NCBI RefSeq assembly: GCF_003268595.1
Contig: NZ_CP029797.1
Span: forward strand, 3,431,501 to 3,495,500
Direction of reading: 5' to 3'
Source: Paraliobacillus zengyii
GTDB taxonomy: Bacteria > Bacillota > Bacilli > Bacillales > Amphibacillaceae
DNA length: 64,000 bases
Shown here one piece after another: positions 1-64,000 of the stretch. Position numbers and translations under genes: made by a program. Under the pieces are notes generated by a model, which worked only from the letters and a program-made list of their open reading frames with translations, ran no database searches and was not told where the DNA came from. Position 1 is the first letter of the stretch, and each line of letters opens with the position of its first letter.

Positions 1-373
1 TTGACCCATAAAAGTAATCAGCCTGAGTCGTGCCTAAAGCAGGAATACCTGTACCAGCCTGTGCCCAACTTGTCGCCCATGGTGAATGGGTATGGACAAC
101 TCCACCAATCCCAGGGAAATTCTTGTATAAAACAAGATGTGTAGCTGTATCAGAAGACGGCTTTTTATTTCCTTCTACAATATTTCCATCTAAATCGACA
201 ACAACCATGTCATCTGCCGTTAATTCTTCGTAAGGCACACCACTAGGTTTAATGACCACTAATTTTTCTTTTTTATCGTAACCGCTTACATTCCCCCAAG
301 TAAAAGTGACTAATTGATGTTTGGGTAATGCTAAGTTTGCTTCAAGCACTTGTTCCTTTAATGCTTCTAACAT
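1..373 (-). CDS. araD: L-ribulose-5-phosphate 4-epimerase, 5' part (cut by window edge)
   Basis: The first 124 codons of a class II aldolase/AraD protein are present; the C-terminal part lies outside the window. The enzyme interconverts L-ribulose-5-P and D-xylulose-5-P in cytosolic L-arabinose catabolism. Visible family signatures are GNVS (27-30), KPSGV (42-46), SSDT (73-76) and the zinc-binding HTH (94-96). The protein closely resembles remembered B. subtilis AraD over this stretch. The ATG has a good AAAGGTG ribosome site. Its own promoter region with two AraR-like sites lies just upstream, so it is probably the first gene of an arabinose operon running out of the window. The truncation is only the window edge. 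Confidence 0.93.
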
Positions 374-403
374 AATTTAGTCAACACCTTTCATTATGAA
401 ATT

Positions 404-465
404 AGTTTTATACGTAGATTTCAATCATTTAATCTTATAGTAATATAATTTGTACGTACAATCAA
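404..465 (-). promoter_or_regulatory. araD promoter with two AraR-like operators
   Basis: Reading leftwards, a -35-like TTGTAC (456-461) and a -10-like TATAAG (434-439) are 16 bp apart. A perfect 12-bp palindrome TTGTACGTACAA (450-461) covers the -35 and matches the core of the B. subtilis AraR box. A second, weaker TACGTA core sits at 411-416, exactly 42 bp centre to centre. As I recall, cooperative AraR pairs in B. subtilis have about this in-phase spacing. Repression relieved by arabinose is inferred. The rest of the gap (466-660) is AT-rich and shows nothing else I can name. Confidence 0.7.
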
Positions 466-661
466 TATATATTGTGTTATTTTTATAAATTAATTTTAAA
501 AAGGTCAGTTTAAATTAAAAAAACCGCATAACAAAAGGGATTAGCGACTTAAAATTAATTAGCCTTTTTTATCTATTATATATTGCTTATAATAAATATA
601 TATAAAGTCCATACAAGTTATGTATTAAATTTATTATTTTTATAAACAACTTTAAAGATTA

Positions 662-708
662 AAATAACAGAAAATCCAACTCTATTAGAGTTGGATTTTC
701 TGTTATTT
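662..708. terminator. Bidirectional intrinsic terminator
   Basis: A perfect 22-bp stem (662-683 with 687-708) and a 3-nt loop; both arms end in A/T runs. It overlaps the stop codon of the DUF2680 gene on its right and would end that transcript. Confidence 0.8.
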
Positions 709-1042
709 AGTTATTCTTTTTATGTGTCTTCTTTGGTCCTTGCCAATTTGGAACAAACCCATCTTCCTGCATCTTTTTCATATACATATCTAAGTGTTCT
801 TCCATTTTAGTAGCATCTTCTTCTGATAAGACACCAAATTCTTCATACTTTGCAACAATTCCTTTTCTTTGGTTAACCAAATCTTCATACATTGTTTTTA
901 ATTCTTTGGTTTGTTGTTCATTTAATTCAACATCTTCGAATTTTGGTTTTGGATGATCTTTCTCTGCTCCGACTATCGTAGCACCAAACCCAAGCATAAT
1001 CATCGAAAAAACTAATAGAAGCAAACCTTTACGTATTTTCAT
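707..1042 (-). CDS. Secreted DUF2680 family protein (YckD-like)
   Basis: A 111-residue exported protein of unknown function. Residues 1-26 form a signal peptide: two basic residues, a long hydrophobic core, and a likely cleavage after VGA. The mature part is charged, helix-prone and ends in a lysine-rich tail. The pattern of short Glu/Lys-rich helices and the aromatic stretch GFVPNW fits DUF2680, typified by B. subtilis YckD. The start has an AAGGAATG ribosome site. It is a single gene ending in a strong hairpin. The family assignment is by recollection; nothing indicates a molecular function. Confidence 0.7.
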   Translation of the reverse strand: MKIRKGLLLLVFSMIMLGFGATIVGAEKDHPKPKFEDVELNEQQTKELKTMYEDLVNQRKGIVAKYEEFGVLSEEDATKMEEHLDMYMKKMQEDGFVPNWQGPKKTHKKNN

Positions 1043-1121
1043 ATTCAGTCATTCCTTTCTTAATTTACTATCAAACTTAGTGTTATCAATAATTAAGAAA
1101 GTATACTTTTATTTGTAGCAA

Positions 1122-2129
1122 TTATTTTGTTGCGACTTTAACTATCGTTCTACCTAAAGCTTTTCCTGCAATCAAAGTTGGTAACTCATCTGCTAATTGG
1201 TCCAAACCTATTTCTTTATTCAAAATAATTTCTAATATATCTTTGTTTGGTTTTAAGTCGGTTGCAACTCGATCCCAAATCTCTTTTCTTCCGTTCATCG
1301 GAAAATTAACAGAGTCGATACCAATTAGGCTTATACCGCGTAAGATAAATGGATAAACGAATGTTGGAACTTCTACACCACCCGTTAATCCACTAACAGC
1401 TACCCCACCATCATAGTGCAGTTTACTTAAAATAGAAGCTAATGTCTTTCCACCAACAGGATCAACTGCTGCTGCCCATTGGGGTTTCGCTACGGCGTGA
1501 ACTTCTCCATCGAAAACGGCTTCGCGAGTAATTACTTCCTCGGCACCAAGCTTCTTCAAAAAGTCAGTTGCCTCGGATTTACCAGTGCTTGCAGCGACGT
1601 TATAACCTTTGTGAGCTAACATAGCAACTGCTATGCTTCCTACACCTCCAGTAGCACCTGTTACGAGTACTTGTCCTTTATCTGGGGTTAATCCATTCTT
1701 CTCTAGACGATCAATTGATAGTGCTGCGGTAAAACCAGCTGTACCAAATAACATTGCGTCCTTCATTGAAAGTCCATTTGGTAACGGAAGTACCCATTCT
1801 GATCCTACACGCGCATATTCACTATAGCCACCATCATGTGTGACACCTATCCCATAACTCGTAGCAATAACATGATCACCTTCTTCAAATTGATCATCAG
1901 CAGACTCGACAACTTCACCAACTAAATCAATTCCAGGAATCTGAGGATAGCTTTTCACAATAACACTATCATTTGTATTAGCCATTGCATCTTTATAATT
2001 GATACTAGAATAATGTACTTTAATAAGTACTTCTCCTTCTGGTAAATCATTTGTCGTTAATGTTTTTACGCTTCCTGTAACCTTCTCGTTTTCTTTTGTT
2101 AGTTGATATGCTTTAAATGTTTTTGTCAT
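1122..2129 (-). CDS. YhdH/YhfP-family zinc-free quinone oxidoreductase (acrylyl-CoA reductase-like)
   Basis: A 335-residue medium-chain dehydrogenase/reductase. The N-terminal GroES-like domain carries NYKDAMA (44-50) and PGIDLVGEV (65-73). The Rossmann domain carries the NADPH-binding TGATGGVGS (157-165). The zinc-binding cysteines of alcohol dehydrogenases are absent, as expected for this branch, which includes B. subtilis YhfP and E. coli YhdH/AcuI. Members reduce activated C=C bonds such as acryloyl-CoA with NADPH; the substrate here is unknown. Length is normal. The ribosome site AAGGAG is about 13 nt from the ATG, longer than usual. It stands alone between genes of unrelated function. 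Confidence 0.85.
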   Translation of the reverse strand: MTKTFKAYQLTKENEKVTGSVKTLTTNDLPEGEVLIKVHYSSINYKDAMANTNDSVIVKSYPQIPGIDLVGEVVESADDQFEEGDHVIATSYGIGVTHDGGYSEYARVGSEWVLPLPNGLSMKDAMLFGTAGFTAALSIDRLEKNGLTPDKGQVLVTGATGGVGSIAVAMLAHKGYNVAASTGKSEATDFLKKLGAEEVITREAVFDGEVHAVAKPQWAAAVDPVGGKTLASILSKLHYDGGVAVSGLTGGVEVPTFVYPFILRGISLIGIDSVNFPMNGRKEIWDRVATDLKPNKDILEIILNKEIGLDQLADELPTLIAGKALGRTIVKVATK

Positions 2130-2151
2130 TTATTATTTTACACTCCTTCTA

Positions 2152-2787
2152 TTATGATACATTTGTTTTTTTGAACGCTTTTTCTTTTACTTTCTTAATC
2201 CACATTGCTTCTGTTACGTAATTGAAGACTAAACTAATTACAAAACCATGTATCATGACACCTATAATGGTAATGAAGACAAGAATAGTATGGCCTACGA
2301 TTGTTTCTGGAGAAAAGGCTGCTTTACCAAAAAAGGTAACTGCAGTTATAACACTAATACCCGCTTCTTTCATGTTAATAATTCCTGGTTCTACAACCAC
2401 CATAATTGCCATCATAAAAATTAAAGATACAAAAATAATTACTGAAGTTAAGCCATAATGTTGTTTCTTTAGAAATGCTACAAAAGGCATCGTATAATAT
2501 TTTGTAATTGTTTTTAAACGTAGCAGATGCAGAATACGTGCAAAACGCGCTACTTGAAATACGGCGTCTAATGGGATTGCGGCTACTAATAAGAATGGAT
2601 TGCGCTTTAAAAAGTCCAACTTATTTTGACTTTTATATATACGGTATACGAAGTCCACAAAGAATATAGCCCATGTGATCCAAACAATATAACTGGTGTA
2701 CGGGAGATCAGTCCATAATGTTGCAATGGATAACGTCGCCAGAATTACCATAAAACCTTCATACACTATTTTTTTTGAGAACATCAT
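2152..2787 (-). CDS. Potassium-channel-like membrane protein with a degenerate selectivity filter
   Basis: A 211-residue protein with about five to six membrane segments. Residues 81-92 look like a short voltage-sensor helix with regularly spaced arginines (R81, R84, R90). The last third has the layout of an ion-channel pore: helix, re-entrant loop with SPETIVG (159-165), then a final helix. The position normally holding TVGYGD reads FFGKAA (152-157), so potassium selectivity through a canonical filter is not expected. Two ATGs open the frame and the GGAGGG site is distant, so the start is uncertain by one codon. Function is unknown; it could be a sensor or a non-selective pore. Confidence 0.6.
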   Translation of the reverse strand: MMFSKKIVYEGFMVILATLSIATLWTDLPYTSYIVWITWAIFFVDFVYRIYKSQNKLDFLKRNPFLLVAAIPLDAVFQVARFARILHLLRLKTITKYYTMPFVAFLKKQHYGLTSVIIFVSLIFMMAIMVVVEPGIINMKEAGISVITAVTFFGKAAFSPETIVGHTILVFITIIGVMIHGFVISLVFNYVTEAMWIKKVKEKAFKKTNVS

Positions 2788-2923
2788 CTATACTCTCGCT
2801 TCCCTCCTATCCTATACTCTATCAAAAAAACGCACAGAATCAGAGTAATTGGATTTGTCTATTTATATCATGTTACTAAATTAAGGACATTGTGTGAAAT
2901 CATAAGAATGTAATTTATAGCTA

Positions 2924-2967
2924 TAGAAAAACCAGCACCCCTTATAAGGAAGGAGTACTGGTTTTCT
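2924..2967 (-). terminator. Terminator of the queF-transporter operon
   Basis: An inverted repeat with arms of about nine bases (GAAAACCAG and CTGGTTTTC) and further pairing inside, immediately downstream of the transporter stop codon. Confidence 0.6.
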
Positions 2968-2968
2968 A

Positions 2969-3610
2969 TTAACCAACTTTTATTTCAGATGATGATGGTA
3001 CTTGTTTTGCTTGCTCCTTCTTCGCTAAACGAACTAGTAAATATGCGATAGGTGTATCAGCAATTGCTACTATAAATTTAAAGAAATATTGTGTGAAAAT
3101 CATCCCAATTAGAACAGTGGTGGGTACTGTTCCTATAAATGCAACAACGATAAAAATAATGGTATCTAACAATTGACTTGAAATGGTTGATAAGTTATTA
3201 CGTAACCATAATTTTTTCTCACCATGTTGTTTTTTTAGACGATGAAAAATAGACACATCGATATGTTGACTAACGACATACCCTAATAGACTGGCAATCA
3301 TAACGCGAAAACTTCCGCCTAATATTGCTTCAAATTCAGCTTGCATTCCAAAGGCAGACGCAGCTGGTAAGTGTATTGCTATAAACACGAAAACCAGTGC
3401 CACGACCTGTGTAAAAAAACCTGCTCGTACTGTTTTCATCGCCGCTTCTTTTCCATAAACTTCACCAATAACATCGGTGATAAGATAAGTAACAACGTAT
3501 ACAATTGCAGCTGCAGGTAAGATAAACTCACCAATGCTAAATAATTTAACAGAAATAATATTTGATAAAATTAATAGTCCAACAAATAATGCATTCAAAT
3601 AGACAAACAT
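2969..3610 (-). CDS. Queuosine precursor transporter (VUT/YhhQ family)
   Basis: A 213-residue integral membrane protein with about six hydrophobic segments. The family features ITDVIGEVYG (44-53) and the TPIAYLLVR stretch near the C-terminus are present. Characterised YhhQ proteins import 7-cyano- or 7-aminomethyl-7-deazaguanine for queuosine synthesis. It follows queF by 45 bp on the same strand with no promoter between, so it should be under the same preQ1 riboswitch, which supports a transport role for a queuosine precursor. The start has a GGAGAG ribosome site. Whether it carries preQ0 or preQ1 cannot be told from sequence. Confidence 0.88.
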   Translation of the reverse strand: MFVYLNALFVGLLILSNIISVKLFSIGEFILPAAAIVYVVTYLITDVIGEVYGKEAAMKTVRAGFFTQVVALVFVFIAIHLPAASAFGMQAEFEAILGGSFRVMIASLLGYVVSQHIDVSIFHRLKKQHGEKKLWLRNNLSTISSQLLDTIIFIVVAFIGTVPTTVLIGMIFTQYFFKFIVAIADTPIAYLLVRLAKKEQAKQVPSSSEIKVG

Positions 3611-3655
3611 ATCTTCTCTCCTAACTTATTTAAGGAGATTCTTAGCTAACCCTCA

Positions 3656-4153
3656 TTAGCGATTATCAACTTTTTCTGGATACATATCGTGATTCATTAA
3701 ACGGTGATCTGCTATTTCTTCAAACTTTGTCCCTTTTTTGCCATAATTACAATATGGATCAATCGAGATACCACCTCTTGGGGTAAATTTACCCCATACT
3801 TCTATATATCTCGGATCCATTAAATCTATCAAGTCATTCATAATAATGTTCATACTGTCTTCATGAAAATCACCATGGTTACGAAAACTAAATAAATATA
3901 ATTTCAATGATTTACTTTCAACCATTTTCTCACCTGGAATATAACTAATATATACGACACCAAAATCAGGTTGATGCGTTTTTGGACACAACGTTGTAAA
4001 TTCAGGACAATTGAATTTAACAAAGTAGTCACGATTTGGATGTTTATTATCAAATGTTTCTAATACATCAGGTGTATAGTCAAATGCATATTTCGTCTCT
4101 TGATTCCCTAATAACGAAAGATCTTGTAAGTCTTCATCTCTTCTTCCAGCCAT
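3656..4153 (-). CDS. queF: NADPH-dependent preQ0 reductase
   Basis: A 165-residue cytosolic enzyme that reduces 7-cyano-7-deazaguanine to 7-aminomethyl-7-deazaguanine in queuosine biosynthesis. The catalytic cysteine (C56, in [11 protein letters not shown]), Asp63 and Glu98 positions and the QueF motif beginning ESKSLK (79-84) are all present. The frame is open 24 codons further upstream, but that stretch runs through the riboswitch terminator. The chosen ATG has a strong GGGAGG ribosome site and gives the same length as B. subtilis QueF. It leads a two-gene operon with the transporter. No queC, queD or queE lies in the window. Confidence 0.95.
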
Positions 4154-4183
4154 CTGGCTAACCTCCCTTTTTACATATACATT

Positions 4184-4216
4184 AAAAAAAGCCCATCCCG
4201 ATAAGGATATGGCTTT
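4184..4216 (-). terminator. Riboswitch expression platform (intrinsic terminator)
   Basis: On the minus strand AAAGCC / GGCTTT and ATCC / GGAT form a hairpin followed by seven T. It lies between the preQ1 aptamer and the queF ribosome site and is the likely off-state of the switch. Confidence 0.8.
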
Positions 4217-4229
4217 TGTAGTCATATGT

Positions 4230-4272
4230 CCTTAGTTTTTTATAGAGGGTTTGTTGCTAAGAACCTCTCCCA
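4230..4272 (-). ncRNA. PreQ1-I riboswitch aptamer
   Basis: The minus strand reads GAGAGGTTCTTAGC, then ACAAACCCTCTATAAAAAAC, then TAAGG. This matches the type I preQ1 aptamer: stem GAGGG/CCCTC-like pairing, the C-rich loop, and the A-rich tail that forms the H-type pseudoknot. The 3' end leads directly into the terminator in front of queF, so high preQ1 should stop transcription of queF and the transporter. Confidence 0.93.
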
Positions 4273-4306
4273 TTATAGAACGGAATCGTATCCATTTACT
4301 CGGACT

Positions 4307-4335
4307 ATTATATAGAGCGTGGAGCAAGATGTCAA
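4307..4335 (-). promoter_or_regulatory. Consensus sigma-A promoter of the queF operon
   Basis: Perfect TTGACA (4330-4335) and TATAAT (4307-4312) on the minus strand with a 17-bp spacer. Transcription would begin about 30 nt before the preQ1 aptamer. It starts only 22 bp after the argD stop codon. Confidence 0.9.
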
Positions 4336-4357
4336 CGTTTTGACTTTCATATAGATA

Positions 4358-5551
4358 CTAAGCCATTTCTTCAAATAATTTATCTAGAATAACAATTGCT
4401 TGATCTATTTCTTCTTTGTTTGTAGTGATTGGTGGAAGGATTCGAATAACCCTTTCTCCAGCTATGACAATAAGTAATTGATGCTCTTCACGAGCCTTCG
4501 TAACATAATCAATTGCTTTTCCAGTAACTTCAATTCCAATTAAAAATCCTTTTCCTCTTATATTGCTTATATTATCATACTTGGCGCTTAATTCTTCTAA
4601 TTTCAACCAAAGATATTCAATTTGCACATTAGATTTCTCAAGTAAACTCGTACCTGATAATTCTGTTATCGTTGCTAAACCAGCTGTAGTTGCTAGTGGA
4701 TTCCCACCAAATGTACTACCATGGGAGCCTGCTTCAAATGCTTTTGCCACATGTCCTTTCGCAATTAAAGCACCAATCGGAAATCCAGATCCTAATCCTT
4801 TTGCGACACTAATTACATCTGGTTCAAACCCATATTGTTGATAGGCAAACAGTGTTCCCGTACGTCCCATGCCTGTTTGAATTTCATCAATCATAATAAG
4901 AACATCATTTTCTTTACATAATTGAACGATTTTATCAACCCAAGCTTGATCAGCGGGGATAACGCCACCCTCGCCTTGAATTAGTTCTAGCATAACTGCA
5001 CATGTCTCAGGATGGATTAGGTCTTCTAATGCAGCCATATCATTATAAGGCAAATAACGAAAACCTGGCATCAATGGTTGAAAGCCTTCCTGAATTTTTT
5101 CTTGTCCAGTTGCGGATAGTGTCGCTAATGTACGGCCATGAAAGGATTGATTAAATGTAACAACCTCAAAGGCTTTGTTTTGCTTTACTTTTTGTGCATA
5201 ACGTCTAGCAATTTTTATCGCTGCTTCGTTTGCTTCCGCTCCACTATTGCAAAAGAAAACTTGATCACCAGAACTATTTTCCACTAATTTTCTTGCTAGC
5301 GCTTCTTGTGATGGTATCTGATATAAATTGGAGCAGTGCCATAGATTCCCCAACTGATTTTCTACTGCCTCTTTAACTGCATCTGGGACATGCCCTAAAT
5401 TACAAGTAGCAAGTCCTGCCGTATAATCCAAGTATATTTTATCCTTATCATCCCAGACATAACTTCCCTTTCCTTTGGTTAATGTGATTGGAAAACGATT
5501 ATATGTTGGCATTATTGCTGACATTTGGGTTGTAGAACTTGTTTCAGACAT
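4358..5551 (-). CDS. argD: Acetylornithine aminotransferase
   Basis: A 397-residue fold-type I PLP enzyme that makes N-acetylornithine from N-acetylglutamate semialdehyde with glutamate as amino donor. Seen: the GAEANE cofactor loop (104-109), IDEIQTGMGRTG (221-232) and the PLP lysine K251 in SVAKGLGSG. It is the last gene of argCJBD and overlaps argB by 8 bp, implying coupled translation. The ATG has a GGAGGAG ribosome site. Other ornithine-type aminotransferases share these motifs, but the arg operon context settles the call. Confidence 0.95.
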   Translation of the reverse strand: MSETSSTTQMSAIMPTYNRFPITLTKGKGSYVWDDKDKIYLDYTAGLATCNLGHVPDAVKEAVENQLGNLWHCSNLYQIPSQEALARKLVENSSGDQVFFCNSGAEANEAAIKIARRYAQKVKQNKAFEVVTFNQSFHGRTLATLSATGQEKIQEGFQPLMPGFRYLPYNDMAALEDLIHPETCAVMLELIQGEGGVIPADQAWVDKIVQLCKENDVLIMIDEIQTGMGRTGTLFAYQQYGFEPDVISVAKGLGSGFPIGALIAKGHVAKAFEAGSHGSTFGGNPLATTAGLATITELSGTSLLEKSNVQIEYLWLKLEELSAKYDNISNIRGKGFLIGIEVTGKAIDYVTKAREEHQLLIVIAGERVIRILPPITTNKEEIDQAIVILDKLFEEMA

Positions 5552-6344
5552 GACTAATCTCCTCCAATCGAATTCTTGTACCTACGTCTTTGCCATCGAT
5601 AAAATCAAGTAAAGCTTGTGCATCCATGCCATTAACAATAGCAACTTCTGGCACATTTTCTGCAAGTGCTGCTAATGCCGCTTTCACTTTAGGAATCATT
5701 CCGCCTTGAATGACATTTGTAGCTATTAACGATTCAATTTGGATCTTATCCGTATGGTGCAATGTAACTTTCTTATCATTCTCTTCGATATAAATTCCAG
5801 GAATATCGCTAATAAAACATAGTTTAGCTTTTAATGCTTGTGCTATTGCAGCTGCTGCCGTGTCTGCATTGATATTATAACGTTGTCCCGCTTCTCCAAT
5901 AGCAATTGGCGAAACAACTGGAATATAACCTTGCGCAATAACGCTGTGTAATAAATCAACATTGACATGATCAACTTCACCAACGTAGCCAAGACCCTTA
6001 TCTTGTTTTACTTCTACAGCGTGCAAGAGATTACCATCGACACCACTCATCCCAAACGCCAAAGCATCCTCTTGTATCAAATTACGAACAATTTGTTTAT
6101 TCACAGAGCCGCTTAAGACCATCTCAACCACATCTAACACTTCAGTAGTTGTTACACGTAAACCATTCACAAACGTTGTAGCAACGTCCATTTGCTTCAG
6201 ACGAGAGGAAATTAGCGCGCCACCACCATGAACAATAATTGGTTGCACCTTTTCATCTGCTTGAATGCTAGCAATATTTTGATAAAAAGCTTGTGGAAGC
6301 TGATCAACAATACTTCCACCACATTTAATTATGATATACTCCAT
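5544..6344 (-). CDS. argB: Acetylglutamate kinase
   Basis: A 266-residue amino-acid kinase that phosphorylates N-acetyl-L-glutamate with ATP, the second committed step to arginine. The N-terminal KCGGS (7-11) and HGGG (39-42) glycine loops of the family are present, as is NADTAAAAIA in the nucleotide lobe. The long N-terminal helix seen in arginine-inhibited hexameric forms is missing. This fits an organism with a cyclic ArgJ pathway, where inhibition falls elsewhere (inference). It sits between argJ (12 bp gap) and argD (8 bp overlap). The ribosome site is AAGGGG. Confidence 0.95.
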   Translation of the reverse strand: MEYIIIKCGGSIVDQLPQAFYQNIASIQADEKVQPIIVHGGGALISSRLKQMDVATTFVNGLRVTTTEVLDVVEMVLSGSVNKQIVRNLIQEDALAFGMSGVDGNLLHAVEVKQDKGLGYVGEVDHVNVDLLHSVIAQGYIPVVSPIAIGEAGQRYNINADTAAAAIAQALKAKLCFISDIPGIYIEENDKKVTLHHTDKIQIESLIATNVIQGGMIPKVKAALAALAENVPEVAIVNGMDAQALLDFIDGKDVGTRIRLEEISHV

Positions 6345-6356
6345 TTTTCCATCCCC

Positions 6357-7586
6357 TTATGTGCGATAGGAAGCATTAATTCTGACATATTCATAAGAAA
6401 GGTCACAACCCCAAGCAGTGGCATTACCTTTCCCATCACCAACACTAGCATGAATTGTTACAGTGTCCTGCATTAAATACTGCTTTGCTTCTGTTTCATC
6501 AAACGGTAAGGGCATTCCGTTTTTAACCACTTCAATCTTACCTAGTGCAACACAAACATCATCGGGATCTAACATTTCTCCACTATACCCAATTGCAGTA
6601 ATCACACGTCCCCAATTCGCATCAGCACCATGAATAGCAGTTTTAACTAGATTAGATGAGATTATCGTTTTACTAATTGCTTGCGCAGCCTTCTCAGTAT
6701 TGGCACCTGTGACTTGTACCTCAATTAATTTGCTAGCGCCTTCTCCGTCTCTAGCAATCTCTTTTGCAAGTGACTGACAAACAAAATGAAGCCCCTCAAG
6801 AAAGACATTCCACTCTGGATGTTCTGGATTCAATGTTTGATTATCTGCCATTCCATTGGCTAACACTAGCACCATATCATTCGTACTTGTATCACCATCA
6901 ACCGTAATCATATTAAATGACTGATTCGTCAACTGTCTTAATCCGTCTTGTAATGCCTCATATTCAACGTCTGCATCTGTAGTAATAAAACTTAACATCG
7001 TCGCCATATTTGGGTGAATCATTCCCGATCCTTTAGCAGCTCCGCCAATTGTCACCTTTTTTCCGTTTATATCAAATTGAATCGCGATTCCTTTTTCTTT
7101 TGTATCTGTAGTCAGAATGGCATTTTCAAAACGGTTACTGTCTAAGTTTTTTTCCTCATCTATTTGTTTGATTCCATTCCGAATTGCATCCATTGGTAGG
7201 AAATCGCCAATAAGACCTGTCGAAGCAACAGCAGCGTGTTGAACAGGAATTTTTACTTTTTCAGCGAATAGTTTTCTCATCTCATAAGCATCAGCTAAGC
7301 CTTGCTTCCCTGTACAAGCGTTGGCAATACCAGAGTTAACAATTATTCCTTGTAACATGTGGTCCGTAGCGATACTTTCTTGGGTAACTTTTAATGGCGC
7401 AGCTTGAAAAAGATTCGTTGTATACACGCCTGCTGTTTGTGCAGCCTTCTCTGAGTACACCCAACCAAGATCGAGTTTCTTCTTACGAATACCACAGTGT
7501 AAGCCACCAGCAGTAAATCCTATCGGTGATGCAATATTACCGTTTGTAAGTAAATTAAACTTTTCTATTGTACTAATCTGATGCAT
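6357..7586 (-). CDS. argJ: Bifunctional ornithine acetyltransferase / glutamate N-acetyltransferase
   Basis: A 409-residue Ntn-type enzyme that recycles the acetyl group from N-acetylornithine to glutamate. Bifunctional members can also use acetyl-CoA. The self-cleavage site is visible in GSGMIHPNMATMLSF, between A195 and T196; Thr196 becomes the nucleophile of the beta chain. Length is normal for the precursor. With ArgJ present no ArgE deacetylase is needed, and none lies in the operon. It follows argC by 14 bp and has a strong AAGGAGGG ribosome site. Whether it is mono- or bifunctional cannot be read with certainty. Confidence 0.95.
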   Translation of the reverse strand: MHQISTIEKFNLLTNGNIASPIGFTAGGLHCGIRKKKLDLGWVYSEKAAQTAGVYTTNLFQAAPLKVTQESIATDHMLQGIIVNSGIANACTGKQGLADAYEMRKLFAEKVKIPVQHAAVASTGLIGDFLPMDAIRNGIKQIDEEKNLDSNRFENAILTTDTKEKGIAIQFDINGKKVTIGGAAKGSGMIHPNMATMLSFITTDADVEYEALQDGLRQLTNQSFNMITVDGDTSTNDMVLVLANGMADNQTLNPEHPEWNVFLEGLHFVCQSLAKEIARDGEGASKLIEVQVTGANTEKAAQAISKTIISSNLVKTAIHGADANWGRVITAIGYSGEMLDPDDVCVALGKIEVVKNGMPLPFDETEAKQYLMQDTVTIHASVGDGKGNATAWGCDLSYEYVRINASYRT

Positions 7587-7600
7587 TTTCCGTTCCCTCC

Positions 7601-8650
7601 TTATGGATAAATAGGGGGATAATCTAATCCCGATATTTCTTTCCAGCCATTGATGATGTTCATGTTTTGAATTGCTTGCCCTGCTGCACCTTTAACTAAA
7701 TTATCAATTACCGAGACTATCGTTAGCTTTCCTGTTCGTTTATCTACGTGTAAGCCAATATCACAATAGTTACTTCCATAGACTTCCTTCGTTGTTGGAA
7801 GTACCCCTTCAGCTCGTACTCGTACAAAAGGATGATCTTTATAAAAGGTTTCATATAATTGTTGCACGTTCTCTTGGTCAATTGACCCTGATAGATTTGC
7901 ATAAATCGTTGTCATGATCCCTCTCGTCATTGGTACGATATGTGGTGTAAATGTAACTTGCACTGCCTCATTTGCTTCCAGTCCTAATACTTGCTCCATT
8001 TCTGGAATATGCTTATGTGCTCCTAATTTATATGCTTTAATATTTTCATTCATTTCTGAAAAATGAACATTTAACGACAGGCCCCTACCTGCACCAGATA
8101 CACCTGTTTTACCGTCGATTATAATACTGTTTGGCTCTATCCACCCTTTTTGAATGGCTGGAATTAAGCCTAAAAGTGTTGCTGTTGGATAACAACCCGG
8201 ATTTGCAATTAGCTTTGTTTTTTTTATTTCTTCTTTATATATTTCACTAAGACCGTAAGTCGCTTGTGCTAAGTATTTTGCGTTCGCTGCTGGTGCTTCA
8301 TACCACTTTTCATAATCTTCAGATGATTTCAAACGAAAATCTCCAGATAGATCAATACAAGTCACATTGTGATGTAAGAATTCAGGTACAAGTTCTTTAC
8401 TAATATTGGATGGTGTCGCAAAGAATACTAGATCAATAGTTTCACTTAAAGCTGGAATGTCTAGAGCTGTCATGGGTAGTTCTAGAATGTCTGTCATATG
8501 CGGGTATACTTCTGAAAAAGATGTGCCATTTTTTGAATGCGAGATAATGGTAGTTAACTCTGCATATGGATGCATTTTAAGAAAACGAGCTAGCTCGATT
8601 GCACCATATCCAGTCCCACCGATAATTGCTACTTTCACGTCATTTTTCAC
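7601..8650 (-). CDS. argC: N-acetyl-gamma-glutamyl-phosphate reductase
   Basis: A 349-residue NADPH-dependent reductase that makes N-acetylglutamate semialdehyde. Seen: the dinucleotide loop GGTGYGA (11-17) and the active-site ANPGCYPTA with nucleophile C153. It is the promoter-proximal gene of argCJBD. The ribosome site AGGAGTG precedes the ATG. A recognisable promoter and a possible ArgR/AhrC box lie upstream, so arginine repression is likely. Unlike B. subtilis, carAB and argF do not follow in this operon; the unit ends at argD and a queF operon follows. Confidence 0.95.
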   Translation of the reverse strand: MKNDVKVAIIGGTGYGAIELARFLKMHPYAELTTIISHSKNGTSFSEVYPHMTDILELPMTALDIPALSETIDLVFFATPSNISKELVPEFLHHNVTCIDLSGDFRLKSSEDYEKWYEAPAANAKYLAQATYGLSEIYKEEIKKTKLIANPGCYPTATLLGLIPAIQKGWIEPNSIIIDGKTGVSGAGRGLSLNVHFSEMNENIKAYKLGAHKHIPEMEQVLGLEANEAVQVTFTPHIVPMTRGIMTTIYANLSGSIDQENVQQLYETFYKDHPFVRVRAEGVLPTTKEVYGSNYCDIGLHVDKRTGKLTIVSVIDNLVKGAAGQAIQNMNIINGWKEISGLDYPPIYP

Positions 8651-8679
8651 TCCTAATCCGAACTTGATTGTGATTAATT

Positions 8680-8708
8680 ATTATACTTTAAAATGTATGT
8701 TTATACAA
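8680..8708 (-). promoter_or_regulatory. argC promoter
   Basis: TATAAT (8680-8685) and TTGTAT (8703-8708) on the minus strand, 17 bp apart, ending about 30 bp before the argC start. Confidence 0.6.
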
Positions 8709-8756
8709 TAGTTATTTCGTTATTTTTGAAATATACATGTATTTTTGAATAAATAT

Positions 8757-8776
8757 ACGCTTTTTATGCATGTTTT
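8757..8776 (-). promoter_or_regulatory. Candidate ARG box (AhrC/ArgR operator)
   Basis: On the minus strand CATGCATAAAAA matches the left part of the remembered B. subtilis ARG box, CATGAATAAAAATTCA, at 11 of 12 positions. The right half fits poorly. It lies about 50 bp upstream of the -35, so this is only a candidate. Confidence 0.35.
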
Positions 8777-8825
8777 GAATTATGTTACTGTCTAAAAGAA
8801 AACTCTTCTCGTAAAATTTAGACGG

Positions 8826-9050
8826 AGTAATAGATAGCAACTGTGACGGAGTTAGACTTGATTACCCGCTACGCTCCACAAGTAAAATGGGCTCGCTTTC
8901 CGTGGACACGGCTTCAGCTAATTCGGATAAGCAAAGACCGCTTTCCGAGTGGATCTTCAGCCCGTGGGATTGCGATTACTCATCCCATCGAAAACATTTG
9001 CTGTTCCCACAGGAGTCTCGCCCATTTCACTTGCTCCGCTGGATAGGCAA
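8826..9050 (+). repeat. Structured intergenic repeat, copy 1 (left half of doublet 1)
   Basis: A roughly 200-bp imperfect palindrome of the family found at eight more places here. Conserved blocks: a 5' box resembling GATAGAAACTGCGAC, the core CGCTTTCCGTGG...CACGGCTTCAGCTAA, then GTGGATCTTCAGCCCG and CCCACAGGAGTCT. Outer arms are CAAGTAAAATGGGC (8879-8892) and GCCCATTTCACTTG (9020-9033), complementary with one mismatch. The inner stem is centred near 8925-8945. It carries an extra insert (GGGATTGCGATTACTCATCCC) relative to copies at 34.4 and 41.5 kb. No coding frame in it is credible. Confidence 0.8.
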
Positions 9051-9127
9051 TAACTGATACATCGTCTACTGTTCAGTATTTTTAATTGTGCTTATGACAA
9101 TAGTTGTTCACGTTATGCTAATTGATT

Positions 9128-9310
9128 GTAGCGTAGGACAGTCGACTCCTGCGGGAAAAGCAACAGCTGAAAATCCCCCAGGAAGTGCTTTTTGCTTCCG
9201 AGGAAGTTGAAGCGTTGGGTCTGCGATTACTCGACCCATCGAAAAGACTTGCCCGCGGAAAGCGACTGACCGAAGCGAAAATCAACATGGCGGTTTATAT
9301 CGCAGTTGAT
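9128..9310 (-). repeat. Structured intergenic repeat, copy 2 (right half of doublet 1)
   Basis: The same family read on the minus strand, diverged. The outer arms CAGTCG (near 9148) and CGACTG (near 9262) pair. The inner stem uses GGAAG/CTTCC-type arms (9181-9199). The 5' box, here ATCAACTGCGATAT, is at the right edge. With copy 1 it makes a roughly 485-bp head-in inverted doublet that fills the long argC upstream gap. The 9051-9127 spacer shows nothing else. Confidence 0.7.
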
Positions 9311-9403
9311 GAAAATTACGGTATAGGTTAGGGTGATTTCTCTTTCTTTGTTTATATTCTTTCATCAATGTAAATTTGATTTATTGATTATAATTAGTCA
9401 CAA

Positions 9404-9452
9404 AAAAACACCCCGAAAGTCAGGCTTTTACTCTAACTTTTGGGGTGTTGTA
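9404..9452 (-). terminator. Terminator downstream of the FAH gene
   Basis: On the minus strand AACACCCC...AAAGT pairs with ACTTT...GGGGTGTT and is followed by seven T. It lies 65 bp after the FAH stop codon. Confidence 0.8.
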
Positions 9453-9516
9453 CGGTTCATACCACTTATAGTGTATGTCGTTTGTATTTTAGGTGTTCAT
9501 TGCCTAGCACTTTATA

Positions 9517-10452
9517 CTACATCTTATTAATAACTTTGTTTTCGAGTATACCTATTCCTTCAATTTCTAATGTAACCACATCATTCGGTTGTAGAAATTG
9601 TGGTGGATTTTGGGCAAAACCAACACCATCTGGTGTGCCTGTTAAAATAATATCTCCTGGCGACAATGTAATTAATTTTGAAATAAACGAAATGAGATAT
9701 GGAACACTAAAGATAAGCTCCTTCGTGTTGGAGGCTTGACGAACCTCTCCGTTAACTCGGGATGTGATGGAAAGGCAAGACGGATCTATCAATTCATCCG
9801 TTGTGACAAGCCACGGTCCAATTGGTGTGCTTCGGTCTAATGATTTTCCTTGTAGCCATTGAGGTGTGCGCTTTTGCAAGTCACGCGCAGAAATATCGTT
9901 ACCAATCGTATAACCGGCGACATAGTCGAGCGCATTACTCTCTTCAACTTCTTTTGCTTCTTTTCCTATCACCACAGCCAACTCTACTTCATAGTCAAGC
10001 TGTTCTGTTGCGGGTGATTTTTCAATTGCATCTTCAGGTCCAATTAACGCATTGGCAAACTTGGCAAATAAAACTGGATAGTCTGGTATATTACTTTTCA
10101 TTTCGACGACATGATCTCTATAATTTGTTCCAATACAAATGATTTTAGATGGAGTTTGAACAGGAGAACCTATTACAACTTGTTCTTTTGAAAAATTCTC
10201 AACAGCTATTTTTTGGTCTATAACAAAAGTAACAGCATCCTTGGCACGATCAAACGCTAATTTTCCTAGTTTAAAAAATTCAGATGGATCAGAAGGTAAT
10301 AACGTTTCAGCTATATAAGCTTTATCTATTTGTTCCGTATGTACCAACATTTTTAAGTAAGCCCGCTGCAAATCAATAATATAATCTCCTTGGACAAATC
10401 CAGTTCTAAAAGGTGCTAGTGTATTTTTTACTTGATACGTTACAAATTTCAT
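9517..10452 (-). CDS. Fumarylacetoacetate hydrolase (FAH) family protein
   Basis: A 311-residue cytosolic enzyme. The C-terminal FAH domain shows CIGTNYRDHV (the metal-site entry), DYEVELAVVIG with metal-binding Glu residues, GNDISARDLQ and LTGTPDGVGF. The family uses Mg or Mn to cleave or decarboxylate beta-dicarbonyl-type substrates (acylpyruvases, oxaloacetate decarboxylases, hydratases), so the substrate cannot be named. The first roughly 75 residues are the usual poorly conserved N-terminal region. It is a single gene with an AGGAGGG ribosome site and its own terminator, so neighbours give no clue. A second, shorter family member sits in the purine cluster at 54.6 kb. Confidence 0.8.
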   Translation of the reverse strand: MKFVTYQVKNTLAPFRTGFVQGDYIIDLQRAYLKMLVHTEQIDKAYIAETLLPSDPSEFFKLGKLAFDRAKDAVTFVIDQKIAVENFSKEQVVIGSPVQTPSKIICIGTNYRDHVVEMKSNIPDYPVLFAKFANALIGPEDAIEKSPATEQLDYEVELAVVIGKEAKEVEESNALDYVAGYTIGNDISARDLQKRTPQWLQGKSLDRSTPIGPWLVTTDELIDPSCLSITSRVNGEVRQASNTKELIFSVPYLISFISKLITLSPGDIILTGTPDGVGFAQNPPQFLQPNDVVTLEIEGIGILENKVINKM

Positions 10453-10571
10453 CGTTCAATTCCCTCCTATACATTTTTACTTATTGTATCATTACTTTAA
10501 ATTTTAGTGTGTACCTAATGATTAACACTTCTTTCAATCAACTATTGAATTTTCACACCGAAAATAAAAAA

Positions 10572-10599
10572 GATAGGCAGTTTTTTATGACTGCCTATC
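10572..10599 (-). terminator. Terminator of the licR-type gene
   Basis: GATAGGCAGT and ACTGCCTATC (10-bp arms, 8-nt loop) followed on the minus strand by TTTTTT, just after the regulator's stop codon. Confidence 0.88.
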
Positions 10600-10609
10600 C
10601 AAACGTAAG

Positions 10610-12544
10610 TTATTTAATTAGCGTTCTTATAAATTCTTGATAGTTTTCACACTTAATTAACTGTTGAATTAAATGTGAATTGTCTACCATTTTCCCAAGC
10701 ATTTCATACATGTTCTGCAAATCCTTTTGGCTGTCCTTTTCTACATTTAATAAGCAGATAAATTGTACGCGTTTTTCCGCCCAATCAATTGGCTTTTCTA
10801 ATGTACAGATAGTAAGAAATGTACTATTCGTTTGAGCCGTGACAGGATGCGGAATTGCTACTAAATTTCCATATGCTGTTGGAGCGACTTTTTCACGTTC
10901 ATAGACAAGATTAAGATAATTAGCAGGTATTAATTTCTTTTCTTCTAATTTATCTACTAAAAAATGAAGTACCTCATCTTTCGTCTGAAACGACTGGTGT
11001 AAGAATAATAAATCTTGTTTAATATACTCAAACACACTACTTGTATTATCAATTACAAAGGTCTCTATTTTGTCTAAATCTTTATCACTTAATATTGTGT
11101 TTACTTCTATTACTGGCACTGAGACTTTCTCTGTAATCGGTACGGAACTTACAATAAAATCGATTTCTTCAAATGGTATCTGTTGTAATTTGTAAAACTC
11201 GGTAGTTCCAATAACATCTAACTTGGAACCAAACTTTGATTTTAATTTGTATTTCAGTAACTGTGCGCTGCCTAAACCAGAAGCGCAAACGATTATACAG
11301 CGTTTCGGTCCAGTTTGTAATTTACTTCGCTCTATGGCCGCCCCGATATGCAAGGCAATGTAACCAATTTCGTTCTCATCAATGGTAACTGCCATTTCTT
11401 CTTCTAATACCATGCCTGCAACAATTCCTGCTTCAAATGCTAACGGATAGTTTGTCTTAATATCATCAATCATTGGATTTCGGACATTCATTCCATACTT
11501 ATAACGATTAATTGCAGGCTTCAAATGTAAACCAAGACCAATGATCAATTCTCGATCATGCCGAATACCTAAGTGAAGTTTGGATTCAATTGAATTTAAA
11601 GCAAGCATTGTCATTCGGTAAATATTATCTTCCATCACTAGACCTATCTCTTGCTCACTCATGTTTGTTTGACTGACCATCTTAGTACCTAATAAATGAA
11701 TGGCAATATAGGCGATTTCTTCTTGTGGAAAAGTAACACTCAAAATTCCTTCCGTTTTCAAAACAATTTTTTTAGCAACTTCGTACTCTTTTTGATCAAT
11801 AATTTCATTTAGCTCTTTCTTAAATAGTGAGACATGATGTCCACTCTTAATACGCTTATATGCTATTGCAATATGAATAAATAAATTGTTTATTGCAATG
11901 TCAGATAATGTAATACCATTTTCTTTAATTTGATTTATAATAATGGACCAAATAGCATCAAGATTTTCTTGATTTGTGATGGAAGACAACTGATCTTGCC
12001 ATATGGATTTCGCAACGCTTGCACTTCTATCAAATACATACTCTGACATCGCAAAACGTAACTTTACCTCACTACCAATCACCTTCATACCATAATTCGG
12101 TCGTTTATCTAAATGTATCGAATAATTTTCTAGTACCTTTTTGACTTGGCGCACATCATTTTGAATCGTTGATTTACTAATATGCATTTCATCACAGAGT
12201 TCATCTAGTTTTAAATAACCTTCCGCTAATAAAAAACGTCTGATTAAATACTTTATCCTTTCATCAGGTGAATCCGGTACAACAGCATCTTCACCTTTTT
12301 CTTCATCTAAGAATTGCTGTAAGTATGACCGAAAACGTTGATCGTCTTCTATATCCAACTGATATCCCGTTCCACGAATCGAATGAATTTTCGCACCATT
12401 AGACTCCAACAAGCGACCAAGTGCTTTTATATCATCACGTACTGTACGAGAAGTAACATTAATAATATTAGCAAGATACTCACTCGTAACTGCTTCTTCT
12501 GAAGCCATTAATTCACGCAAAATTTGAATAATCCGGGAGTGCAA
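10610..12544 (-). CDS. licR: BglG/LicR-family PRD-containing transcription regulator
   Basis: A 644-residue multidomain activator like B. subtilis LicR (about 640). Order: HTH (about 1-65), second Mga-type HTH (about 85-160), two PRD modules (about 190-405) with histidines in FIHIAIAYKR, IAIHLLG, GLGLHLKP and IALHIGAA, an EIIB-like domain with CASGLGSAQLL, and an EIIA-like domain with IPHPV. These are targets of PTS phosphorylation that set activity according to beta-glucoside supply. Start codon is TTG, eight bases after AAGGGG. It lies directly downstream of the PTS and glucosidase genes and presumably controls them. The exact inducer is inferred. Confidence 0.88.
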   Translation of the reverse strand: MHSRIIQILRELMASEEAVTSEYLANIINVTSRTVRDDIKALGRLLESNGAKIHSIRGTGYQLDIEDDQRFRSYLQQFLDEEKGEDAVVPDSPDERIKYLIRRFLLAEGYLKLDELCDEMHISKSTIQNDVRQVKKVLENYSIHLDKRPNYGMKVIGSEVKLRFAMSEYVFDRSASVAKSIWQDQLSSITNQENLDAIWSIIINQIKENGITLSDIAINNLFIHIAIAYKRIKSGHHVSLFKKELNEIIDQKEYEVAKKIVLKTEGILSVTFPQEEIAYIAIHLLGTKMVSQTNMSEQEIGLVMEDNIYRMTMLALNSIESKLHLGIRHDRELIIGLGLHLKPAINRYKYGMNVRNPMIDDIKTNYPLAFEAGIVAGMVLEEEMAVTIDENEIGYIALHIGAAIERSKLQTGPKRCIIVCASGLGSAQLLKYKLKSKFGSKLDVIGTTEFYKLQQIPFEEIDFIVSSVPITEKVSVPVIEVNTILSDKDLDKIETFVIDNTSSVFEYIKQDLLFLHQSFQTKDEVLHFLVDKLEEKKLIPANYLNLVYEREKVAPTAYGNLVAIPHPVTAQTNSTFLTICTLEKPIDWAEKRVQFICLLNVEKDSQKDLQNMYEMLGKMVDNSHLIQQLIKCENYQEFIRTLIK

Positions 12545-12612
12545 TCTATCATCCCCTTTATACTTCCTATCCCTTTACCTAACTCTATCTATTATAATTG
12601 ATAGTTAGTTAG

Positions 12613-12645
12613 AAAAGCGTAGCAAATAACACTTGCTACGCTTTT
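12613..12645. terminator. Terminator between the beta-glucoside operon and licR
   Basis: A perfect 13-bp stem, AAAAGCGTAGCAA with TTGCTACGCTTTT, 7-nt loop. It follows the glucosidase stop codon and separates the PTS operon from licR, which therefore probably has its own promoter. Confidence 0.85.
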
Positions 12646-12647
12646 AT

Positions 12648-14036
12648 TTATCCATTAAAACCGTTATTTTTGGAAGCTTCAGCAAACCATGTAGCACTTT
12701 TCTTCGCTGTTCGTTCTTTTGTTTCTATATCAACTGAGAAAAAGCCGTAACGATTTTTATATGCGTTCATCCAAGACCAGTTGTCCATGAATGTCCACAA
12801 ATGGTATCCTTTTGCATTACAACCTTCTTCAATAGCTTTATGAACCCATTTAAGATGTCCTTTAATAAAATCAATACGATAATCATCTTCGATTCTGCCA
12901 TTTTTTAAAAAACGTTCTTCATTTTGAACACCCATACCATTTTCAGATATAAATGACTCAATATTTCCGTAATTATCTTTTAAATTAACCATAATATCAT
13001 AAACACCTTTTTCGTAAATTTCCCATCCACGATATGGGTTCATTTTACGACCAGGCATTTCATAATTATCAAAAAACCAATCAGGCATAAATGGACTATA
13101 TGGATTCGGCAAAGTTTCCTTCGCTTTCACACGACGCGGTTGGTAATAATTCACACCAAGAATATCAACAATATTCTCTTTTAATAATGTTTTATCGCCA
13201 GCTTGTGTATTAGGCAATTGTCCATGCTCTTCTAATAATGAAATTAAATCAGCTGGAAACTCACCTTTAACAGCTGGATCTAAAAAACTACGATTAAAAA
13301 ACAAATCACAAACATGCGAAGCTTTTAAATCTGCAGGGTTCTGGCTACGTGGGTATGATGGTGTTAAATTTAAAATAATTCCAATTTTCCCATCATGTGA
13401 TGCATGATAAACCTTTACTGCTTTTGCATGTGCAATCATCGTATTGTAGGCAACTTGTACAGCTTTTTTTGCATCTACAATATTCGGATAATGAAAGTCA
13501 TATAAATAGCCACCTTCAACAGGAACAATTGGTTCATTGAATGTAAACCATTTTTTCACACGATCTCCAAACAGAGCAAAACTTTGGCGTGCATATTCTA
13601 CAAATGCATCAACAACTTCACGGTTTTCCCATCCACCTTTTTCCTGTAACTCAAGTGGCATGTCAAAATGAAATAAATTAACAAAAGGTTCGATATCATT
13701 AGCAAGAAATTCATCAATGACGTTATTATAAAAGTTTACCGCTTCTTGATTGACGTGACCTTCACCACCTGGGATTAAGCGTGCCCATGAAATAGACATA
13801 CGGAAAGTATTATGACCAATCTCTTTCATATTTTGAATGTCTTCTTTATATCGATGATAAAAATCAGATGTTGTTTCTGGTCCTACACCTTCAAAAAAAC
13901 GATTTGGTTCTATTTCATACCAATGATCCCAAATGTTTTTTCCTTTTCCACCTTCTTTATCAGCGCCTTCTGTTTGGGTAGCGGATGCGGCACTCCCCCA
14001 CCAAAAACCTTCTGGAAACTTATATTCTACTGCCAT
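12648..14036 (-). CDS. 6-phospho-beta-glucosidase (GH1)
   Basis: A 462-residue GH1 hydrolase that splits phosphorylated beta-glucosides delivered by the PTS. Acid/base Glu168 is in TFNEP and nucleophile Glu365 in SENGMG. The stretch KSATWFA near the C-terminus resembles the 6-phosphate loop of the family. It is fourth in the IIB-IIC-IIA-hydrolase operon; the B. subtilis lic operon uses a GH4 enzyme (LicH) here, so this is a different hydrolase in the same slot. Ribosome site AAAGGGGG. Activity on cellobiose-P or other aryl/alkyl glucoside phosphates cannot be told apart. Confidence 0.9.
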   Translation of the reverse strand: MAVEYKFPEGFWWGSAASATQTEGADKEGGKGKNIWDHWYEIEPNRFFEGVGPETTSDFYHRYKEDIQNMKEIGHNTFRMSISWARLIPGGEGHVNQEAVNFYNNVIDEFLANDIEPFVNLFHFDMPLELQEKGGWENREVVDAFVEYARQSFALFGDRVKKWFTFNEPIVPVEGGYLYDFHYPNIVDAKKAVQVAYNTMIAHAKAVKVYHASHDGKIGIILNLTPSYPRSQNPADLKASHVCDLFFNRSFLDPAVKGEFPADLISLLEEHGQLPNTQAGDKTLLKENIVDILGVNYYQPRRVKAKETLPNPYSPFMPDWFFDNYEMPGRKMNPYRGWEIYEKGVYDIMVNLKDNYGNIESFISENGMGVQNEERFLKNGRIEDDYRIDFIKGHLKWVHKAIEEGCNAKGYHLWTFMDNWSWMNAYKNRYGFFSVDIETKERTAKKSATWFAEASKNNGFNG

Positions 14037-14054
14037 GGTTGCTTACCCCCTTTC

Positions 14055-14363
14055 TTATTTACTTCGATATATTTCAATAATTTCAATAGCAAGATCTCTT
14101 ACTGTCATAGCTGTCATTAAATGGTCTTGTGAATGAACTAAGATAACATTGACAGATTGTCCTTCTCCACTAGCTTCTGCTTGTAATAATTTCGTTTGAA
14201 ACTCATGTGCTTTTCCTAATTCTTCACCTGCTTCTTCTATTTTTTTATCAGCAGCCTCAAAATTTCCATCCTTTGCTTCATGAATACCTTCCATCGCACT
14301 TGACTTTCCGTTTCCTGCATAAAGAATTATTTGAAAAGCAATTTCAGTAATCGTATTATCCAT
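14055..14363 (-). CDS. PTS lactose/cellobiose-type EIIA
   Basis: A 102-residue soluble PTS component that passes phosphate from HPr to EIIB. The phosphorylation site is H77 in VHSQDHLMTA, with the metal-binding Asp (D80) of the trimeric fold. The frame is open four codons further (a GTG), but AGGGGTGA is correctly spaced only for this ATG, and the resulting length fits LicA-type proteins. It lies between EIIC and the glucosidase, with an 18-bp gap to the latter. Confidence 0.92.
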   Translation of the reverse strand: MDNTITEIAFQIILYAGNGKSSAMEGIHEAKDGNFEAADKKIEEAGEELGKAHEFQTKLLQAEASGEGQSVNVILVHSQDHLMTAMTVRDLAIEIIEIYRSK

Positions 14364-14469
14364 TGTCACTGTCACCCCTATTTTAATTTTCTAATGAAAA
14401 GGAAATACGCATTCCTTCTCTATAAATACGAAAGAAATACGCATTATCCTTTTTACTTATCTGTTTGTT

Positions 14470-15753
14470 TTATGCTGCTTCATCTTTTTCATTTTGGTAA
14501 TATTGTTTATCCATTATTTTCAAGAAAGGGAACCAAATTACGAATACAATTGCAATGTTAACTAGTTGTAGTACCGCACCCATGATATGATTACCAGTTG
14601 CCAGGAAACCACTTAATACAGCTGGTGTTGTCCACGGAACAATGACCCCGGCTGGTTTTGGTACAATACCTGTTGCCATTGAAAAGTATGTTACTAACGC
14701 TACAATTACTGGCGCTAATAACCACGGAATAATAACTAGTGGATTCATAATAATTGGTAAACCAAAGATAATTGGTTCATTCACATTAAAGATACCAGCT
14801 GGCGCACCTAACTTACCTAATTCTCTCATTTGGCGACTTTTCCCAATTATAAATATCCCTATAATTACCGCAAGCGTCATACCAGAACCACCAATACCTA
14901 CAATAAAGGTATCAATAAACTGTTTTGTTACGATATTCGGAAGTTCCTCACCTGCTTGAAATGCTTGTAAATTTTGGTCATTCAATGCATACCAAATTGG
15001 ATCAAATACGGAGTTGACGATAATTTGACCATGTAAACCAAAGAACCAAAATACTTGAATCAATAAGACTGCAATAATTGTTGCTGGTAACCCACTACCT
15101 AATACAGTCAATGGTTCTTGAATTAGTGTGTAGATAAAATTTTGTACTGTTTCAAATGGTGTATAACTGAAAATAATTCGGACTACTAAAAATACAGTTA
15201 GTGTCAATGCTATTGGAATAAGTGCACTAAACGAACGAGCTACAGCGGCAGGAACACCATCTGGCATTTTTATTGTCCAATCTCTCTTAACAATAGCTTG
15301 ATAGATTTCTGCAGCAAAAAACGCAGTAAAAATACCTAAGAACATTCCTTCTGCTCCCAAAATTGAGGTTGGTATTACACCAGAAACCTCATCTAAAACT
15401 TGTGGTGTCAAAATTAAGAATGCAGCTAAGGCAACTACTCCACCATAAATTGACTCTCCACCTCTTTGCTCTACCATCTTATACCCTATACCTATGATAA
15501 CAAAGAGACCCATAATACTTAAAGTTGCTGCTGATGCGGGACCTAAGGTATCTTGATAGGTTGCGTATGCATCTTCACTTATCCACTGATCTAAAAACGG
15601 AAAGTTAGCGATTACAACAAAGATTGAACCGAAAATGATTAATGGTAAAGCTACCATAAAACCATTACGTAGTGCGGTTAAATAACGGTTGTTATTCAGT
15701 TTATCCGCAACTGGCATAAGAACATTTTCTAATACCTCCATAAATCTGTTCAT
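14470..15753 (-). CDS. PTS cellobiose/beta-oligoglucoside EIIC
   Basis: A 427-residue membrane permease of the PTS lactose/N,N'-diacetylchitobiose/cellobiose family with about ten membrane segments. It opens with the family-typical amphipathic N-terminus containing MPVADKLNNNRYLTALRNGF. Conserved FGLHGQIIV and FNVNEPIIFGLP mark the sugar-binding region. It works with the adjacent EIIB and EIIA to import and phosphorylate a beta-glucoside. The AAGGAGG ribosome site is strong. Specificity (cellobiose, lichenan oligosaccharides, diacetylchitobiose) is not fixed by the sequence, but the GH1 partner argues for a glucoside. Confidence 0.92.
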   Translation of the reverse strand: MNRFMEVLENVLMPVADKLNNNRYLTALRNGFMVALPLIIFGSIFVVIANFPFLDQWISEDAYATYQDTLGPASAATLSIMGLFVIIGIGYKMVEQRGGESIYGGVVALAAFLILTPQVLDEVSGVIPTSILGAEGMFLGIFTAFFAAEIYQAIVKRDWTIKMPDGVPAAVARSFSALIPIALTLTVFLVVRIIFSYTPFETVQNFIYTLIQEPLTVLGSGLPATIIAVLLIQVFWFFGLHGQIIVNSVFDPIWYALNDQNLQAFQAGEELPNIVTKQFIDTFIVGIGGSGMTLAVIIGIFIIGKSRQMRELGKLGAPAGIFNVNEPIIFGLPIIMNPLVIIPWLLAPVIVALVTYFSMATGIVPKPAGVIVPWTTPAVLSGFLATGNHIMGAVLQLVNIAIVFVIWFPFLKIMDKQYYQNEKDEAA

Positions 15754-15839
15754 AAATTTTTCCTCCTTTATTTAATTTTCTGTTCAAAGATCAATTTATT
15801 TTTCGATTTTTTTATGACCTTTAAACAAATTTTTGATTC

Positions 15840-16148
15840 TTACTCGCCAATTAACTCTAACGCTTTATCTAAAACTGCTTTGCCATCAACACGGCCATAT
15901 GCCATTGGATCGATAACATCTAGCGGTATTCCAACTTCTTCAGCTGTAACTGCAAATTTCTTCTTCATAAAACGCATTTGTGGTCCAATCAAAAGGACAT
16001 CCGCACGTTTCATTTCACTTGGTGCTTTATCTTGTGCTACTGCCCAAATCTCAGTTTCAATTCCTCTTGTTTTTGCTTCTTCCTCCATCTTTGTAACCAA
16101 GAGGCTAGTAGACATACCTGCTGAACATGCTAGTAGTATTCTTTTCAT
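15840..16148 (-). CDS. PTS cellobiose-type EIIB
   Basis: A 102-residue soluble EIIB; the phosphocysteine is C8 in [13 protein letters not shown]. It receives phosphate from EIIA and hands it to the sugar on EIIC. The open frame extends 44 codons upstream through promoter sequence, but the chosen ATG has AAAGGAGG and gives the length of LicB. It is the first gene of the operon, and the promoter and a cre-like site sit right upstream. Confidence 0.93.
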
Positions 16149-16193
16149 CTTTATGTCCTCCTTTAAAAGGTAAGTTATTTTGTTCTTAAACTT

Positions 16194-16216
16194 ATTATAT
16201 TTTACAAGCGCTTTCA
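16194..16216 (-). promoter_or_regulatory. PTS operon promoter region with cre-like (CcpA) site
   Basis: The minus strand has TGAAAGCGCTTGTA (16203-16216), matching the catabolite-response consensus TGWAANCGNTNWCA at 12 of 14 positions. It is followed by a TATAAT -10 (16194-16199). A CcpA site just upstream of the -10 would block the promoter when glucose is present. Confidence 0.65.
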
Positions 16217-16289
16217 TCACCACATATTGTTTTTCCGCATCAAAACGGAAATGGTTAATATTACTGCTCCAACACAACATTTCCTTAAG

Positions 16290-16470
16290 TCGGAATTACC
16301 ATTAACTGCCGTAAAGTTCTAGTCTTACTCGCTACGTCAGCAAATGCTTTCCCTTTCCACGGGCACGGCCTCAGCTAACTTAGTAAAGCAAAGAACGCTT
16401 TACTAAGTGGATCTTCGGCTCGCGCTATTCCCGTAGGAGTGTCAAGCATTTGCTTCCTTTGCTAGTGGAT
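16290..16470 (+). repeat. Structured intergenic repeat, copy 3 (left half of doublet 2)
   Basis: The same family as copy 1. Inner stem ACTTAGTAAAGC / GCTTTACTAAGT is perfect. Outer arms GCAAATGCT (16340-16348) and AGCATTTGC (16445-16453) are complementary but unrelated in sequence to the outer arms of other copies. Confidence 0.8.
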
Positions 16471-16560
16471 CTAATTTTAAGCGTAAGACACAAAATCAAT
16501 CGAAACATTTTCAAGAGACTAATGATTAATGTGTTTATTTGTAGTTCATAAAATGTGTAA

Positions 16561-16806
16561 AGACAAAACTAGCGGATCAAGTGAAATGGGCGACACTCCT
16601 GCAGGAACAGCGAATGTTTTTGATGGGATGAGTAATCGCAATCCCACGGGCTGAAGATCCACTCGGAAGCGTACTTTCTTCCGAGTTAGCTGAAGCCGTG
16701 CCTGCGGAAAGGGAGTCCATTTCGCTTGAGGAGCGGGGCATAAATTCTATTGTATTGCAATTTATATAAAGAATGTTACGTCGCAGTTTCTCTAAAGTTC
16801 GTAGGA
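16561..16806 (-). repeat. Structured intergenic repeat, copy 4 (right half of doublet 2)
   Basis: A minus-strand copy. The inner stem is ACTCGGAAG (16661-16669) with CTTCCGAGT (16678-16686), a different sequence from copy 3 but fully paired. The outer arms pair CAAGTGAAATGG-like with CCATTTCGCTTG. The 5' box AGAAACTGCGACGTAACATT is at the right end. With copy 3 it spans about 515 bp and fills the gap between the PTS operon and the AEC gene. Confidence 0.8.
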
Positions 16807-16904
16807 TGAATCGATAGGAGTACGAAGTCAACTTCAGCTTTAGATTGTGAGACTTCTTAGTTTATTTGCCAATTTCACTATGTGAAGATTGAGTAAATAG
16901 CAAA

Positions 16905-16931
16905 AAAAGCACCTCCTCTGAGCGTGCTTTT
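16905..16931 (-). terminator. Terminator after the AEC transporter gene
   Basis: AAAAGCAC / GTGCTTTT stem followed on the minus strand by a run of T, touching the AEC stop codon. Confidence 0.8.
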
Positions 16932-17831
16932 TCATAATATAATAGCTAATATAATTGGTAATGTAACGATACTAAGTAAGGTGCTAATTAAAGTAGCGCT
17001 GGAAACAAAGTCTGGTTTTGCATTGAATTGTACCGCGTACATTGTCGTATTCGCTGCAGTTGGCATTGCAGCCATCAATATCATTATTTGCTTCACAACA
17101 TCATCTACAGGCATAAATAGTGTAATAACATATGCAATTAGTGGTGCAATAGCTAATCGAATGACTAACGCGACTGACAATTTCCCTACTTCTAATTTTT
17201 TTAATGAAATGGTAGCCAGTTGCATTCCCAAGACAATCATGATAATTGGAATTGCTGCAGCTGCAACCATATCAACTACAGTTTCAACTTGAGCTGGGAT
17301 TGTCAGATGTAATGTATTTAAAGCCATACCTAATAAAGATCCATATACAATCGGCACTTTAATGACTTCTTTTAAAGGAGATAATTCTCGCTCCCCTTGA
17401 CTTCCTTGTGCCGCAACATAAATACCGATCGTACACATAATTAACTGTTGTAGTACCATTAAAATAACAGCATAATGAAAGCCTTCCTGGCCAAAGACCA
17501 GTAAAACTAACGGCGTACCATAATTACCATTATTCATAAATGAACTAGCTAAAATAAAACCACTAGTATTTTGTTTATCCCACTTTTTAAAATAACCAAT
17601 AAGATAACATATTGAAATACACGCTACACAAAGTACAAGCAAGTATATACTTAAATATAAATAATCGATGTTGATCGGATTTTGATAAAAAGTCTGAAAT
17701 GCTAAAAAGGGAGATAAAATATATATTGCCATCGTTGAGATGGACTTTACTTCCATTTTTAATAACTTCATTCCAATAAATCCAAGTCCAAAAACACCGA
17801 AAATAGGAAGTAACACGCTGAAAAATCCCAT
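16932..17831 (-). CDS. AEC-family (auxin efflux carrier type) membrane transporter
   Basis: A 299-residue permease with ten predicted membrane helices in two bundles and a charged central loop (QGSQGERELSP). Conserved SSFMNNGNYGTPL and the AAMPTAANTTMYAVQF stretch identify the family, which exports or imports small organic anions such as malate. The frame opens 11 codons earlier but without a ribosome site. The chosen ATG follows TTTGGTGATT and leaves a 14-bp gap to the preceding gene. It is the last of four same-strand transporter genes, perhaps one operon. Substrate unknown. Confidence 0.82.
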   Translation of the reverse strand: MGFFSVLLPIFGVFGLGFIGMKLLKMEVKSISTMAIYILSPFLAFQTFYQNPINIDYLYLSIYLLVLCVACISICYLIGYFKKWDKQNTSGFILASSFMNNGNYGTPLVLLVFGQEGFHYAVILMVLQQLIMCTIGIYVAAQGSQGERELSPLKEVIKVPIVYGSLLGMALNTLHLTIPAQVETVVDMVAAAAIPIIMIVLGMQLATISLKKLEVGKLSVALVIRLAIAPLIAYVITLFMPVDDVVKQIMILMAAMPTAANTTMYAVQFNAKPDFVSSATLISTLLSIVTLPIILAIIL

Positions 17832-17845
17832 CTGAATCACCAAAC

Positions 17846-18286
17846 CTACTGTATTTTTTTCCATTTTGCTTTGCGAATCATTTGATTAATAATTTCCGAA
17901 AAAACTAGACCAATGGCAATAGCACCAGATATTAAAAATGCCTTTGCTGCTAGTTGTATTGCCATATTGTAATCATTCACCACAAAATTTCGCATGGCAT
18001 CATAAGCTAAACCACCAGGTACCAATGGTATTATTCCAGATACTGTAAATATAATGATTGGAGTCTTATAAAACTTTGCACATAATTGACTTAACACAGC
18101 AACTAAGATAGAAGCTGCAACAGTTGCTACGACTGCATCAATACCATTAACTGTACATATTGTATAAACAAACCAACCTAACATACCCACTAACCCACAT
18201 TGTATTAACCTGTTTTTCGGTGCATTAAAAATGACAGAAAAAGCTGCGGCCGCTATAAAACTAGTTACTAACTGCTCAATAATCAT
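17846..18286 (-). CDS. Threonine/serine exporter family, small subunit (YjjB/DUF3815-like)
   Basis: A 146-residue protein with about five membrane segments and the conserved PLVPGGLAYDAMR (87-99). It corresponds to the C-terminal half of one-piece ThrE exporters. Its partner, the N-terminal half, is the next gene upstream (25 bp gap). The two together should form the exporter for Thr/Ser or another small metabolite; YjjPB in E. coli exports succinate, so amino-acid transport is not certain. The ribosome site is GAAGGGA. Confidence 0.85.
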   Translation of the reverse strand: MIIEQLVTSFIAAAAFSVIFNAPKNRLIQCGLVGMLGWFVYTICTVNGIDAVVATVAASILVAVLSQLCAKFYKTPIIIFTVSGIIPLVPGGLAYDAMRNFVVNDYNMAIQLAAKAFLISGAIAIGLVFSEIINQMIRKAKWKKIQ

Positions 18287-18311
18287 AGCGATCCCTTCTT
18301 TCTTTTCATTC

Positions 18312-19052
18312 TTAAACGATTAAGAAGACAACAGCGACACCAGCACCTATTGCAAAGGCCGTTAAAAATGCCTCTGCACTTTTCGATAAACCAGAAACCA
18401 AGTGACCTGCCATTAAATCACGAACCGCATTTGTAATTAATAAACCAGGTACCATTGGCATCACAGATCCAATAATAATTTTGTCTAATTCTATTCCGAA
18501 CTCCATATAGATAAAGAAGTAGGAGAAGAATCCGATTAATAAGGATGCTAAAAACTCCGCAAAAAAGCGAATCTCAACAACACGATGAAAATAAATCATT
18601 GCTGAAAAACCAGTTCCTCCTACAATAAGTGCCGGTATAAAATCAATCCATTGTCCATTAAACATAATCGTAAAGCAACCACTAGCGAGAGCAGCCGCTA
18701 CTATTTGCAGGTAAATTGGATAGGCGTGTGTCTGTTTCTCAATCACTTTTAACGCTGCACCAGCCTCTTCTAAGGAAAGCGCACCATTTGAGATATTTCG
18801 TGAAATACTATTAACTAGTGTAACTTTATTCAAATCTGTTGATCTTTCTACAATACGGACAAAATTTGTCGGTTCTGTTTCACTTATTGAAAACATTATA
18901 CCTGTAGGTGTTACATGACTCTGGGAATTATCGATGCCAAAAGCAACTGCTATCCGCATCATTGTATCTTCTACACGATAGGTTTCGGCACCACCTTGTA
19001 GCATTAATTTCCCCGCCAGCAAACATACCTTTGTTATTTCTTTATTATGCAT
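18312..19052 (-). CDS. Threonine/serine exporter family, large subunit (YjjP/DUF1212-like)
   Basis: A protein of about 246 residues with the family opening LAGKLMLQGGAETYRVEDTM, a soluble N-terminal domain of about 115 residues, then five membrane segments with PMVPGLLITNAVRD. It pairs with the small subunit downstream. Of two in-frame ATGs the inner one is chosen, because TGGAG lies nine bases before it and the outer one has no ribosome site. The split arrangement is common in Bacillaceae. Confidence 0.85.
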   Translation of the reverse strand: MHNKEITKVCLLAGKLMLQGGAETYRVEDTMMRIAVAFGIDNSQSHVTPTGIMFSISETEPTNFVRIVERSTDLNKVTLVNSISRNISNGALSLEEAGAALKVIEKQTHAYPIYLQIVAAALASGCFTIMFNGQWIDFIPALIVGGTGFSAMIYFHRVVEIRFFAEFLASLLIGFFSYFFIYMEFGIELDKIIIGSVMPMVPGLLITNAVRDLMAGHLVSGLSKSAEAFLTAFAIGAGVAVVFLIV

Positions 19053-19085
19053 TTTATCTTCGCTCCACTTTTCATCCATTTATTA

Positions 19086-20237
19086 TTATTCTTTACCATA
19101 AGGTAGGATATGATAAATCGTGATGAGGATTGTTCCTAATAAAGCCATCCAACCCATGTAAAAGTACATTGTATTCCCACCTGCTGACTCGATTAATGTA
19201 CCACCACCAAGTGAACCAACAATACCAGAAAACCCAAAAAACACAGCCATAAAAAATAAGTGTCCTGTCGATTGTAATGCTTGTGGAATGAGTCTTGTTA
19301 CATACTGAAAAGCCGCTAAGTAAAAAACACCAAATGACAAGCCGTGCATAAATTGCAACGCTACTACAAGAACTGGGCTATCGACTATCGCAAATAAAAA
19401 CCAACGAAGTGTATAGAGTAATCCAGCCCCAATAATAAAAATAAGCGGATGGTATTTTCGAAACCAACGAGCAGCAAAAGCAAAAACTAACGCTTCACTA
19501 GCTACTCCAACGAACCAGGAAATACCAATCAAGCTCTCACTTCCACCCAACTGTGCAATGAATATACCAATATAACTATCATTTGCACGGTGTGTAATTG
19601 TAATCAAGAGAACAAGTCCTAAAAAAATAATGAATGGATAATTTTGTATAAGTCTTTTTAAATCCCGAAATTGAATTGGAGGAACTTTCACCCTAACATC
19701 TTTTAATTTGAAACAAACTAAAAGTGCCAATCCGCCCATAAATAAATACGGAGCTAGAAGGTATTTAATTCCGATCACTTCCAGCAATTCTCCAACTAAT
19801 AAAGACGATGTTGCAAACCCAATGGAACCCCATGTTCGAATTGAACCAAATGAAATTCTAAGTGCATCTGCTCGTCTTTGGGAGAGACTATCAGCTAAAG
19901 CCCCAACTGGTGCAGTAAAAAAATAAAAAACGCCCGCTAATACTAATAATAATGGCAGTGTGGTCATTTGAAAGAAAATAGAACTACTTATTAATAGACC
20001 AACTAAACAGATTAATAACATTCGTTTTACGGTTTGATATTTGTCACTCATATAACCCCAAAATGGTTGGGAAAAAATAGAAACGGTCGGACCAACAGCT
20101 AACACCCAACCAATTTGTCTACCATCTAATCCTTTATATTGAAGTAATAAAGGTAAAAAACTAATGATCATTGTATTTGCACCATGAAAGCTAAACAATA
20201 ACATCTTTAATGGTACAAGTGAATCCTCTTTAGCCAT
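19086..20237 (-). CDS. MFS transporter (MFS_1-like, PPP/nucleoside-permease type)
   Basis: A 383-residue carrier with twelve membrane segments. DKYQTVKR after helix 2 and SFGSIRTWGSIGFA in the first half match the phenylpropionic-acid-porter/LacY-like subgroup. The substrate is unknown. A GTG three codons upstream also opens the frame, but the AGGGAG site fits the internal ATG. The stop codon is 33 bp before the ThrE-type gene, so co-transcription with the three downstream transporter genes is possible. Confidence 0.8.
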   Translation of the reverse strand: MAKEDSLVPLKMLLFSFHGANTMIISFLPLLLQYKGLDGRQIGWVLAVGPTVSIFSQPFWGYMSDKYQTVKRMLLICLVGLLISSSIFFQMTTLPLLLVLAGVFYFFTAPVGALADSLSQRRADALRISFGSIRTWGSIGFATSSLLVGELLEVIGIKYLLAPYLFMGGLALLVCFKLKDVRVKVPPIQFRDLKRLIQNYPFIIFLGLVLLITITHRANDSYIGIFIAQLGGSESLIGISWFVGVASEALVFAFAARWFRKYHPLIFIIGAGLLYTLRWFLFAIVDSPVLVVALQFMHGLSFGVFYLAAFQYVTRLIPQALQSTGHLFFMAVFFGFSGIVGSLGGGTLIESAGGNTMYFYMGWMALLGTILITIYHILPYGKE

Positions 20238-20357
20238 AAACCTCACTCCCTATCGAATTAGTTCCCATTTTGGATCTACTACTCTTTATTCTCTACCCTA
20301 GTTTACTATTATACGAGTAAATACTTTAGATGGAAAGGTAAATGAAAACATTAAGAA

Positions 20358-20382
20358 GAAGCCATTCAAATGAATGACTTCT
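20358..20382 (-). terminator. Weak hairpin after the ABC permease
   Basis: A GAAGYCATTC / GAATGRCTTC stem with one mismatch and a 4-nt loop, located 35 bp past the permease stop codon, with a T/C-rich tail on the minus strand. Confidence 0.45.
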
Positions 20383-20417
20383 CACTTCTGGACATTTTTA
20401 AAATTTGCACCTTTTTG

Positions 20418-21245
20418 TTATCCCTCTGATTTTGAAAACTTAAAGGTTGCCAATACAATAAACACAATACTTATTATGGACACTACAATAATTTCTTGTG
20501 AGAACGTTATGACATGGTTAAAGACTGTTAAATCTAAACCCATTGCCTCTCTAAGTGCCGGTTCCATTTTTTCTGGTTCAAGTATAATTTTTTTGAACAT
20601 ATCTACAGAATAGGTTAATGGATTAATTTTAACAATGAAATCCATCCACCCCGGCATCCCACTCAAAGGGAACAATGCACCTGATAAAAAGAGCATGGGG
20701 AAGATTAAAATTTGAACAACCATTTGAAATCCTTGTGATGTCTTTAAAGAACTAGCAATTAATAGGCCAATTGACGAAATTGCAAATGCCACTAAAAACA
20801 TAACCGGTATAAGTTGCAATACCATGGATAAGGTTATAGATACACCAATAAACGGAACAAAAAGCAGCATCATTAGTCCTTGAAATACAGCTACCGTACT
20901 CCCACCAAGCACCTTGCCTATTGCAATCGTAACACGTGACATTGGTGAAACAAGTATTTCACGCATATAGCCGAACTCCTTATCTTGAACAACAGATAAG
21001 GAAGAAAAAATTGCAGTATTAAACACAGTCATCCCGATGATACCAGGAAACATGAATTCAACGAAATCAAAGTCTGCTAGTGGACCAGATGCATTTCCTT
21101 CCAGCATCGATGACAACGCTCCACTCATCCCGCTACCAAATAATATTAAAAACATGAAAGGCATTGCAAATGAACCGATCAATTGTGCTTTATCTCTAAA
21201 GAATTTAATAACATCCCTTTGCCAGATTGCTAAGATACCTTCCAT
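20418..21245 (-). CDS. ABC-2 type drug exporter permease
   Basis: A 275-residue ABC-2 membrane protein with six hydrophobic segments. A cytosolic N-terminus (WQRDVIKFFRDK) precedes the first helix, and the conserved ABC-2 loop with FPLSGMPGWM lies before the last helices. It belongs with the ATPase just upstream (1-bp gap) and the MarR gene. Related DrrAB/YadGH-type systems expel hydrophobic drugs; the substrate is unknown. The ribosome site AGGGGG overlaps the end of the ATPase gene. Confidence 0.85.
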   Translation of the reverse strand: MEGILAIWQRDVIKFFRDKAQLIGSFAMPFMFLILFGSGMSGALSSMLEGNASGPLADFDFVEFMFPGIIGMTVFNTAIFSSLSVVQDKEFGYMREILVSPMSRVTIAIGKVLGGSTVAVFQGLMMLLFVPFIGVSITLSMVLQLIPVMFLVAFAISSIGLLIASSLKTSQGFQMVVQILIFPMLFLSGALFPLSGMPGWMDFIVKINPLTYSVDMFKKIILEPEKMEPALREAMGLDLTVFNHVITFSQEIIVVSIISIVFIVLATFKFSKSEG

Positions 21246-21246
21246 T

Positions 21247-22221
21247 CTAACGTGGCCCCCTCATATTCTTTTTCATTAATTCTTTTTGTGAAACAGATTC
21301 TTCTCTTATTTCTCTGCCAGTTAAATTTAAAAACACATCATTTAATGTTGGACGTCTCAGATTTACTGTAGTAATCGGAATAGAAAAATTTCTAACAAAT
21401 TCTACTAAAAAAGCACTCCCATCTTCGACTTGAAAACTTAATTTCCCTTCACCACTTTCTGTTACGTCAGTTTGATAGGTTTCTGTAATTAACCTTTTAG
21501 CTTTCCCATTATCAGCAGTAGATACTTCGATAATATCCCCACCAACGTTAGTTTTGAGTTGTTCTGGCGTATCAAGTGCTATTAATTGTCCGCCATCCAT
21601 GACTGCCACACGATCACAAATTTCAGCTTCATCCATGTAATGCGTTGTTAAGAAAATGGTAATCCCTTGTTTTTCTTTCAGTTTTAAAATGTATTCCCAA
21701 ATATGATTCCGTGTCTGTGGGTCAAGTCCAACTGTTGGCTCATCAAGAAATAAGACGCGTGGGTAATGCAGTAGCCCTCTAGCAATCTCTAATCGACGTT
21801 TCATTCCACCAGAAAAAGTTTCAACAATATTAGGACGTTTGTCCTCTAAGTCTACAATTTTCAGTACTTCTTTAATACGTTCTTCTCGTAATTTCTTCGG
21901 TACATTATAAAATTTACAATGCAACATTAAATTTTCATTTGCAGTTAATTTTTCATCTAAAGTTGACTCCTGAAAAATGAGGCCAATACTTTCTCGCACC
22001 TTATTTTTTTCCTTTACATTATCAAATCCATTAATTTTTGCTACACCTTCTGACGGCTTAGTAATAGTAGATAGCATATTAATTGTCGTACTTTTACCAG
22101 CACCATTTGGCCCAAGAAAACCAAATATTTCACCTTCAGCTACTTGTAAATCGAGGCCTTTAACTGCTTCAAAATCTTTGTATCGCTTTTTCAATCCTTT
22201 AACTTCAACAATATTACCCAC
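21247..22221 (-). CDS. ABC transporter ATP-binding protein (DrrA family)
   Basis: A 324-residue ATPase. Walker A GPNGAGKST (37-45), signature SGGMKRRLEIARGL (137-150), Walker B VLFLDEPTVGLD (156-167) and the switch His in LTTHYMDEA are all intact. The C-terminal roughly 90 residues are the DrrA-type extension. It powers the adjacent permease. The start is GTG with AAGGGTG eight bases before it, seven bases after the MarR stop codon, so the three genes form one operon under MarR control. Confidence 0.9.
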   Translation of the reverse strand: MGNIVEVKGLKKRYKDFEAVKGLDLQVAEGEIFGFLGPNGAGKSTTINMLSTITKPSEGVAKINGFDNVKEKNKVRESIGLIFQESTLDEKLTANENLMLHCKFYNVPKKLREERIKEVLKIVDLEDKRPNIVETFSGGMKRRLEIARGLLHYPRVLFLDEPTVGLDPQTRNHIWEYILKLKEKQGITIFLTTHYMDEAEICDRVAVMDGGQLIALDTPEQLKTNVGGDIIEVSTADNGKAKRLITETYQTDVTESGEGKLSFQVEDGSAFLVEFVRNFSIPITTVNLRRPTLNDVFLNLTGREIREESVSQKELMKKNMRGPR

Positions 22222-22228
22222 TATTCAA

Positions 22229-22681
22229 TCACCCTTTCTCGTTTGATTCACTCGTCTCCATCAGTTTTTTAAGTATATTAAGACCTGCTAGTATCGTTGC
22301 AAAATCTTCGTCCGTGACATCATCTACTAAATGCGCAAAAAAGCCTGTCATAGCTTTATGATGCTCATCAAATATTTCTGTCATCTGTTCTGTTGCTTTT
22401 ACATATACAACGCGCTTATCAGTTTTGCTTCGATTTCGACTGATATAGTCTCTTTTTTCTAATCTATCTAAAATGCTTGATACCGTGCTATTCGCTAAAC
22501 TCATTCTTTTACTAATTTCGCTGACTTTCAACCGCTTTTCTTCTGCTAGCATAAAGATAATCATCATTTGTGGTGGTGTAATAGGTTGATCTTTAAATAC
22601 CTTACGCAAGCGGTGATTTAAACCTGCATTAATTTCACGAATTAGTGTAGCGATCTCTGTACCATGTTGTTCAGTTACCAT
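22229..22681 (-). CDS. MarR-family transcriptional regulator
   Basis: A 150-residue winged-helix protein. The recognition region SEISKRMSLANSTVSSILDRLEKRDYISR (about 54-82) and the wing with DKRVVYVKAT follow the MarR plan, with long terminal helices for dimerisation. It leads the drug-efflux operon, and an inverted repeat covers the start of its transcript, so autorepression relieved by a ligand is likely (inference). The ribosome site is a weak GAGG. Confidence 0.88.
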   Translation of the reverse strand: MVTEQHGTEIATLIREINAGLNHRLRKVFKDQPITPPQMMIIFMLAEEKRLKVSEISKRMSLANSTVSSILDRLEKRDYISRNRSKTDKRVVYVKATEQMTEIFDEHHKAMTGFFAHLVDDVTDEDFATILAGLNILKKLMETSESNEKG

Positions 22682-22712
22682 CTGTTTACCAGCCTCATTA
22701 AATAAATTAATA

Positions 22713-22747
22713 TTCGTATTCTAATATTTCGCATACGAAGTATTATA
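22713..22747 (-). promoter_or_regulatory. Promoter and MarR-type operator of the efflux operon
   Basis: TATAAT (22742-22747, minus strand) is followed at once by the inverted repeat ATACGAA / TTCGTAT (22713-22719 and 22733-22739, 13-bp spacer). The position is suited to repression by the MarR protein. Confidence 0.55.
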
Positions 22748-22789
22748 ACATAAATAAATGTAAAACGTACGATAATCCTATATATATTT

Positions 22790-22836
22790 ATAGACAAAAA
22801 CTAGCGTATCAAATGAAATTGACGAGACCCTTGTAG
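22790..22836 (-). repeat. Structured intergenic repeat, fragment (copy 5)
   Basis: Only the 3' arm is left: AGACAAAAACTAGCG followed by TATCAAATGAAATTGACGAG, which matches the arm of copy 9 (54.4 kb) and the flank of copy 4. The rest is missing or unrecognisable, so this is a solo, decayed remnant. Confidence 0.6.
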
Positions 22837-22885
22837 GAAAAACGCGAGCTGAATTTCCAACGGTTTGAACTTCTAGCAAATAAAA

Positions 22886-22913
22886 AACAGGATTAGCATT
22901 TGCCGGTCCTGTT
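22886..22913 (-). terminator. Terminator after the CAP lipoprotein gene
   Basis: AACAGGA / TCCTGTT stem followed on the minus strand by TTTTTT, a few bases past the stop codon. Confidence 0.8.
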
Positions 22914-22921
22914 AAAAATCT

Positions 22922-23614
22922 TTATTTACCTATAAATAACTGTGTCCAATACGATCCGTTTTCTGCGTATCCTACTCCAATATGGGTAACCTTTTCATTT
23001 AATATATTCTTACGATGGCCAGGACTATTCATCCAACCTGTAACAACTTCCTCTGGTGACTTCTGACCTGAAGCAATATTTTCAGCAGCTGTTGTATAAT
23101 CGACTTCAAATTGTTGCAACATTTCAAATGGCGAACCATAAGTTGGTGAAGTATGTGAAAAATAATTATTTGTTGCCATATCTTCTGATTTCTTTTGAGC
23201 CACATTTTCCACTGCATTATCAATTTCTAATTTTGCTAATCCATTTTTTTCACGTTCTTTGTTCGTTAAATTAGTCACTTCTGTTTGAAATTGGCTAGAG
23301 GATTGATTGGTTGCTTCATCTTGTTCCGTTTCTTCCGGAGTAGTTCGTATTCCTTCGTCTGTTGCCTGTTCTGGTTCTGTTGTAAAGATATTTTGCTCTT
23401 TTCCTGGAATAGGAAACTTAGGTGTACGTGTAGAGTGACGATCACTATCTCTAGACGTTTCATCTCCGCCACCAAAGCTGATTTGATCTGTTGTCATATC
23501 CGTATTTTCTGCTGGATTGCGCTCAATCTGTTCTGCCTGTTGATTTCCACAACCAGCCAAAATCACAAAACAAATTAATGTACTACCTATCATATAATTT
23601 AGCTTGTTTTTCAC
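22922..23614 (-). CDS. CAP-domain (SCP/PR-1) lipoprotein, YkwD-like
   Basis: About 230 residues. The signal peptide ends in the lipobox LAGC, so it should be a membrane-anchored lipoprotein on the outer face. A low-complexity Thr/Glu/Gln-rich linker (about 30-110) leads to a CAP domain with FSHTSP, AENIASG and GWMNSPGHRKNIL, the conserved His/Glu cleft residues. Family function in bacilli is poorly known; related proteins are made in sporulation or stress. AGGAGG sits too close to the first ATG, so the GTG two codons later is the better start. Confidence 0.82.
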   Translation of the reverse strand: MKNKLNYMIGSTLICFVILAGCGNQQAEQIERNPAENTDMTTDQISFGGGDETSRDSDRHSTRTPKFPIPGKEQNIFTTEPEQATDEGIRTTPEETEQDEATNQSSSQFQTEVTNLTNKEREKNGLAKLEIDNAVENVAQKKSEDMATNNYFSHTSPTYGSPFEMLQQFEVDYTTAAENIASGQKSPEEVVTGWMNSPGHRKNILNEKVTHIGVGYAENGSYWTQLFIGK

Positions 23615-23675
23615 TTTCATCCCTCCTGGTCATACTATTTGCTGAATATCACCTTCTTATTCAGTCAAAAGTACT

Positions 23676-24425
23676 TTAACCAAGATGATGTAAAAATAAC
23701 GCTAGAAACATACCTAGAGTTGTAATAAATCCAACAATTGGTCCTCCTTCTTTATAAGCTTCTGGCATCATTGTCGAAGCTACCATTGCAATTATCGCTC
23801 CTCCAGCGAAAGCACTCGTGATCGCTTTAACACTATCTGAAGCAGCTAAAAGCAAGACCCCTGCACCAGAACTAATAGCAGAAAACCCAACAACGAAAAG
23901 CCAGAGAATGAAAATTCTCTTTTTACTATACCCACTTTTCTGCAGGCTTACTGTACTTGATAATCCCTCTGGAATGTTACTTATAAAAATCGAAACAACT
24001 AATGCGGCACTAACCTTATCCCCATTTGCAATACTCATGCCAATCATTGCTGATTCTGGTAATGTATCCATAATTGTACCAATGAACATACCCAAACCCG
24101 AACTTGATTGATCTGTACCGAATGCTTCCGGCTGTTGATCCGGTTTTGTTTCTTTGCGTCTTTGACCACCGCGATGGGAAACTAAGATGTCTAGTATTGT
24201 AAAGATAAGTGCACCACCCAAGAAGCCAATTGCTATTTCGGTAAAGCCACTTATTTCAAGTGCGTCTTCTAATAATTCATAGCTTGTTGCTCCAATAAGT
24301 GCTCCTGTCCCAAGAGCCATAATAAATCCAATCAATCGCCTTGGAATAGAAAAATATAATGACATACAAGCACCTAGTAAAGTAGCAGAAGCGGCAAGAG
24401 TTCCCCAAAATACTGCGTTGCCCAT
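23676..24425 (-). CDS. ZIP-family divalent metal transporter
   Basis: A 249-residue protein with eight membrane segments and a cytosolic loop (RRKETKPDQQPEAFGTDQ) between helices 3 and 4. The metal-site motifs of ZIP proteins are present: DTLPESAMIG in helix 4 and SNIPEGLSST in helix 5. It probably imports zinc, iron or manganese. The loop is not His-rich as in many zinc ZIPs, so the metal is open. Single gene with a GAGGTGATT ribosome site and no visible metal-regulated operator. Confidence 0.85.
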   Translation of the reverse strand: MGNAVFWGTLAASATLLGACMSLYFSIPRRLIGFIMALGTGALIGATSYELLEDALEISGFTEIAIGFLGGALIFTILDILVSHRGGQRRKETKPDQQPEAFGTDQSSSGLGMFIGTIMDTLPESAMIGMSIANGDKVSAALVVSIFISNIPEGLSSTVSLQKSGYSKKRIFILWLFVVGFSAISSGAGVLLLAASDSVKAITSAFAGGAIIAMVASTMMPEAYKEGGPIVGFITTLGMFLALFLHHLG

Positions 24426-24449
24426 TTAATCACCTCTATAGATAAAGAA

Positions 24450-24477
24450 AAACTTCGCAATAAACAATGCGAAGTTT
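24450..24477 (-). terminator. Terminator
   Basis: AAACTTCGCA / TGCGAAGTTT stem, 8-nt loop, with TTTTTCTTT following on the minus strand. It ends the zinc-ribbon (and perhaps Lrp) transcript. Confidence 0.8.
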
Positions 24478-24551
24478 GATTCATTCTTTTCTATAATTAA
24501 TTTGCACAATCGGAGCAAAACTATTCTTAGGTCTCCACTTCATAATTTTAC

Positions 24552-24710
24552 TTATGGCTTACGAAGTGCTCTTCTTTCTGCATAAGGAACACATTTATAA
24601 CAAACTTGTACCTTTTTACCTTGGTCATCAAGATATGTTTGAGGTTGGGACGCTTTTTGACCACAAATATAACAACGTTTTGGTGCAAATAGACCTTTTA
24701 ACCAATTCAC
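24552..24710 (-). CDS. Small zinc-ribbon-like protein, 52 residues
   Basis: A very short protein with two CxxC pairs (CYICG and CYKCV) 21 residues apart, likely binding one zinc, and a basic C-terminus (AERRALRKP). The frame is open 17 codons further upstream, but AAGGGGG is correctly placed only for this GTG. Resembling sequences are common in Bacillaceae as uncharacterised proteins. It follows the Lrp gene on the same strand (74 bp), and a terminator lies downstream. No function can be assigned. Confidence 0.6.
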   Translation of the reverse strand: MNWLKGLFAPKRCYICGQKASQPQTYLDDQGKKVQVCYKCVPYAERRALRKP

Positions 24711-24784
24711 ATCAAAAACCCCCTTTTTATGATTATAAAATAAAAGAAACAATAAATTCAAAGAAAAAGGTTACCTTTCTTCTA

Positions 24785-25219
24785 CTATTGTGGCGAAACC
24801 TTTCGGTAAGAAACTGGAGAAGCCAAAACGGTTGACGTGTTAATCGTTCCGTAGGGCATTAAACTATCTATTAGTAAGCGCATCCGTTCCATATTAGAAA
24901 CTGCAGCCTTTAAAAAGTAACTGACATCTCCTGTTACACGATGACATTCAATAATATCATGTTTTTGTTGAACGAGAGATTCAAATTCACTTGGAGAAAC
25001 TTTTAACGCACTAACCTGAATAATCAGTAATATTTCTCTTCCTACTCCAGGCAAAGAAACTCTCGCACTAAATCCTTCTATTATATCTTTCTCCTGCAAA
25101 CGATGTAATCTTTCTGTCACACTTGGTCGACTTAATGCCAATTTTTTTGATAAATCACTAATCGATAACCTTCCATCTTCCTGTAAAAAATCTAATATTT
25201 GTAGATCAAGCTTATCCAT
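24785..25219 (-). CDS. Lrp/AsnC-family transcriptional regulator
   Basis: A 144-residue regulator: an N-terminal HTH (LDLQILDFLQEDGRLSIS and RPSVTERLHRLQEKDII) and a C-terminal RAM ligand domain with HRVTGDVSYFLK. The internal ATG is chosen because AAGGGGTG is right for it. It is divergent from the YitT gene (158 bp apart), which suggests it controls that gene and itself. The ligand is probably an amino acid, unidentified. Confidence 0.85.
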   Translation of the reverse strand: MDKLDLQILDFLQEDGRLSISDLSKKLALSRPSVTERLHRLQEKDIIEGFSARVSLPGVGREILLIIQVSALKVSPSEFESLVQQKHDIIECHRVTGDVSYFLKAAVSNMERMRLLIDSLMPYGTINTSTVLASPVSYRKVSPQ

Positions 25220-25377
25220 TAGCACCACCCCTTAACAAAATGCATATTATACAAGCAATATAACTACTAATTCATATTATATTTATAATTTTATCTTCAT
25301 TTTTGTATATTTATTTCTTTAATATTATTCTAACATAAAATATAGAAGGTATTTATTATTAACGAAGGGGTTAAAAT

Positions 25378-26007
25378 ATGAAAAGAATAATGAACATTAT
25401 TTTTGGTATTATTATTGTTAGTGTTGGTGTACTCACACTGAAGCATGCAACTATTATTACAGGTGGCACTGCAGGATTAGCCTTAAATCTCTCTTATCTC
25501 ATATTACATCCATTCTCTTTAATCTTCTTTTTAGTAAATATTCCATTTTATCTCTTTTCCTTTATTCGAATGGGGTGGCGATTCACTCTGACTACCATTC
25601 TCTCCGTGAGTTTCCTCTCCATCTTAACAAGTTTCGATCTACTATTGCCAACGATTACGTTACCTATTTGGTTTGGAGCAGTACTTGGAGGAACTTTTAT
25701 AGGTTTAGGTTTATCTCTTTTATTTGCTAACGGATCGTCTCTAGGAGGCGCAAATATTTTAGCACTATTTTTACACAAGCGTTATAACTTTAATCCAGGT
25801 ACAACTAATTTTTTATTTGATCTTATTGTCGTAATGACCGGTATATATACAGTTGGTTTCATTCGAGTGCTTGCATCAATCATTTCGATTGCAATGACTT
25901 CTTTTATTATTAGCTACTTCAAAAGTAGAATTGCTGAAAAAAATGCAAATATGATAAAGGTCAAAAAGACTGTTAAACTACAAACACAGAAAATACCTAC
26001 ACATTAA
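25378..26007 (+). CDS. YitT-family membrane protein (without DUF2179)
   Basis: A 209-residue membrane protein with about six hydrophobic segments. Family signatures are TGGTAGLALNLSYL near the N-terminus and NGSSLGGANILALFL in the middle. Most YitT proteins end in a DUF2179 domain; this one stops in a short basic tail, as do shorter members. Function of the family is unknown. The divergent Lrp-type regulator suggests transport of an amino acid or related metabolite (inference). A hairpin overlaps the stop codon. Confidence 0.82.
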   Translation: MKRIMNIIFGIIIVSVGVLTLKHATIITGGTAGLALNLSYLILHPFSLIFFLVNIPFYLFSFIRMGWRFTLTTILSVSFLSILTSFDLLLPTITLPIWFGAVLGGTFIGLGLSLLFANGSSLGGANILALFLHKRYNFNPGTTNFLFDLIVVMTGIYTVGFIRVLASIISIAMTSFIISYFKSRIAEKNANMIKVKKTVKLQTQKIPTH

Positions 26008-26023
26008 TAGGTATTTTCTGTGT
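25984..26023 (+). terminator. Terminator of the YitT gene
   Basis: A perfect 16-bp stem, ACACAGAAAATACCTA with its complement, 8-nt loop containing part of the stop codon, then a T tract. Confidence 0.9.
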
Positions 26024-26223
26024 TTTTTATATAGTAATACTTGATACCATGGCATTTTTCGCTCTTGCCCTTCGATATATTCAGAGCATTAACGTTCCTA
26101 ATCTTAAAACGGCAGTCTTACGGACGGTCTCACCGAAATAAAGTAATTTACTTATTTTGCTTCTTTGACTATAATTTAATGGTATGATTTTACTATAGGA
26201 TAGTGAAGGGATGACTTTATAAG

Positions 26224-26829
26224 TTGAAGAAGAACACGATAATTACACTTGCGATCATATTTATATTAGCTATTGTTGGAATTGTGATACTAAATCAAAT
26301 CCGAACACCTAAATTAGCAATTGAGGAGTTAGAACGAATTAACTATCAAGATACCTTCTCACAAGAAACTGATGATTATCTTGTGTATTTTTGGCAAAAT
26401 AGTTGTGTTTATTGTGAAGAGGTAGAACCCGAAGTAATAGACTTTATCCAAAATAAAGAAACCGCTTTACTTCTTGTTGATATGCAAGATGCAAATAACC
26501 AGAGCTCTTGGTATGATTGGGAAAGTCACCATGAAGAATATGATATTAAAATCGGGGAAGTAAAAGAAAATGGGGAAGAGCAACTTAGTGAAGATGTTTT
26601 GCTTGAAGACTATACAGAAGATACAGATATTCTCTGGGAAATCAAGGTGAATGAAGATGATGAAATTATTATCACACACAACACCCCATACGCTAGCACA
26701 GAACCTGCGACAGCCGATGATATCGAGATTACTGGTACACCAACAATGATTCAAGTTAAAAATGGAGAATTTGTTGCCTATGCAAATGGATTGGAAGAAG
26801 TAAGAGCTCTATTAGAAGCAAACAAATAA
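26224..26829 (+). CDS. Membrane-anchored thioredoxin-like protein
   Basis: A 201-residue protein. One N-terminal membrane segment (about 5-24) holds a thioredoxin-fold domain outside the cell. The redox motif is CVYC (in QNSCVYCEEVEPE) and the cis-proline loop is GTPTMI. An acidic insert of about 70 residues (EEQLSEDVLLEDYTED region) separates the two halves. It likely reduces or isomerises disulfides or holds copper in envelope proteins. The start is TTG; the best ribosome site AAGGG is 13 bases away with a three-codon ATG frame in between. No partner gene is adjacent. Confidence 0.75.
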   Translation: MKKNTIITLAIIFILAIVGIVILNQIRTPKLAIEELERINYQDTFSQETDDYLVYFWQNSCVYCEEVEPEVIDFIQNKETALLLVDMQDANNQSSWYDWESHHEEYDIKIGEVKENGEEQLSEDVLLEDYTEDTDILWEIKVNEDDEIIITHNTPYASTEPATADDIEITGTPTMIQVKNGEFVAYANGLEEVRALLEANK

Positions 26830-26853
26830 GAGGGGGATATTCCCCTCTTATTT
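26824..26853. terminator. Bidirectional terminator
   Basis: AAATAAGAGGGG / CCCCTCTTATTT stem (12 bp) with A and T tracts on the two sides, between convergent genes. Confidence 0.9.
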
Positions 26854-26861
26854 TTATATCC

Positions 26862-27494
26862 TTATACATATATCCACTTTTGTTTTAGTGCTTTTAACAC
26901 AGCGTTTGTTCGGTCCGGCACCTCGAGTTTTCTCAGGATAGAACTAACATAATTTTTGACTGTTTTATCAGATAAATATAAGTGTGTTGCAATATCTATA
27001 TTATTATAACCTTTAGATAATAATTGTAGTACTTCCCATTCTCTATTAGAAAGTAACCCAATTGGTTGGCTTGGTACTTTTGTTTGAATTCGTACGTAAT
27101 CTGCCAACAAAAGACGAGAAAGCGCAGGATGGACATACTTCTTATCTTTTTGAACAAGTTCAATTGCTTCTATTAATTCTCTTTCTTCCATTCCATTATA
27201 GAAATAACCGTCCAAATTTTTTGTGAACAATTCATTTAATTTCTTACACTCTTTATCAGCAACCCAAATAATCACCTTTTTATTAGCTTGCTTATAAATT
27301 TCAATTATCTCTTTATGAGAGAGGTCTATCTCTAAGTCTAAAATGATCATATCGCTAAGTTCATTTGTAATTAAATCATCAGAGTAACTCGAGCCATCAC
27401 TGACACGTATTACTGATTCTTGAAATCTCCGATTAAGCAATTGAACAATACCCTCTCTTAATAACGAGGGTTTTTTAACAAATAATATTTTCAT
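26862..27494 (-). CDS. LuxR/NarL-type response regulator with an atypical receiver domain
   Basis: 210 residues. The C-terminal LuxR-type HTH is clear: LLSNREWEVLQLLSKGYNNIDIA followed by LSDKTVKNYVSSILRKL. The N-terminal domain has the receiver fold and keeps the phospho-acceptor Asp (IILDLEID). The two acidic residues after strand 1 are lysines (FVKKPSL), and the conserved Lys near GYFYNG is Asn. Magnesium-dependent phosphorylation is therefore doubtful. No sensor kinase is adjacent, which fits an orphan, phosphorylation-independent regulator. Start chosen at the ATG after AAAGGTGAT. Targets unknown. Confidence 0.8.
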   Translation of the reverse strand: MKILFVKKPSLLREGIVQLLNRRFQESVIRVSDGSSYSDDLITNELSDMIILDLEIDLSHKEIIEIYKQANKKVIIWVADKECKKLNELFTKNLDGYFYNGMEERELIEAIELVQKDKKYVHPALSRLLLADYVRIQTKVPSQPIGLLSNREWEVLQLLSKGYNNIDIATHLYLSDKTVKNYVSSILRKLEVPDRTNAVLKALKQKWIYV

Positions 27495-27819
27495 TTTTAT
27501 CACCTTTAAGTAAATTTAATTCATTTATGTATTTGCTTACAAGTTGTTATAGTAAGTTAAAAAAGGAAGAGAAAACTTGCTTAATCTGTCGTATTTTCTT
27601 TATTTAACTAAAAATTAATCCGTACTAAATATAAAAGTATATTTTATAATTTTTAATGATGATTAAAATCAGTAAATTGTGGTATATATGTACTATACCT
27701 TTTGTCACCCCCTAAAAGTTTAAAACCATTTTTATTACGTTCTTGTATATAATCTTGCTTTCAGTATTATTTTACCTAAATCAATAGTAATGATTTAAAT
27801 CAATATAGTCAACTTTATT
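27495..27819. other. AT-rich intergenic stretch without recognised genes
   Basis: A very A/T-rich gap between divergent regulator genes. It must hold the promoter of the LuxR-type gene, but I could not pick a convincing -35/-10 pair. No reading frame with a ribosome site is seen. Confidence 0.5.
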
Positions 27820-27884
27820 TTGATAAAAATCACTAATTTTACTAATAATTGTTTATGATTGATACAAATTCCCTATCTTTGTAT
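27820..27884 (+). promoter_or_regulatory. Promoter and inverted-repeat operator of the XRE/S24 gene
   Basis: TTGATA (27820-27825) and TAATAA (27843-27848) with a 17-bp spacer, followed by the inverted repeat ATACAAA (27862-27868) / TTTGTAT (27878-27884) near the start of transcription. It is a plausible self-control site for the downstream repressor-like protein. Confidence 0.5.
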
Positions 27885-27925
27885 TAGTATTAAAGTAACG
27901 AAATTGAACGGAGGGCTCTACGAAG

Positions 27926-28684
27926 ATGCATACAATAGGGTTACGCATAAAACACTTACGAACCGAAAAAGGCGATTCAATGACAACATTAGGAAAGGCA
28001 ATTGGTACAGACTCAGCCAATATAAGTAATTGGGAAAATGATAAACGAATACCCGGAGGAAAATTCATTATAGCTTTAAGTGAATATTTTAAAATTACAG
28101 CTGATTGGTTATTAAAAGGAAAAATAGGTGAGGAAACAAATTTTATCGAGCCTTCGCTTTTTATATCTAAAAAAAATGAATTGCATTCACATTTTTCTAG
28201 TTTAGCTTCAGAAGATCAACACTTTATCCAAGCCTTTGTTAGTTTTTACAGCAATTATAAAAACCGCGAACAAGGGATAACAACAGAATTTTATCAAGAG
28301 CTTCCATTACTTAAAAACAAACTAACAGGATCTTTATTATATGCTAATGATAATTTGCTTAAGTATATACCGATACCAAAACAACTCGCAAATGAAGGTG
28401 ATTTTCTAATAATTGCTCCTGAAACTAAGGGTATTAAACAAGGGATTCAAACTGGAGATATCATTATTATCAAGAAAAAATACAAGGTTCAAAACGGACA
28501 ACTAGTAATGGCTACGACTACTGATGGGGCCGTTAATCTGTATACTATTAAGAAAAACCAACAAATGATTCAATTAATAGCATTTGACCAGACAAAAGAA
28601 AGTGCTAATTCCAGTACAGAAGGCATTCAAATCCATGGTGTTGTTACAGGGGTATATAAATCAGAAGGTATATCGCTAGTCTAA
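27926..28684 (+). CDS. XRE-type repressor with an S24-like C-terminal domain
   Basis: A 252-residue protein built like phage CI repressors. The N-terminal XRE HTH (LRIKHLRTEKGDSMTTLG with ANISNWENDKR) is followed by a linker and a C-terminal domain with the peptidase S24 layout (GIQTGDIIIIKKK, NGQLVMAT, IHGVVTGVYK). At the position of the catalytic GDSM motif it reads APET, so the serine is missing; a lysine remains in YTIKK. RecA-stimulated self-cleavage is thus unlikely and it may instead sense a ligand. It is a lone gene without phage neighbours. CGGAGGG lies 11 bases before the ATG. Confidence 0.78.
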   Translation: MHTIGLRIKHLRTEKGDSMTTLGKAIGTDSANISNWENDKRIPGGKFIIALSEYFKITADWLLKGKIGEETNFIEPSLFISKKNELHSHFSSLASEDQHFIQAFVSFYSNYKNREQGITTEFYQELPLLKNKLTGSLLYANDNLLKYIPIPKQLANEGDFLIIAPETKGIKQGIQTGDIIIIKKKYKVQNGQLVMATTTDGAVNLYTIKKNQQMIQLIAFDQTKESANSSTEGIQIHGVVTGVYKSEGISLV

Positions 28685-28722
28685 TTATACTATGTTGGTT
28701 TAGTACATAAAAAACTACAAAC

Positions 28723-28763
28723 AAAAGCACTAACTACTCAAGAGTTGAATAGTTAGTGCTTTT
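28723..28763 (+). terminator. Terminator of the XRE/S24 gene
   Basis: A perfect 14-bp stem, AAAAGCACTAACTA with its complement, and a T-rich end. Confidence 0.85.
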
Positions 28764-29000
28764 ATTTTGCCAATTCATTACAAGTCTTTACGGATTCTAG
28801 TAATCACTAAAAATCACTAGTTTTTCCACATAACACTATGTGTACCTCAAAAACTCATAACCATGACTTCCCCATGACATGCACTTTGTATCTATTTAGT
28901 AAATTCACTATAGCATGGAAGCAATCATTAACCTAGAATGTTGTTAGATTTTCTTACGTGAATTTTTAAATCCAGAGAATTCTTACAAAGGTCCACTTTG
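28764..29000. other. Intergenic stretch, nothing recognised
   Basis: Together with the terminator before it, this gap of just over 300 bases lies between convergent genes. Short AT-rich direct repeats (AATCACTA) occur near 28800-28820; no gene or RNA is recognisable. Confidence 0.4.
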
Positions 29001-30338
29001 TCAATCTTGGAATAATTTCTTCTCTTTCCACTTCCCAAAACGATAATACATAAATGCAAATATACTGCTTAATACAAAACTTAGTCCCATTCCAATTGCA
29101 ATACCCTTTTCTCCTATCGTTTCAGATAATAAATATGTTAATGGATAACGAAATAACCAAAAAGATATTACATTTAGAATTAGTACTTGATACATTGCAC
29201 CAGCAGCTCGAACAATCCCATTTAACACAAAATTAACACCAAGAAAAGGATAAAAGAATGCCACAATCATCAGGAATTCAGAACCAAATCGGACTGCTTC
29301 TGGCTCTTGAATAAATAATTGAATGACTATACTAGCTGTCAGTAAAATAACTGACATGATGACTCCCATGATTATAAAGTTATAGATCAGCCCATATTTT
29401 GCGATTTGTCGCACTCTCTCCCATTTCTGCACACCAATATTTTGACCTGCCATACTATTCATGGCAGTCCCTAAAGCTTGAGCAGGGAGAATAAATAAGC
29501 TATCCAGACGTTGAGCTGCACTAAATCCAGCGACGACAGATTCACCATGCGATGTGACTACGCTAATAATAGCAGCTGATCCCGCAGAAATAACTGCCAT
29601 CTGTAAACCTGAAGGAATTCCTAATTTCAAAATTAATTTCACTTCTGTTGCTTTTGGTAGGAATGGGAACACAAATGGTGCAAGATTACGTCTAAAGACA
29701 AAAATAATCCCATACAAAAATGCCACACCTTGTGATAAAATCGTAGCATATGCAGCACCTGTTACACCCCAATCTAATCCTGAAATGAAAAGGGGATCCA
29801 AAATAACATTTAAAATTACGGCTATGATAACAAATCTCAAAGGGGTCCGACTATCACCAAGCGCACGAAGCACTGTCCCAATAAAGTTATATCCTACTAG
29901 AAAGAAAATACCTAATGAATTAATACGGAGATAGGTAACTGCATCGTTGTGCATCGATGTAGGAGTTCCTAGTAAATTTACAATCCCTTCGGATGCTAAA
30001 AAACCAATAGAACCTAATAAAATCCCTAAAATACTTAACGTAACGACAAATGCATTAAGATAAACTTTTAAACCCTCTTCGTTCTCTTTAGCTTTTTGTT
30101 GAGAAAGAACCGTTAATGTTGTATTGTTTATACCTATAATGAAGGAAAGTAGTACGAAAATAATTGTACTAGATACAGCAATAGCACCCAGCGCATTACC
30201 TCCAAGTAAATTCCCCACCCATAAACTATCCGTAAATTGATAAGAAACTTGTAGTAGATTTGTCACCATAATTGGTGTTGAAAATACGAGAAGTTGCTTT
30301 ATAATATTTCCTTCTGTGAAATCTTGCTGTTTTCTCAT
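29001..30338 (-). CDS. MATE-family multidrug/metabolite efflux pump
   Basis: A 445-residue protein with twelve membrane segments in two matching halves. The MatE opening IMVTNLLQVSYQFTDSLWVG and the internal GIPSGLQMAVIS / SMAGQNIGVQKW region are typical of NorM/DinF-like pumps that expel cationic drugs against Na+ or H+. Length is normal. The second of two start codons (ATG after AAAGGAG) is chosen. It stands alone between a convergent repressor gene and the M20 operon; no dedicated regulator is adjacent. Substrate unknown. Confidence 0.87.
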   Translation of the reverse strand: MRKQQDFTEGNIIKQLLVFSTPIMVTNLLQVSYQFTDSLWVGNLLGGNALGAIAVSSTIIFVLLSFIIGINNTTLTVLSQQKAKENEEGLKVYLNAFVVTLSILGILLGSIGFLASEGIVNLLGTPTSMHNDAVTYLRINSLGIFFLVGYNFIGTVLRALGDSRTPLRFVIIAVILNVILDPLFISGLDWGVTGAAYATILSQGVAFLYGIIFVFRRNLAPFVFPFLPKATEVKLILKLGIPSGLQMAVISAGSAAIISVVTSHGESVVAGFSAAQRLDSLFILPAQALGTAMNSMAGQNIGVQKWERVRQIAKYGLIYNFIIMGVIMSVILLTASIVIQLFIQEPEAVRFGSEFLMIVAFFYPFLGVNFVLNGIVRAAGAMYQVLILNVISFWLFRYPLTYLLSETIGEKGIAIGMGLSFVLSSIFAFMYYRFGKWKEKKLFQD

Positions 30339-30448
30339 CAATTTAACTCCTTTGCTGTTCCTACTTGAATCTATTTATTGTATCATCTTTATTTTTAAAA
30401 AAGTAAAGATGTGCTTCCTTTTATCTCCAATGAATTAGAAACAAATTA

Positions 30449-30482
30449 AAAAGCTTCCTAACAATTTTCGTTAAGAAGCCTT
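30449..30482 (-). terminator. Terminator of the M24-PLP-M20 operon
   Basis: AAGGCTTCTTAAC pairs with GTTAGGAAGCTTTTT on the minus strand (one wobble), overlapping the last codons of the M20 gene. Confidence 0.75.
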
Positions 30483-31690
30483 TCAGTAGTATAGTATTCT
30501 CTAAAATAACTGTCTATTGTAGCTTTTATTATTCCAGTCCCTATCGAAAGTGCAGCTTCATCCAACATAAAATCTGATGCATGAAGTGAATGCTTCGTCT
30601 CTTCTGATTGAGCACATCCAAGAAAAAACATTGCACCGGGGATTTCTTTCGTGAAATGTCCGAAGTCTTCTCCACCCATACCGTATGGCGCATGGCTTAT
30701 TTCCATACCAGGAAACAGCGACAATCCTGCATTTTCAATCATATCTATTAATTGATCATTATTATCTAATACTGGTTCGCCACTTTCTATTTCAAATTGA
30801 TAATCCCCTTCAAAAGAGTAGACCAACTGAGCTACTTGGTCAATTTCTTTAATAAGTTGCTTTCTTACTTTATCTGAATAAGATCGAATAGTTCCGATAA
30901 TTTTCACCGTATCTGGAATAATATTTGGATTTTGACCCCCACTTACTTTCCCTACGCTTATTGTTCCCACTTCTAATGGATCTATTTTCCTACTAATTAC
31001 GCCATAAAGGCCCTGGAGGACAAATCCTAGCATCCAGATTGGATCTTTACTTTCATGTGGATAGCCACCATGTCCTCCCTTTCCCATAATAGTCAGACAA
31101 AAATTATCAACATTCGCCATACTTGCACCCTTATTAACTTGAATTGATCCAGTACGTTGCCAAGGACACATGTGTAAAGCTAAAAATGCATCTACTTGCT
31201 TCGTTAGACCAGCTTCTATAAAGTAAGGTGCGCCCGTTTTACCATCTATATCAGTATCCTCTTCCGCCGGTTGAAATATGAGCTTTACCGTTCCTCGAAA
31301 GTTTTCTGTTTGATAATCAGAAGCAACTAATACTGCTACACCTAATAGAATTGCCATATGGGCATCATGACCACAGGCATGCATGACACCTGGGTATGCA
31401 GAAGTATATGGGAGATCATTTTGCTCTGTGATTGGAAGTGCATCCATATCAGCCCGAATACCAATTACTGGACCACTTCCCTTCGTAATAGTTGCTATAA
31501 TGCCATGTTTAGCAATTCCTCTTTCAATGGTAAATACGTTCAATGACTCTAACACTTCTACAATATAATCACTCGTTTGTGATTCTTGAAAACTCAATTC
31601 TGGATATTGATGAAAGTGACGTCTCCATTTATTTAACTGTTCTTCTAGTGCATAAGCCTGGTCCTTAATTAGATCCAATTGTTGTCTCAT
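30458..31690 (-). CDS. M20-family amidohydrolase (N-acyl-L-amino-acid hydrolase type)
   Basis: A 410-residue di-metal hydrolase. Metal and catalytic motifs: GIRADMDALP, MHACGHDAHMA and FQPAEE in the first half, PYGMGGEDFG later, and the dimerisation lid between. Relatives release an acyl group from N-acyl amino acids (hippurate, N-acetyl-diaminopimelate, N-acyl-Cys). The upstream DoeA-like gene would produce N-acetyl-diaminobutyrate, which this enzyme could deacetylate (inference). It is third in the operon, 17 bp after the PLP gene. The internal ATG after AGGAGGTG is chosen over a GTG seven codons earlier. Confidence 0.85.
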   Translation of the reverse strand: MRQQLDLIKDQAYALEEQLNKWRRHFHQYPELSFQESQTSDYIVEVLESLNVFTIERGIAKHGIIATITKGSGPVIGIRADMDALPITEQNDLPYTSAYPGVMHACGHDAHMAILLGVAVLVASDYQTENFRGTVKLIFQPAEEDTDIDGKTGAPYFIEAGLTKQVDAFLALHMCPWQRTGSIQVNKGASMANVDNFCLTIMGKGGHGGYPHESKDPIWMLGFVLQGLYGVISRKIDPLEVGTISVGKVSGGQNPNIIPDTVKIIGTIRSYSDKVRKQLIKEIDQVAQLVYSFEGDYQFEIESGEPVLDNNDQLIDMIENAGLSLFPGMEISHAPYGMGGEDFGHFTKEIPGAMFFLGCAQSEETKHSLHASDFMLDEAALSIGTGIIKATIDSYFREYYTTERLLNENC

Positions 31691-31707
31691 ATGCACGACA
31701 CCTCCTA

Positions 31708-32907
31708 TCACGTAGTTGCAAAAAGCTTTTCTGGCAACAAGTGAAAAGCTTGCTCTAAATCATCTAGCAAATCTTCAATATCCTCTATACCAGCTGAATA
31801 ACGAATCAATCCTTCTGGTATTCCCATGGCCGCTCTTTCCTCTGGAGTACATTCAACATGACTGGTCGTTCTTGAAGGACCTACCACTGTTTCAACAGCT
31901 CCTAAGTTCGCAGCTCGATTCGCATATTTCAACTTGGGTAACAAGTGACGAACTGTATCCACACCACCTTTTACAGCAAAACTTAACATACCACCATATT
32001 GTTTCATTTGTTCTGTTGCAATGGAATGACCAGGATGACTCTCTAATCCTGGGTAATATACCGCTTCAACAATATTTACTGTTTGTAAATATTTAGCCAC
32101 CGCTAACGCGTTTTTACATTGTTTATCGACACGAAGCTTCAGTGTTTTCATTCCTCGGAGTAACAAGTATGCAGCCATTGGATCCAATGTTGCTCCATTA
32201 ATTTCTCGATAATGATAAATCGCTTCAACTAATTCCTCAGATCCACAAACAGAGCCTCCTAGTGCATCCGCGTGTCCTCCTAAATATTTTGTTGCACTAT
32301 GAATTACCAAGTCAGCACCTAATGCTAATGGGTTCTGATTAATCGGTGTTGCGAAGGTATTATCAACAATTACAACAGCTCCTGCCGCTTTTCCAACCTT
32401 CGCCATCCGTTTTATATCTGTTATTTTCACTGTCGGATTCGTAGGTGTTTCTAAATATAGTACGTTGCATCCTTTGGCAACTTCTTGCTCAATAGCCTCA
32501 TGGTCGCCTGTATCACAAAGAACAACGTCAATATTCAATTTAGGTAAGAATTCTGTAAATATTTTATTTGTTCCACCATACGTGTCCTTAATTGATATAA
32601 TCCGATCACCTGGTGAAAGTAATGTACCTAATGTGTTACTAATTGCTGCCATTCCAGTTGAAAAACTAGTAGCAGCTTTTGCTCCCTCAAGGTCTTTTAT
32701 TTTTGCTTCAAATGCTTGCACAGTTGGATTCGTATTACGACCATATATATGACCTTCTTTCTTCCCGATTGCTACATCATACCATTCATCCATATCATCA
32801 TAACCGAAAGATACACTATGAACTACTGGTACTTGTGTTGCTCCAAAAGCTAATGAATCTTTTTCTCCTGCCCATATTGCACGCGTTCCTATTTTTGCCT
32901 GTTTCAT
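31708..32907 (-). CDS. Cys/Met-metabolism PLP enzyme (cystathionine gamma-lyase/synthase family)
   Basis: A 399-residue fold-type I PLP enzyme. Seen: IYGRNTNPTV, the cofactor-site SFSTGMAAIS, KDTYGGTNKIF, LETPTNP, IVDNTFATP and the PLP lysine in HSATKYLGGHADALGG. These enzymes carry out gamma- or beta-elimination or gamma-replacement on Cys/homoserine derivatives. No sulfur-metabolism gene is nearby; it lies between a DoeA-like and an M20 gene. An unusual substrate such as 2,4-diaminobutyrate or an S-conjugate is therefore possible (speculative). The ATG after GGAGGG is used. Synthase and lyase roles cannot be separated by eye. Confidence 0.85.
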   Translation of the reverse strand: MKQAKIGTRAIWAGEKDSLAFGATQVPVVHSVSFGYDDMDEWYDVAIGKKEGHIYGRNTNPTVQAFEAKIKDLEGAKAATSFSTGMAAISNTLGTLLSPGDRIISIKDTYGGTNKIFTEFLPKLNIDVVLCDTGDHEAIEQEVAKGCNVLYLETPTNPTVKITDIKRMAKVGKAAGAVVIVDNTFATPINQNPLALGADLVIHSATKYLGGHADALGGSVCGSEELVEAIYHYREINGATLDPMAAYLLLRGMKTLKLRVDKQCKNALAVAKYLQTVNIVEAVYYPGLESHPGHSIATEQMKQYGGMLSFAVKGGVDTVRHLLPKLKYANRAANLGAVETVVGPSRTTSHVECTPEERAAMGIPEGLIRYSAGIEDIEDLLDDLEQAFHLLPEKLFATT

Positions 32908-32932
32908 TATTATTCCCTCCAATAAAAGCTGA

Positions 32933-34141
32933 TTAACTAATTATTCCTGATTGCTGTGTTCGTGGAAATGGATCTTGAACAATTAATTCTCTTGGATAAT
33001 TTGCTAATGTTTCACATCCATTTTCCGTGATACGTACGGATTCACTTATTTCAATACCGTGTTGATCAAACCATAAAGCTGGAATAAAGTGAAAAGTCAT
33101 ATTTGGCTGCAAAATCGTAGTATCTCCTTTTCGAAGACTAGCGGTGTGTTCTCCCCAATCAGGCGGATAATTTAGTCCAACTGAATAGCCAATTCTCGCT
33201 TCTTTTTTAAAGCCGTATTTTTTAATCGACTTTCGCCAAACTTCTTCTACTTCACCACAAGTCATTCCTGGTTTCATCGCCTGAAGAACTTTATCCATTC
33301 CTTCCAAGACAACGGATTCTAAGTTTTGTAATTTACTAGTTGGTTTCCCTATAGATACAGTGCGTGCTAATGGAGAATGATATCGTTTATAACAACCAGC
33401 TAATTCAACAATTACAGCTTCTCCCTCAATATATTTACGATCTGACCATGTCAAATGAGGATTACCTGTATTCTCTCCTGAAGGAAGTAAAGGAACAATC
33501 GAAGGATAGTCACCACCATATTCCTCTGTACCACTAATCATGTTGTAGTACATCGTGGCGGCTGCATCACATTCTCTAACACCCGTACGAATCATTTCTG
33601 TACCCCTGAACATCGCTTGTTCAGCAATCTTTGCTGCTCTTTTCATATAGTGAATCTCCTGATCCGATTTAACCATTCGAACATAGTTGACAATCAAATC
33701 ACCATCTTTAAATATTGCATTGGGTAAACCGCGTTTCAAACTATCATATGCCTTTGCTGAGAAATAATAATGATCCATCTCTACACCAATATTGCGATTA
33801 CCTTGCCCGATTTGCGTCAATACTTCTGCAATATAATCCATTGGGTGATAGTTAGTCGAATTTACATAATAATCAGGATATGCCATCACATTTTCATCAT
33901 AAAGCCATGTTGTAGCTTTCACTCCATTTGCATCCATATATCGTCCAATCCAAATTGGCTGTGCTTCATCAATAATAATAATTAGCATTTGATGCACATA
34001 AAAAGACCATGCATCATACCCCGTTAAATAGTACATATTAGCTGGATCAGAAATTAATAGGACATCAATTCCGCTTTCAGACATTTTTTGTTTTGTTTCT
34101 CTTATCCGATTTTGATACTCGATCAAATCAAAAGCTAGCAT
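32933..34141 (-). CDS. M24-family hydrolase, ectoine hydrolase (DoeA)-like
   Basis: A 402-residue pita-bread-fold protein. It aligns end to end with remembered Halomonas DoeA: SDPANMYYLTGYDAWSFYVHQ, GVEMDHYYFSA, GGDYPSIVPLLPSG and GLNYPPDWGEHT are shared almost unchanged. DoeA opens the ring of ectoine to N-acetyl-L-2,4-diaminobutyrate. Plain Xaa-Pro peptidases are the alternative, but the similarity favours DoeA. It is first in a three-gene operon with a PLP enzyme and an M20 hydrolase. A perfect TnrA box lies 80 bp upstream. The second ATG is chosen, seven bases after GGAAGGGG. Confidence 0.75.
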   Translation of the reverse strand: MLAFDLIEYQNRIRETKQKMSESGIDVLLISDPANMYYLTGYDAWSFYVHQMLIIIIDEAQPIWIGRYMDANGVKATTWLYDENVMAYPDYYVNSTNYHPMDYIAEVLTQIGQGNRNIGVEMDHYYFSAKAYDSLKRGLPNAIFKDGDLIVNYVRMVKSDQEIHYMKRAAKIAEQAMFRGTEMIRTGVRECDAAATMYYNMISGTEEYGGDYPSIVPLLPSGENTGNPHLTWSDRKYIEGEAVIVELAGCYKRYHSPLARTVSIGKPTSKLQNLESVVLEGMDKVLQAMKPGMTCGEVEEVWRKSIKKYGFKKEARIGYSVGLNYPPDWGEHTASLRKGDTTILQPNMTFHFIPALWFDQHGIEISESVRITENGCETLANYPRELIVQDPFPRTQQSGIIS

Positions 34142-34189
34142 GTGCATTCCCCTTCCTGAATTAATAGAATATCTACTAATTCAAGTATT

Positions 34190-34237
34190 ATTATCAGAAT
34201 ATTTATATATTTCTTTCTATTGTAAGGTTTGATCACA
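34190..34237 (-). promoter_or_regulatory. TnrA box and promoter of the DoeA-like operon
   Basis: TGTAAGGTTTGATCACA (34221-34237) fits the TnrA/GlnR consensus TGTNA-N7-TNACA exactly. A GATAAT -10 (34190-34195, minus strand) puts the box centre near -46; there is no good -35, as in TnrA-activated promoters. Activation during nitrogen limitation is inferred. Confidence 0.7.
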
Positions 34238-34419
34238 TTTTATGTAATGTCCAAAATGTATGAAGTGATTTTTTTCTTTCCTACACATTTGCTAGGTGTG
34301 AGCACAAGCAATAATAATTTAATTCAACTTTCGAAGACTGAAAAGAGCAGATAAGACTTGGTCTAACTAGAAAATCACACAATACAAAATTTAAGTTGAC
34401 TTCCCTTCCGTTTCACCTT

Positions 34420-34585
34420 AAGAACTTGATAGAAACTGCGACATAACATGCCGCTTTGGAAATATACTTCGCTTTCCGTGGGCACGGCTTCAGCTAACTT
34501 AGTAAAGCAAAAAACGCTTTACTAAGTGGATCTTCAGCCCGCGCTGTTCCCACAGGAGTCTACGTATATTTCCAAAGCTAGATAT
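34420..34585 (+). repeat. Structured intergenic repeat, copy 6 (left half of doublet 3)
   Basis: A clean copy. The 5' box GAACTTGATAGAAACTGCGA leads to outer arms GCTTTGGAAATA (34453-34464) / TATTTCCAAAGC (34567-34578). The inner stem is ACTTAGTAAAGC (34497-34508) / GCTTTACTAAGT (34516-34527). About 90% identical to the copy at 41.5 kb. Confidence 0.85.
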
Positions 34586-34715
34586 ATGTTCTTTCGTGAG
34601 TTAAAAATTAGAATTATGAAGGAAAGACAATCCCTTTATTGTTAGTTTAATAACGTACACTTTAGCAATAAACAAGCTTATCAATTGTTTTGTTTTAAAT
34701 TATAATGTGAACCTC

Positions 34716-34890
34716 AAAAACTAGTGAAAGAAGTAAGTGGTTGAGAGTCCTGTGGGATTGCGATTACTAACCCAATCGAACGCATGTGCTGCACCTACAG
34801 GACAAGGAATGCATCTAGGAGTTCATCCATTTGCTTGAGAAGCGGGTCAGGGGATTCTGTTAGGTCGCTGTTGATGGTAATTCAGATGCA
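34716..34890 (-). repeat. Structured intergenic repeat, copy 7 (right half of doublet 3, decayed)
   Basis: A minus-strand, rearranged copy with CTAGT, GAGTCCTGTGGGATTGCGAT and CCTACAGGA blocks. The 5' box is at the right end (GTTAGGTCGCTGTTGATGG, near 34860). The doublet spans about 470 bp and occupies most of the 940-bp gap between the DoeA-like gene and the PucR-type gene. The sequence at 34590-34715 is shared in part with the flank of copy 8 (AAGCTTATCAATTGTTT). Confidence 0.6.
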
Positions 34891-35009
34891 AGTAACGTTA
34901 GTCAGAGTCTGTGCATGTTTAGTTATATTACAGTCCTTTAGAAAGTAGCTTCTTTTAAAGACCCCATCAAGCAATATATCAGCTGTTAAATCACTTCTCT
35001 TGACCAAAC

Positions 35010-35055
35010 CAAATAACCGAACTACAGTTGAGATCTACTATAGTTCGGTTATTTG
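35010..35055 (-). terminator. Terminator of the PucR-type gene
   Basis: A perfect 15-bp stem, CAAATAACCGAACTA with its complement, and an AT-rich tail. Confidence 0.85.
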
Positions 35056-35080
35056 ATTGACTTATTTTACTTTTGTCTCT

Positions 35081-36763
35081 TTATTGATTATCATTTTTCA
35101 CTTGTTGCAGTTTCCAAATACGAACACTTAGTTCCAGTAAAAATGCATCGTCTGAATCAACTAAAGATAATTTTGTTAATGTTTCAATATTACGTAGACG
35201 ATGTAATAATGATTGCCGATGTAAATTTAGGGCTCGGGCCGTTTGACTGACGTTTCCTTTATATTGATTATATGTTGAAAAAGTGTGGACAAGATCTGTC
35301 TGACGTTTTTGATCATAAATTAATAAATTATTTAAAGTCTGTTTCACAATATCCTTAACTTCTGGTTGATCAGATAAAGCCATTAACAATCGATCCACCT
35401 TCGTATCCTCATACATCGTTCGATTTCCGTAACCACCCTGTTCAATACCAATTTCAAGCGCAATTTTGGCTTTCCGATACGCATCTGAGAAGGAATAATC
35501 ATCAATTTCTGGAGCTGCAATACCCCATGATATTACAATACCTTTCAACAACTCGCTTACACGACGTTCTACTTTATCTAAAAATTGATTAGCTATCTCC
35601 ATATAAGCTTCTGGTGTTGCTTCTAAAAAGATGATTACTTTTCCAGCATCAAATGTCGTCATCGTTTTCACTGAAAATAATTCTCCAGCGTAAGTAATCT
35701 CCTTTTGAATGGCATAGTTTTGACTTTGTAAAGAAGAATTCTCTGATCGATCATTATCATATTGTTTAATAGCTTCACGATAATATAAATCTCCGACTAG
35801 ACAAATATAATAGTACGTTAGGTCATATCCAAGTAAATCTGCTTTAGCAATTAAGTGATTGTCTTTGGCTACTTTCTGTTGCGCTAATTGTAAAACAAAA
35901 TTATCTTTGAGTCGTACTTCAGTTAATTCAATTGCATTTTCTTTAACAAAGTATAAAGCGCATGCCGTTAATGCATGTTCTAATACATTCATTACAAACC
36001 ACGAAAGTTGTTTTTTTTGTGTTGATTGCACCAATAAATACCCTTGTATCTTATGATTATTAATGACAGGGAGATAATAAATTGTTTGTTCCTTAACCTG
36101 ATACGCTTCTAATAAATAATATAATGGATGTTCTCCCACTGATAAATCACTTTTACTAGTTTTTTCTTTATGCTTTAATTCTGTTTGAAAAGGTGTTAAC
36201 CACTCATTAGAAAAACTCCTGTTTGCTCGGATAGAAAACTGGTTATCACTAATAGCAAGTGGTAAGTGTACATATTTATATAAAACCTGCGCTATATCCT
36301 GTAATCCCTTGTCATTCAATACACAATTGACCAATTGCTGACGAACGATTTCCGCCTCTTCTCTTTCGTCTTGTTTATCCGCAGTAATTTTCTGCATAAT
36401 ATTTGCTACAATATCACCAAACCGAACTTCCCAGGGTATATCAATTAAAATTAAATGTGACTGATTTGCTATTTGCAATAGATTACTAGGTATATCAAAT
36501 ACATATCTACCCGTGGCAAAGGCTAAAACGGAAGCACCAGATTGAATAATGTCTTTAACAAATGTTTCTAAAGCTTCCGGATCATTTTTGCACCCAATAC
36601 CTGTCGTTAGTACAAATTCATTTTTACGTACAAAATTCTCAACTGGCGACTCTATGACAGATACCCACTCAATATTATTTGTTACGAGATTAGTTTCTCC
36701 TGCTTTTATTGTTGAAGATTCAAAGATTGAAAGTTCCAATATTTCTTGTGCCAATAACCCCAT
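35081..36763 (-). CDS. PucR-family transcriptional regulator next to the DoeA-like operon
   Basis: A 560-residue regulator. The N-terminal PucR domain (about 1-130) holds VLTTGIGCKND and GRYVFDIP. A middle GGDEF-like/CdaR region follows, then a C-terminal HTH_30: KGNVSQTARALNLHRQSLLHRL. The family senses purines or other nitrogen compounds and activates their catabolic genes. It is upstream of, and on the same strand as, the DoeA-like operon, separated by a terminator and a repeat doublet, so control of that operon is likely but unproven. The start ATG follows GGGGTGA. It is clearly distinct from the second PucR protein at 48.6 kb. Confidence 0.82.
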   Translation of the reverse strand: MGLLAQEILELSIFESSTIKAGETNLVTNNIEWVSVIESPVENFVRKNEFVLTTGIGCKNDPEALETFVKDIIQSGASVLAFATGRYVFDIPSNLLQIANQSHLILIDIPWEVRFGDIVANIMQKITADKQDEREEAEIVRQQLVNCVLNDKGLQDIAQVLYKYVHLPLAISDNQFSIRANRSFSNEWLTPFQTELKHKEKTSKSDLSVGEHPLYYLLEAYQVKEQTIYYLPVINNHKIQGYLLVQSTQKKQLSWFVMNVLEHALTACALYFVKENAIELTEVRLKDNFVLQLAQQKVAKDNHLIAKADLLGYDLTYYYICLVGDLYYREAIKQYDNDRSENSSLQSQNYAIQKEITYAGELFSVKTMTTFDAGKVIIFLEATPEAYMEIANQFLDKVERRVSELLKGIVISWGIAAPEIDDYSFSDAYRKAKIALEIGIEQGGYGNRTMYEDTKVDRLLMALSDQPEVKDIVKQTLNNLLIYDQKRQTDLVHTFSTYNQYKGNVSQTARALNLHRQSLLHRLRNIETLTKLSLVDSDDAFLLELSVRIWKLQQVKNDNQ

Positions 36764-36900
36764 TAACTTCACCCCACAAAAAGGAATAAGATGATCAGAC
36801 GCTATTCTATCGCATCTTAATCATCTTAGTTACTGTTATTTTAACACCCCTTCATTTTACCAAATATTCAGATAATTAAAATTAAATTTATCCGTTAATT

Positions 36901-37224
36901 TTAATCTTTTTGAATTCCAAAGCGAGCATTGATTTCCCCTCTTAGCAATTCTTTTCGGCCTTTACGTTCATCTTTACGTTTCTTTTTCAGCATCTCTTGT
37001 CTAATTTCGTAAGTTTGTACGCCTTCTTCTCTTTTATTAGCAATATCGATTAGTTGTTCAACATCCGCAAATGAATATTTACGATTACCTTTCGGAGAAC
37101 GATCAGGAAAAATCAATTTCCTTTCTTCATAATACCGAATTTGTCGTTCGGTTAAGCCGGTTAGTTCACTTACGACGCCAATCGTGATTACTTTCCTCTC
37201 CTTATATGAAGGATTGTCAATCAT
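36901..37224 (-). CDS. tnrA: Nitrogen-responsive transcription regulator TnrA
   Basis: A 107-residue MerR-fold regulator very close to remembered B. subtilis Tnr[40 protein letters not shown] and VQTYEIRQ. TnrA activates or represses nitrogen-assimilation genes when nitrogen is limiting; feedback-inhibited glutamine synthetase holds it through its C-terminus (here GEINARFGI). GlnR is the alternative, but there is no glnA next door, and the length and C-terminus fit TnrA. It has a perfect box for itself upstream, implying autoactivation as in B. subtilis. The start ATG follows GGCGGTGA. Confidence 0.9.
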
Positions 37225-37274
37225 AATTTTCACCGCCAAACTTCTTTTGTGTTTGTATTTTAGTTATTTCTTCT

Positions 37275-37326
37275 ATTATACACAGTTTAATCGGTTATCT
37301 ATATAGTTATGTCATATTATCTAACA
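37275..37326 (-). promoter_or_regulatory. TnrA box and promoter of tnrA
   Basis: TGTCATATTATCTAACA (37310-37326) matches TGTNA-N7-TNACA exactly. A TATAAT -10 (37275-37280, minus strand) places its centre near -50, the position typical of TnrA activation; the -35 is poor. Confidence 0.8.
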
Positions 37327-37438
37327 AACAACAGGTAAAATAAACTTCCAATCAGAGAAATCATCTATAGTAAGACCACCATTGTATATTTTTTGACATA
37401 AATCACATTATAAAAAGTATAAAAAAGGAGCTCATACG

Positions 37439-38158
37439 ATGGAGACTTTGAAAGATGTATTTTTAGTATTGGGACGGATTATTACAATTTTGCCTTTATT
37501 ACTTGGTGTTACTATTTTCATGGGGAAACGGGCTATTGGAGAGTTACCTGTGTTTGACTTTTTAATTGTGCTAACACTTGGATCAGTGGTTGGCGCAGAT
37601 ATTGCAGATCCGAGTGTAAAGCATTTCCCAACCGCTGTAGCTATTATGGGCATCGGTCTGCTTGAAAGATTTGTAGCGCATATTAAATTAACTAATCGAA
37701 AGATAGGCCGAGCATTGACCTTTGAGCCAACCATTGTCATTAAAGATGGACAATTTTTAAGAAAGAATATGAAAAAAATACGCTATTCTATTGATAATAT
37801 TCTTCTAATGTTACGACAAAATGATGTTTTCTATACAGAAGATGTTGAACTTGGAATCATTGAAGCAAACGGTAAACTGAGTGTTTTTAGAAAAGCTGAA
37901 AAGGACACACCAAACCGTGAAGATTTCGGTATTTTAAAACAAACCGATAGTATTTCACTTCCTATTATAATTGACGGCAAGTTGTATAAGTCTGTTCTAA
38001 CTAGTTTACAAGTTGATGAAGCTTGGTTAATTGAAAAGCTAGAAAGACAAGGTATAAATCAGATTGAAGATGCTTTCTTTGCTTCCTTAACAGAAAACCT
38101 TTCACTTTATGTCACGATGAATTGCACTGATTTAGAGGTACCTCCGCTATATCACTAA
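37439..38158 (+). CDS. DUF421 family membrane protein (YetF/YdfS-like)
   Basis: A 239-residue protein. Three N-terminal membrane helices contain MGKRAIGELPVFDFLIVLTLGSVVGA, the family hallmark. A cytosolic or outer C-terminal part of about 150 residues carries NILLMLRQNDVFYTEDVELGIIEANGKLSVF. Function is poorly defined; members near spore genes are known in bacilli. The ribosome site AAGGAG is good. The next gene starts 69 bp downstream on the same strand with its own ribosome site. No link to the adjacent tnrA is evident apart from divergent orientation. Confidence 0.82.
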   Translation: METLKDVFLVLGRIITILPLLLGVTIFMGKRAIGELPVFDFLIVLTLGSVVGADIADPSVKHFPTAVAIMGIGLLERFVAHIKLTNRKIGRALTFEPTIVIKDGQFLRKNMKKIRYSIDNILLMLRQNDVFYTEDVELGIIEANGKLSVFRKAEKDTPNREDFGILKQTDSISLPIIIDGKLYKSVLTSLQVDEAWLIEKLERQGINQIEDAFFASLTENLSLYVTMNCTDLEVPPLYH

Positions 38159-38227
38159 TAGCATGTAATTAGACTCGTACTGTCTTACTGATTTTGGTAT
38201 AGTGTAAGGGAAGGAGGCGTCACTCAA

Positions 38228-38518
38228 ATGGAAATATCTATTACGCAACCAGCGGTAAAATGGTTTATAAATGAAATGGAATTAGAAACAGGAGATACGA
38301 TTCGCTTTTTCGCTCGTTATGGCGGGCATGGGGGAATACACAAAGGATTTTCACTAGGAATATCTACTAATGCTGAAGCGAATAATCCAATTATGCAAAT
38401 TGAAGAACAGGGAATTACTTTCTTTGTTGAAAAATCAGATGCTTGGTATTTCGACAATATGAATTTTCATATTAAATATTCACGTAAACTTGATGAAGTT
38501 GATTTTTTAATAGAGTAG
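38228..38518 (+). CDS. HesB/IscA-like protein lacking the cysteines (YneR type)
   Basis: A 96-residue protein with the HesB-fold pattern: ITQPAVKWFINEM at the N-terminus and RFFARYGGHGGIHKGFSLGI in the middle. The three cysteines that bind Fe-S in IscA are absent, as in B. subtilis YneR relatives, so cluster assembly is unlikely. The role is unknown. AAGGAGGCG lies well placed before the ATG, and a terminator follows. Single gene. Confidence 0.78.
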   Translation: MEISITQPAVKWFINEMELETGDTIRFFARYGGHGGIHKGFSLGISTNAEANNPIMQIEEQGITFFVEKSDAWYFDNMNFHIKYSRKLDEVDFLIE

Positions 38519-38525
38519 TATGTTG

Positions 38526-38553
38526 AGCGGCTCGTTTCATAAAAACGGCCGCT
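38526..38553. terminator. Terminator between convergent genes
   Basis: AGCGGC-CGTTT pairs with AAACG-GCCGCT (one bulged base), then an AT-rich tail; it serves the HesB-like gene and possibly the amidase. Confidence 0.75.
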
Positions 38554-38563
38554 TATTTCATGA

Positions 38564-40054
38564 TTAAGCAAATGAGTATTGCTTTCTATTTATCCATAGA
38601 TCGGATTTTTCTAGTTGACTTGCGATAGTAAAGAGCATGTCTTCTTTACCTTTTGCTGCGATAAATTGTACGCCCATTGGTAGACCCTCATTGGTTAGAT
38701 AGGTCGGAACACTCATCGCTGGTTGGCCTGTTAAATTAGCTAATTGTGTATATGGCGTATAGGTTAAACTAGGTAAAAACATTTCATATACCAGCTTTTG
38801 TTGTTCTGTCATTGTTAATTGATCGATTACTTTTAACTTTTCTATTTGTGCTTTAGTATGCGTTAATTCTCCATTTTTAGGTGCTGGATGTGCATTTGTT
38901 GGTGTTACATAAAAGTCATATTTCTGATGAAATTGTGCCATTTGTAGCGCAGCACTATCCCAACCTGCAAGACTTTGGCTATAAGCTGCTGCAGACACCT
39001 TTTCTCCAGCCTTATGTAATACCCATGTAACGATCTCCATATCCGCTAACGTTAACTCTCTACCTAACATTTTCTCCAAATTGATAATAACATGATTCAT
39101 TTCCCCACTGTTCATCAAATAATAATTTTTCATTAGTGCTGTTCCCTCGACTGGATTTTCAAGTTCTTCTACATGGTGGCCCTGACCTTCTAACCACTTG
39201 ACAACTTTTTGAACCGCTTTTTTAGCATCTTCACTAACTGGGGTCCCTACTGGCGAAGCAGTGGTAAAAGCAATTCGATACGTTTGATCCGTTGGTTTAC
39301 GAACAAGTTCTGAATAACTCCCATCATATAGAGGTGTTTGAAAGGCTGCCTCAGGCTGGATCGTTTGCAAGAGATCTAGGAGTGCAGCACTATCCCGAAC
39401 GGAACGTGTTAATGCAAAATCAATCGACGCTCCTTGCCATTGTCTTCCTACACCTGGTCCTACTGGCGTTCTTCCTCTCGTAGGTTTGAGCCCAAATAGC
39501 CCAGTAAACGAAGCTGGGATACGAATTGAACCACCACCATCACTCGCACCAGCAACAGGTACAATTCCTGATGCAACTGCTGCGGCAGAACCGCCACTTG
39601 ATCCACCTGAAGAGTGATTAAGTTTCCATGGATTACGTGTCATACCATATGTTTTAGGTTCCGTAATATTTTTTAAACCGAATTCAGGTGTGTTTGTTTG
39701 TCCCAAAAATAAAAAACCAGCTTCTCGTAATTTTGCTACGAGGTTTGAATCAGCTTTGGCTACATTGTTTTGCAATAATTTTGAACCAGAACTCAGCACC
39801 TCTCCTTTTATTGATTGGGAAATATCCTTTAATAACATAGGGACACCAAAGAATGGCTGATCTATTCTATCTTCGTTACGAGCTTCCCGATAAACCTTAT
39901 CTTTTCGTGTCCGAATTACCGCATTTAGGTCTGGATTTACTTCTTCTAATCGACGGAATGCCACGTCTAGTAATTCTTTCTGCGAGACTTGTTTACTTTT
40001 AACTAGTTGCGCTAAACCAATCGCATCATTATCTTGGTATGTTTTTATATCCAA
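38564..40054 (-). CDS. Amidase-signature family amidase
   Basis: A 496-residue amidase. The Ser-cisSer-Lys triad is visible: Lys in MLLKDI, the glycine-serine loop [14 protein letters not shown], and the nucleophile Ser in [10 protein letters not shown]. Overall it resembles 6-aminohexanoate-cyclic-dimer hydrolase-like amidases, but the substrate is unknown. It is not a GatA: there is no gatC/gatB context. The start codon is TTG, seven bases after GGAGGTG. It is a single gene, near nitrogen-control genes, which fits a scavenging role (inference). Confidence 0.85.
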
Positions 40055-40112
40055 TGCTGCACCTCCGGAATTTTTTCATCTTTTTCTAGTATAGCCAACT
40101 TCCGTTCAAAAG

Positions 40113-40150
40113 AAAAAGCACATGCCTATTAAGAAGGACATGTGCTTTTT
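40113..40150 (-). terminator. Terminator of the GH43 gene
   Basis: A perfect 12-bp stem, AAAAAGCACATG with CATGTGCTTTTT, 14-nt loop, 10 bp past the stop codon. Confidence 0.88.
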
Positions 40151-40160
40151 AAGACTCCAT

Positions 40161-41318
40161 TTATTTTACTGTTATCTGAGCTACTACTTTTTGATTAGTC
40201 GGTTCAACTGTATCACCCGGTATCCCAAAGTATGGCGTGCCATCTTGATTCCAAAACAGCCTTTGAATTCTACCATGACGATTATGGTCATACAATGGAT
40301 TGCCTTCTACCTCTTTATATGGACGTGCATGATAAACCAATACATCAAATCCGTCTTCATCTACACTAAAGCTGTTATGACCAGGTCCATACTCACTTGT
40401 TTCATCACTTGATACAAAAACAGGTTCTGGTGTTTTAGTCCATGATGCAGGATCTAATAGATTACTATTTTCATCAGCAGTCAATAATCCCATTGCATAG
40501 CGATCATCTGTTGCAGCACCAGAATATGCAATAAACACTTTACCATTACGATGAATCATTGCTGGACCTTCATTCACATAAAAGCCTGCCTGTTCCCAAT
40601 CATATTCTGGAGTGGATAACAATACTTGTTTCTTAATTGTCCAAGGGTTTTCCATCTCTGCAATGTACATATTCGAGATTGTATCATTATCGACTTTTTG
40701 TGCCCAAACTAAGTACCGCTTATTATGATGCTCGAAAGTGGTTGCATCTAATGAAAAACTTTGAAATTCAGTATTTATTTGTCCTTTCTCTATCCAATTA
40801 GCCTCTAATGGATTAGCTCCGTCAGCTTCTAAAACATATGGTCGAATCTCCCAAACATCATCTTTTTCACCAGCCGCGAAATAAAGATACCATTTACCGT
40901 CAATAAAATGTAATTCTGGCGCCCAGATATGTTCAGACATTATTCCACTCTCATGTCTTTCCCAGACAGTTACCTCTTCTGCTTCAGGTAACTCCTCAAT
41001 TGTTTTAGCACGACGCAATACAATTCGATCATATAATGGATAAGAGCCTGTAAAGTAATAATAGCCATCTGTATGTTTATATAAATACGGATCTGCACGT
41101 TTTTCAATTAGTGGTTTAGGAAATGTTTTTACTTTAAGAGTGCCCTCAACAGTAAATGAACCAGGACTTTTTAGATCGACAGCGTTTACATTTTCCCAAT
41201 CAACCGGAAAATCTGCTTTAATTCCATTCTCTAACTCAACTTCAACATGCTTAGGTAATGTCGGTGATTGCCCTAATGCAATCGTTTCTTTACTAGTAGG
41301 TATTGTTTTTATTTGCAT
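40161..41318 (-). CDS. GH43 family glycoside hydrolase with N-terminal Ig-like domain
   Basis: A 385-residue intracellular enzyme; no signal peptide. Residues 1-66 look like a bacterial Ig-like (PF07532-type) module. The five-blade GH43 domain follows with base Asp76 (RADPYLY), pKa-modulating Asp191 (SLDATTF) and acid Glu250 (NEGPAMI). It likely trims arabinose or xylose side chains from imported oligosaccharides; alpha-L-arabinofuranosidase is the best guess. An AraR-like sequence lies upstream, linking it to arabinose (weak). The Ig-like module on a cytosolic enzyme is unusual. The ribosome site is AGAGGATG. Confidence 0.82.
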   Translation of the reverse strand: MQIKTIPTSKETIALGQSPTLPKHVEVELENGIKADFPVDWENVNAVDLKSPGSFTVEGTLKVKTFPKPLIEKRADPYLYKHTDGYYYFTGSYPLYDRIVLRRAKTIEELPEAEEVTVWERHESGIMSEHIWAPELHFIDGKWYLYFAAGEKDDVWEIRPYVLEADGANPLEANWIEKGQINTEFQSFSLDATTFEHHNKRYLVWAQKVDNDTISNMYIAEMENPWTIKKQVLLSTPEYDWEQAGFYVNEGPAMIHRNGKVFIAYSGAATDDRYAMGLLTADENSNLLDPASWTKTPEPVFVSSDETSEYGPGHNSFSVDEDGFDVLVYHARPYKEVEGNPLYDHNRHGRIQRLFWNQDGTPYFGIPGDTVEPTNQKVVAQITVK

Positions 41319-41349
41319 TTATTATCATCCTCTCACATAATCTGATTCT

Positions 41350-41416
41350 ATTATAACAAAAACGTACTTATAAGTAACTAAAATTACCTAAATATTTTTT
41401 ACATGTACGTATGTTT
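41350..41416 (-). promoter_or_regulatory. GH43 promoter with AraR-like sequence
   Basis: A TATAAT -10 (41350-41355, minus strand). ACATGTACGTATGT (41401-41414) shares the TGTACGTA core of AraR boxes. A second ACGTAC (41362-41367) lies 45 bp away, not the 42 bp seen at araD. Candidate only. Confidence 0.35.
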
Positions 41417-41548
41417 GTTTAAATGCATTATAAATATATTAAATAGGTAAATCCACATCATGAACTGAAAAATTAAGCCTTGGTGAACTTAAGAAGTCTT
41501 GCAATTAAAAGTTAAAATTAACCTCGTAGTCTTTTCGTTTTCATCTTA

Positions 41549-41712
41549 CGAACTTGATAGAAACAGCGACATAACATACCGCTTTGGAAATATCCTCCGC
41601 TTTCCGTGGGCACGGCTTCAGCTAACTTAGTAAAGCAAAAAACGCTTTACTAAGTGGATCTTCAGCCCGTGCTGTTCCCACAGGAGTCTACGTAAATTTC
41701 CAAAGCTAGTTC
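41549..41712 (+). repeat. Structured intergenic repeat, copy 8
   Basis: Near-identical to copy 6: 5' box GAACTTGATAGAAACAGCGA, outer arms GCTTTGGAAAT (41581-41591) / ATTTCCAAAGC (41696-41706), and the same perfect 12-bp inner stem. It fills most of the gap between the GH43 and fhs genes. Confidence 0.85.
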
Positions 41713-41759
41713 AGATTCTACATGATGATTGCGTATGGAATAATGACACTTTAGTGAAA

Positions 41760-41905
41760 GATAAGCTTATCAATTGTTTATATTCTACATTACAATTACA
41801 GTTTTTCTTCAAACTAGCGGAGGAAGCACTAGGTTGAGGCTACTCGAATACTTTTTATTTTCATAATAGTTGGTGGCTACGAGACGAGTAACCATGGACG
41901 TTGAG
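41760..41905 (-). repeat. Decayed partner of copy 8
   Basis: It contains AAGCTTATCAATTGTTT, shared with the middle of doublet 3, and AAACTAGCGGAGGAAG followed by GGTTGAGGCTACTCG, weak matches to the 3' end of minus-strand copies. The right end of the doublet is not recognisable. Confidence 0.45.
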
Positions 41906-41910
41906 TAAAA

Positions 41911-41938
41911 AAGAAAAAGGCCTCTTTTGGAGACCCTT
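41911..41938 (-). terminator. Weak terminator of fhs
   Basis: On the minus strand GGTCTC / GAGGCC forms a short stem followed by TTTTTCTTTTTT, touching the fhs stop codon. Confidence 0.5.
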
Positions 41939-41942
41939 AGAC

Positions 41943-43643
41943 TTAGAATAAACCGACTGCATTCCCGCTTTCATCTACGTCCATTTTCAGTGCCGCTGGT
42001 TCCTTAGGCAAACCAGGCATTGTTAGTACATCGCCAGTTAGCGCAACAAGGAAACCTGCTCCAATAGATGGACGGAATTCTCTTACTGTTATAATAAAAC
42101 CTTCTGGCCGACCTAGTAAGTTTGGATCATCTGATAAAGAGTATTGTGTTTTCGCCATACATATCGGCAGTTTATCCCAGTTATTAGCAATCATTTCTGT
42201 GATCTGTTGCTTCGCTTGCACAGTAAATTGTACACCTTCAGCACCGTAAACTGTTTTTGCGATCTTCTCAACTTTACTCTCAATTGAATCTTCTAATTTA
42301 TAGAGATAATGAAAGTTGCTCTGTTTTTGTTCAATGATCTTAACAACCTTTTCAGCAAGTTCTAATCCACCTGCCCCGCCATGTTCCCAAACCTCAGTTA
42401 ATGCAACAGCGACACCTTGTTCTTCACACCATTCCTTAACATAGGCAACCTCTGCCTCTGAATCCGTAATAAAACGATTAATCGCTACGACAAATGGTAG
42501 ACCAAACGCTTCGATCGTTTCCATATGTTTTTTTAGATTTTTCATTCCAGCTCGTAATCCTACAATATCTTCTTTCTTTAATTCTTCTTTATTAACGCCT
42601 CCATGCATTTTCAGCGCGCGAATAGTCGCAACAATTACCACAGCATTAGGATCGAGCTCCCCAATTCGGGCTTTAATGTTTAAAAATTTCTCCGCACCAA
42701 GATCAGCACCAAAGCCAGCCTCCGTGACAACAAAGTCACCAAGTTTACTTGCCATCCTTGTAGCAAGTAAACTATTACAACCATGCGCAATATTGGCAAA
42801 AGGACCGCCGTGGATAATCGCAGGTGTATTCTCAAGCGTTTGTACGAGGTTCGGCATAATTGCTTCTTTTAATAGCAAAGTTAATGCACCTGCCATACCT
42901 AAGTCCTCAACGGTTACAGGAGTACTATCTGATCGATAACCCACAACAATTTTAGCCAATCGACGTCGCATATCTGCTCGATCTTTTGCTAAACAAAAAA
43001 TTGCCATTATCTCTGATGCTACCGTAATATTAAATCCATCTTCTCTTGGTATACCTTGTTTTGGACCACCTAAACCAACAACAACATTACGTAATGCGCG
43101 ATCATTTAAATCAACAACACGTTTCCAAACAATACGACGTGTGTCTATTTCACATGTATTCCCTTGAAAAATATGGTTATCAATAAAGGCAGATAAAGCA
43201 TTATTAGTAGCAGTTATAGCATGAATATCACCAGTAAAGTGCAAGTTAATATCCTCCATAGGGATTACTTGAGAATATCCACCACCACTTGCTCCACCTT
43301 TAAGACCCATTGTCGGTCCTAATGAAGGTTCACGTAATGCAACAATAGCTTTATGCCCAGATCGATTAAGCGCTTGACCTAATCCAACGGTAACAGTTGA
43401 CTTGCCTTCACCAGCTGGTGTCGGATTAATAGAAGTTACCAATATTAATTTACCGTCTTTTGTATCTTTGAGTCGATCCAATACAGAAAGTGAAAGTTTT
43501 GCTTTATATTTACCATAGGGCTCCCATTCCTCATCCTGTAACCCAAGATTTGTAGCAATCTCTGTAATTGATTTAATCTTTGCTTGGCTAGCTATCTCAA
43601 TATCTGTTGGCACATCTGTTGGCACATCTATCTTCTTTTTCAT
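41943..43643 (-). CDS. fhs: Formate--tetrahydrofolate ligase
   Basis: A 566-residue cytosolic enzyme that makes 10-formyl-THF from formate, THF and ATP for purine and formyl-Met synthesis. Seen: the P-loop [38 protein letters not shown] and [10 protein letters not shown], all highly conserved. Length is normal. The N-terminus carries VPTDVPTD from a 12-bp tandem duplication. Start is the ATG eight bases after AGGAG. A short inverted repeat, TTTCATAGT / ACTATGTGAAA, overlaps the 5' leader at 43660-43682. Single gene; the adjacent purine catabolism genes are not obviously linked. Confidence 0.95.
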
Positions 43644-43757
43644 CAACTCAACTCCTATATTTCATAGTAATCACTATGTGAAATTATGAACGAATTAATT
43701 ATGATTATACCAAATCTAATCGTTTATGTGCATATACTATACTTAAACAAAAAATAG

Positions 43758-43788
43758 CCTCTAACTACTTTTAACAGTGCATTAGAGG
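43758..43788 (-). terminator. Terminator of alaT
   Basis: CCTCTAA / TTAGAGG stem with a large loop, then a T-run on the minus strand (TATTTTTTG), 13 bp after the alaT stop codon. Confidence 0.65.
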
Positions 43789-43801
43789 ACTTCTTATACT
43801 T

Positions 43802-44980
43802 TTATTGTATTTGTTTCTCTTCAACAAATTTACGCATCCGCTTCATTGCAGTATCCAATTGTTTCATCGAAGTTGCATAAGAACAGCGTACATAACCTTC
43901 TCCACTCTCACCAAATACACCGCCTGGAACAACAGCAACTTGTTGCTTCTGTAATAATTCCTCCGCAAAATCTTCCGAGCTCATCCCGGTTGACGTTACA
44001 GATGGAAATACATAAAAAGCTCCACCAGGTAAATGACAAGAGAGTCCCATGTCTTTTAGTGCTTTAACTACAAAGTTTCGTCGTTGCCTGTAACTTGTTT
44101 TCATTTCCAGCACACTACTTCTACCATTTCGCAATGCTTCTAATGCACCATGCTGCGCCATAGTAGGTGCACACATAATCGTATATTGATGAATCTTTGT
44201 CATTGCTTCTATAATTTGTTTCGGGCCAGTTGCATAACCTAAACGCCACCCAGTCATTGCAAACGCTTTTGAAAAACCAGAGATTAAAATGGTTCGTTGT
44301 GCCATTTCTTTTATAGCGGCAAAACTTGTAAATGTTTCGTCATACGTTAAATCTGCATAAATTTCATCGGAAATAACAATAAAATCATGCTTCTTTGCAA
44401 GCCTTGCAATTTCCTCCATCTCTTGTTTGCTTAAAACAGCTCCTGTTGGATTATTAGGACTACAAATCATTAACGCTTTTGTACGTGGTGTAATCGCCGC
44501 TTCCATTTGACTTGCTTGGATTTTAAATGCATATTCCTCTGTTGCATTTACTGTGATCGGAACTCCACCAGCTAAACGTACAGCAGGGACATAAGAAACA
44601 AAGCTCGGCTCCACAACAATTACTTCATCACCAGGATTTAATATCGCTCGCAATGCCACATCAATCGCCTGGCTAGCACCTACCGTAACGAGGACTTGAT
44701 TTTCCGGATTGTATTCCAACTCATATTCTGTTTTTAAAAATTTGCTAATTTCTTGTCTTAACTCGAAAAGACCCGCATTTGCAGTATAAGAAGTAAACCC
44801 GCGTTCAAGTGAATGGTAACTAGCTTCAATTACATTCCATGGTGTGACAAAATCAGGTTCTCCTACACCTAATGAAATAACATTCTCCATTTTTGAAGCC
44901 AAATCAAAAAAACGTCGGATTCCAGAAGGCTTTAATTGATCGACATGGTGTGCAACATATGATTTCTCTTGTGTTTTCAT
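43802..44980 (-). CDS. alaT: Alanine transaminase-type aminotransferase
   Basis: A 392-residue fold-type I aminotransferase. Seen: VTVGASQAIDVAL, the substrate-binding SPNNPTGAVLS, ISDEIYADLTY, the PLP lysine K238 in ISGFSKAFAMTGWR, and the C-terminal Arg in YVRCSYA. The alaR-alaT pair (yugG-yugH in B. subtilis) has the same order and 4-bp overlap, which supports alanine synthesis from pyruvate and glutamate. A general aromatic/aspartate specificity cannot be excluded from motifs alone. Confidence 0.85.
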   Translation of the reverse strand: MKTQEKSYVAHHVDQLKPSGIRRFFDLASKMENVISLGVGEPDFVTPWNVIEASYHSLERGFTSYTANAGLFELRQEISKFLKTEYELEYNPENQVLVTVGASQAIDVALRAILNPGDEVIVVEPSFVSYVPAVRLAGGVPITVNATEEYAFKIQASQMEAAITPRTKALMICSPNNPTGAVLSKQEMEEIARLAKKHDFIVISDEIYADLTYDETFTSFAAIKEMAQRTILISGFSKAFAMTGWRLGYATGPKQIIEAMTKIHQYTIMCAPTMAQHGALEALRNGRSSVLEMKTSYRQRRNFVVKALKDMGLSCHLPGGAFYVFPSVTSTGMSSEDFAEELLQKQQVAVVPGGVFGESGEGYVRCSYATSMKQLDTAMKRMRKFVEEKQIQ

Positions 44981-45474
44981 GGCGATACCATCATCCTTCT
45001 ATCTTGATCATCATCTTCTTCAAAAATAATGCCATCATGCTTGTATTTCTTCAATACGAAATGCGTAGTTGTTGAAACAACGCTATCTAATGTTGATAAT
45101 TTATCTGATACAAATCGACTAATTTCCATCATTGTTTTACCTTCTACTGAAATCGATAAATCATAAGCACCAGACATCAAATAGAGGGCTTTTACTTCAG
45201 GAAATCGATAAATGCGTTCGGCCACTTTATCAAAACCAGTTCCTCTTGTTGGGGTCACCTTAACATCTATCATCGCTGTAACACCATCATACTCCAATAC
45301 TTTTGCCCAATTAACTAAAGTTGAGTATCCTAAAATAGCACTTTCTTTTTCGAGTTTTTCCATCATTTCTTTCGTTTTATCAACATCCAAATCAAGCATA
45401 CTTGCAATAGTTTCTACTTCTAAACGGCCATTTTTCTCTAAAAGTTTTAATAATTCTATTTCCTTCTCTTCCAT
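44977..45474 (-). CDS. alaR: Lrp/AsnC-family regulator of alaT
   Basis: A 165-residue regulator: an N-terminal HTH (IELLKLLEKNGRLEVETIASML) and a RAM domain with VKALYLMSGAYDLSISVEGK. It overlaps alaT by 4 bp (ATGA), so it is translated together with the enzyme. B. subtilis AlaR activates alaT; the same role is assumed. The internal ATG after TAGGTGG is the likely start. A strong inverted repeat lies about 60 bp upstream and is the obvious binding site. Confidence 0.83.
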   Translation of the reverse strand: MEEKEIELLKLLEKNGRLEVETIASMLDLDVDKTKEMMEKLEKESAILGYSTLVNWAKVLEYDGVTAMIDVKVTPTRGTGFDKVAERIYRFPEVKALYLMSGAYDLSISVEGKTMMEISRFVSDKLSTLDSVVSTTTHFVLKKYKHDGIIFEEDDDQDRRMMVSP

Positions 45475-45530
45475 GCTGTCCACCTACTTTTCTATGCTTT
45501 TCAATATTAAGATTATTTTGATAATTATAG

Positions 45531-45557
45531 CTAATCGTACTACAAAAGTACGATTAG
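45531..45557. promoter_or_regulatory. Perfect inverted repeat, candidate AlaR operator
   Basis: CTAATCGTACT (45531-45541) and AGTACGATTAG (45547-45557): an 11-bp perfect inverted repeat with a 5-bp spacer, in the gap between alaR and the divergent methyltransferase gene. Confidence 0.65.
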
Positions 45558-45642
45558 GTAAATAACCAATTAACTACGATTCCATTTTACTATGTTCTTG
45601 CATATTCTAACAGTGAATAATTACTCAGGAGGAGCAAACTTA

Positions 45643-46338
45643 ATGAAACTATCCTATACTGATATGGTTGCAATGTTTGGTATTGGCGGTGCCCACCCTG
45701 GAGGTCTGGGGATTATAAAGCAATGGGTAAAAAGGGTAAATCCAAATCCTCATCAAAGAATCTTAGATATTGGGTGTGGTACTGGACAAAGTTTACTTTA
45801 TCTCGCCGAGAATACAGCAAGTCAGATCGTTGGAATTGACCAAAATGTATTGATGCTAGAAAAATCCTCTCAACGATTAAAACAGCATCCTCATGTTAAC
45901 ATCATACAGGCAAACGCAGAGGACTTACCTTTTCCTACACAATCAATTGATCATATCATTTCCGAATCAGTTACAGCTTTCACCAAAATTAAAGTTGCAT
46001 TAAAAGAATACCAACGTGTACTGAAACATAACGGAATTCTAACGTTACTTGAAATGACGTCCAATCGCCAGTTAACTCCTGCTATACAAGATGAGATCAA
46101 ACAATTTTATGGTGTTACCGCATTAATGACTGAAGAAGGTTGGATCAATGCGTTAAAGGAAACAGGTTTTAAATCTATTGAAGTTGAAAAAATCCCTGAT
46201 TCTTTAGAAGCAGTGATTGATTTTGATCTAAACCAATCGATTGACCCTGCATATTTTGATTTAATGGCTAATCATTACAACTTAACAGAAAAGTATAAAG
46301 ATGATTTAAGCGCACGCTTATATTACTGTCGAAAATAA
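45643..46338 (+). CDS. Class I SAM-dependent methyltransferase
   Basis: A 231-residue Rossmann-fold methyltransferase. Motif I LDIGCGTGQSL (41-51), the acidic ribose-binding GIDQ (64-67), motif II-like NAEDLPFP and a C-terminal variable region. It resembles UbiE/small-molecule methyltransferases; the substrate is unknown. The frame is open 17 codons further upstream, but CAGGAGGAG fits this ATG. It is divergent from alaR and followed at 35 bp by the DUF2268 gene. Confidence 0.83.
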   Translation: MKLSYTDMVAMFGIGGAHPGGLGIIKQWVKRVNPNPHQRILDIGCGTGQSLLYLAENTASQIVGIDQNVLMLEKSSQRLKQHPHVNIIQANAEDLPFPTQSIDHIISESVTAFTKIKVALKEYQRVLKHNGILTLLEMTSNRQLTPAIQDEIKQFYGVTALMTEEGWINALKETGFKSIEVEKIPDSLEAVIDFDLNQSIDPAYFDLMANHYNLTEKYKDDLSARLYYCRK

Positions 46339-46373
46339 TCCTATAATTGAAAAGGAGGTAATATACCATTGGG

Positions 46374-47201
46374 GTGATTCAAACTAATAAATGGTTACAA
46401 AATTATTTAGCAACTAAAACAGGTAAATTTCCCGAGAACTTTGTTGTTCATATGGACACACTATGTGATCCGTTAGTTGCTTACTTTATAGATACAGATG
46501 CCCAAACAATTCAATGGCACCTTCTTCAACACGGCCTATTCTATCCTGATCCCCATGATAAACATACTATCCTTGCGATGTTTAAAAATGATTACTGGGG
46601 AATAGTTGAAGAACAATTTAATTCACTAAAACAAAGATGGAAAGGACCTGAAGTTCCGGTATTTCTTTTCCCATCGGACTTTACCAACAATCGTCTACAA
46701 GAAGAGTTTAGCGGCCTTTCTGGATTAAGCTATCCAGATAAAGTTTTTTTATTTATTAAAGATGATACCTCTCCCAAAAAACTAGAAGCTTTATTGACAC
46801 ATGAATATAGCCATGTTTATAGATTGCAATATAAGCCATTAAAAGATAAAACACTTAACTTATCTGATGCCATTGTGTTAGAAGGTATTGCAGAAATTGC
46901 TGTGCAACAATTAGTTGGCAATACCTATTTATCAAAGGCTACTGGCCTTTATACAAAAGAAGAAGCGCAATTCTATTGGAATGAATGGATAAAACCTAAT
47001 CAACATCTTGTTAAAACAAACCTTCAACATGATCAATTAATGTACGGTGGAGAAGACATACCTAAATGGGCTGGTTATAACGTAGGGTTTCATCTTGTTA
47101 AAAATTATATGGAGAACAACAACATATCTTTGTTAGAGCTATTACAGATGCCCACAGATACTATCATTGAAAAATCTGCGTTCGACAAAAATGTGCGCTA
47201 G
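46374..47201 (+). CDS. DUF2268 family predicted zinc metalloprotease
   Basis: A 275-residue protein. HEYSH (143-147) is a zinc-binding HExxH site, with a likely third ligand in VLEGIAEIAV (168-177). These are hallmarks of DUF2268, whose B. subtilis members are uncharacterised. No signal peptide, so cytosolic. The start is uncertain: GTG at this position lies 14 bases from a perfect AAAGGAGG, while an in-frame ATT two codons earlier has ideal spacing; ATT starts are rare. Probably co-transcribed with the methyltransferase gene. Confidence 0.78.
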   Translation: MIQTNKWLQNYLATKTGKFPENFVVHMDTLCDPLVAYFIDTDAQTIQWHLLQHGLFYPDPHDKHTILAMFKNDYWGIVEEQFNSLKQRWKGPEVPVFLFPSDFTNNRLQEEFSGLSGLSYPDKVFLFIKDDTSPKKLEALLTHEYSHVYRLQYKPLKDKTLNLSDAIVLEGIAEIAVQQLVGNTYLSKATGLYTKEEAQFYWNEWIKPNQHLVKTNLQHDQLMYGGEDIPKWAGYNVGFHLVKNYMENNNISLLELLQMPTDTIIEKSAFDKNVR

Positions 47202-47278
47202 CCACCCGTCACCTATCCTATACAAATTCTATACTCCTGTCATATAGTATACTAACTCGGCAGGAAAGGAGTTTGCTT

Positions 47279-47527
47279 ATGTCTCATTATCACAATCTTT
47301 GTAATAAAAACATTGGTCGTCCTGTATGTATTCGCACGATAGACGGTAGAGAGCACCGCGGTGTTATTCATCGCGTTAATGCTACACACGTTTATTTACA
47401 ACCTATGCCTTCTAATAACCTTGGTGGATATGGTTATGGATTTTGGGGTCCAGGTGCTGGATTTGGATGGGGCGTTGCCCTTGGTTCAATCGCAACGTTA
47501 GCAGTACTACCATTATTCTTCTGGTAA
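47279..47527 (+). CDS. Small two-part protein: Sm/SH3-like start, hydrophobic glycine-rich end
   Basis: An 82-residue protein I do not recognise by name. Residues 1-45 (NIGRPVCIRTIDGREHRGVI, then HVYLQPM) look like a small beta barrel of Sm or SH3 type. Residues 48-82 are Gly/Phe/Trp-rich, ending in a hydrophobic stretch (LGSIATLAVLPLFFW) that could lie in a membrane. Such proteins occur in spore-forming bacilli, so a spore or membrane role is conceivable. AAAGGAG supports the inner ATG. Strong terminator downstream. Confidence 0.6.
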   Translation: MSHYHNLCNKNIGRPVCIRTIDGREHRGVIHRVNATHVYLQPMPSNNLGGYGYGFWGPGAGFGWGVALGSIATLAVLPLFFW

Positions 47528-47543
47528 TATACCCTTTATGTAT

Positions 47544-47574
47544 AACGAGGTAGGACTGTTTGTCCCGCCTCGTT
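47544..47574. terminator. Bidirectional terminator
   Basis: AACGAGG / CCTCGTT with an inner GGAC / GTCC stem and a T tract, between the small-protein gene and the convergent HIU hydrolase gene. Confidence 0.88.
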
Positions 47575-47585
47575 TTTGTTACGTC

Positions 47586-47942
47586 TCAACTACCGCGATA
47601 AATTTGATAACCCCACGGTGATACCAATAACGGTATATGGTAATGCTCTTCCTTATTCGTAACGACAAAGCGAACCGGAATCTCTTCAAGAAAATGTGGT
47701 TCTTCTAAATCCATTCCTTTCCTTCTAAAATAGGAACCAATATAAAAGACTAATTCATATTGTGCTTGCTGTAATTCTGCTGTAGTTAATAATGGACTAT
47801 CTAAACGGCCATCAGCATTTGTAACAACACTTTTGCGTATTGCCTTTATATTATTAGCTACAATTTCATATAATTCTATTTTAACATTATTTGCTGGCTT
47901 TCCATGTGTTAAATCTAATATATGCGTAGTTAATCCCGCCAT
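47586..47942 (-). CDS. pucM: 5-hydroxyisourate hydrolase
   Basis: A 118-residue transthyretin-like enzyme that hydrolyses 5-hydroxyisourate to OHCU, the step after uricase. Signature ends are intact: LTTHILDLTHGKPA at the N-terminus with catalytic His, the RLDSPLL and HYHIPLLVSP strands, and the C-terminal YRGS. It follows the OHCU decarboxylase gene by 15 bp. The ribosome site AAAGGAG is good. No uricase is fused to or next to it. Confidence 0.95.
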   Translation of the reverse strand: MAGLTTHILDLTHGKPANNVKIELYEIVANNIKAIRKSVVTNADGRLDSPLLTTAELQQAQYELVFYIGSYFRRKGMDLEEPHFLEEIPVRFVVTNKEEHYHIPLLVSPWGYQIYRGS

Positions 47943-47957
47943 TGGTAATCTCCTTTA

Positions 47958-48458
47958 CTATGATTGCTTGATTTTCTCTTTTAACCGTAAGAAGGCAATT
48001 TTATTTATTTCTGTTAATGCTATTTCAAACTCTTCCTCTTTGGGTTGTAGGAATCGTTTTTCCATCGTTTGATAAATAATTGACTTATCCATACCCTTAA
48101 CAGCAATAATAAATGGAAATCCGAATTTATCCATATAGGCTTTGTTTAATTTTAAAAAGGAAGCTAATTCATTCTCCGTTAAATCTTGCAAGCCTGCACC
48201 CTGCTGTTCCTTAGTCGATGCATCACTCATCTTTATTTTATTTCCTAAATTTGGGTGCGCGCGCATTAATTCCAGCTTTTCTTGTTTTGGGACATTTCCT
48301 ACCACTTCCGACATTCTCTCAAATAATTGGTCAAAAGACGCAAACGGACGAAATACCTCCACTTTCTTTGCAACCCACGGTGATTTTTCAAAGATGCCAC
48401 CTAACAATTCAATAAAATCCTCATTTGATAATTGATTGACTTCCTCTATTTGCAGCAT
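47958..48458 (-). CDS. OHCU decarboxylase (stand-alone)
   Basis: A 166-residue enzyme that decarboxylates OHCU to (S)-allantoin. The catalytic His68 in RAHPNLG, the following Glu/Gln region (STKEQQGAG) and the FPFIIAVKG strand are all present. In B. subtilis this domain is the N-terminal half of bifunctional PucL, fused to uricase. Here the gene stops after the decarboxylase domain, and no uricase follows. First gene of a two-gene unit with pucM; a palindromic operator candidate precedes it. Confidence 0.93.
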   Translation of the reverse strand: MLQIEEVNQLSNEDFIELLGGIFEKSPWVAKKVEVFRPFASFDQLFERMSEVVGNVPKQEKLELMRAHPNLGNKIKMSDASTKEQQGAGLQDLTENELASFLKLNKAYMDKFGFPFIIAVKGMDKSIIYQTMEKRFLQPKEEEFEIALTEINKIAFLRLKEKIKQS

Positions 48459-48520
48459 TTGCTCATCTCCCCCACCAGATACGGATAATCTCTCTTAGTT
48501 TATACTATTACTACTATCTT

Positions 48521-48589
48521 ATAGACAATTCTGAAAATAGTCATTGTCTATTACATACAATAGACAATCTTTTTATTGATCGTATTATA
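48521..48589 (-). promoter_or_regulatory. Palindromic operator candidate and promoter of the OHCU decarboxylase unit
   Basis: ATTGTCTATT (48543-48552) and AATAGACAAT (48559-48568) form a perfect 10-bp inverted repeat. A third half-site ATAGACAAT is at 48521-48529. A TATAAT -10 lies at 48584-48589 (minus strand), so the palindrome sits just downstream of the start of transcription. The half-site resembles the CNTTGGTTAA PucR motif only loosely. Confidence 0.5.
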
Positions 48590-48613
48590 CAATCGACCCT
48601 CAAAAAGGTTTGC

Positions 48614-50230
48614 TTATAACTCTAAAATGGTTTGCATCCGCAATGCTAAACGTACACGCAAGGAAAAATCCGGGTCTGTGAGAGGATGCCCGATAATTTC
48701 CTCGCACTTTTCTAATCGATAAACAACTGTATTACGATGTACATATAATTGTTTCGCAGTCTCAGAGATTTGGCAATGAGATTCCAAATAAACAAACAAT
48801 GTTTGTAACAACGTTTGGCGATCATGTTGTGTCGGTTTAGCTAGGTCTTTTAATGTATTATGATAAAAGTCTACTAAATCATTTTCAGGTAGCATGCGTA
48901 AAAGCTCCAGTACATCCTTTGTTTGATAATATTGCATAAATCCTTTTTTTCCCGCTAATTGTCCAGCTTTCAGCGCATCTTGTGCTTCTGTGAAACTTGC
49001 TTTCACTTGAATGAAACCACGTGCTAAATTGCTAATACCAAAAGAAAGTAAATGATCAAATCGATCTAATATCTTTGTTTGAATGGTAGTTAACGCTTCT
49101 GTAATAACTGTATTTATTTCCATATGCACAGCATCTGCTTCAAATAACAAGACTACCAAATCACCTCTTGTAAAAAGATGTATCGATAATGGTAAACCGT
49201 CTAATTCTTCTTCGATAAATTCATAGATGGTGTCCATTTTACGTTGATTACTTGTAAAACTTTTTGTAGAGCCTAATTTATCAACTTTTCCTATAGTACA
49301 TAGATAATAACTATCACTTTGTAGTGCAAATTCCTTTGCACGATTCAATGCCTCTTGATCTGAAGTAAAGCGATTTTCTGTAAAGTGAAAGAAAAATTCA
49401 TTTCGGATTCTACGTTCATAATGCTTCAATGCATTTTCCTTCATCAATTCGAACGAAATAACATTAGCAGCTTGTTCTAATGTCAACATTTCTGCATGAT
49501 GATCTGGACGAACATGTCCAAATATAATCAAATAGCCAGCTATTTTTTCATACGTATAAACAGCAGAAACCGTATACGTTTGTTTCTTTTCCATAGTTGA
49601 AAAGGTAAACAAAGAAGTTTTTGGAAAATATGCACTTAAATTATTTGAATAAAAATTGTCTATCACTTCACTTATTACATCACTTTTCTCTGAGCTAGCA
49701 ATTGTTTTTCCGTAAGGATCCACAAGAACCACGGGAGAACGAATTAATTCTGTTACATGCAGCAATAATTTTTGAATGCCTTTTCCACTCATAATATGAT
49801 CAGAAAATTGCTTATGCGTATCCAATGCAAACCTTAGCTCATCTGTTCTTTTATCCAAAATACTACTTAATGTTTGATTAACAATATCCCCAAGTGATGT
49901 ATCTATTGGTAATTCAATAATAGGAAACTTCAACTCGTTAGCAAGCGCTTTCACTTCATTTGGGATTTCCATTAAAAATCGCTGTGTTTTAATCCCTAAA
50001 GCAGCACAGCCTTTTTTATCCATTGCAACAATTAAATCTAACAGAAGTTGTGGGTCATCTTTTACATGATAAGCTGTAGTTACCAATAACTCATTTGGCT
50101 TCAAATAATTACTTATATCAGGAGCATCCATCATATTAACATGTAAGATCTCATTTTCTTCCCCATCTAATCCCGCAATGATACTACAACCAGCTAAGGC
50201 CGGAATTTTCAAAGCTTCAGCTATATTCAT
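48614..50230 (-). CDS. pucR: Purine catabolism regulator PucR
   Basis: A 538-residue regulator, the size of B. subtilis PucR. The N-terminal PucR domain has LKPNELLVTTAYHVKDDP and MDKKGCAALGIK; a GAF/CdaR-like middle follows; the C-terminal HTH_30 is SETAKQLYVHRNTVVYRLEK. It should induce the surrounding puc genes in response to purine breakdown products such as allantoin. It is divergent from the allantoate amidohydrolase gene (257 bp shared control region). Ribosome site AAGGAGATG. Only about one third alike by eye to the PucR-type protein at 35 kb. Confidence 0.9.
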   Translation of the reverse strand: MNIAEALKIPALAGCSIIAGLDGEENEILHVNMMDAPDISNYLKPNELLVTTAYHVKDDPQLLLDLIVAMDKKGCAALGIKTQRFLMEIPNEVKALANELKFPIIELPIDTSLGDIVNQTLSSILDKRTDELRFALDTHKQFSDHIMSGKGIQKLLLHVTELIRSPVVLVDPYGKTIASSEKSDVISEVIDNFYSNNLSAYFPKTSLFTFSTMEKKQTYTVSAVYTYEKIAGYLIIFGHVRPDHHAEMLTLEQAANVISFELMKENALKHYERRIRNEFFFHFTENRFTSDQEALNRAKEFALQSDSYYLCTIGKVDKLGSTKSFTSNQRKMDTIYEFIEEELDGLPLSIHLFTRGDLVVLLFEADAVHMEINTVITEALTTIQTKILDRFDHLLSFGISNLARGFIQVKASFTEAQDALKAGQLAGKKGFMQYYQTKDVLELLRMLPENDLVDFYHNTLKDLAKPTQHDRQTLLQTLFVYLESHCQISETAKQLYVHRNTVVYRLEKCEEIIGHPLTDPDFSLRVRLALRMQTILEL

Positions 50231-50332
50231 ATCAACATCTCCTTAAATATAAAACGTAACCGTATAGGTATAATTATCTATTCTATCACAATAGTTTGAA
50301 CTTTTGTTTATTCTGCATAACAAATTAGCCTT

Positions 50333-50352
50333 ATTAGCACATTATTGCTAAT
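50333..50352. promoter_or_regulatory. Inverted repeat in the pucR / allantoate amidohydrolase control region
   Basis: ATTAGCA (50333-50339) and TGCTAAT (50346-50352), 6-bp spacer. A candidate operator for PucR or another regulator; no consensus known to me fits exactly. Confidence 0.4.
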
Positions 50353-50408
50353 GAACAAAAGGAGACATATTGGTAAACTACATATTAAAGGCTTAATTGC
50401 TAGTTGAA

Positions 50409-50456
50409 CCCTCCAGTGTAATAGCGTGCTTATACGCTCGTTTCCTTTGTGGAGGT
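50409..50456 (+). promoter_or_regulatory. Structured leader element before the allantoate amidohydrolase gene
   Basis: CCTCCA (50410-50415) pairs with TGGAGG (50450-50455), enclosing a hairpin AGCGT (50423-50427) / ACGCT (50434-50438). There is no T tract, so it is not an intrinsic terminator. It ends 18 bp before the ribosome site and could be a regulatory RNA fold or a protein site. It matches no riboswitch class I know. Confidence 0.4.
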
Positions 50457-50487
50457 CATACGATATATAGAATAGGAGGCCATATAA

Positions 50488-51732
50488 TTGGTTATCAAAT
50501 CAAGCCACGAAGTAAAAGTTACAGATGTGGAACAGATGGTTAAGTGGTTAGCTTCTTTCGGGCAATCAGCTGAGGGTGGTACTAATCGTTTATTATATAA
50601 TGAAGCATGGATCGAGGCACAACAAGAATTAGAGCAAACAATGCAAGGTTTCGGATTAGCAACACATTTCGATGCGGTCGGAAATTTATTCGGAAAATTA
50701 GCTGGTACCAACACAGAAGAAAAAGCAATTATAACAGGCTCCCATATTGATACCGTTACAAACGGTGGTGTCTATGATGGCGTTTACGGTATTATAGCAA
50801 GTTTACTAGCGACGCAACGTTTGTATCAACGCTATGGATCACCTAAGAAAACGATTGAAGTCCTTTCCTTATGTGAAGAAGAAGGAAGTCGTTTCCCTAT
50901 TACTTTTTGGGGATCCGGTAATATTACTGGAAAATATCAGATAGAAGATGGCGAGCGCATTAAGGATAACGAGAACACCATTTTGTTAGAAGCAATGAAC
51001 AATGCAGGCGTTGCAAACAAAAATCAAAAATCAGCTTATCGTAACGATATTGCTTGCTTTATCGAATTACACATTGAACAAGGAAAGGTTCTCGAAAGTA
51101 CGAATAAATCAATTGGTGCAGTTAGCCATATTGTCGGACAACGCCGCTTCGCTATCAACGTTATTGGAGAAAGTAATCATGCGGGTACAACCCCAATGCC
51201 ACTCCGTAGAGATGCAATGGCCATAACCGCTGAAATCATTCATTTTATTACCGTTGAAGCAAAATTATTTGATCCCGATCTGGTTGCTACAGTTGGACAA
51301 TTAAACACAAAGCCGAATACCTCAAACGTTATTGCAGGTGAAGTAGATTTCAGTCTTGATATAAGACACTTTGATGAGACCATCTTAGATCAATTTTATC
51401 AGAAACTCACTTTATTTATCGAAGAACTAGCAAACCTTCATAAAATGGAGATAAACTGTTCTCAATGGTTAAACGCAAAACCTGTTGCAATGGACAAGGA
51501 AATGACGAAATTGGTGGAGGAAATCGCCACGGAACAATCAATTCCGTATAAATCAATGATTAGTGGGGCTGGACACGATGCACAAATGTTCGGCAAATTT
51601 TATCCTACTGCCTTAATTTTTGTCCCAAGTAAAGATGGTATTAGTCATTCACCAAAAGAGTTTACAAGTAAAAAAGATTTAGAGAATGGTGTTGATATAT
51701 TAACTGAACTTTTATATCGACTAGCTTATTAA
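50488..51732 (+). CDS. pucF: Allantoate amidohydrolase
   Basis: A 414-residue M20-type di-metal hydrolase that releases CO2 and NH3 from allantoate to give (S)-ureidoglycine. Seen: GSHIDTVTNGGVYDG with metal ligands, CEEEGSRFP, IELHIEQGKVLE and GAGHDAQMFG. It is first in the pucF-pucG-allB unit; the next gene begins 15 bp downstream, and that gene handles ureidoglycine. The start codon is TTG with AGGAGG eight bases before it. Beta-ureidopropionase or N-carbamoyl amino acid hydrolase are the usual misannotations; the context rules them out. Confidence 0.92.
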   Translation: MVIKSSHEVKVTDVEQMVKWLASFGQSAEGGTNRLLYNEAWIEAQQELEQTMQGFGLATHFDAVGNLFGKLAGTNTEEKAIITGSHIDTVTNGGVYDGVYGIIASLLATQRLYQRYGSPKKTIEVLSLCEEEGSRFPITFWGSGNITGKYQIEDGERIKDNENTILLEAMNNAGVANKNQKSAYRNDIACFIELHIEQGKVLESTNKSIGAVSHIVGQRRFAINVIGESNHAGTTPMPLRRDAMAITAEIIHFITVEAKLFDPDLVATVGQLNTKPNTSNVIAGEVDFSLDIRHFDETILDQFYQKLTLFIEELANLHKMEINCSQWLNAKPVAMDKEMTKLVEEIATEQSIPYKSMISGAGHDAQMFGKFYPTALIFVPSKDGISHSPKEFTSKKDLENGVDILTELLYRLAY

Positions 51733-51747
51733 TAGGAGGAAAAACAA

Positions 51748-52998
51748 ATGACTTATCACGAATTAAATATGCCACTCCGTACCATTATGACTCCTGGACC
51801 AGTTGAAGTTGATCCACGTGTGCTTCGCGCAATGGCAACACCAATTGTTGGTCAGTTTGATCCTTCCTTCACATCTGCTATGAATGAGGTAATGGGTATG
51901 TTACGGGAAGTTTTCCAGACTGAAAACCAATGGGCTTTTCCTGTTGATGGCACATCAAGAAGTGGCATCGAAGCTCTTCTATGTAGCGTTATCGAGCCTG
52001 GTGATAAAGTATTAGTTCCGATTTTCGGTAGATTTGGCCACTTACTTACTGAGATTTGTGAACGCTACGGTGCAGAAGTTCATACGATGACATGCCCCTG
52101 GGGAGAAGTTTTCAACCAAACTGATATCATTGAATTTATCAAGAATATTAATCCGAAAATTGTTGCGATTGTACATGGAGAAACATCAACTGGGTGTATG
52201 CAACCGCTTGATCAAATTGGAAAAGCATGCCGAGAATTAGACGCTTTATTACTAGTTGATGCAGTCGCCTCAATTGGCGGTGTCGAGATAAAAGTGGATG
52301 AATGGTATATTGACGGATTAATAGGCGGAACACAAAAGTGTCTATCTATCCCCTCAGGCATGGCACCGATAACATATAATAATAGGATAGAAGCTGTTCT
52401 TAACAAACGAAAGAAAGTTGAAAGTGGCATAGCAACAGAAGAAGACCGACTTCAAGAAGCTAACAACACAAGCAGCTTTATTAAAAGTAATTACTTAGAT
52501 GTAAGCATGTTACAAGATTATTGGGGTCCGCGTCGTTTAAATCATCATACAGAAGCCACTTCGATGGTTTACGCACTTCATGAAGGCCTAAGAATTGTTT
52601 TAGAAGAAGGATTAGAAACGCGATTTGCACGTCACAAAGAACATGAAAAAGCACTTATTGCAGGTATTAAAGCAATGGGATTAGAATTATATGGTGATCC
52701 TTCTTGTAAATTACCTACCGTTACTTGTATTACTGTACCAAATGGTATCGATCCTGAATCCGTGCGGAAAATGTTACTTGACCATTTCGGTATTGAAATC
52801 GCGAAATCATTCGGTCCACTAGAAGGCAAGATCTGGCGTATTGGTACAATGGGCTATAGCTGTCGAAAAGAAAACATCTTAGCTGTACTGAGTGCATTAG
52901 AAGCTGTTTTAGTTCGTCACAGTGCTCCAATAAAAGTCGGAAAAGGTTTACAGGCCGCGCTTGATGTCTATCAAGCAGAAAGCATCGTAACATCTTAA
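51748..52998 (+). CDS. pucG: (S)-ureidoglycine--glyoxylate aminotransferase
   Basis: A 416-residue fold-type I PLP enzyme that moves the amino group of ureidoglycine to glyoxylate, giving glycine and oxalurate. It resembles serine-pyruvate aminotransferases: MTPGPVEVDPRVL at the N-terminus, DGTSRSGIEALL around the phosphate, LLVDAVASIGG, and the PLP lysine K197 in GGTQKCLSIPSG. Position between the allantoate amidohydrolase and allantoinase genes supports the PucG call. AGGAGG ribosome site. The C-terminal roughly 20 residues (from KVGKGLQAALDVY) are a family-typical tail. Confidence 0.93.
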   Translation: MTYHELNMPLRTIMTPGPVEVDPRVLRAMATPIVGQFDPSFTSAMNEVMGMLREVFQTENQWAFPVDGTSRSGIEALLCSVIEPGDKVLVPIFGRFGHLLTEICERYGAEVHTMTCPWGEVFNQTDIIEFIKNINPKIVAIVHGETSTGCMQPLDQIGKACRELDALLLVDAVASIGGVEIKVDEWYIDGLIGGTQKCLSIPSGMAPITYNNRIEAVLNKRKKVESGIATEEDRLQEANNTSSFIKSNYLDVSMLQDYWGPRRLNHHTEATSMVYALHEGLRIVLEEGLETRFARHKEHEKALIAGIKAMGLELYGDPSCKLPTVTCITVPNGIDPESVRKMLLDHFGIEIAKSFGPLEGKIWRIGTMGYSCRKENILAVLSALEAVLVRHSAPIKVGKGLQAALDVYQAESIVTS

Positions 52999-53017
52999 CA
53001 TTGGAGGAAAATTAAAT

Positions 53018-54337
53018 ATGGAGATACTTGATTTATTAATTAGAAACGGCAATGTTGTTTTAGCTGATCGCGTTGAAAATCTTTCCATCGGTGTAAAAGA
53101 TGGAAAGATTGTTCAAATTGAAAAGAAAATTGATAAAGAAGCAATAAAAGTCATTGATGCTAATGACTTATACGTTTTCCCTGGAATGATTGATGTTCAT
53201 GTTCACTTTAACGAACCAGGCCGAACAGATTGGGAAGGTTTTGAGACTGGTTCCAACATGCTTGCCGCGGGAGGAATTACAACTTTTTTTGATATGCCTT
53301 TAAATGGTATACCATCAACAATTACTCTAGAGGCTTTTAAAGAGAAAAATGCAATCGCAAATAAGAAAGCCCGGATTGACTTTAAACTATGGGGGGGCCT
53401 TGTGCCAGGGAATTTAGATCAGCTAGCTGCCCTTTCAGAAGCAGGCGTAGTAGGTTTCAAAGCCTTTTTATCCGCATCTGGAAATGATGAATTTGAAGCA
53501 GCAGACGATTGGACATTATTAGAAGGCATGCGAGAGATTGCTGCCCAGAATAAAGTATTAGCACTTCATGCAGAAAGTAGAACAATTACTGACTTTTTAA
53601 CAAAAGAAATGAAACAAAAAAACGCCACAACAGCCATAGACTATAGTACAACAAGGCCTATCATTGCCGAAGTTGAAGCAGTGGAGCGTGCGCTTGCGTA
53701 CGCAAAAGTGACAAGTTGTGCGCTGCATTTTGTACACATAAGTAGCGCTGCTGCAATCGATAGAATCGAACAAGCACAGCTCAATGGATTAGATGTCACG
53801 GTCGAGACTTGTCCACATTATTTATTATATAACCAAGATGACTTAGTAAACAAAGGTGCAGTCGCCAAATGCGCTCCACCACTTCGAGAGGAAAACGAGC
53901 GACTACGTTTAATAGAAAAACTACGCGAAGGGAAAATTGATATGATTAGTTCCGATCATTCTCCAGCTCCTTTCGATTTAAAAGATCCTTCTCAGTATGA
54001 TTTATTACATGCTTGGGGCGGTATTAGCGGCGGACAGTTTTCACTTATGGCGATGATAGAGCTCGCTCAGCTGTATCGCATACCTTTTGAAGAAGTAGGG
54101 AACTGGTGTGCCTTTAATCCTGCAAAACGCTTTAAACAACACCGTAAAGGAGCAATCGAAGTTGGGTATGACGCAGATATAGCTATTGTTGATTTGAACA
54201 AAGAGACCATTGTAAAGCCCGATAACTTCCTGGCTAAACATAAAGAAACACTTTACATGGATCGTGTTTTCCCATGCAAAGTTATCGAGACATTTAGCCG
54301 CGGCAATTCTGTTTATTCAACTGATTTAACAGAATAA
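53018..54337 (+). CDS. pucH: Allantoinase
   Basis: A 439-residue amidohydrolase-superfamily enzyme that opens allantoin to allantoate. Metal ligands His61 and His63 (DVHVHF), the carboxylated Lys148 (VGFKAFLS), further His residues in LHAES and HFVHIS, and Asp in SSDHSPAP are all present. Dihydropyrimidinase is excluded by the sequence pattern NEPGRTDWEG and by context. Ribosome site GGAGG. It ends the rightward three-gene unit; a repeat element lies directly downstream. Confidence 0.94.
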   Translation: MEILDLLIRNGNVVLADRVENLSIGVKDGKIVQIEKKIDKEAIKVIDANDLYVFPGMIDVHVHFNEPGRTDWEGFETGSNMLAAGGITTFFDMPLNGIPSTITLEAFKEKNAIANKKARIDFKLWGGLVPGNLDQLAALSEAGVVGFKAFLSASGNDEFEAADDWTLLEGMREIAAQNKVLALHAESRTITDFLTKEMKQKNATTAIDYSTTRPIIAEVEAVERALAYAKVTSCALHFVHISSAAAIDRIEQAQLNGLDVTVETCPHYLLYNQDDLVNKGAVAKCAPPLREENERLRLIEKLREGKIDMISSDHSPAPFDLKDPSQYDLLHAWGGISGGQFSLMAMIELAQLYRIPFEEVGNWCAFNPAKRFKQHRKGAIEVGYDADIAIVDLNKETIVKPDNFLAKHKETLYMDRVFPCKVIETFSRGNSVYSTDLTE

Positions 54338-54383
54338 GTTTGATAGATTCCTTGTAATTTTTTTGATTTGAAAACATCCTATA

Positions 54384-54492
54384 TGATAGAAATTGCGACG
54401 CAGTGAAAATTTCTTACTCGCTTATCAAATGAAATTGACGACACTCCCTTTCCGCAGGAGTGTCGTCAATTTCATTTGATACACTAGTTTAA
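54384..54492 (+). repeat. Structured intergenic repeat, minimal copy (copy 9)
   Basis: The shortest member of the family: a 5' box GATAGAAATTGCGACGCAG, then a perfect 25-bp inverted repeat (54423-54447 with 54457-54481) around the 9-nt remnant CTTTCCGCA of the core. The whole interior with the inner stem is missing. It ends in CTAGTTT like other copies. It lies between convergent genes. The rest of the gap (54493-54643) shows nothing I can name. Confidence 0.8.
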
Positions 54493-54643
54493 ATTAAAAA
54501 TACTACACTATGATGTGTATTGAAGTTAATTCAATTTTATTAACAGAAGCTAATCAATTAATTAATCTAGTCGAGGAAGCAAATGGTTTCGATGAAACAA
54601 AGTTTTTAATAAAAATAGCCTTTTGGTAATATAGCTAACACCA

Positions 54644-55528
54644 CTAGACTAAAGCAGCTTTTTTATCTACATTGCATACAGTGTTTTCCAGTAAATCAAA
54701 ACCTGTCACTTTACAGCCAGGTACATCCCCTTTGCGAATCGTTACTGATCCAGGTGTTCCTGTCATGATAACGTCTCCTGGGTTAAGTGTCATAATTTTC
54801 GAGAAGAAAGATACAATAAACCATGGAGAATACATCATATTAGCAATTGTATTTTTATGAACAACATGATCATTCAATAACGTTTGCACTTCGATCTTAT
54901 CAATATCAGCAAATTCATCTCCTGTGATCAACTCACTTCCCAAACTGAAAAAAGTATCAAAGCTTTTTGCGCGTTGCAAGTAAAGCGGATCCTCGGCACG
55001 GATATCTTGGGCCGTCATGTCTAATGTAGAAGTGAAACCAGCTACATAAGAGGAAGCATCTATATAACTAACATCCTTACATGTTTCACCAATAACAATT
55101 GCTAGTTCAGCTTCTGCAGTAACATGGTTAGATACAGACGGTAATTCAATCCCTTCATTTGGACCGATGAGACTACTCGTAGGCTTCATGAAAAATACAG
55201 GATTTAATTTAGGCGCACCACCCGACAATTCCATTGCTTTTGCAACATAATTCATACCAATACCTAAAATTTTACCTGGCGAACGATATAATGTTGCTCG
55301 TTTAGCTCCACTTACACTTTTAAAGACATGCTCATGAATCTGTTCTTTGCCATATGATTGATACCATTGTTTTATATCTTTGAACTGATCAGCTTTTAAA
55401 ATAGCATCCACTGTATGTTCCCAATTCTCATTAATAGCTTCACTAATTGTTTTAATTAAATAATAGTTTTCATCTTCGGCAATTGCCGCTTCTTCTTTTC
55501 CGTTATACTCCAAGGTAACTAGCTTCAT
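54644..55528 (-). CDS. FAH-family protein of the purine operon (possible ureidoglycolate lyase)
   Basis: A 294-residue FAH-domain enzyme: LGIGMNYVAKA, HVTAEAELAIVIGET with metal-binding Glu, and VIMTGTPGSV. In some bacteria FAH-family proteins serve as ureidoglycolate lyase; being last in the xanthine dehydrogenase operon makes that or another ureide/dicarbonyl step plausible. GGAGGTG precedes two adjacent ATGs; the second has better spacing. The amidase gene is 24 bp upstream. Assignment beyond the family is inference. Confidence 0.72.
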   Translation of the reverse strand: MKLVTLEYNGKEEAAIAEDENYYLIKTISEAINENWEHTVDAILKADQFKDIKQWYQSYGKEQIHEHVFKSVSGAKRATLYRSPGKILGIGMNYVAKAMELSGGAPKLNPVFFMKPTSSLIGPNEGIELPSVSNHVTAEAELAIVIGETCKDVSYIDASSYVAGFTSTLDMTAQDIRAEDPLYLQRAKSFDTFFSLGSELITGDEFADIDKIEVQTLLNDHVVHKNTIANMMYSPWFIVSFFSKIMTLNPGDVIMTGTPGSVTIRKGDVPGCKVTGFDLLENTVCNVDKKAALV

Positions 55529-55552
55529 CATTACACCTCCAAATTTTCTGCT

Positions 55553-56737
55553 TTACTTGCTTGCGTAAAAATAGTTTGCAACAAATTCTAATAACCGTCG
55601 ATCTTGTCCGCGATTAGCAATTAGTGATAACCCGATCGGATTACCTTCTATTTGAGCAACCGGAATCGTAACTTGAGGCAGTCCAGACAAACCTGCAATA
55701 CAAGTCAACTGCATTGCCCTTCCTCGATAATCATTTAATGCTTCACTCGGCATATCTTTCAAAGGGGCTGGACCCGGTGCGGTTGGAATAGCTAGTATTC
55801 CATCTTTTCCCAACAAGACATTCATTTGCTTTTGAATCTGCAATTGACGTTCTAGCGCTCTATCAAAAGTGCTCTGCGAGATTTTACTTGCCATAGCAAA
55901 ACGCTCTTTAATTCCTGGCCCAAAATACGGATCTTCTTTTTCAATCCAAGGACCGTGCTCTGTCCAAATTTCTTTTCCTTGTAGTGTTTTAAAAATATCT
56001 GCCCATATCTCCAATCCCTCTACAGAAATTTCTTCTTCAACTAGCTTAGACACCGACTGATCTAGAATTTCTAAACCTTCTGATAATGATTCCTTAATAG
56101 TATCATCTACCAAATTCCATGGTTCACCACCAAAAATCAGTTTTTTAAATGGTGACGTATTATCCTCGTCATTAGTAAAAGGCAAGATCGCTTTACCAAT
56201 CGTCTGTAACAGAATTGGATCACGTGTCATCCAACCAACCGTATCAAAGCTTTTTGCTAGTGGTATCACACCTTTTAAGGAAACTGATCCATGTGTCGGT
56301 CGAAATCCAAATATTCCACAATAGGATGATGGGATCCGAACAGAACCACCTGTATCTGTTCCTAATGCAAAATCGACTAGATTGGCAGCCACCGCAACCG
56401 CTGAACCACTAGAAGATCCCCCAGGTATGCGATTAGGAGCTTTAGGATTAACAGGTGTACCATAATGATGATTTTCGCCATTCAGACTATACATAATCTC
56501 ATCTGTATGTGTTGTACCTTTTAACGTCGCGCCTTCTAAAAGTAATCTTTCTATGACTTCAGCATGTTCCTCAGCAGGCTTATGCGTCCGATACCAATCA
56601 GGATTCCCAGCTGTATTTAAATATTTTTTAATTGCAAAAACGTCTTTTACGGAAAAAGTTAAATCATCTAAATTACCATTCCCGCTCGGTTTTAACTCAA
56701 GGTTACTTTTTACGTATGCTTGATGTAAATCTTTCAT
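55553..56737 (-). CDS. Amidase-signature amidase of the purine operon
   Basis: A 394-residue amidase with the triad Lys (SVKDVF), the loop GGSSSGSAVAVAAN and nucleophile Ser in TGGSVRIPSS. It is shorter than the amidase at 38.5 kb and closer to AtzE/allophanate-hydrolase-like enzymes. It lies between the Fe-S subunit of xanthine dehydrogenase and the FAH gene, so it may hydrolyse an amide or ureide from purine breakdown (oxalurate, oxamate or allophanate), which is speculative. The frame opens 32 codons earlier inside the upstream gene; the ATG after GGAAGGTGAG is chosen. Confidence 0.75.
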   Translation of the reverse strand: MKDLHQAYVKSNLELKPSGNGNLDDLTFSVKDVFAIKKYLNTAGNPDWYRTHKPAEEHAEVIERLLLEGATLKGTTHTDEIMYSLNGENHHYGTPVNPKAPNRIPGGSSSGSAVAVAANLVDFALGTDTGGSVRIPSSYCGIFGFRPTHGSVSLKGVIPLAKSFDTVGWMTRDPILLQTIGKAILPFTNDEDNTSPFKKLIFGGEPWNLVDDTIKESLSEGLEILDQSVSKLVEEEISVEGLEIWADIFKTLQGKEIWTEHGPWIEKEDPYFGPGIKERFAMASKISQSTFDRALERQLQIQKQMNVLLGKDGILAIPTAPGPAPLKDMPSEALNDYRGRAMQLTCIAGLSGLPQVTIPVAQIEGNPIGLSLIANRGQDRRLLEFVANYFYASK

Positions 56738-56769
56738 CGGTATCAACTCACCTTCCACCTTGTAGTTAC

Positions 56770-57270
56770 TTACGTTTGAGCAACCACTCTTTGTACTGCA
56801 CGAATAATCCCGCCATAACCTGTACAACGACATAAGTTACCGGATAACGCTGTTTTAATTTGTGTTTCGGTTGGATTAGGTGTCTCCTGGAGCAATGCCT
56901 TTACAGCCATTACCATACCAGGTGTGCAATAACCACATTGGTAACCACCCTCTTCTAAAAATGCCTGTTGAACTGGATCGATATCCTCTTGGGTACTTAA
57001 GCCTTCAACTGTCGTAATAATAGCTTCATCGACTTGATAAGCCATCACTAAACACGAATTGACTAAGGCGCCATTTATCATAACCGAACAAGCACCACAA
57101 CGTCCTATCCCACAAGAAATTTTCGTTCCAGTTAAATTCCATTCATCACGAAGTATATCAACTAACCGAATGGTTGGATCCACGTCAACCTGCTTATGTT
57201 CACCATTTACTGTCACAGAAATAGAAACAGCACGATTCTCTTTTTCTCTTATACGTTCACTTGTTCCCAT
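56770..57270 (-). CDS. pucE: Xanthine dehydrogenase, 2Fe-2S subunit
   Basis: A 166-residue iron-sulfur subunit. The plant-ferredoxin-type cluster uses C53, C58, C61 and C73 (CGIGRCGAC). The second cluster uses C112, C115, C147 and C149 (CGYC, CRC). It passes electrons from the molybdenum centre to FAD during oxidation of hypoxanthine and xanthine to urate. Overlaps pucD by 22 bp with its own AAAGGAG ribosome site. All cysteines are intact. Confidence 0.93.
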   Translation of the reverse strand: MGTSERIREKENRAVSISVTVNGEHKQVDVDPTIRLVDILRDEWNLTGTKISCGIGRCGACSVMINGALVNSCLVMAYQVDEAIITTVEGLSTQEDIDPVQQAFLEEGGYQCGYCTPGMVMAVKALLQETPNPTETQIKTALSGNLCRCTGYGGIIRAVQRVVAQT

Positions 57271-59528
57271 TCGGTTTCACTCCTTTTATGTGCTGCAAAT
57301 AAAATTTCTTCAGAAGAGACTGGTAAGCGATTAACCCTGTAGCCTATTGCATTATGAATTGCCTGTGCAATGGCTGGCGCAACTGCCACCGTACCTATTT
57401 CTCCAACTCCACGAGGACCGTAAGCATCCCCTTTTTCTAAATTTTCAATAGCTGTCGTTTCCATAGAAAAAGGAACATCTTCAATACTCGGAATTAAGTA
57501 GCTATCTAAGTTTTTCGTTACATAATGCCCTTTATCTATAATCGCATCTTCCATTAATGAATAACCTAATGCCATTACTCCTCCACCCTCAATTTGTCCG
57601 ACATATCCCATTTGACTAACAACAGGACCTGCCGCAATTGATTGGTCTAGATCAATCATTTTGACCTTTCCGGTTAAAAGATCAATTTCAACTTGAGCAA
57701 AAGTTGCTCCAAACGTATATAGGTAATGTCCACCATCTACTGGATCAGGCGTTGTGGGAAAGTCAAAATTAGTCGTAACAACAAACTCTTCTGTTGGCGC
57801 TTGTAAAACAGCTTCTTGATACGTCATGATGCAATTTCCACTCGTATCAAAAACACCTCCATGACCTAAGCACAATTGCTCAACAGGAACATTCTTTATT
57901 TCACTAACTAAACGCAGGATCTTTTCTTGAAAAGCTGGTTTCATTTTGCGGATAGCCGTCCATACCATACTCGTTCCACGTGATGCTGTAGTTGACCCTG
58001 AAGAGGGAACTAAGTTTGTATCCCCAATTACGATCTTTAAATCATCAACTTTACAACCTAGTTCTTCTGTTACAACTGTTTCAATAACACTCAAAATCCC
58101 TTGTCCAGCCTCTTCAAAACCAAATGCTATTTCAATTTTACCTTCTTTATTTAATCGTATTCTCCCACCAGCTGGATCTAATCGACCATAACCTAAGCCG
58201 CCTCCATGCATCACGATGGCAGTTCCCATTCCTCTTACTTTCCACTTATTTTCCGGGAAATTAGCTACAGCCCTTTTTTTCTCCAAATGTTTTTTTATCG
58301 ATTGCAGGGTATCTGCCATACCGTTAGTTGCCACTATACGATGACCCATCGGTCCGAGGTCTGTCTTATTTCTAATATTAAGTTGTCGAATCTCTAATGG
58401 CTCAAGGCCGACTTTGTCTGCTAATCGGTCAAGTTGGCCCTCCAACGCAAAGGTAATTTGATTACCACCAAACCCTCTAAATTCACCAGCCACTCCGTTA
58501 TTTGTGAAAACTGATAATCCGTTTGTTTCTATGTGATCTATCATATACGGTCCTGCTGCATGTTCAACAGCAAAGTCTAAAATAGCGGGGCCTAGAGTTG
58601 AATAAGCACCAGTATCCGCTAAAATATCTACTTGATGGGCTACTAGTTTTCCAGTTTTGTCGACACCCGTCTTCATCTTTATTCGCATTGGGTGTCTTTT
58701 TATTCCAGAAATAACAGATTCTTGTCTTGTTTGATGTATCTTCACAGGACAACCAGTAGCGATCGCTAATAATGCACCATACGGTTGTACATTCAATTCA
58801 TCTTTTCCACCAAAGGAACCGCCCATCGGACTGGATACAACTCGTATATCCTCCTCTTTCATTGCTAAAATACGTGCTAATTGAAAACGGTCTTTATAAC
58901 CATGTTGCGTCCCCATATAAATGCTAAGTTTTCCATCATCTTCTGGGACTACAACGCCACCCTCCGTTTCCATATAGGCATGCATTTGGCGCGGTACATT
59001 ATAAGTCTCTTCAACAATAAATTCACATGTTTCGAATCCTTCTGTTACATCACCTTTTTTATATCCCGCACGATGCAGTAGATTGCCATCCGGATGCAGT
59101 TTTGGTGATTCTTTAGACAATGCTTTTTCGGGATCATCAAGTATGGGAAGTTCTTCATACGTTACTTCAATCAACGTCAAAGCATATTCTGCAATTTCAA
59201 GAGATGTAGCAGCTACAGTTGCAATCGCATCTCCAACATAACGAACGAACTCTGAACATAGAACCGGTTGATCAGGCGTCACAATACCATATCCATTTAA
59301 TCCTTGAATATCTTTATGCGTCACAACCGCTTTTACCCCAGAAAGTTGTTCCGCACGTTTTGTATCAATAGCTAGTATTCTTGCATGTGGATATTTGCTA
59401 CGTAGTATTTTTCCATATAACATACCTGGGAACGACAAATCTGTTAAGTATTGCAATTTTCCAGTGACTTTCCCTTTTCCATCTGGTCGAATTCTTTTTT
59501 TACTTTTATAAGATTCCTTCTCAATCAT
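57249..59528 (-). CDS. pucD: Xanthine dehydrogenase, molybdopterin subunit
   Basis: A 759-residue catalytic subunit of the molybdenum hydroxylase family. Seen: GKLQYLTDLSFPGMLYGKIL at the start, SPMGGSFGGKDE (cofactor loop), AGEFRGFGGNQ, GSTTASRGTSM and the catalytic Glu in GPRGVGEIG. It hydroxylates purines and works with PucC (FAD) and PucE (Fe-S). Aldehyde- or nicotinate-type relatives share motifs; the purine cluster decides. Overlaps pucC by 4 bp. Ribosome site AGGGAGG. Confidence 0.92.
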   Translation of the reverse strand: MIEKESYKSKKRIRPDGKGKVTGKLQYLTDLSFPGMLYGKILRSKYPHARILAIDTKRAEQLSGVKAVVTHKDIQGLNGYGIVTPDQPVLCSEFVRYVGDAIATVAATSLEIAEYALTLIEVTYEELPILDDPEKALSKESPKLHPDGNLLHRAGYKKGDVTEGFETCEFIVEETYNVPRQMHAYMETEGGVVVPEDDGKLSIYMGTQHGYKDRFQLARILAMKEEDIRVVSSPMGGSFGGKDELNVQPYGALLAIATGCPVKIHQTRQESVISGIKRHPMRIKMKTGVDKTGKLVAHQVDILADTGAYSTLGPAILDFAVEHAAGPYMIDHIETNGLSVFTNNGVAGEFRGFGGNQITFALEGQLDRLADKVGLEPLEIRQLNIRNKTDLGPMGHRIVATNGMADTLQSIKKHLEKKRAVANFPENKWKVRGMGTAIVMHGGGLGYGRLDPAGGRIRLNKEGKIEIAFGFEEAGQGILSVIETVVTEELGCKVDDLKIVIGDTNLVPSSGSTTASRGTSMVWTAIRKMKPAFQEKILRLVSEIKNVPVEQLCLGHGGVFDTSGNCIMTYQEAVLQAPTEEFVVTTNFDFPTTPDPVDGGHYLYTFGATFAQVEIDLLTGKVKMIDLDQSIAAGPVVSQMGYVGQIEGGGVMALGYSLMEDAIIDKGHYVTKNLDSYLIPSIEDVPFSMETTAIENLEKGDAYGPRGVGEIGTVAVAPAIAQAIHNAIGYRVNRLPVSSEEILFAAHKRSETEWEQVNV

Positions 59529-60451
59529 TCGTTATCCTCCCTTTGCAGATCGATTAACTTCTCCAGTTCCGAAACAATCAAATTTGCAACAACGATCTTT
59601 CGATATTCTGGTGAAACAAACGGGTCTGAGACAGGTTTAAATACATCTTGTATCTTTTGATGAACAGTGCCTAGCAACTGGGTATCTAGCATATTCTGCG
59701 TGACTATTGCTTCGACAGCGGTTAATCTTATTGGTTTTGTGGCACCACCACCGGCTGCTATATATATATATTCCACTCTACCCTCTAAACTTAATCCGAT
59801 AGATAAGGCAACCGTTACTAGAGAAGGAATAAACGATTCTCTTCTTCCTACTTTTTGGTAAAATGTATACGATTGAGCTGACACTTGTGACTGTGGCAAT
59901 AAAATGGCCATTAGCAAAGCAGTATCTTGCTCACTTTGTAAATCTAAATAAACAGAAAGATCGTCTACATAAACTTCTCCATCATCAAACCACCGCACTT
60001 GTGCACCTAAAGCTAAAAGGGCTGGTATTGTATCACCGACTCGATAAGCGACATTCCCTCCAATCGTTGCTCTATTTCTTACTGCAGGTGAAGCCACTTC
60101 TCCAGCAGACTCTACTAAAATTTCAAAGTAATCTAGTGTATCATTATTCATTTGCAATTGTTTTAGAGTTGTAAGCGCACCAATTTCTAATTTCACTGCG
60201 TTATTCTCAGTAATCCACTTACATCCTTGTAAACTTCCAAAGTGATCCAAACGAATTAGATTAGACTTTAATGGTGTCCCTTGCTCCCGTTGTAATTGAA
60301 TTAACGTACCAGCAGCAATATATTGTGCTTTTTCTTGATAAGTTTGTTTGATTTCCCATGCCTCTTTTATCGTATCTGGTTGCCAAATTCGACTACTTGG
60401 GCCAAGTCCATCTGATTGCTTCCCATTTATATTTGCGTTCGCATTAACCAT
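59525..60451 (-). CDS. pucC: Xanthine dehydrogenase, FAD-binding subunit
   Basis: A 308-residue CoxM/CutM-type flavoprotein. The FAD loop AAGTLIQLQREQG (about 41-53), the second loop TIGGNVA with the preceding VRNRA, and a C-terminal CO-dehydrogenase-like domain (PIRLTAVEA). It transfers electrons from the Fe-S subunit to NAD+ or another acceptor. Overlaps pucB by 25 bp at its start and pucD by 4 bp at its end, so translation is tightly coupled. AAGGTGATT precedes the ATG. Confidence 0.92.
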   Translation of the reverse strand: MVNANANINGKQSDGLGPSSRIWQPDTIKEAWEIKQTYQEKAQYIAAGTLIQLQREQGTPLKSNLIRLDHFGSLQGCKWITENNAVKLEIGALTTLKQLQMNNDTLDYFEILVESAGEVASPAVRNRATIGGNVAYRVGDTIPALLALGAQVRWFDDGEVYVDDLSVYLDLQSEQDTALLMAILLPQSQVSAQSYTFYQKVGRRESFIPSLVTVALSIGLSLEGRVEYIYIAAGGGATKPIRLTAVEAIVTQNMLDTQLLGTVHQKIQDVFKPVSDPFVSPEYRKIVVANLIVSELEKLIDLQREDNE

Positions 60452-61047
60452 GCATAATCACCTTCTGTATCTATATCATGAAAACAATATCTATCTTGAA
60501 AATTAATCACTTTCATTTGTGGATTTTCCTTACCGCGAAGAATCGCCCTCGCACCTTGATCACCTTTTAGATCCATTAATAACTCGTATTGTGAAGCATC
60601 AAAAAGAATCGGAGGTTGCGGTCGTTCTTGATAAGAAGCAGCGACAATCGGCATATTCTTCTCCTCATAACTTCGAATTAATTGATTGAGTATATCTACC
60701 GATACGAGTGGCTGATCTCCCAATAAAATCATCGCCGCACGAGCACCATATTTCCGACAAGTTTGTATTCCAGCTCGGACCGTGAACGCCTGCCCTTTTG
60801 AAGCTTGATCTGTTGTAATTCGCGACCACCTTGTTTGTTCATAACCTCTGAAGAAACGATCATCGATCCATTCGAGGGAATCGCCAGGTTTTGTCATAAC
60901 CAACACGTGATCTAGATTTGAATGAATCGCTGTATCTAAGGCATGACTACCAATCGTATCTTCCTGAAACAGAAGGTTTAATTTATTTTGTCCCATTCTT
61001 CTACTTTTTCCAGCAGCTAGTAAAACGCCAAATATTTCACCCGTCAT
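60427..61047 (-). CDS. pucB: Molybdenum cofactor cytidylyltransferase-like protein
   Basis: A 206-residue nucleotidyltransferase of the MocA/MobA-like family. N-terminal LLAAGKSRRMGQNKL (9-23) binds the nucleotide, ILLGDQPLVS carries the metal Asp, and GDQGARAIL is near the C-terminus. It probably attaches CMP to molybdopterin for xanthine dehydrogenase. Overlaps pucA by 4 bp. In B. subtilis PucB has the same place in the operon. Confidence 0.9.
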   Translation of the reverse strand: MTGEIFGVLLAAGKSRRMGQNKLNLLFQEDTIGSHALDTAIHSNLDHVLVMTKPGDSLEWIDDRFFRGYEQTRWSRITTDQASKGQAFTVRAGIQTCRKYGARAAMILLGDQPLVSVDILNQLIRSYEEKNMPIVAASYQERPQPPILFDASQYELLMDLKGDQGARAILRGKENPQMKVINFQDRYCFHDIDTEGDYAWLMRTQI

Positions 61048-62075
61048 GAAGCTCTCACCTTCTTATCCAACGGCTTCTTTACTAACTTTACTAATTCAGC
61101 AACCACACTAATCGCAATTTCCTCTGGGCCTTCAGCTTCAATTGATAACCCAATCGGACTTGTAATGGTTGAAGGGATTTCTTTTCCTGCAAATAGCCTT
61201 TTTGTACGTTTAACTGAACCTAATATCCCGAAATAACGAAGCCTTTTTTCAAAAAGTTGTTGAATGATTTCTTTATCTTTTCTAAAGCTATGCGACATCA
61301 AAATAACAAAGTCATTTTCATTAATATCAATTGCTTCCATTACCTCTTCCGGAAACCCCAATATTATTCGTTCCGCAGTTGGGAAGACTTGTTTTTTACA
61401 GCGAGCTGGACGCCAATCAGCAACAGTGACAGCAAAACCAGTTTTACTAGCAAATTCAACCAAGGGTTCAGCATCTCTACCAGCACCATAAATAATTAAA
61501 CGCGGTTTTGGTTGGAAATGATGAACATAATAACCAGATTTTTTTATCCCATTCCCTTTTTGATTAGACTGCTTTATATACTGAGCAAATTCATTTTTTA
61601 ATTCTTCAGAAGAATCTCCGAACACATGACCAGTTTCCCCTTGAAAAATTACAGCATCATGAAAATTTGCATCACTAGGAATAGATTTAAACATAGTGAC
61701 AGCGGAACCTTCTTGCAACACGCTGTTTAATTCCAAAAAATGATATCTCATGTTTGGAGTTACTGGTTCAATTAGAATGGTAATAACACCGTTACATCCA
61801 GACCCCTCACCCCAACTCCATTCATCAGCATTGCGCATATCATACGTGATAACTTCAGTTTTGACTTGATAGTTTTGCAACTCTATTCTAGCTGCTAAGT
61901 CTTCTTCCAAACATCCAGCGCTAAGCATACCTACCTGACTTCCATCTTCAGTAAAGAGCATCATTGCACCTTCCTTCTTATATGCCGAGCCTTTAACATC
62001 AATGATCGTAGCTAACACTGAGACTTGTTCTTGCTTTAAAGTGATCACATCTAAAACATCATGTATATCACGCAT
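61044..62075 (-). CDS. pucA: Xanthine dehydrogenase accessory protein (XdhC/CoxI family)
   Basis: A 343-residue maturation factor. The N-terminal CoxI domain has KGSAYKKEGAMMLF and GMLSAGCLEEDLA (with the conserved Cys). The C-terminal Rossmann domain has RLIIYGAGRDAEPLVEFA and LGFPEEVMEAI. It is thought to insert the sulfurated molybdenum cofactor into the XDH large subunit. First gene of the leftward pucABCDE-amidase-FAH operon. Ribosome site AAGGAGAG. A nitrogen-control region lies upstream. Confidence 0.9.
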   Translation of the reverse strand: MRDIHDVLDVITLKQEQVSVLATIIDVKGSAYKKEGAMMLFTEDGSQVGMLSAGCLEEDLAARIELQNYQVKTEVITYDMRNADEWSWGEGSGCNGVITILIEPVTPNMRYHFLELNSVLQEGSAVTMFKSIPSDANFHDAVIFQGETGHVFGDSSEELKNEFAQYIKQSNQKGNGIKKSGYYVHHFQPKPRLIIYGAGRDAEPLVEFASKTGFAVTVADWRPARCKKQVFPTAERIILGFPEEVMEAIDINENDFVILMSHSFRKDKEIIQQLFEKRLRYFGILGSVKRTKRLFAGKEIPSTITSPIGLSIEAEGPEEIAISVVAELVKLVKKPLDKKVRAS

Positions 62076-62148
62076 AGTAGCACTCTCCTTCCTGCAGTAG
62101 TTGTTTTTATTATATTATTCAGAAAATTAAAGATGATAAAAGGCTATG

Positions 62149-62174
62149 AAAAAACGCCATTATATAAAGGCGTT
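62149..62174 (-). promoter_or_regulatory. Inverted repeat enclosing a -10 upstream of pucA
   Basis: On the minus strand AACGCC and GGCGTT flank the TATAAT at 62159-62164, followed by TTTTTT. It may be an operator around the -10 of the puc promoter or an intrinsic terminator (attenuator) in a leader; sequence alone does not decide. Confidence 0.45.
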
Positions 62175-62200
62175 CCTTTTATAGCTAATGGATTTCGTTA

Positions 62201-62239
62201 CGTTATATTATCTAACATTAATTGTTATGTTTTTTAACT
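62201..62239. promoter_or_regulatory. Two near-consensus TnrA boxes upstream of pucA
   Basis: CGTTATATTATCTAACA (62201-62217) and TGTTATGTTTTTTAACT (62223-62239) each miss TGTNA-N7-TNACA at a single base. The first shares its last 12 bases with the tnrA box at 37.3 kb. The rest of the gap (62240-62415) shows no gene. Confidence 0.5.
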
Positions 62240-62420
62240 TAACGTTATACTAATACTTTTCCAATCTTTTGTCACTAGTTATTCTATCTAATATGGAAAA
62301 TGTATTTTAGCTTATTTAACTAACTTTGATAAACTGCTAGCTTAATTGTTGTACAGCAGTCCGTCTTGTCATACTTAATTCGATATCATTCCAAAATACT
62401 CCTTCCAATCATTAGATTTA

Positions 62421-62447
62421 AAAAAGCACAGACAAGAAGTCTGCGCT
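62421..62447 (-). terminator. Terminator of the DUF1836 gene
   Basis: AGCACAGAC / GTCTGCGCT stem with one mismatch, followed on the minus strand by six T. Confidence 0.8.
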
Positions 62448-62454
62448 AACATTT

Positions 62455-63048
62455 TTATTCATCTTTTTCTTCTTCATTAAATAATTCAGGAATTTGATCA
62501 ACTAATTTCTCAGCTAGTTTTCGATACATATTACTTCTGTTAACAAGCGCTACAATTAATAATACTTGTTCAATATAAGCTTGATCTTCTTTATCAAAGT
62601 CATCCGCTTCTTTCTTCACGTCAGTTGAAAGTTTGTTAGCGTCTACTTTAAAGTCATCAACATTTTTATCATATAAGTTAATATAGTGATCATATATCAA
62701 TTCCAAGTCAGTTTGATCTAAGTCTACTTTATCATTTAAATCTGATAAGACGACTTTAATATCATTGATCGAGAGTGTTCCTTTTAACTGGTATATTAAA
62801 TGAATAAGCATAATATGTTCTTTACTATACTTTTTATTTTTAATTGGGAATAGTAACTTGGCCTTTGCATAGTTATTAATCATTGTTTTGGTTAATACTT
62901 TTTCCTCCTCATTACGCTTACTTTTAGAAAAGGTATTCTCAAACAACTGCGTAACTTGATCCATATACAAGTCAATCGATGGAATGTCTTCTCGGTTTAT
63001 TTTATTATTTAATTCGAGTTCTTCGATAATTTTATCTATGTTTTCCAT
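62455..63048 (-). CDS. DUF1836 family protein
   Basis: A 197-residue soluble, strongly charged protein. The middle shows LTKTMINNYAKAKLLFPIKNKKYS, the hallmark of DUF1836, a MerR-like winged-helix region. The C-terminal half is Asp/Glu-rich (VKKEADDFDKEDQAYIEQVL). A DNA-binding or regulatory role is suspected for the family but not shown. It is a single gene with a GTTGAGG ribosome site and a terminator, divergent from the hemolysin III gene. Confidence 0.75.
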   Translation of the reverse strand: MENIDKIIEELELNNKINREDIPSIDLYMDQVTQLFENTFSKSKRNEEEKVLTKTMINNYAKAKLLFPIKNKKYSKEHIMLIHLIYQLKGTLSINDIKVVLSDLNDKVDLDQTDLELIYDHYINLYDKNVDDFKVDANKLSTDVKKEADDFDKEDQAYIEQVLLIVALVNRSNMYRKLAEKLVDQIPELFNEEEKDE

Positions 63049-63190
63049 ATCAAAACCTCAACTTTTAGCGGTGGTATTTCGTTCCATTATAGCTTAGTAT
63101 ACCCGCTACGTAAATCTTGACGAGATTACAATATATGATTATTATAGTATGTAGTATTTAAAACTATATGTTGTAATAGGAGTGTTTATT

Positions 63191-63838
63191 TTGAAACAAT
63201 ATATTCGCGAACCAATAAATGGATTCACTCATTTAGCAGGTGCTATTCTTTCCTTTATAGCTTTACTGGCCATGGTTATTAAAGCCACTGCAACAACCGG
63301 ATCCCCTATAGCTATCACAGCAGTAATTATTTTTGGGATTAGTATGATTTTGTTATATGCGACTTCAGCAACTTATCATATGGTTATCGCTAAAGATAAT
63401 GTAATAGCTTGGTTAAGAAAACTTGATCATTCGATGATATTCATTTTAATTGCAGGAACATATACACCATTTTGCTTAATCGCTTTACAAGGAACAATAG
63501 GTTGGTTATTATTTGGCATTATTACAGTGATTGCAGTAAGTGGGGTTATCTTTAAGATGGTTTGGTTTGATTGTCCAAGGTGGCTCTCTACCAGTCTTTA
63601 TATAGTGATGGGATGGATGATCATTTTCGTTGCTACGCCACTATCCTCTTCTATCGATCCTACCGGTATGTTTTTATTAATTTTTGGTGGTATTATTTAT
63701 ACTGTCGGTGGCATTATTTATGCAACAGAACCTAAATTTTTAGCATCTAAATACATGGGTTTTCACGAGATATTCCATATTTTTATTTTACTTGGAACAT
63801 TAGCCCATTTTCTAAGTGTTTATTTCTATGTATTATAA
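63191..63838 (+). CDS. Hemolysin III / YqfA family membrane protein (PAQR-like)
   Basis: A 215-residue protein with seven membrane segments. The opening REPINGFTHLAGAILS, ATSATYHM, RKLDHSMIFILIAGTYTPF, and a final GFHEIFHIFILLGTLAHF give the conserved His/Asp/Ser metal-site pattern of the HlyIII/PAQR superfamily. Cytolysis was reported for a B. cereus member, but most are probably membrane-lipid hydrolases or homeostasis proteins. The TTG start is chosen because AGGAG is eight bases before it; an upstream GTG is too close. Confidence 0.88.
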   Translation: MKQYIREPINGFTHLAGAILSFIALLAMVIKATATTGSPIAITAVIIFGISMILLYATSATYHMVIAKDNVIAWLRKLDHSMIFILIAGTYTPFCLIALQGTIGWLLFGIITVIAVSGVIFKMVWFDCPRWLSTSLYIVMGWMIIFVATPLSSSIDPTGMFLLIFGGIIYTVGGIIYATEPKFLASKYMGFHEIFHIFILLGTLAHFLSVYFYVL

Positions 63839-63866
63839 AAACCAAGAGAATTCACTTGGTTTTTAT
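63835..63866 (+). terminator. Terminator of the hemolysin III family gene
   Basis: A perfect 12-bp stem, ATAAAAACCAAG with CTTGGTTTTTAT. The remaining 134 bp of the window show nothing recognisable. Confidence 0.88.
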
Positions 63867-64000
63867 AAATTCAACTATTTAATAACTAAACTTTCTCACC
63901 AAAAAATAAGCACTAATTGTTGACTATTCTAATTTTTCGTACAGCTATTATATCGCTTGAAAGTTTTTTAAAAGCCTACTATTTAAAAGTTTTCGTTTAG

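Follow-up and report, generated by a model that had tools for sequence, protein, structure and literature searches.

The locus analyzed here raises the question of whether three adjacent genes encode an ectoine degradation pathway in which some of the usual enzymes are replaced and, if so, which product the pathway yields. In the window, that is, the whole analyzed stretch of 64,000 nucleotides from Paraliobacillus zengyii, a salt-loving relative of Bacillus, the minus strand carries genes for an M20 deacylase (30458..31690; the open reading frame extends to 31711, with an ATG at 31690), a PLP enzyme of the cystathionine gamma-synthase family (31708..32907; open reading frame to 32922, ATG at 32907) and a predicted DoeA/EutD-like ectoine hydrolase of the M24 fold (32933..34147). 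The earlier note had described one tight operon with gaps of 17 and 25 bp, and exactly these gaps are obtained with the ATG starts. The operon ends in a terminator-like (intrinsic) hairpin on the minus strand that spans the M20 stop (30447..30485), one of 6 such hairpins found in the region by a consensus scan, compared to 2.2 in shuffled sequences.

The M24 and M20 proteins

Among the 12 families listed for the M24 protein, the top one is ectoine_eutD (TIGR02993; 499.2 bits, under the curated cut-off of 613), with the next reaching 259 bits. The nearest solved structures are those of DoeA (6twk/6twj, 418 bits), followed by the best prolidase at 130 bits, and the alignment to 1pv9 shows that all five metal ligands, at what we take to be the prolidase ligand positions, are missing (D to E, D to P, H to Y, E to I and E to S). 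The protein is 48% identical to the annotated DoeA encoded on a Klebsiella plasmid. In 398 Bacilli genomes, doeA was detected in 36, the PLP gene in 39 and both in 34; one of the five genomes with the PLP gene alone is cut by a contig end. All 20 PLP-positive genomes among 61 relatives encode a DoeA with at least 54% identity. We further scored 147 loci (67 selected by doeA and the best 80 of 273 selected by PLP; 137 distinct after removal of duplicates): doeA is present in all of these best 80 PLP-selected loci, and EutB and EutC homologs are encoded in 50 and 65, respectively, of the 120 distinct loci with both doeA and PLP. The earlier proposal of ectoine degradation is well supported by this co-occurrence and by the proximity of PLP genes to doeA on enterobacterial plasmids, suggesting that the operon probably degrades ectoine.

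The M20 protein belongs to the TIGR01891 amidohydrolases (367 bits, cut-off 154) and scores 223 bits against the M20-type DoeB2 family (NF038260), under the cut-off of 550. M20 orthologs with at least 45% identity were identified in 24 of the 61 genomes, and all 24 are among the 30 with DoeA at 54% or more, whereas a DoeB/EutE (TIGR02994) homolog was not detected in the genome of P. zengyii at E <= 0.001. An M20 gene is present in 93 of the 120 distinct doeA+PLP loci and missing from 11 of the 50 PLP-positive loci selected by doeA. The replacement of DoeB by the M20 enzyme, as previously suggested, is thus supported by the genomic context, which favors a DoeB2-like deacetylase role despite the score under the cut-off.

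The PLP enzyme

The PLP enzyme scores above the curated cut-off for PRK08249 (NF006097; 739 bits versus 600) and belongs to Cys_Met_Meta_PP (PF01053; 432 bits). It comes from the same fold family as methionine and cystathionine gamma-lyases and has six residues in common with them, Tyr60, Arg62, Tyr115, Asp187, Lys212 and Arg374, which are retained in all 117 distinct PLP sequences (equivalences were taken from the alignment, with what is presumably the standard methionine gamma-lyase numbering). It differs from methionine gamma-lyase in that the Cys and the conserved Ser of the latter correspond to Gly117 and Asn339; furthermore, it contains an Arg239-Glu240 pair and Arg351. Position 339 is occupied by Asn in 113 and by His in 4 of the 117 sequences. 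Membership in the methionine/cystathionine gamma-lyases was considered and rejected, given this replacement of the active-site Ser in the 117 sequences and a score of 392 bits against the methionine gamma-lyase profile, under its cut-off of 549.7.

In the relatives, the PLP gene is typically followed by genes for a homoserine dehydrogenase (HSD) and an aldehyde dehydrogenase (ALDH): the three genes are found in the same order and on one strand in all 96 distinct loci that hold them (103 of 103 with duplicates). Among the 67 doeA-selected loci, HSD is present in 36, all of which also have PLP, and the PLP gene (50 loci) never co-occurs with a class III aminotransferase (10 loci; hypergeometric value of 8e-8, which is not a true probability because the genomes are related). 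In three of the 67 (L044, L050 and L153), M20 and an ALDH with 61-62% identity are retained, but the aminotransferase substitutes for PLP and HSD, both of which are missing. The clean swap is limited to these three loci because 7 of the 10 aminotransferase loci carry a different gene pair; in the one tested (L051), the curated best matches of this pair are GABA transaminase (764 versus 676 bits) and succinate-semialdehyde dehydrogenase (666 versus 646). An aspartase gene is close to the cluster in a few loci of relatives. In four genomes, the PLP-HSD-ALDH trio is found without doeA; three of these trios adjoin a permease close to the S-methylmethionine permease (L206 and L209 were tested, and L207 is nearly identical to L206), two of them together with a homocysteine S-methyltransferase.

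The window's operon has neither HSD nor ALDH beside it, and HSD is also missing next to the PLP gene in the two relatives that lie closest to the window in the PLP tree. This three-member clade (SH-aLRT 97) is nested among HSD-positive operons with moderate support (SH-aLRT 86-88 at the inner forks). The lineage appears to have lost the HSD and ALDH genes. The genome encodes a single other HSD, at 37% identity and apparently a housekeeping enzyme. Neither DoeD (the DABA aminotransferase) nor DoeC is encoded beside the operon. The earlier note had advised a check for doeBCD or an ectoine transporter elsewhere in the genome. TIGR02994 has no match there, and the four class III aminotransferase matches are argD (508 versus 496), hemL (645 versus 527), a PRK07678 member (795 versus 488) in a pyrimidine-degradation-like cluster and a fourth one that adjoins ectC and is probably ectB; an ectoine transporter candidate was found (see below).

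PLP homologs with at least 60% identity were identified in 33 records of the plasmid collection, 28 of them enterobacterial, and all 28 also contain doeA, about 2.2 kb from the PLP gene. The three enterobacterial plasmid regions examined share the order ehuABCD, MocR-type regulator (GntR + Aminotran_1_2), doeA, doeB, PLP, and homologs of the HSD or aminotransferases of the relatives were not found in these stretches. The Klebsiella homolog, which has no HSD beside it, contains Ser in place of Asn339 and Cys in place of Arg351. In two rhizobial plasmid regions with the B3/4 marker, HSD and ALDH are 46-48% identical to those of the relatives, and aspartase is encoded two genes further on; between the Cys/Met-family PLP proteins encoded there and the PLP enzyme of the window, the identity amounts to 34-37%.

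A proposed route through homoserine and its alternatives

In the proposed pathway, ectoine, which protects cells against stress, would come from own synthesis or from uptake by a perhaps co-regulated TRAP transporter. The M24 protein, by homology to DoeA/EutD, would open the ring to form N-alpha-acetyl-2,4-diaminobutyrate, and the M20 enzyme, judging by its context, would remove the acetate. Through the action of the PLP enzyme, 2,4-diaminobutyrate would then lose its gamma-amino group as ammonia, and addition of water to the beta,gamma-unsaturated intermediate would yield L-homoserine. In most relatives, the dedicated HSD and ALDH would convert homoserine to aspartate by oxidation, with aspartate semialdehyde as the intermediate; in P. 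zengyii, homoserine would feed into housekeeping threonine/methionine metabolism or be handled by the single other HSD. The formation of homoserine and ammonia from diaminobutyrate and water appears likely because HSD and ALDH follow PLP and because an aminotransferase stands in for PLP and HSD in three of the 67 loci. Ammonia is a poor leaving group, which counts against this step. Considering the genomic associations as a whole, we regard this model, including control by a PucR-type regulator, as reasonably probable.

The earlier note had the PLP enzyme replace DoeD and DoeC by gamma-elimination of diaminobutyrate to 2-oxobutyrate and ammonia. The replacement of the DABA transaminase stands, whereas the proposed product is less likely than homoserine given the HSD and ALDH neighbors, which would not act on 2-oxobutyrate. 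Elimination is in keeping with the chemistry of the family, and the Klebsiella enzyme retains the Ser that, according to the accessible part of PMC9307983, is important for elimination in methionine gamma-lyase. Furthermore, because the window's clade is devoid of HSD, as are the three enterobacterial plasmid regions, 2-oxobutyrate is a possible product of the shortened operon; given the Asn or His at position 339 and the nesting of this operon among HSD-positive ones, we consider elimination unlikely on the whole. It is improbable that the PLP enzyme is the pathway transaminase, labeled atf in a paper of April 2026: the gene holds the atf place in the Bacillales order pucR-eutBCD-atf, abgB-thrA-adh (in the accessible part of PMC13188858, with labels that we matched by gene order), and the class III aminotransferase found instead in three loci points to an equivalent job, but the enzyme belongs to Cys_Met_Meta_PP and PRK08249, and HSD, which would be pointless next to a transaminase, accompanies PLP and is absent where the aminotransferase stands.

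A further alternative is that the PLP enzyme acts on N-gamma-acetyl-diaminobutyrate and expels acetamide, which would make a deacetylase unnecessary. Such a reaction would fit the 18 of 147 loci, duplicates included, that combine doeA, PLP, HSD and ALDH without M20 (4 of the 67 doeA-selected and 14 of the 80 PLP-selected), and His339 is common to four Gracilibacillus enzymes from such loci. Considering, however, the prevalence of M20 in doeA+PLP loci, the location of doeB, flanked by doeA and PLP on the three enterobacterial plasmids, and the description of the alpha-acetyl form as the product of DoeA (in the accessible part of PMC5924519), this reaction seems very improbable. Finally, the closest solved relatives of the M20 protein include YxeP and an N-acyl-glutamine aminoacylase, which would be compatible with degradation of N-acyl S-conjugates by an acylase and a C-S lyase, the M24 protein being a dipeptidase; the missing prolidase ligands, the much higher score to ectoine hydrolase than to any prolidase and the frequent EutB and EutC homologs make this scenario scarcely credible.

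Returning to the homoserine-forming reaction, its generalization is, in our judgment, evenly balanced: PRK08249 would be a so far unassigned family of homoserine-forming gamma-hydrolases, and PLP-HSD-ALDH would be a catabolic plug-in module that converts amino acids with varied gamma leaving groups to aspartate, replacing the transaminase of the ectoine pathway and freeing the gamma nitrogen as ammonia. Under the same reading, the leaving groups would be ammonia (from diaminobutyrate, in ectoine operons) and possibly dimethyl sulfide (from S-methylmethionine, in the doeA-free genomes), with hydroxyguanidine (from canavanine) as a parallel.

Regulation

Between the conserved motif TTCATACATTTTGGACATTAC (34244..34264, minus strand) and the doeA start codon, the aligned stretch contains promoter-like hexamers (ATTACA-18-TACAAT, 34219..34248, minus strand; a weak consensus match, 9/12). 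The earlier note had reported a perfect TnrA box and suggested nitrogen control. As a string, TGTGATCAAACCTTACA (34221..34237, minus strand) fits with zero mismatches what we take to be the loose consensus, TGTNAN7TNACA, but the evidence is weak: this consensus has 3 sites in the window versus 1.9 expected under a first-order model, and the box is not among the 5 window sites detected with the presumed stricter consensus, one mismatch allowed. Control by TnrA finds no backing in the comparison: a perfect box precedes doeA in 6 of the 137 distinct loci, the window included (7 of 147 before duplicate removal, with about 2.5 expected), and in none of 18 aligned relatives, 5 of which contain a site with a single mismatch elsewhere; moreover, the box overlaps the -10 like hexamer.

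In contrast to the box, TTCATACATTTTGGACATTAC is conserved, and across loci it goes together with the PucR regulator type. A PucR-family regulator, which we propose controls the operon, is encoded upstream (35081..36772, minus strand) and probably sets its expression via this candidate operator. With up to two mismatches, the operator occurs at two sites in the genome, before doeA and, with two mismatches, before a TRAP operon; in 61 genomes, six sites away from doeA were found versus four for the reversed control, a difference that could be due to chance. The TRAP binding protein is most similar to 4pfi (208 bits), 3gyy/2vpn (195/193) and 3fxb (184), with the next structure at 135 bits; 3gyy, 2vpn and 3fxb we take to be TeaA and UehA. 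Five doeA loci hold TRAP genes with 53-65% (DctM) and 34-44% (DctP) identity. This TeaA/UehA-like transporter is the candidate for ectoine uptake and is perhaps co-regulated with the operon.

Implications and comparison with known systems

In the literature searched, we found neither a report of diaminobutyrate as a substrate of a cystathionine-family enzyme nor a homoserine route of ectoine degradation. If the proposed route is correct, diaminobutyrate would reach aspartate by a second path, one that requires neither an amino acceptor nor a transaminase, in halophilic Bacilli; enterobacterial plasmids would perhaps encode the first half of this path. A protein that automatic annotation calls 'cystathionine gamma-synthase family protein' would gain a function, the unassigned abgB-thrA-adh genes of the published cluster would be accounted for, and a PucR-type ectoine regulator would have a candidate operator.

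With the doe/eut pathway (DoeA-DoeB-DoeD-DoeC; EutD-EutE-Atf-Ssd), the proposed route shares DoeA/EutD-type ring opening and deacetylation, aspartate as the end product proposed for those relatives with the complete gene set, and EutB/EutC homologs in many of them. Unlike in that pathway, M20 would be used for DoeB, a PRK08249 enzyme with HSD for the DoeD transaminase, and a PucR-type regulator, and the window is devoid of the last two steps. A putative Bacillota ectoine cluster, pucR-eutBCD-atf-abgB-thrA-adh, published in April 2026, agrees, in the accessible part of the paper, with the relatives described here in its set of genes and the type of gene order (PMC13188858). There, the gene in the PLP position is called atf, and the abgB, thrA and adh annotations are named with no pathway step given; the main text mentions 'homoserine' once, where thrA is said to form it by reduction of aspartate semialdehyde, and never 'cystathionine', and the accessible part contains neither an operator nor a reduced three-gene form. 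A precedent for the proposed conversion of diaminobutyrate to homoserine is canavanine-gamma-lyase, which, according to the accessible part of PMC10018355, yields homoserine and hydroxyguanidine from canavanine. In canavanine utilization, a PLP enzyme likewise releases homoserine from a gamma-substituted aminobutyrate, and the two rhizobial plasmid regions each carry a group of genes for HSD, ALDH and aspartase; the difference is that the leaving group is hydroxyguanidine rather than ammonia.

Organization of the operon and identity of its first enzyme

The genes for the M24 family DoeA-like protein (32933-34147), the PLP enzyme of the cystathionine-gamma-synthase family (PRK08249; 31708-32922, or 31708-32907 from an internal ATG start) and the M20 deacylase (30458-31711), all called on the minus strand, form a single three-gene operon, as the earlier note held, with gaps of 25 and 17 bp if the internal ATG starts are used; a terminator-like hairpin is found at 30485-30447 on the same strand. 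Upstream on the minus strand are the gene for a PucR-family regulator (35081-36772; Pfam PucR, GGDEF_2 and HTH_30) and tnrA (36901-37239; NF053740, 169 bits vs 140). Between the PucR gene and doeA sits a copy of a strongly folding (z -5.8) palindromic repeat of ~150 bp, present at 34431-34580 and 41559-41708 (96% identical) and, as full or partial copies, at 16349-16440, 8893-8964 and 16647-16723 in the window, which resembles a REP-like or other small mobile element.

The best NCBIfam match of the M24 protein is the ectoine hydrolase DoeA (TIGR02993), with a score of 499 bits that does not reach the cut-off of 613, and the protein shares 48% identity with the DoeA annotated on a Klebsiella plasmid. 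Among PDB entries, its match to DoeA reaches 418 bits, compared with 130 bits for the best prolidase. In the alignment with the prolidase 1pv9, all five residues that we take to be the prolidase metal ligands are replaced (D to E, D to P, H to Y, E to I and E to S), and DoeA shows the same kind of replacement pattern. Given the replaced ligands and the higher PDB score of DoeA, the M24 protein is unlikely to be a metalloprolidase. Degradation of ectoine by this operon can be predicted with high confidence. The genome, a single contig of 3.73 Mb, also contains ectC next to a class III aminotransferase gene, probably ectB (C1 320657-322300), so that the organism, which carries this predicted ectoine synthase gene, probably makes ectoine as well.

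Gene neighborhoods in related genomes

Among the 61 genomes of the relatives set (own included), 30 encode DoeA at 54% identity or more, and these 30 include all 20 genomes with the PLP enzyme (E<=1e-100) and all 24 with the M20 enzyme (at least 45% identity); the relatives' homoserine dehydrogenase (HSD; at least 54%) is present in 13 genomes, all within the 20 PLP-positive ones. The only other genome of the same genus among the 61 yielded no PLP match and distant DoeA matches only. In a second set of 398 evenly drawn Bacilli genomes (E<=1e-110 for DoeA, E<=1e-140 for PLP), DoeA was detected in 36, PLP in 39 and both in 34; doeA occurs without PLP in 2 of the 36 doeA-positive genomes (G116 and G426), and doeA is below the threshold in 5 of the 39 PLP-positive ones. 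In one of these five, G309, the contig ends inside the M20 gene of the PLP locus (L208), where an aspartase gene adjoins that for an aldehyde dehydrogenase (ALDH), and the PLP enzyme groups in the tree with doeA-linked ones; we therefore count four PLP-positive genomes without doeA.

Among the best 80 of 273 loci selected by the PLP gene, all 80 contain doeA, 68 HSD and ALDH together and 62 M20, with one more carrying ALDH alone and a split HSD; in these 80, the PLP gene closest to that of the window comes from Natronobacillus azotifigens (89%). A common order in relatives is (EutB) - PucR - DoeA - (EutC) - PLP - M20 - HSD - ALDH, with M20, EutB, EutC and PucR each absent from many loci. The EutB of one such locus (L045) scores 419 vs 413 (PRK07476), its EutC 463 vs 408 (PRK08291, cyclodeaminase) and 399 vs 472 for ectoine_eutC, and the HSD of another (L032) 439 vs 373 (PRK06270). 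Homologs of BCCT, ProP-like, Ehu-type binding protein or TRAP permease genes (the queries, TRAP excepted, being named by eye) are present in 50 of 146 loci; aspartase homologs occur in the doeA loci L119, L138 and L163 (67-71% identity), and a distant one in L167. A second doeA-like gene lies within the locus in L112, L114, L116, L122, L147, L148, L161 and L163, in several of these just after ALDH. Since the 147 scored loci include ten same-DoeA pairs (in each, the same genome drawn in two sets), counting was redone on the 137 distinct ones.

A putative Bacillota ectoine cluster was described in April 2026, with the gene in the PLP position called 'atf' and the whole called tentative; the word homoserine appears once in the main text of that paper, as the thrA product (PMC13188858). 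Among the papers listed by searches of open-licence PubMed Central articles, we found no homoserine route for ectoine.

Predicted reaction of the PLP enzyme

Wherever PLP, HSD and ALDH are all present, they lie on one strand and in that order (96 of 96 distinct loci; 103 of 103 with duplicates). Of the 67 loci selected by doeA, all distinct and including the window, 50 contain PLP, 10 a class III aminotransferase, none both and 7 neither; in five of these seven, the doeA is a second copy, and PLP is present at the other doeA locus of the genome. HSD is found in 36 of the 67 loci, always with PLP, and ALDH of the relatives' type in 38, namely 35 with PLP and HSD and 3 with the aminotransferase in the absence of both. 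The aminotransferase and dehydrogenase queries, labelled DoeD/DoeC, came from L051, where they are GABA transaminase and succinate-semialdehyde dehydrogenase according to NCBIfam. A pair of this type is present in seven of the ten aminotransferase loci (the NCBIfam naming coming from the one tested, L051), so that the clean swap between PLP and aminotransferase is seen in three loci (L044, L050 and L153). These three loci suggest that PLP and HSD together do the job of the transaminase, converting diaminobutyrate to aspartate semialdehyde.

Action of the PLP enzyme on diaminobutyrate, its putative substrate, is a prediction that we hold with considerable confidence, and, given this substrate, hydrolysis to homoserine and ammonia is the likely outcome, less so for the reduced operon of the window. 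Taken as a whole, the prediction of an ectoine-degrading operon with a homoserine-forming PLP enzyme is one toward which we lean, with appreciable doubt. Direct transamination, a prolidase function and the alternative mentioned in the earlier note, degradation of N-acyl-S-conjugates by the M20 and PLP pair, were rejected as rivals. A search of the rest of the genome for a diaminobutyrate aminotransferase serving this pathway gave four class III matches, assigned as argD, hemL, a PRK07678 member in a pyrimidine-degradation-like cluster (named partly by eye) and the probable ectB.

The main rival is the formation of 2-oxobutyrate and ammonia, proposed in the earlier note, in the window's own reduced operon. 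In a PLP tree built by a quick method (SH-aLRT support, no bootstrap), the window groups with G035/Natronobacillus and Paraliobacillus in an HSD-free clade (SH-aLRT 97). Elsewhere, the genome contains one HSD (37% identity), apparently a housekeeping enzyme rather than a dedicated one, and four ALDH homologs of 31-39% identity. The HSD-free clade is nested, with moderate support (SH-aLRT 86-88), within HSD-positive Aquibacillus, so that HSD and ALDH were probably lost in the window lineage. In the 117 distinct doeA-linked PLP sequences, Tyr60, Arg62, Tyr115, Asp187, Lys212, Arg239, Glu240 and Arg374 are invariant, and Gly117 (116/117) and Arg351 (115/117) nearly so. Position 339, Asn in 113 sequences and His in 4, aligns with the conserved Ser of methionine gamma-lyase, whose replacement by Ala reduces elimination by a factor of about one hundred, with a smaller effect on gamma-elimination when the leaving group is good (PMC9307983). 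The residue change at this position would fit a changed reaction. Asn339 is ruled out as an absolute signature by Ser in the Klebsiella homolog and His in Gracilibacillus.

Regulation

The earlier note placed the operon under TnrA control, which is not borne out as the main mode: a perfect box lies upstream of doeA in 6 of the 137 distinct loci (7 of 147 before removal of duplicates, vs ~2.5 expected), some two such boxes per window are expected by chance, and this one overlaps a -10 like hexamer. In 18 aligned relatives, no perfect box was found, and one-mismatch sites occur in 5, at other positions. Because of these sites and the presence of tnrA in 14 of 120 distinct loci with doeA and PLP, an indirect link to TnrA may exist. 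Another box, at 37310-37326, ~70 bp upstream of tnrA, exactly matches what we take to be the stricter TnrA consensus, consistent with tnrA autoregulation.

Just upstream of the TnrA-like box is a conserved motif, TTCATACANTTTGAACATTAC, the window copy of which (34244-34264) has one mismatch. Allowing up to 3 mismatches upstream of doeA in the 137 distinct loci, this candidate operator is present in 36 of 39 loci with a PucR at least 45% identical to that of the window, 1 of 54 with a less similar PucR and 14 of 44 without PucR in the locus; when the 19 loci from which the consensus was derived and their copies are excluded, the counts are 21/22, 1/54 and 12/42, respectively. At up to 2 mismatches, the 61 genomes contain 16 sites, 10 of them upstream of doeA (4 for the reversed control), a chance site being expected in ~0.07 of genomes. 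Two sites of this quality occur in the own genome, one at doeA and the other ~320 bp before a TRAP operon (L188:4449-7462, C1 3302948-3305961); a third site there has 3 mismatches. The binding protein of this operon is closest to 4pfi, 3gyy/2vpn and 3fxb (208-184 bits, with the next match at 135); its frame lacks ATG, GTG and TTG ahead of the signal peptide, and ATT may be its start codon. With regard to a transporter elsewhere in the genome, raised in the earlier note, a TRAP operon with a candidate operator site does exist, and its membership in a shared regulon with doeA is probable.

Plasmid clusters, doeA-free loci and the canavanine precedent

In the plasmid collection, PLP at 60% identity or more was found in 33 records (5 Priestia, 27 Klebsiella and 1 Pluralibacter), with 375 further records below 60%. 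All 28 enterobacterial records also match the Klebsiella DoeA, at 100% in 27 and at 99.5%, split into two pieces, in the remaining one, and one additional Klebsiella record, absent from the PLP list, has a partial doeA. Three enterobacterial regions (L211, L215 and L216), on Klebsiella plasmids typed IncFIB, one also IncHI1B, contain ehuABCD, a MocR-type regulator, doeA, doeB and PLP, a putative plasmid cluster for ectoine uptake and degradation. The HSD and aminotransferase queries gave no tblastn match in these three stretches, and L211 has an ALDH on the opposite strand, 30-36% identical to the query ALDHs. This independent lineage supports the proposed substrate and says nothing for the product because HSD is missing and the Klebsiella homolog has Ser and Cys where the Bacilli have Asn339 and Arg351. 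A plasmid of Priestia megaterium ATCC 14581 carries a full ectoine cluster in which pdxS, a gene of PLP synthesis, separates eutB from the M24 gene.

Without doeA, the PLP-HSD-ALDH trio occurs in G270, G366 and G322 (L206, L207 and L209), where its neighbors are a GntR-type gene (as tested in L206) and, after the trio, a permease gene whose product matches the S-methylmethionine permease (in L206 and L209 at 664 bits, cut-off 716), followed in G270 and G366 by a homocysteine S-methyltransferase (451 vs 215 in L206, L207 being nearly identical). These clusters possibly encode a route from S-methylmethionine to aspartate that would release dimethyl sulfide. In G404, the trio is near an aspartase and an asparaginase-like gene.

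A precedent for homoserine formation is canavanine-gamma-lyase, which hydrolyzes canavanine to homoserine and hydroxyguanidine (PMC10018355). In two plasmid regions from rhizobia that contain a B3/4-domain gene, the Cys/Met-family PLP proteins are 34-37% identical to the PLP enzyme of the window. The HSD and ALDH of the same regions, followed there by dapA and aspartase, are 46-48% identical to those of the relatives.
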